Positions 1 through 9,409 of a stretch of 9,409 nt of DNA are shown piece by piece (positions within the stretch are counted from its first letter, which is position 1; every line of letters begins with the position of its first letter). Both the position numbers and the translations under genes were made by a program. The notes under the pieces were generated by a model. It saw nothing but the letters and a program-made list of their open reading frames with translations, ran no database searches and had not been told where the DNA came from. The DNA comes from an uncultured Clostridia bacterium (GTDB lineage Bacteria > Bacillota > Clostridia > Christensenellales > QALW01). The DNA lies in the NCBI GenBank assembly GCA_900550765.1, contig URTC01000046.1, positions 1-9,409 of the forward strand, read 5' to 3'.

Positions 1-137
1 TGCAGTTTGCGCGGGAAGTGGCCGATAAGGTGATCTTTATGGCCGACGGAGTGATTGCAGCCGAAGGGACACCCGAGGATATTTTTGGTGCGCCCTTTTC
101 GCCGGTCTTAAAGAACTTTCTTTCCAATTTAGGTTAA
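1..137 (+). CDS. Amino-acid ABC transporter ATP-binding protein, C-terminal end (partial)
   Basis: Only the last 44 codons and the stop are present; the gene enters from the left edge, and bases 1-2 (TG) probably finish a Met codon. The peptide contains [15 protein letters not shown], then EGTPEDIF and a C-terminal KNFLSNLG. The FAREVAD-(R/K)-VIFM-x-G-x-I pattern followed by EGTPE is the usual end of GlnQ/HisP-type ATPases of polar amino-acid importers. In this family the stretch lies just after the H-loop. Such ATPases drive uptake at the cytoplasmic face with a membrane permease and a solute-binding protein, which would lie off the left edge. No terminator is visible before the asnS promoter, which begins 4 bases after the stop. 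The substrate cannot be told from this fragment. Confidence 0.85.
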
Positions 138-141
138 TGGT

Positions 142-171
142 TTGACAAATCGCGTGTTTTCGGCGTATAAT
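142..171 (+). promoter_or_regulatory. Consensus sigma-A promoter of asnS
   Basis: A perfect TTGACA (142-147) and a perfect TATAAT (166-171) are separated by 18 bases. Transcription would start near 178, about 25 bases before the asnS start codon. That leaves no room for a T-box leader, so asnS here is probably expressed constitutively rather than by tRNA sensing. Confidence 0.88.
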
Positions 172-202
172 AACGGATACATATACAAAAAGAGGTATTG
201 AA

Positions 203-1585
203 ATGAAAACGGATCTTGTAAAAGAGATATACGGCTCCATGGAGGAAAAGCATGTTACCGTTGCCGGTTGGGTTCGCACGATACGGGCATCTAAGGATTT
301 TGGCTTTATTGAGCTGAACGACGGTACCTGCCAGAAAAATATTCAGGTGGTGTTTGACCGCAGCCTTGACAATTTTGACGCCGTGGAAAAACAGAACGTT
401 TCGGCCTGCCTGATCGTGGAGGGAAATGTGGTGCTTACGCCATCTGCGCGTCAGCCGCTGGAGATCAAAGCAACCAACATTATCATACATGGTACCAGTG
501 AACCGGATTTTCCTATACAGAAAAAGAAGCATTCCTTCGAGTATTTGCGTACGGTGGCACATCTCCGCCCCAGAACCAATACTTTTACGGCCGTCTTTCG
601 TGTTCGTTCGGTTCTGACCTATGCCGTGCATCGCTTTTTGCAGGAAAACGGATTTGTTTATATTGCTACTCCCTGTATTACCACCAGTGATTGCGAGGGT
701 GCCGGCGAGGTGTTTCGGATTTCTTCTATGGATGTGGAAAATCCGCCCCGCAAAGAAGATGGCCATGTGGATTGGACAAAGGACTTTTTCGGCAAGGAAG
801 CTTTTATGACGGTCAGCGGCCAGCTGAATGTAGAACCGTTTTGCTGGGGGTTCCGTAAAGTATACACCTTTGGGCCGTGTTTTCGTGCGGAAAACAGCAA
901 TACTCCGCGCCACGCGGCGGAGTTCTGGCAGGTAGAGCCGGAGATGGCTTTTGCCGATTTAAATGAATTGATGGATACGATCGAGGCACTTTCCAAATAT
1001 GTGATTCGTTATGTGCTGGAACATTGCCCCGATGAATTGGCGTTTTTTGATCAGTTTATGGAGAAAGTATTGCTTGAAAAGCTGCATCGTACGGTAGAGA
1101 GCGATTTTGCACGCATTTCCTATCGCGAGGCACTGAAAATTTTAAACGAGAGCGGCATTTCCTTTGATATTGCACCGGAATGGGGCACGGGCATCCAGAC
1201 AGAGCATGAAAAATACCTGGCCGATACGGTTTTTAAGCGCCCGGTGTTTGTTACCGATTATCCCAAGGAGTGCAAAAGCTTTTATATGCGGCTGAATGAC
1301 GATAACGAAACGGTTGCCGCAACGGATCTTCTGTTTCCGGGATTGGGGGAGATTGTGGGTTCCAGCCAAAGAGAGGAACGGTATGATGTACTGATACGGC
1401 GGATCCACGAGCTGGGTCTTAGAGAAGCGGATTATGCCTGGTATTTGGATCTGCGGCGGTACGGCAGCTGTCAGCACAGCGGCTTTGGCATGGGCATTGA
1501 GCGTATGATGCGCTATATCACGGGTATGGAGAATATCCGCGATGTGATTCCCTATCCCAGAACGCCGAATTCAGCTGAGTTTTAA
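203..1585 (+). CDS. asnS: Asparagine--tRNA ligase (AsnRS)
   Basis: This cytoplasmic class IIb aminoacyl-tRNA synthetase charges tRNA-Asn with asparagine using ATP. The protein is 460 aa, close to the usual 460-470 for bacterial AsnRS. The N-terminal OB-fold anticodon-binding domain is seen at about residues 18-105 ([22 protein letters not shown]). The catalytic domain carries [10 protein letters not shown], class II motif 2 ([20 protein letters not shown]) and motif 3 ([12 protein letters not shown]...[10 protein letters not shown]). The C-terminal motif-3 region and the motif-2 insert are the AsnRS form rather than AspRS or LysRS. An AGAGGT ribosome binding site precedes the ATG at good spacing. 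The gene is monocistronic, with its own consensus promoter and terminator. Nothing looks truncated. Confidence 0.97.
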
Positions 1586-1603
1586 ACAAAACAAGAAAAA
1601 TAC

Positions 1604-1638
1604 AAACCTCCTGTTTTTTTACAGGAGGTTTTTTTCTT
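1604..1638 (+). terminator. Rho-independent terminator of asnS, probably bidirectional
   Basis: The perfect 11-bp inverted repeat AAACCTCCTGT / ACAGGAGGTTT (1604-1614 and 1621-1631) has a 6-T loop and is followed by more T residues. Read leftward, the stem is followed by TTTGTATTTTTC, so it could also stop transcripts coming from the pentapeptide gene. The 3' arm contains AGGAGG. Confidence 0.92.
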
Positions 1639-1936
1639 GACAATGGGAATACTTCCGCTGGACGATCACGAATCAATTTTGTTTAGGGACTGTTTTTGTT
1701 GTATTTATGTTTCTTTTGATTCTTTGATTTATCCATATTATCCTGCCTATATGAGCGATATCATTTGGTTGTCGGTGTTGATAACGCTTGCTTTGTAACT
1801 ATGGATAATAGCTGTTCCGATTCAAATTATAAGCAGTTTGCTTAGAAAATCAACATTCTATAGTTAAAATACAGTAGATAAATTGGAATTTATTATATTT
1901 GACTTCTTAACAAACTGGAAGCTTATGAACTTAATA
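1639..1936. other. AT-rich intergenic stretch without a convincing gene
   Basis: About 300 bases lie between the asnS terminator and the end of the leftward pentapeptide gene. The only open frame on the + strand is a 51-codon one starting at ATG 1643 (or TTG 1637); it has no recognisable homology and is not called as a gene. No tRNA, repeat or strong hairpin is seen. Base composition drops here relative to asnS and stays low through the pentapeptide gene, which suggests this stretch arrived together with that gene. Confidence 0.5.
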
Positions 1937-2524
1937 TCAGTCAATTTTAATCCCAAGACAATTTAATAAATTTATTGCTTGAGGAAAAGAAAACCTTGCA
2001 TTTTCTAAATTATTGGATTTAAGATCTATTTGATAGCCGCTTGTTTCTCTAAAATCTGCTTTTCTCATATCGCAATTTGTATAGTGCGTTCTTTCTAATT
2101 GACAACCTTTAAAATTGCTTTCTCTTAAATTGCATTCATCAAAAGCGCTTTCTTGTATACTATTGCTTGAAAAATCAAAACGAATGAAATTCATATTTAT
2201 AAAAGCGGCATATTTTAAAAAGCAATCTGATAATTTGCTTATCGGCTCAAATACTTTTCCGGTAGGCATTAGTTCGTTCCAATGCACACCAATTAAATTG
2301 CAACCATAAAATTCTGTATTTTTGATTTGTGAATATTGTGTCTGTAGGCTAATGATATTGCATTTAACAAATTTACAATCACTTAAAGTACACCTATTGA
2401 ATGTCAATTCTTCAAAAACACAGTTTTTAAATTCACAATCAATAAATTCTGCGCCTTCTAATATTTCATTTTCCAGCTTGATATTTTCAAATAATTCATT
2501 TTCGTAATACATTTCAAGTTTCAC
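1937..2524 (-). CDS. Pentapeptide-repeat protein, Qnr/McbG-like
   Basis: This 195-aa protein is built largely of A(D/N)Lxx-like five-residue repeats with F or L at the central position. Examples are the run around GAEFIDCEFKNCVFEELTF (24-42) and the run AFDECNLRESNFKGCQLE (127-144). Such proteins fold as a right-handed quadrilateral beta-helix. A non-repeat loop near 81-103 (HWNELMPTG...) and a hydrophobic tail ending NLLNCLGIKID resemble the Qnr/McbG/MfpA-like group. Those proteins mimic DNA and protect DNA gyrase and topoisomerase IV from toxins or quinolones; this role here is inferred, not shown. The start is a GTG with AAGGA 9 bases upstream; an in-frame ATG lies four codons further in. 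The gene begins 13 bp after the GGDEF-like gene, so it is probably co-transcribed. It is clearly more AT-rich than its neighbours, which suggests transfer. Confidence 0.85.
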   Translation of the reverse strand: MKLEMYYENELFENIKLENEILEGAEFIDCEFKNCVFEELTFNRCTLSDCKFVKCNIISLQTQYSQIKNTEFYGCNLIGVHWNELMPTGKVFEPISKLSDCFLKYAAFINMNFIRFDFSSNSIQESAFDECNLRESNFKGCQLERTHYTNCDMRKADFRETSGYQIDLKSNNLENARFSFPQAINLLNCLGIKID

Positions 2525-2537
2525 TTTTCAATTTCCT

Positions 2538-4172
2538 TTATTCTATCATATTGGGAATTTCCCGGGAAAGCCTGGGCTCTTCAGAAGCGTTTTTTTTGTT
2601 TTGGTGCATATCCTCATTGCTGCGCCGTATCGTATTTTTGAAAGAAGAATCCTGATCCTCATCAAAGAAGGCATAGCCGCAGGCGATATGCAGGGGAAAG
2701 GGCAGATTTATGGTGGGGATAAACGCCTGGAATTTTTGTATCATTCCGCTTATGCCTACAAGATCGCTGATGATATAAATAAATTCATCTTCAGCGGTAC
2801 GGTAGCAAATGCCCTCGAGGGGGAAGATGGTTCTAATGCCGTGGCAGCAGGCACATAAGGCGAGATCGGCGTTTTCCGGACCATAGGTTTTTCTGATTTC
2901 TTTTAAATGCTCAACTCCAAAGGTAATAACAGCTTGATATTGCGGCTTTTTGCCGTCTTTTTCCAAGCAGGAGAGTAGCTCCGTATAGGCGTCGCGGCTC
3001 CTTACGCCGCAGAGCAGATCGGCAAGAGCAAGTTCCCGGTAGTAGCGAGCCTGTTTGGCTTCGGCCTGTGCGGTACTGTAGCGGTGTACAAAAATACGCA
3101 CAAAAATCACATAGGAAATCACGAGAATGTAGGTGATTAGATAGGGGAAGATCGTTGTTTCACCGTCGAGAAACAGGAGCAGCACATAAAAAGCTGCGGA
3201 GAATCCCAGCAAAAGCAGCGGAAGGAGACAGCTTTTTGCCGCGCGGTTTTTGTGCTTGGCGGTTTCGTGAATGCAGGCGGTCAGAGCATAGATAAAATTC
3301 AACAGCATTAAGAGATAGGTGAACGGCTTCAGATAAAACATATCCAGGGGCGTAAAGAGCTGCCATACCCAGTTCAGCAGGATAGTTCCTGTAAAAATCC
3401 AGGCAAACAGCAAGAATCCTTTTTTGAACCTGCCTTGGCATAAAGAGTAGAGAAAAACATTAAACGGTACCGGCAGGATAAGAAAACTGAAGGCAGAGAT
3501 AAAATAGATGATATAAGGGCTGCTGATAAAAAACTGAAGGCCGCCTTTTACGTTCATGAGCCAAACACCCAGATAAAGCGCCAGCAGTATCAGTGCAAGA
3601 AATCCGCTTTTGTTCAGCCCGGGTAGTTTTCTCAGATATTTTAAATACATTATGGATAGAACAATAGCACAGAAGAGTAAAATAAATGCTGAGATTACGA
3701 TTGGGAGCGTTCGGAAGTAAAGCTGCATCATACAGGCTGAATAACTGCCGCCATAGATGTATAGATGCGGGTTCGGAAGATTTTCTTCATAGTAAGGAAC
3801 GGTTTTAATGCGGATGGCAGCACCTGCATAATCTGCCGGAAGCCGTACGACGTGGTATACTGTGCCTGTTGATTTAATAAATGCGGGTGTGTTCTCTTCA
3901 TATCCGCAGGAATAAATGGATTGGTTATTGACATCTACATCTACTTGCATGTGCGTAGTGGAAAATATCAGAGTTTTATCCTGGATCGTATCGTTTTTAA
4001 AATAGACTACATTAAAACATCCCCGGTCAAATTCGATTTGTGTTGAGGGCATGTGATAGATAGATTCGGTATCCAGATAGACCGAAGAAGCTGCAAACCC
4101 GGCAATTACAATAATCATGGTCAGCAGCAAAACGCCCAGCAGCGGAAGAAATATCAATAAAAGTTTTTTCAT
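2538..4172 (-). CDS. Multi-pass membrane sensor protein with a degenerate GGDEF domain
   Basis: The 544-aa protein has an N-terminal signal or anchor helix (1-27), an extracytoplasmic domain (about 30-152), and about seven membrane helices (155-179, 188-207, 219-245, 252-272, 282-300, 315-335, 342-362). A short linker leads to a cytoplasmic GGDEF-like domain (about 378-528). The layout matches 7TM-type receptors fused to diguanylate cyclases. The GGDEF fold is recognisable from LALADLLCGVRSRDAY, YGPENADLAL and a C-terminal NEDMHQNKK. The signature motif, however, reads TAEDEF (459-464) instead of GGDEF, and the first metal-binding Asp is replaced (ITFGVEHLK). No RxxD inhibitory site is seen. 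It is therefore probably a catalytically dead domain acting as a nucleotide-binding or protein-interaction module. AAGGAG precedes the ATG by 5 bases. Confidence 0.82.
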   Translation of the reverse strand: MKKLLLIFLPLLGVLLLTMIIVIAGFAASSVYLDTESIYHMPSTQIEFDRGCFNVVYFKNDTIQDKTLIFSTTHMQVDVDVNNQSIYSCGYEENTPAFIKSTGTVYHVVRLPADYAGAAIRIKTVPYYEENLPNPHLYIYGGSYSACMMQLYFRTLPIVISAFILLFCAIVLSIMYLKYLRKLPGLNKSGFLALILLALYLGVWLMNVKGGLQFFISSPYIIYFISAFSFLILPVPFNVFLYSLCQGRFKKGFLLFAWIFTGTILLNWVWQLFTPLDMFYLKPFTYLLMLLNFIYALTACIHETAKHKNRAAKSCLLPLLLLGFSAAFYVLLLFLDGETTIFPYLITYILVISYVIFVRIFVHRYSTAQAEAKQARYYRELALADLLCGVRSRDAYTELLSCLEKDGKKPQYQAVITFGVEHLKEIRKTYGPENADLALCACCHGIRTIFPLEGICYRTAEDEFIYIISDLVGISGMIQKFQAFIPTINLPFPLHIACGYAFFDEDQDSSFKNTIRRSNEDMHQNKKNASEEPRLSREIPNMIE

Positions 4173-4231
4173 TGGCGCTCCTTTTTCACAAAAACAGTTT
4201 TATGGTTGATACGATAACAATGTACTGTATT

Positions 4232-4259
4232 ATTATATCAAAAAATGTCGATCTGGCAA
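4232..4259 (-). promoter_or_regulatory. Promoter of the GGDEF-like / pentapeptide operon
   Basis: Read leftward, TTGCCA (4259-4254) and a perfect TATAAT (4237-4232) are separated by 16 bases. Transcription would start near 4225, about 50 bases before the ATG at 4172. It lies beyond the terminator of the upstream immA-like gene, so this is a separate transcription unit. Confidence 0.65.
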
Positions 4260-4326
4260 GACGGAGATCAAAAGATTTGCTTTTCTATCTTTTTCAGCCG
4301 GTTTTTATAGTAAGATTGCTGCAGAG

Positions 4327-4365
4327 AAAGAAAAAAATCAAGCAGATACTATGGTATCTGCTTGA
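4327..4365 (-). terminator. Rho-independent terminator of the XRE-ImmA unit
   Basis: A perfect 12-bp stem, TCAAGCAGATAC / GTATCTGCTTGA (4338-4349 and 4354-4365), has a 4-base loop. On the minus strand it is followed by seven T residues (A-run 4331-4337 on the + strand) and a further TTT. It starts 8 bases past the stop codon of the metallopeptidase gene. Confidence 0.9.
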
Positions 4366-4373
4366 GCCCCTAT

Positions 4374-4880
4374 TTAATACTTTAAAAAATCAGTATTGGA
4401 TTCCTGCGGCGTAAAAGAATACCCCTGCTTGCGAAGATACGTGATTTTTATTGCTATAAGGTTGACATCTGAGCCGGTTGCCTGGGCAATTTGAGAGATA
4501 TTGTAATGGTAGGTGTTGATATATTCTAAAATATCTTCGTTTTTCAGCAGCAGGTTCGCGGCGAAAATATTCGCTGCATATTCTGGACGGGAATCCATAT
4601 CATACAGTAAAAATTCCTGTAAGCATCGGTCTTTGGCCAGGGCCCGGTGCAGCTGATCATGGCCGAGCTCATGGGCGCATACGATATTCTTCATTTTGGG
4701 CGTAAGCGCGGGATTCAATATAATGTAGCGATTTCGTTTAATGATCGTATATAGTCCTTTTAAGGTTCCGATATCCATGAATTTTACGTTGATTCCTAAT
4801 TTTTTTGCCATAACAACGGCGTTTGTGGTATTAAATTTTTTTGCTAAAGCGGCCGCTTTTTTTTGAATTTCACAGATCAA
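4374..4880 (-). CDS. ImmA/IrrE-family metallo-endopeptidase
   Basis: This is a cytoplasmic zinc peptidase of family M78, whose members cleave partner XRE repressors to derepress mobile elements or stress genes. The zinc motif HELGH (residues 70-74) and the third ligand in RPEYAANIFAANLLL (E100) are intact. LKGLYTIIKRNRYIILNP, just before it, is typical of the family. I chose the TTG at 4880 (168 aa) because GGGGGAAGG lies just upstream of it. An extended -10 promoter (TGTTATAAT, 4925-4917) also sits inside the longer frame that would start at ATG 4940 (188 aa), and the first 20 residues of that longer form do not look like family sequence. The gene lies 129 bp downstream of the XRE gene in the same direction, the order seen for ImmR-ImmA. 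The repressor at 5010-5408 is its likely substrate. Confidence 0.88.
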   Translation of the reverse strand: MICEIQKKAAALAKKFNTTNAVVMAKKLGINVKFMDIGTLKGLYTIIKRNRYIILNPALTPKMKNIVCAHELGHDQLHRALAKDRCLQEFLLYDMDSRPEYAANIFAANLLLKNEDILEYINTYHYNISQIAQATGSDVNLIAIKITYLRKQGYSFTPQESNTDFLKY

Positions 4881-4916
4881 AGCTTGCCTTCCCCCTTTAT
4901 TCACCAGTATATGGAC

Positions 4917-4925
4917 ATTATAACA
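4917..4925 (-). promoter_or_regulatory. Extended -10 promoter for the ImmA-like gene
   Basis: Read leftward, TG-T-TATAAT (4925-4917) is a perfect extended -10 element. Its -35 region is weak. Transcription would start near 4910, leaving about 30 bases before the TTG start at 4880. It would let the peptidase be made independently of the upstream repressor promoter. Confidence 0.5.
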
Positions 4926-5009
4926 GATGTTGTGTACCATAAATGGGACATAAAAAAATAAATGGTAAAAATTTTTATTAAATTTTAGAAAGTGATATGG
5001 AAGCAGATT

Positions 5010-5408
5010 TCATTTCTTTTTACTGCTGTATTTTTTATTTTTTAATTTTGCATCCCAGTATAGATCATTGATAGCCCGCATTACTTTATCTTTGTCATTT
5101 TCGGTGAGTTCTCCGCCGGCAAAAAGGCCGCCAAGCTGAGAAACGAGCGTTTGGACCTCCCGTTTTGCTTTGGCGCCGCCCCGGATAGCGGCATCGGCGA
5201 TCAATTGTTCCTCATTGGTAAGAAGATAATCGACGGTTACATTGTAAAGATCCGCGATTTTAGCGTACAGGCTGCTTTGTTTGGGATACATTTTGCAAAG
5301 CTCATAGTTTTGATAGGTACGTGTAGAAACACCTATTTGCCGCGCGGCTTGTTCTTGCGTCCATTTTGCCTGCTGCCGCAGCAGTTTTAGTTTTTCTCCG
5401 AATTTCAT
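5010..5408 (-). CDS. XRE/Cro-CI family transcriptional repressor (ImmR-like)
   Basis: The 132-aa protein has an N-terminal lambda-repressor-type helix-turn-helix (residues 4-62: FGEKLKLLRQQAKWTQEQAA, then IGVSTRTYQNYE). The C-terminal part reads GGLFAGGELTENDKDKVM and YWDAKLKNKKY and is basic at the end. This C-terminal layout is one I associate with Firmicute XRE regulators that sit next to ImmA/IrrE peptidases. The ATG at 5408 is preferred over the longer frame reaching 5483 because GAGG lies 8 bases upstream and the extra residues run into the promoter region. It is transcribed from the leftward promoter at 5496-5523. It probably binds the ATACGAA/TTCGTAT half-sites in that region, repressing the rightward promoter and tuning its own. 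Cleavage by the neighbouring peptidase would relieve this; that step is inferred from ImmR/ImmA. Confidence 0.9.
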   Translation of the reverse strand: MKFGEKLKLLRQQAKWTQEQAARQIGVSTRTYQNYELCKMYPKQSSLYAKIADLYNVTVDYLLTNEEQLIADAAIRGGAKAKREVQTLVSQLGGLFAGGELTENDKDKVMRAINDLYWDAKLKNKKYSSKKK

Positions 5409-5438
5409 AAAAACATCCTCTAAAATAAATTTTTGGTA

Positions 5439-5467
5439 TTGACAAGCGGAAGACATTTGCTTATAAT
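5439..5467 (+). promoter_or_regulatory. Rightward consensus promoter facing the XRE promoter
   Basis: A perfect TTGACA (5439-5444) and a perfect TATAAT (5462-5467) have the ideal 17-base spacing. The start would fall near 5474, inside the first operator half-site. It drives the zinc-ribbon gene, with a leader of about 160 bases, and possibly the operon beyond if the terminator at 5870 is read through. Confidence 0.88.
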
Positions 5468-5472
5468 AAGAA

Positions 5473-5507
5473 ATACGAAACAACTTTCGTATATTATTAT
5501 ATACGAA
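5473..5507. promoter_or_regulatory. Operator cluster: three alternating ATACGAA/TTCGTAT half-sites
   Basis: Two overlapping palindromes share the middle half-site. The first is ATACGAAA-caac-TTTCGTAT (5473-5492), and the second is TTCGTATA-ttatta-TATACGAA (5486-5507). Both have perfect 8-bp arms. They lie between, and overlap, the start regions of the two facing promoters, which is where an XRE repressor would act. Binding by the XRE protein at 5010-5408 is inferred from position. Confidence 0.75.
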
Positions 5508-5523
5508 TTGCGTAAAATGTCAA
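5496..5523 (-). promoter_or_regulatory. Leftward promoter of the XRE repressor gene
   Basis: Read leftward, a perfect TTGACA (5523-5518) and a perfect TATAAT (5501-5496) are separated by 16 bases. The start would be near 5489, about 80 bases before the XRE ATG. The -10 box lies within the second operator palindrome, consistent with autoregulation. Confidence 0.82.
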
Positions 5524-5636
5524 CCGTTATCTTGCAGTGAATATCAAGCGGCAGTCAATATGTCGTTTGATTTCCTATCGCGTGCAGGGCAATTGTCAGG
5601 CCGTGGTATTGCTTGAAAGGGGAAAGGAGAAGGAAT

Positions 5637-5822
5637 ATGGATACTATAGTAAAATACAGAGCCAGCTGTCCGATTTGCGGCCATACTCTGTTTAAAGGAA
5701 CGCCCCATTCGCATATTGATGTCAACTGTCCAAAGTGCGGGCAGTTGCTGCAGATCTCTTTTGCAGAGGAAGGGGTAGTCAGCGCGATGGTAACAAAGAG
5801 GCCCGCAGGAGAAGGAAAATAA
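5637..5822 (+). CDS. Small Com-like zinc-ribbon protein
   Basis: This 61-aa protein has two CPxCG knuckles, CPICG (C11, C14) and CPKCG (C31, C34), so it very likely binds one zinc. The spacing and the intervening LFKG...IDVNCPKCG resemble the Com-type zinc fingers of phage Mu relatives, where Com is an RNA-binding activator of mom translation. Whether this protein binds nucleic acid is unknown. The ATG at 5637 is preferred over an in-frame TTG at 5613 because GGAAAGGAGAAGG lies directly before it. It is the first and, given the following terminator, perhaps the only gene of the transcript from the promoter at 5439. It would be the primary target of the XRE/ImmA switch. It could also be a small regulator acting on the operon to its right. 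Confidence 0.75.
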   Translation: MDTIVKYRASCPICGHTLFKGTPHSHIDVNCPKCGQLLQISFAEEGVVSAMVTKRPAGEGK

Positions 5823-5869
5823 AATATCTTGCCGAAGAGAAACGTTGGACTTGTTGAATGATCAAGAGG

Positions 5870-5920
5870 AACCTGGCAGGTAAGCTTTCAGCTTATTTGC
5901 CAGGTTTTATTTTTTTTATT
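5870..5920 (+). terminator. Strong Rho-independent terminator after the zinc-ribbon gene
   Basis: The arms 5870-5885 (AACCTGGCAGGTAAGC) and 5891-5906 (GCTTATTTGCCAGGTT) pair over 16 positions, with two G-U wobbles and a 5-base loop. They are followed by TTATTTTTTTATT. It separates the zinc-ribbon gene from the downstream operon. Confidence 0.92.
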
Positions 5921-5922
5921 TT

Positions 5923-5947
5923 AAACCGGACAGAAATTGACCGGTTT
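5923..5947. promoter_or_regulatory. Inverted repeat, candidate operator of the downstream operon
   Basis: AAACCGGACA (5923-5932) and TGACCGGTTT (5938-5947) are inverted copies with one mismatch and a 5-base spacer. The repeat ends 3 bases before the extended -10 element of the next operon, so a bound protein would block RNA polymerase. The HTH protein encoded 49 bases downstream is the most likely ligand (inference). Confidence 0.6.
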
Positions 5948-5950
5948 ACT

Positions 5951-5959
5951 TGCTACAAT
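5951..5959 (+). promoter_or_regulatory. Extended -10 promoter of the HTH-nucleotidyltransferase operon
   Basis: TG-C-TACAAT (5951-5959) is an extended -10 box with no good -35 at 17 bases. This suggests a weak or activator-dependent promoter. Transcription would start near 5966, about 30 bases before the ATG at 5996. A TACGAAAC sequence (5963-5970), matching the XRE operator half-site, overlaps this start. Confidence 0.5.
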
Positions 5960-5995
5960 GGCTACGAAACCAGCAGGAAAGGAGGTGCGGCAGTT

Positions 5996-6355
5996 ATGGG
6001 AACGGCACAGCGCAGGCAGCTGCTTTTAAAGGCGCTGCGCCGGCGCAGGCATGATACTATCAGGAACTTAGCGGTGGAATTTGAAGTGTCTGAGCGGACA
6101 ATACGCAGGGATATTGAAATTCTGAGCTTGGACGAGGCGATTTATACGGTTCCGGGACGGTATGCCGGCGGTGTATATATGCTTGACGGCGGATATACCG
6201 CTCACGAACACTTCAGCTTAGCACAGACTGCCGTACTGAAAAAGCTGCTGGGGCAGGTCCGCGGGCGCTGCAGATGTGAGCTGGAGGAACGGGAGATAGA
6301 GGAATTGGAAACGTTGATCAGGCTATATGAACATCCGCAGTTTTCGGGGGCCTAA
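5996..6355 (+). CDS. DeoR/HTH_11-type helix-turn-helix regulator without a sensor domain
   Basis: This 119-aa protein has an N-terminal winged helix-turn-helix (about residues 6-63). The recognition region is LAVEFEVSERTIRRDIEILS (25-44), and the wing ends in GGVYMLDGG. This is the DNA-binding half of DeoR or WYL-type regulators. The usual C-terminal sugar-phosphate or WYL domain is absent, replaced by a short charged helical tail (about 75-112, including LEEREIEELETLIRLYE). The ATG at 5996 is chosen because a near-perfect AAAGGAGGTG lies 8 bases upstream; the open frame extends back to 5858 but crosses a terminator. It is the first gene of the rightward operon, 19 bp before the nucleotidyltransferase gene. 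It probably autoregulates the operon through the inverted repeat at 5923-5947. The effector is unknown. Confidence 0.82.
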   Translation: MGTAQRRQLLLKALRRRRHDTIRNLAVEFEVSERTIRRDIEILSLDEAIYTVPGRYAGGVYMLDGGYTAHEHFSLAQTAVLKKLLGQVRGRCRCELEEREIEELETLIRLYEHPQFSGA

Positions 6356-6374
6356 AAAAGAAAAGGAGATTTTT

Positions 6375-7457
6375 ATGAAAAAAGAGGAAAAAGAATTGTT
6401 TTTTGAACTTTGTCGGTTTCAGGAGGCGGATGGTCAAAAAATACAGCAATATCTGGCTGCGGGGGCGGATACGCCGGCTGTGCTGGGCCATTTGCTTTTT
6501 AACCGCATGGGAGGAATTGCTTACAGCGTACTTTTGAAAAATGAATTGCTGCCCAAGGTAAATCGGGAGTTCCGCAATACTTTAAAAGGCGTGTATATTC
6601 AGAACATTCAAAGGAATAAAAGTTACTTTTCCTGTGTACACAGTTTAGCCCGAACCTTGGAAAAATGCCGCGGCAGCTATGTGATGCTGAAGGGTGCCTA
6701 TTTATGCGGGTATTATCCCAGGGGCTGCAGAACTTCAAATGATATTGATATTCTGGTACATCCAAGCGATCTATACCTTGTAGATGAGGCCCTGCAGAAG
6801 GTCTTGTTCCGGCAGGGCTATATCCGTAACGAGACTTTTGTAAGCGCACAGCGGAAGGATATTATATCTTCCCGTATCATGCGGGGAGAGACTGTTCCGT
6901 TTATTAAGGAAGTGAACCTGCCGCAGATGAAGTTTTTAGAGGTGGATGTAAATTTTTCTTTGGATTATAAAAACGGTCAGGGCGATACGGTAAAAAAGAT
7001 TATTTCCGGCGCATCTGAACGCTGTGCGGCGGGAAAAAGAATTCCTTTGCCCTCGGGAGATGACTTTTTTATTCATCTTTGCGAGCATCTGTATAAGGAG
7101 GCGGCCGCGTACCCGTGGATAGAAATGCGCCGGGATATGAACTTGTATAAGTTTTGTGATATTTATGCGCTGCTTTATGACAGGGATCCTCGGCAAAACG
7201 ACGCGCTGATAGCGAGAGTGCGGGAGCTGGGAACGCAGGAAGCCTGCTGTTATGCCGTATACGCGGTAAAGGAGCTGCTGGGTATCCCGAAAGCGGCAGA
7301 ACAATTGCTGGAGTGCCTGAAGCCGGAAGATACAGCGTTTTTACATGAGGTGATTACGCCGCATGACCGCGGACGGGCGGTATACCTGCAGAAAGATATC
7401 AAAAAGCGATTTTGGACTATTGACCGCCGGACGCTGCTGAAGGAGGAACAACAATGA
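6375..7457 (+). CDS. Nucleotidyltransferase family protein (PF14907 type)
   Basis: This 360-aa protein belongs to the polymerase-beta-like nucleotidyltransferases, which transfer NMP to a hydroxyl or phosphate acceptor. The core reads VMLKGAYLCGYYPRG (103-117), then RTSNDIDILVHP (119-130), with the metal-binding pair D123 and D125 and a likely third carboxylate at D191 (FLEVDVNFSL). Conserved His residues in DDFFIHLCEHLYKEA (229-243) match the helical C-terminal part of the family. PF14907-type enzymes occur in polysaccharide and peptide natural-product clusters, where a partner kinase may supply a phosphorylated acceptor; the acceptor here is unknown. The ATG at 6375 follows AAAAGGAGA at 5 bases and removes 16 residues of the longer open frame. 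Its stop overlaps the start of the kinase gene (ATGA), so the two are translationally coupled. Confidence 0.85.
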   Translation: MKKEEKELFFELCRFQEADGQKIQQYLAAGADTPAVLGHLLFNRMGGIAYSVLLKNELLPKVNREFRNTLKGVYIQNIQRNKSYFSCVHSLARTLEKCRGSYVMLKGAYLCGYYPRGCRTSNDIDILVHPSDLYLVDEALQKVLFRQGYIRNETFVSAQRKDIISSRIMRGETVPFIKEVNLPQMKFLEVDVNFSLDYKNGQGDTVKKIISGASERCAAGKRIPLPSGDDFFIHLCEHLYKEAAAYPWIEMRRDMNLYKFCDIYALLYDRDPRQNDALIARVRELGTQEACCYAVYAVKELLGIPKAAEQLLECLKPEDTAFLHEVITPHDRGRAVYLQKDIKKRFWTIDRRTLLKEEQQ

Positions 7458-8122
7458 AGGTACTGCAAATGAGAAAAAACCTGACAAGAGGATATTTGTT
7501 CACCTTCTGCGGCCTTGACGGCTGTGGGAAAACGACGATGATTCAGCGGCTGGAGGCTTGGCTGAAGCAGCAGGGAAAGCCGGTGCTGCTTACACGCCAG
7601 CCTACGGATGCAGTGAGAAATTCTGCAATTTTTCGGACGTATATGGATCAGCCCGATCATAGAAGATATGATTACCGCAGTCTTTCCATGCTGGCGGCGG
7701 CGGACCGTATCCAGCATGTCAATAAGGAGATCTATCCGGCTATGCAGGAGGGAAAAATTGTTTTGAGCGATCGGTATTTTTATTCGTGCCTGGCAAATTT
7801 ATTGGGCAGGGGGTATGAACGGGACCGGTGGATTTATGAGGCAGCCTCGTTTGTTCTGCAGCCGGATGCGGCGTTCTTTCTGGATATTTCCGTGGAAGAA
7901 GCCATTGCGCGGGTACGGCAGCGGGCAGAGGAAAAGGAAAGATATATCCATGAGAGCCTGCAATATAGGCTGCGGGATTTTTATATAGAGATCGCCCGGA
8001 AGAATAAAGGGATTCTTCTTTCTACTGCGGAGGATGAGGAAAGAACGTTTGAAACAATTAAAAAAACAGTACAGAAATGCTTGGAGGAAAATAGAAATGG
8101 ATATCAAAAAAGGCGTTTATGA
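7454..8122 (+). CDS. Thymidylate-kinase-like P-loop kinase
   Basis: The 222-aa protein resembles dTMP kinase. It has a P-loop GLDGCGKTT (20-28), the base-binding region LAAADRIQH (80-88), a DRY motif in VLSDRYFYS (D106-R107-Y108) and an Arg-rich lid (RVRQRAEEKERY, 153-164). The segment that is normally REPGGT in housekeeping Tmk reads RQPTDA (49-54). That change, and its place inside an accessory operon, argue for a specialised substrate rather than routine dTTP synthesis. It could phosphorylate a nucleoside monophosphate or a small molecule used by the neighbouring nucleotidyltransferase (inference). The ATG overlaps the upstream TGA and has AAGGAGG 7 bases before it. Its 3' end overlaps the carrier-protein gene by 26 bases. 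Confidence 0.85.
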   Translation: MKVLQMRKNLTRGYLFTFCGLDGCGKTTMIQRLEAWLKQQGKPVLLTRQPTDAVRNSAIFRTYMDQPDHRRYDYRSLSMLAAADRIQHVNKEIYPAMQEGKIVLSDRYFYSCLANLLGRGYERDRWIYEAASFVLQPDAAFFLDISVEEAIARVRQRAEEKERYIHESLQYRLRDFYIEIARKNKGILLSTAEDEERTFETIKKTVQKCLEENRNGYQKRRL

Positions 8123-8339
8123 CGTTATCGGAGAGATCAGCGGAAATGCCGTTAAGAAGAAAACACAGCGGCTGGACAGTGATCTGGGCTTTGATAGTTT
8201 AAAGATGGTGCTGCTGCTTATTTTATTGGAGGAAAAATTTGTGATGGAGCTGAATGAGAGCGATATGAATCCGTTTGCCTTAGAAACCGTAGCAGATGTA
8301 ATGGCCTTGGTATGCCGGTATAAAGGAGAAAAAGTATGA
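8097..8339 (+). CDS. Acyl/peptidyl carrier protein
   Basis: This 80-aa protein has the classic phosphopantetheine site DSDLGFDSLKMVLLLILLEE (27-46). S34 is the serine that would be modified by a 4'-phosphopantetheinyl transferase, and no transferase gene is visible in the window. The length and acidic helical pattern are those of a free-standing ACP/PCP. It differs from fatty-acid AcpP, which usually has DSLDTVELVM. The site therefore looks like that of a dedicated carrier in secondary metabolism. The ATG at 8097 is preferred because GGAGG lies 9 bases upstream; an in-frame ATG at 8034 would add 21 residues encoded inside the kinase gene. Its TGA overlaps the ATG of the BtrH-like gene, which implies paired synthesis. 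It would carry an acyl or aminoacyl group as a thioester for the next protein. Confidence 0.9.
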   Translation: MDIKKGVYDVIGEISGNAVKKKTQRLDSDLGFDSLKMVLLLILLEEKFVMELNESDMNPFALETVADVMALVCRYKGEKV

Positions 8340-9370
8340 AAAAGAAAATATCCCTGCCGCTGGGATACAGTATTTACCAAACATATCACTGTCAGGGGAG
8401 CACTGCGGCAGTAACGGTCAAAAATCCGTCGGTACGCAACTGGATTCTGTGTCATTGTTTAATGCTGCAATGTACCCGGAAATTTCTTTCGGGATACACT
8501 ACGCCGCAGGTACATATCAGAAATTCAAAAATCAATGAAAACCCGTATATAGAAAGACGGAACTTCAGTGTACAGTTTTTGATGAATTGCCTTACAAAGG
8601 CTATAAAAAATTTGCTTAACGAAGGATACTATGTGCACTTTTATGGTGCGGATGATTATTATCTGGAGGGAAAAAGTTGGTACCGGCAGCGGCATTTTGT
8701 GCATGACGGATTGATCTGCGGTTATGATGAAAACGATAAGACTTATGAAATCTTTGCTTATGATGCAAATTGGGTGTATACGCGGTTCCGGGTAAAGCAG
8801 AGCTCTGTAGTAAAGGCGATTCATAGGGCAGCGGCAGATACGGGGGAATATGGCGGTTTAATTGGGATCAGGGCTTCTAAATGGCCGGCATACTTTCATG
8901 TGTCTGATGCCGTGGCTTTGCTGAAAGAGTATGGCAACGCCTATTTGCAGAAATATCCTCCGGAAGGAGAGGGCTTGGTTGAAGGAATTGCAGTACAGGA
9001 ATATCTGAAATGGTATCTTGAAAGAATCCGGGATGGGCAGATTCCCTATGAAAGGATCGATAAAAGAATTTTTCGGTTGTTGTGGGAACATAAAAAATGC
9101 GTGTTGGAATGTTTGCGGAATATTGAACAGACTTTGGGGATGGGCTGCATCCCGCGGGAGAATGTGCTGCCGAGCGCGGCGTATGGGGAAATTGTGCAGC
9201 AGGCGGACCTGATCCGTATGATATATGCAAGATACAGTATAAAGCGTGAGGATAAACTGCTGGATTTTATAAACGGCAAATTGATGTATTTGAAGGATCG
9301 GGAACAGAGTATTTTAAGCAGCGCGGTGCAGCAGGCGGAAAGTATTTTAAGAATGAAGGAGGAAAAATAA
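8336..9370 (+). CDS. BtrH-like protein (C39-peptidase-like fold), putative acyltransferase
   Basis: The 344-aa protein resembles the family named for the N-terminal domain of butirosin protein BtrH. BtrH transfers an acyl group from carrier protein BtrI to an amine. Matching features are a Cys-containing N-terminal segment (YHCQGS, C19), the pattern NWILCHCLMLQC (35-46), and the core RHFVHDGLICGYDENDKTYE (119-138) followed by IFAYDANW (139-146). C19 (or C39/C41), H123 and D143 are candidate catalytic residues; I cannot verify the triad. The C-terminal half (about 185-344) is charged and helical with no motif I recognise. AAAGGAG lies 6 bases before the ATG, which overlaps the stop of the carrier gene. 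That pairing supports ACP-dependent acyl transfer or amide formation. A proteolytic role is the main alternative. Family call moderate, reaction inferred. Confidence 0.7.
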   Translation: MKKKISLPLGYSIYQTYHCQGSTAAVTVKNPSVRNWILCHCLMLQCTRKFLSGYTTPQVHIRNSKINENPYIERRNFSVQFLMNCLTKAIKNLLNEGYYVHFYGADDYYLEGKSWYRQRHFVHDGLICGYDENDKTYEIFAYDANWVYTRFRVKQSSVVKAIHRAAADTGEYGGLIGIRASKWPAYFHVSDAVALLKEYGNAYLQKYPPEGEGLVEGIAVQEYLKWYLERIRDGQIPYERIDKRIFRLLWEHKKCVLECLRNIEQTLGMGCIPRENVLPSAAYGEIVQQADLIRMIYARYSIKREDKLLDFINGKLMYLKDREQSILSSAVQQAESILRMKEEK

Positions 9371-9371
9371 G

Positions 9372-9409
9372 ATGCTTTGGGAAAAAATCAAGGAAAAGAT
9401 GATGAAAAA
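9372..9409 (+). CDS. Start of a further operon gene (partial, function unknown)
   Basis: An ATG at 9372, one base after the previous stop codon, is preceded by AAGGAGG (9357-9363) at 8 bases. The reading frame continues to the right edge as MLWEKIKEKMMK. The spacing and strong ribosome binding site show that the operon continues. Twelve residues are too few to assign a family. An acid- or amino-acid-activating ligase that loads the carrier protein would fit the context and the opening residues, but this is a guess. Confidence 0.6.
   Translation, partial: MLWEKIKEKMMK

Follow-up and report, generated by a model that had tools for sequence, protein, structure and literature searches.

Organization of the operon

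The window (the whole stretch of 9,409 nucleotides that was analysed, from an uncultured Clostridia bacterium) carries in its right part six tightly packed genes, all on the forward strand. The first encodes a DeoR/HTH_11-type regulator (family F5, 5996..6355), with PF08279 and PF08220 above cut-off (HTH_11, 37.1 bits against 25). It is followed by a nucleotidyltransferase (F1, 6375..7457), whose assignment to PF14907 in the first-pass annotation was confirmed at 109.7 bits against a cut-off of 31.2. The third gene (F2, 7454..8122) encodes a TMP-kinase-like phosphotransferase with altered motifs and an altered pocket, above the cut-offs of PF02223 (Thymidylate_kin, 109.0 bits against 27) and TIGR00041. 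Next come a dedicated acyl carrier protein (ACP; F6, 8097..8339; PF00550, PP-binding, 26.2 bits against 20.8), with the DSL-motif Ser34 at 8196-8198, and a BtrH-like protein with a predicted CcbD/CtaG fold (F0, 8336..9370), recognised from a structure model, fold matches and conservation, with Cys19 at 8390-8392 and the residues H120, H123 and D143. The sixth gene starts with an ATG at 9372 and is cut at 9409, the window edge; its fragment, MLWEKIKEKMMK, resembles the N-terminus of the acyl-AMP ligase (F3) that is next in order in relatives. The successive spacings are a 19 bp gap, overlaps of 4, 26 and 4 bp, and a 1 bp gap. The carrier-protein operon is real: coordinates and all five spacings match the open reading frames and the DNA, so the earlier description of one co-linear unit running off the right edge holds.

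Upstream, an ImmA/IrrE-type metallopeptidase gene (Peptidase_M78, 4374..4940, reverse strand; PF06114, 60.7 bits) is divergently oriented and recurs in relatives. It adjoins a gene for an XRE-type repressor with HTH_19/HTH_3 matches (5010..5411, reverse strand). This M78 and HTH3 pair was also found upstream in loci L003, L005 and L012. A small zinc-ribbon protein (5613..5822, forward strand) had zinc-ribbon matches of which the best, at 27.6 bits, fell slightly below its cut-off; its family, ZNR, recurs upstream of the operon in several loci. The interval between this gene and the operon contains a terminator-like hairpin (5868..5908, forward strand) with a 19-pair stem and a T run. Among the operon-type kinase loci whose upstream sequence was long enough, 23 of 36 had the regulator F5.

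Conservation of the operon in relatives

The operon is conserved among uncultured Clostridia, several of them from animal guts. Kinase-based sampling gave 20 places with operon-type kinases (4 and 16 from two samples). The nucleotidyltransferase adjoined 19 of these kinases, ACP and ligase lay near 18, and the BtrH-like family near 12. Two further kinases had other BtrH_N-type proteins nearby (above the Pfam cut-off in L069, just under it in L131), and at the remaining six places (L071, L123, L124, L125, L127 and L129) no BtrH-like protein was identified. A 369-aa protein in L140 was considered as a BtrH-like relative and ruled out by profile comparison. Since the nucleotidyltransferase, ACP, ligase and BtrH-like protein recur near the kinases in this sample, the arrangement is not due to chance; the co-occurrence on which the first-pass annotation had staked its proposal was found. 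Our literature search returned no description of this gene arrangement, in keeping with its having looked unfamiliar at first sight.

The right half of the operon could be read from the relatives. Directly past the position of the window's edge stands the acyl-AMP ligase, an adenylating enzyme that had been expected there, often followed by a CYTH protein and then by F7, a protein of near-constant 376 aa, or by others together with giant proteins. These giants are of the Rhs or Big_2 kind and mostly have no signal peptides. In locus L137, the M78 and HTH3 pair lies upstream of F7.

A phage or plasmid origin was rejected: relatives of the BtrH-like protein were absent from 50,697 phage records, none of 17 candidate stretches for it and none of 29 for the kinase-like protein were confirmed in IMG/VR, and 72,556 plasmid records gave one distant match. 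A defence system was also discarded, since the PADLOC matches were generic; the highest-scoring, PDC-M51B, matched the kinase at 43 bits.

Predicted activities of the kinase, nucleotidyltransferase, ACP and ligase

The kinase-like protein scored 104.3 bits against TIGR00041, the NCBIfam dTMP kinase model (cut-off 83.25). Its phosphate machinery is kept, with P-loop K26 and the DR/DRY arginines R85 and R107 present in 20 of 20 operon-type kinases. The residue four before the DR arginine, which in dTMP kinase is the aromatic base-stacking residue, is Ala or Cys in all 20, whereas the other PF02223 proteins retrieved from these genomes have Phe or Tyr there (11 of 11). We thus consider an ordinary TMP kinase unlikely from the pocket residues, despite the curated cut-off being passed.

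In the nucleotidyltransferase alignment, D123 was conserved in 14 of 15 sequences and D125, E189 and D191 in all 15; D123, D125 and D191 correspond to the catalytic carboxylates of PF14907. A PDB search with this alignment gave a weak match only (E 0.47). The phosphopantetheine serine of the ACP was present in 13 of 13 aligned sequences.

The ligase looks like an acyl/aryl-CoA-ligase type. In the alignment it has PLYH at the place where NRPS domains have FD, with the His invariant in 14 of 14; the Asp of FDxS in NRPS adenylation domains binds the amine. Because of this replacement, aminoacylation is the less likely chemistry, and the aminoacylated product proposed in the first-pass annotation loses ground. 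An NRPS pathway was ruled out by the ligase type and by the lack of a condensation domain among the scanned operon genes.

Predicted fold of the BtrH-like protein

The structure model of the BtrH-like protein (pLDDT 87.5) has a predicted papain-like fold with a C-terminal helical part, and matches CcbD, CtaG and AziU3 over nearly the whole length. Its predicted fold is thus that of the carrier-dependent condensing enzymes CcbD and CtaG. It had no Pfam or NCBIfam match, not reaching the cut-off of BtrH_N (PF14399), and a PDB sequence search with its alignment gave no match. Profile-profile comparison with four clostridial BtrH_N-type proteins gave E 3.5e-5 but a probability of only 72, and Cys19 of the window's protein aligned with a Cys invariant in these four. 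Of the BtrH-like and ACP pairing proposed earlier, the carrier protein and a predicted BtrH-type fold therefore stand.

Across an alignment of 157 rows (153 distinct), H120 and H123 were conserved in 157 and D143 in 153, a preserved His and acidic partner as expected of BtrH/CcbD/CtaG-type enzymes. According to PDB titles, the nucleophile of this fold is C11 in CtaG and C19 in CcbD. This Cys, which opens the first helix, was retained in just 9 of the 157 rows, the window's copy among them, and 30 of the 157 have any Cys near the site. As the nucleophile Cys is so rarely kept, catalysis in this family may differ or be lost.

A shared palindrome and candidate exoproteins

A 27-bp palindrome, TAAACCGGACA-N5-TGACCGGTTTA, lies at 5922..5948, 47 bp before the start of the HTH gene, and is predicted to be the operator of this regulator. 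Copies of it precede F7, giant, glycoside-hydrolase-like and holin-associated genes; of the sites that had no part in defining the motif, this holds for 24 of 30, against 15% of random positions. In many relatives it is common to the operon, to genes for mostly leaderless surface-type proteins and to cell-lysis genes, including cell-wall hydrolases (an amidase among them) and holins. With up to two mismatches allowed, 11 of 24 operon genomes lacked it, among them G007 and G233 from the class sample. Since the palindrome is shared with exoprotein and holin-associated genes, the operon is likely part of a regulon for exoproteins and lysis.

The ligase and carrier pair, together with wall hydrolases whose genes follow this palindrome, would also suit decoration of a cell-envelope polymer or protection of the producer against hydrolases of its own, in the way that ligase and carrier pairs of the DltA/DltC type act on teichoic acid. 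No membrane acyltransferase is among the recurrent operon genes, and we regard this explanation as very improbable.

F7 is genomically tied to the operon. It had 789 relatives at E 0.001 among 8,000 candidates scored, with no Pfam domain in the 120 listed, and a PDB sequence search with F7 gave no match. The Rhs proteins found in 16 operon genomes are mostly encoded away from the operon, with 2 of 18 within 10 kb and 5 of 18 within 15 kb of it. A leader motif, [EDN][ED][ILV]xL, was seen in the N-termini of 9 of 30 exoproteins against 10 of 516 controls (shuffle mean 0.64), but it was chosen after viewing the sequences and was set aside as circular.

Proposed pathway and its acceptor

What is observed is the gene content and order, the tight spacing, the occurrence of F7 alongside the operon, the shared site, and the conservation of active-site residues in the nucleotidyltransferase, kinase and ACP. 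Our best explanation, held tentatively and at somewhat below even confidence, is a dedicated carrier pathway. The ligase would likely charge the ACP with a carboxylic acid that has no alpha-amine, and the protein with the predicted CcbD/CtaG fold would pass the acyl group on to an amine. The predicted acceptors are the leaderless exoproteins (F7 and the Rhs and Big_2 giants) whose genes share the palindrome in relatives. The nucleotidyltransferase, kinase-like enzyme and CYTH protein may serve in making, activating or trimming an acceptor part that bears a phosphate or nucleotide, and the modified exoproteins would exit the cell aided by the holin and cell-wall hydrolases. Several observations count against this explanation: the rarity of the nucleophile Cys, the six kinase places with no BtrH-like protein identified, the operon genomes that lack the palindrome, the distance of most Rhs proteins from the operon, and the score of the kinase-like protein above the dTMP kinase cut-off.

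The acylation may instead fall on a small molecule released with the exoproteins, and the operon may modify no protein at all, making a diffusible acylated compound, for instance an acyl-amide whose amine carries a phosphate or nucleotidyl group. ABC transporters would export this compound in some species, and in others it would leave together with the lysis proteins. By analogy, a protein acceptor is disfavoured, as CcbD acts on a small amine, and BtrH and CtaG also act on small amines. In Paenibacillus sp. 37, NRPS genes are the neighbours of a relative of the BtrH-like protein. Variant operons add to this: an ABC pair lies directly upstream of the nucleotidyltransferase gene in L070 and L072, L131 has one ABC gene directly upstream and another farther downstream, and in L069 an ABC pair is found upstream, as are ACP and ligase. 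In L070, L072 and L131 no F7 was present in the fetched locus, and the F7 relative in L069 is distant and lipoprotein-like only. Exporters beside operons without F7 are as expected of small-molecule clusters and count against the exoprotein acceptor. On the other side stand the genomic tie to F7 with its near-constant length, the palindrome common to operon and exoprotein genes, and the main-class operon, which has no exporter inside it. The transporter that the first-pass annotation proposed to look for lies beside variant operons. We consider the diffusible product a serious possibility, albeit one we would not expect to prevail.

Genes resembling radical SAM peptide maturases, found close to the L072 variant operon and, in a different genome (L073), close to a BtrH_N-type gene, raise a RiPP-like pathway, in which a short precursor peptide would be phosphorylated or nucleotidylated by the kinase and nucleotidyltransferase and acylated by the BtrH-like protein. 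There is a precedent in the lasso peptide pseudomycoidin, whose C-terminal Ser is phosphorylated by a kinase and where the hexoses on it require an annotated nucleotidyltransferase (PMC9266682). The radical SAM genes, however, are part of adjacent gene sets outside the core, and non-systematic inspection of operons for small ORFs brought no conserved short precursor to light; we judge this pathway improbable.

Returning to the exoprotein acceptor, a wider and more speculative scheme, which we think rather unlikely, may be put as 'decorate, then lyse': one HTH regulator and its 27-bp operator would switch on acylation, leaderless polymorphic exoproteins (in some cases Rhs proteins with a pretoxin Hint domain), and a holin and wall hydrolases for their release. 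If true, it would be the first carrier-protein-driven exoprotein modification system in Gram-positive bacteria, in which a repurposed TMP kinase and a nucleotidyltransferase would make a chemical group. The analysis connects an unassigned clostridial carrier-protein pathway with a putative regulon of exoprotein and lysis genes, F7 being the first candidate acceptor. Acylation of the exoproteins, if it occurs, would extend carrier-based protein acylation to Gram-positives and to a new enzyme fold.

Comparison with known systems

The operon resembles the systems of CcbD/LmbD (lincosamides), CtaG (closthioamide), AziU3 (azinomycin) and BtrH (butirosin) in having a carrier protein in the same operon and conserved His and Asp. 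The predicted fold is that of CcbD, CtaG and AziU3, at a sequence identity of about 10%. Unlike in these systems, the nucleophile is not conserved in the BtrH-like family, and the partners are a nucleotidyltransferase, a TMP-kinase-like enzyme and a CYTH protein, without NRPS condensation genes.

In the Gram-negative protein-acylation pairs IacP/SipB and CdiC/CdiA, a dedicated ACP (IacP) and an RTX-activating-type acyltransferase (CdiC), respectively, are likewise genetically tied to a secreted protein. Their acyltransferases are of other types, and protein acylation by the present operon is only inferred; no ligase, nucleotidyltransferase or kinase partner is known for either pair. The PsmK/PsmN lasso-peptide pair is alike in using a kinase and an annotated nucleotidyltransferase as a tailoring pair, but no lasso synthetase or precursor was seen at the operon. 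PsmK also belongs to another family than the operon kinase.

Type 10 secretion is holin/endolysin-dependent exoprotein release. Holins, an amidase and leaderless exoproteins behind one palindrome recall it, whereas here the genes are linked by the shared site only and the set includes a carrier-protein operon.

Conserved operon around a TMP-kinase-like gene

ORF, DNA and family-profile checks confirmed the genes and spacings that the first-pass annotation had claimed for the operon of the window (5996-9409). Its rightmost gene is cut by the window edge after MLWEKIKEKMMK, a stretch similar to the start of the AMP-binding ligases that come next in relatives. Upstream lie a pentapeptide-repeat protein (1937-2524, minus strand) and a GGDEF-domain protein (2538-4172, minus strand), with no operon link seen, and two sigma-70-type promoter matches, both 12/12, stand back to back between the XRE and zinc-ribbon genes (5439-5467, plus strand; 5523-5496, minus strand).

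An alignment search with the BtrH-like protein in species-representative genomes yielded 31 loci in metagenome-assembled genomes whose titles read Clostridia, Eubacteriales, Oscillospiraceae or Ruminococcaceae or carry Candidatus names; colon, rectum or cecum appears in 8 of these 31 titles. The usual order in relatives is HTH, nucleotidyltransferase (NTase), TMP-kinase-like, ACP, BtrH-like and ligase, often with CYTH, followed by F7 (a family of ~376 aa) or an Rv2525c-like glycoside-hydrolase-like protein (PF08924), and then giant Rhs or Big_2 proteins. Since these loci were picked via the BtrH-like gene, they provide no test of its linkage, which kinase-based searches can test. Operon-type kinases (E 2.3e-85 or better; best other match 1.6e-30 in the class-level search) occurred in 4/391 class-level and 12/345 order-level genomes, 20 places altogether, in samples whose search centres and several drawn genomes were operon genomes known from the BtrH-like search. 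The NTase stood beside 19 of the 20 kinases, ACP and ligase near 18 and the BtrH-like family near 12; BtrH_N-type proteins stood at 2 further places and no BtrH-like protein was identified at 6. Among 39 non-redundant kinase loci, counting those with enough flank, we found NTase at 35/37, ACP at 34/39, BtrH-like at 29/38, ligase at 32/37, CYTH at 19/35, F7 at 15/32 and HTH at 23/36. Next to one variant operon (L072:10883-16000) stands a gene of the radical SAM/SPASM peptide-maturase-like kind, after which come an ACP-like protein and ABC transporters.

Kinase, NTase, ligase and ACP

A second PF02223 protein above the family cut-off was present in 14 of the 16 operon genomes searched, and 11 of these 14 served for comparison. 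All 20 operon-type kinases keep K26, R85 and R107, carry Cys in the P-loop where the 11 others have Glu/Asp, have Ala/Cys before DR in place of Phe/Tyr, and possess a SCLANL stretch three residues longer. In dTMP kinase, the aromatic residue before DR stacks on thymine. The protein of the window still scores above the dTMP-kinase cut-off. The NTase carboxylates are conserved among aligned relatives, as is the ACP serine (13/13). The ligase has its nearest matches in MenE and the acyl/aryl-CoA ligases; NRPS domains match it as well, and where they carry FD it has PLYH.

Predicted fold of the BtrH-like protein

The BtrH-like protein had no match in Pfam or NCBIfam. Its structural model (pLDDT 87.5) placed AziU3 and the carrier-dependent condensing enzymes CcbD and CtaG far above all other structure matches. 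When its profile was compared with that of four clostridial BtrH_N-type proteins (E 3.5e-5, probability 72), Cys19 fell opposite their invariant Cys and H120/H123 opposite their invariant histidines. In an alignment of 157 rows (153 distinct; 120 of 219 database matches plus locus copies), Cys19 is kept in 9/157, C46 in 156/157, H120 and H123 in 157/157 and D143 in 153/157. The predicted CcbD/CtaG/AziU3 fold is thus supported, and a classical cysteine mechanism may or may not apply. The sole named, non-metagenome carrier of a relative in this analysis is Paenibacillus sp. 37 plasmid pART37 (L032), where it adjoins NRPS genes, an Ig-like protein and tail-fibre-named proteins.

A palindrome marks a candidate regulon

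The palindrome at 5922-5948 of the window has counterparts in L011, L013, L021, L024, L028 and L126, whose ends lie 30-39 bp upstream of the HTH ORF. A first scan of the fetched loci found 19 sites in 816,629 bases vs 0.4 in block shuffles. Thereafter we used a fixed 27-bp pattern with at most 2 mismatches and the reversed pattern as control, which gave 41 sites in 13/24 operon genomes (control 0) and no site in the other 11. The class sample had matches in 6/391 genomes (control, 1 genome): 12 sites in two operon genomes together and 5 in four genomes without operon-type kinase, the sample's other two operon genomes having none (G214:C10:27964, G253:C56:8211, G043:C3:46781 and G400:C1:2356654 among their positions).

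With system gene families fixed before counting, a system gene started -100 to 300 bp from 41/48 distinct sites in fetched loci. At sites outside the pattern derivation the figure was 24/30 vs 2,992/20,000 positions picked at random within those loci; 20 of these 30 sites lie in loci fetched for holding a site (18/20 with a system gene) and 10 in first-scan loci (6/10). The genes were PF08924-like (8), HTH (4), holin-associated (4), phosphoesterase (3), giant-type (3), NTase (1) and F7 (1), with none at 6. We infer that the HTH protein binds the palindrome.

Exoprotein genes and the acyl acceptor

F7, a candidate exoprotein, occurs in 16/24 operon genomes at E 1e-5 and 15/24 at 1e-20; at the latter threshold the class sample had it in 2/4 operon genomes vs 1/387 others. 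It lies within 10 kb of an operon-type kinase at 15/24 F7 places. By a simple hydropathy test, 16 of the 20 large downstream proteins listed within 3 kb lack a hydrophobic N-terminus, one of the 16 (L019, 454 aa) being housekeeping-like. A pretoxin Hint domain was found in 2/6 Rhs giants scanned, one also with Tox-REase-7. In 16 operon genomes with fragmented contigs, 2/18 Rhs proteins lay within 10 kb of the operon and 5/18 within 15 kb, and Hol44 holins 2/9 and 3/9.

At L140:9262-12880, F7 and an Rhs giant come after an ACP (PF00550, 37.4 bits) and two further proteins, neither of which matches Pfam; the fetched stretch holds no NTase or kinase, and this ACP may be a carrier protein that partners F7 independently. 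A motif chosen post hoc, [EDN][ED][ILV]xL, occurs in the first 70 residues of 9/30 exoproteins (e.g. L022:14251, L123:4717, L124:7055). By eye, proteins of differing length share an N-terminal stretch QYxNxIxxTL...DSL...NxG (L159:5582-7144, L164:502-1830, L167:4653-6116, L168:2108-2974), which may serve leaderless effectors as a trafficking domain; of two copies scanned, one has an LCAT-like lipase domain and the other no Pfam match.

What is best supported in our reading is that a gene set for exoproteins and lysis includes a dedicated acyl-ACP pathway and, within it, a condensing-type enzyme. The acyl group may go onto the exoproteins, an acceptor we favour tentatively because the operon's tie in the main class is to exoprotein genes rather than exporters; transfer onto a small amine, yielding a free molecule, seems somewhat less probable. 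Searches of open-licence papers for such gene combinations found none; other sources used were PMC12945683, PMC10318531, PMC12704120 and PMC9266682. For exoproteins as acceptor, acylation of secreted proteins has Gram-negative precedents (PMC5279801, PMC8510554).
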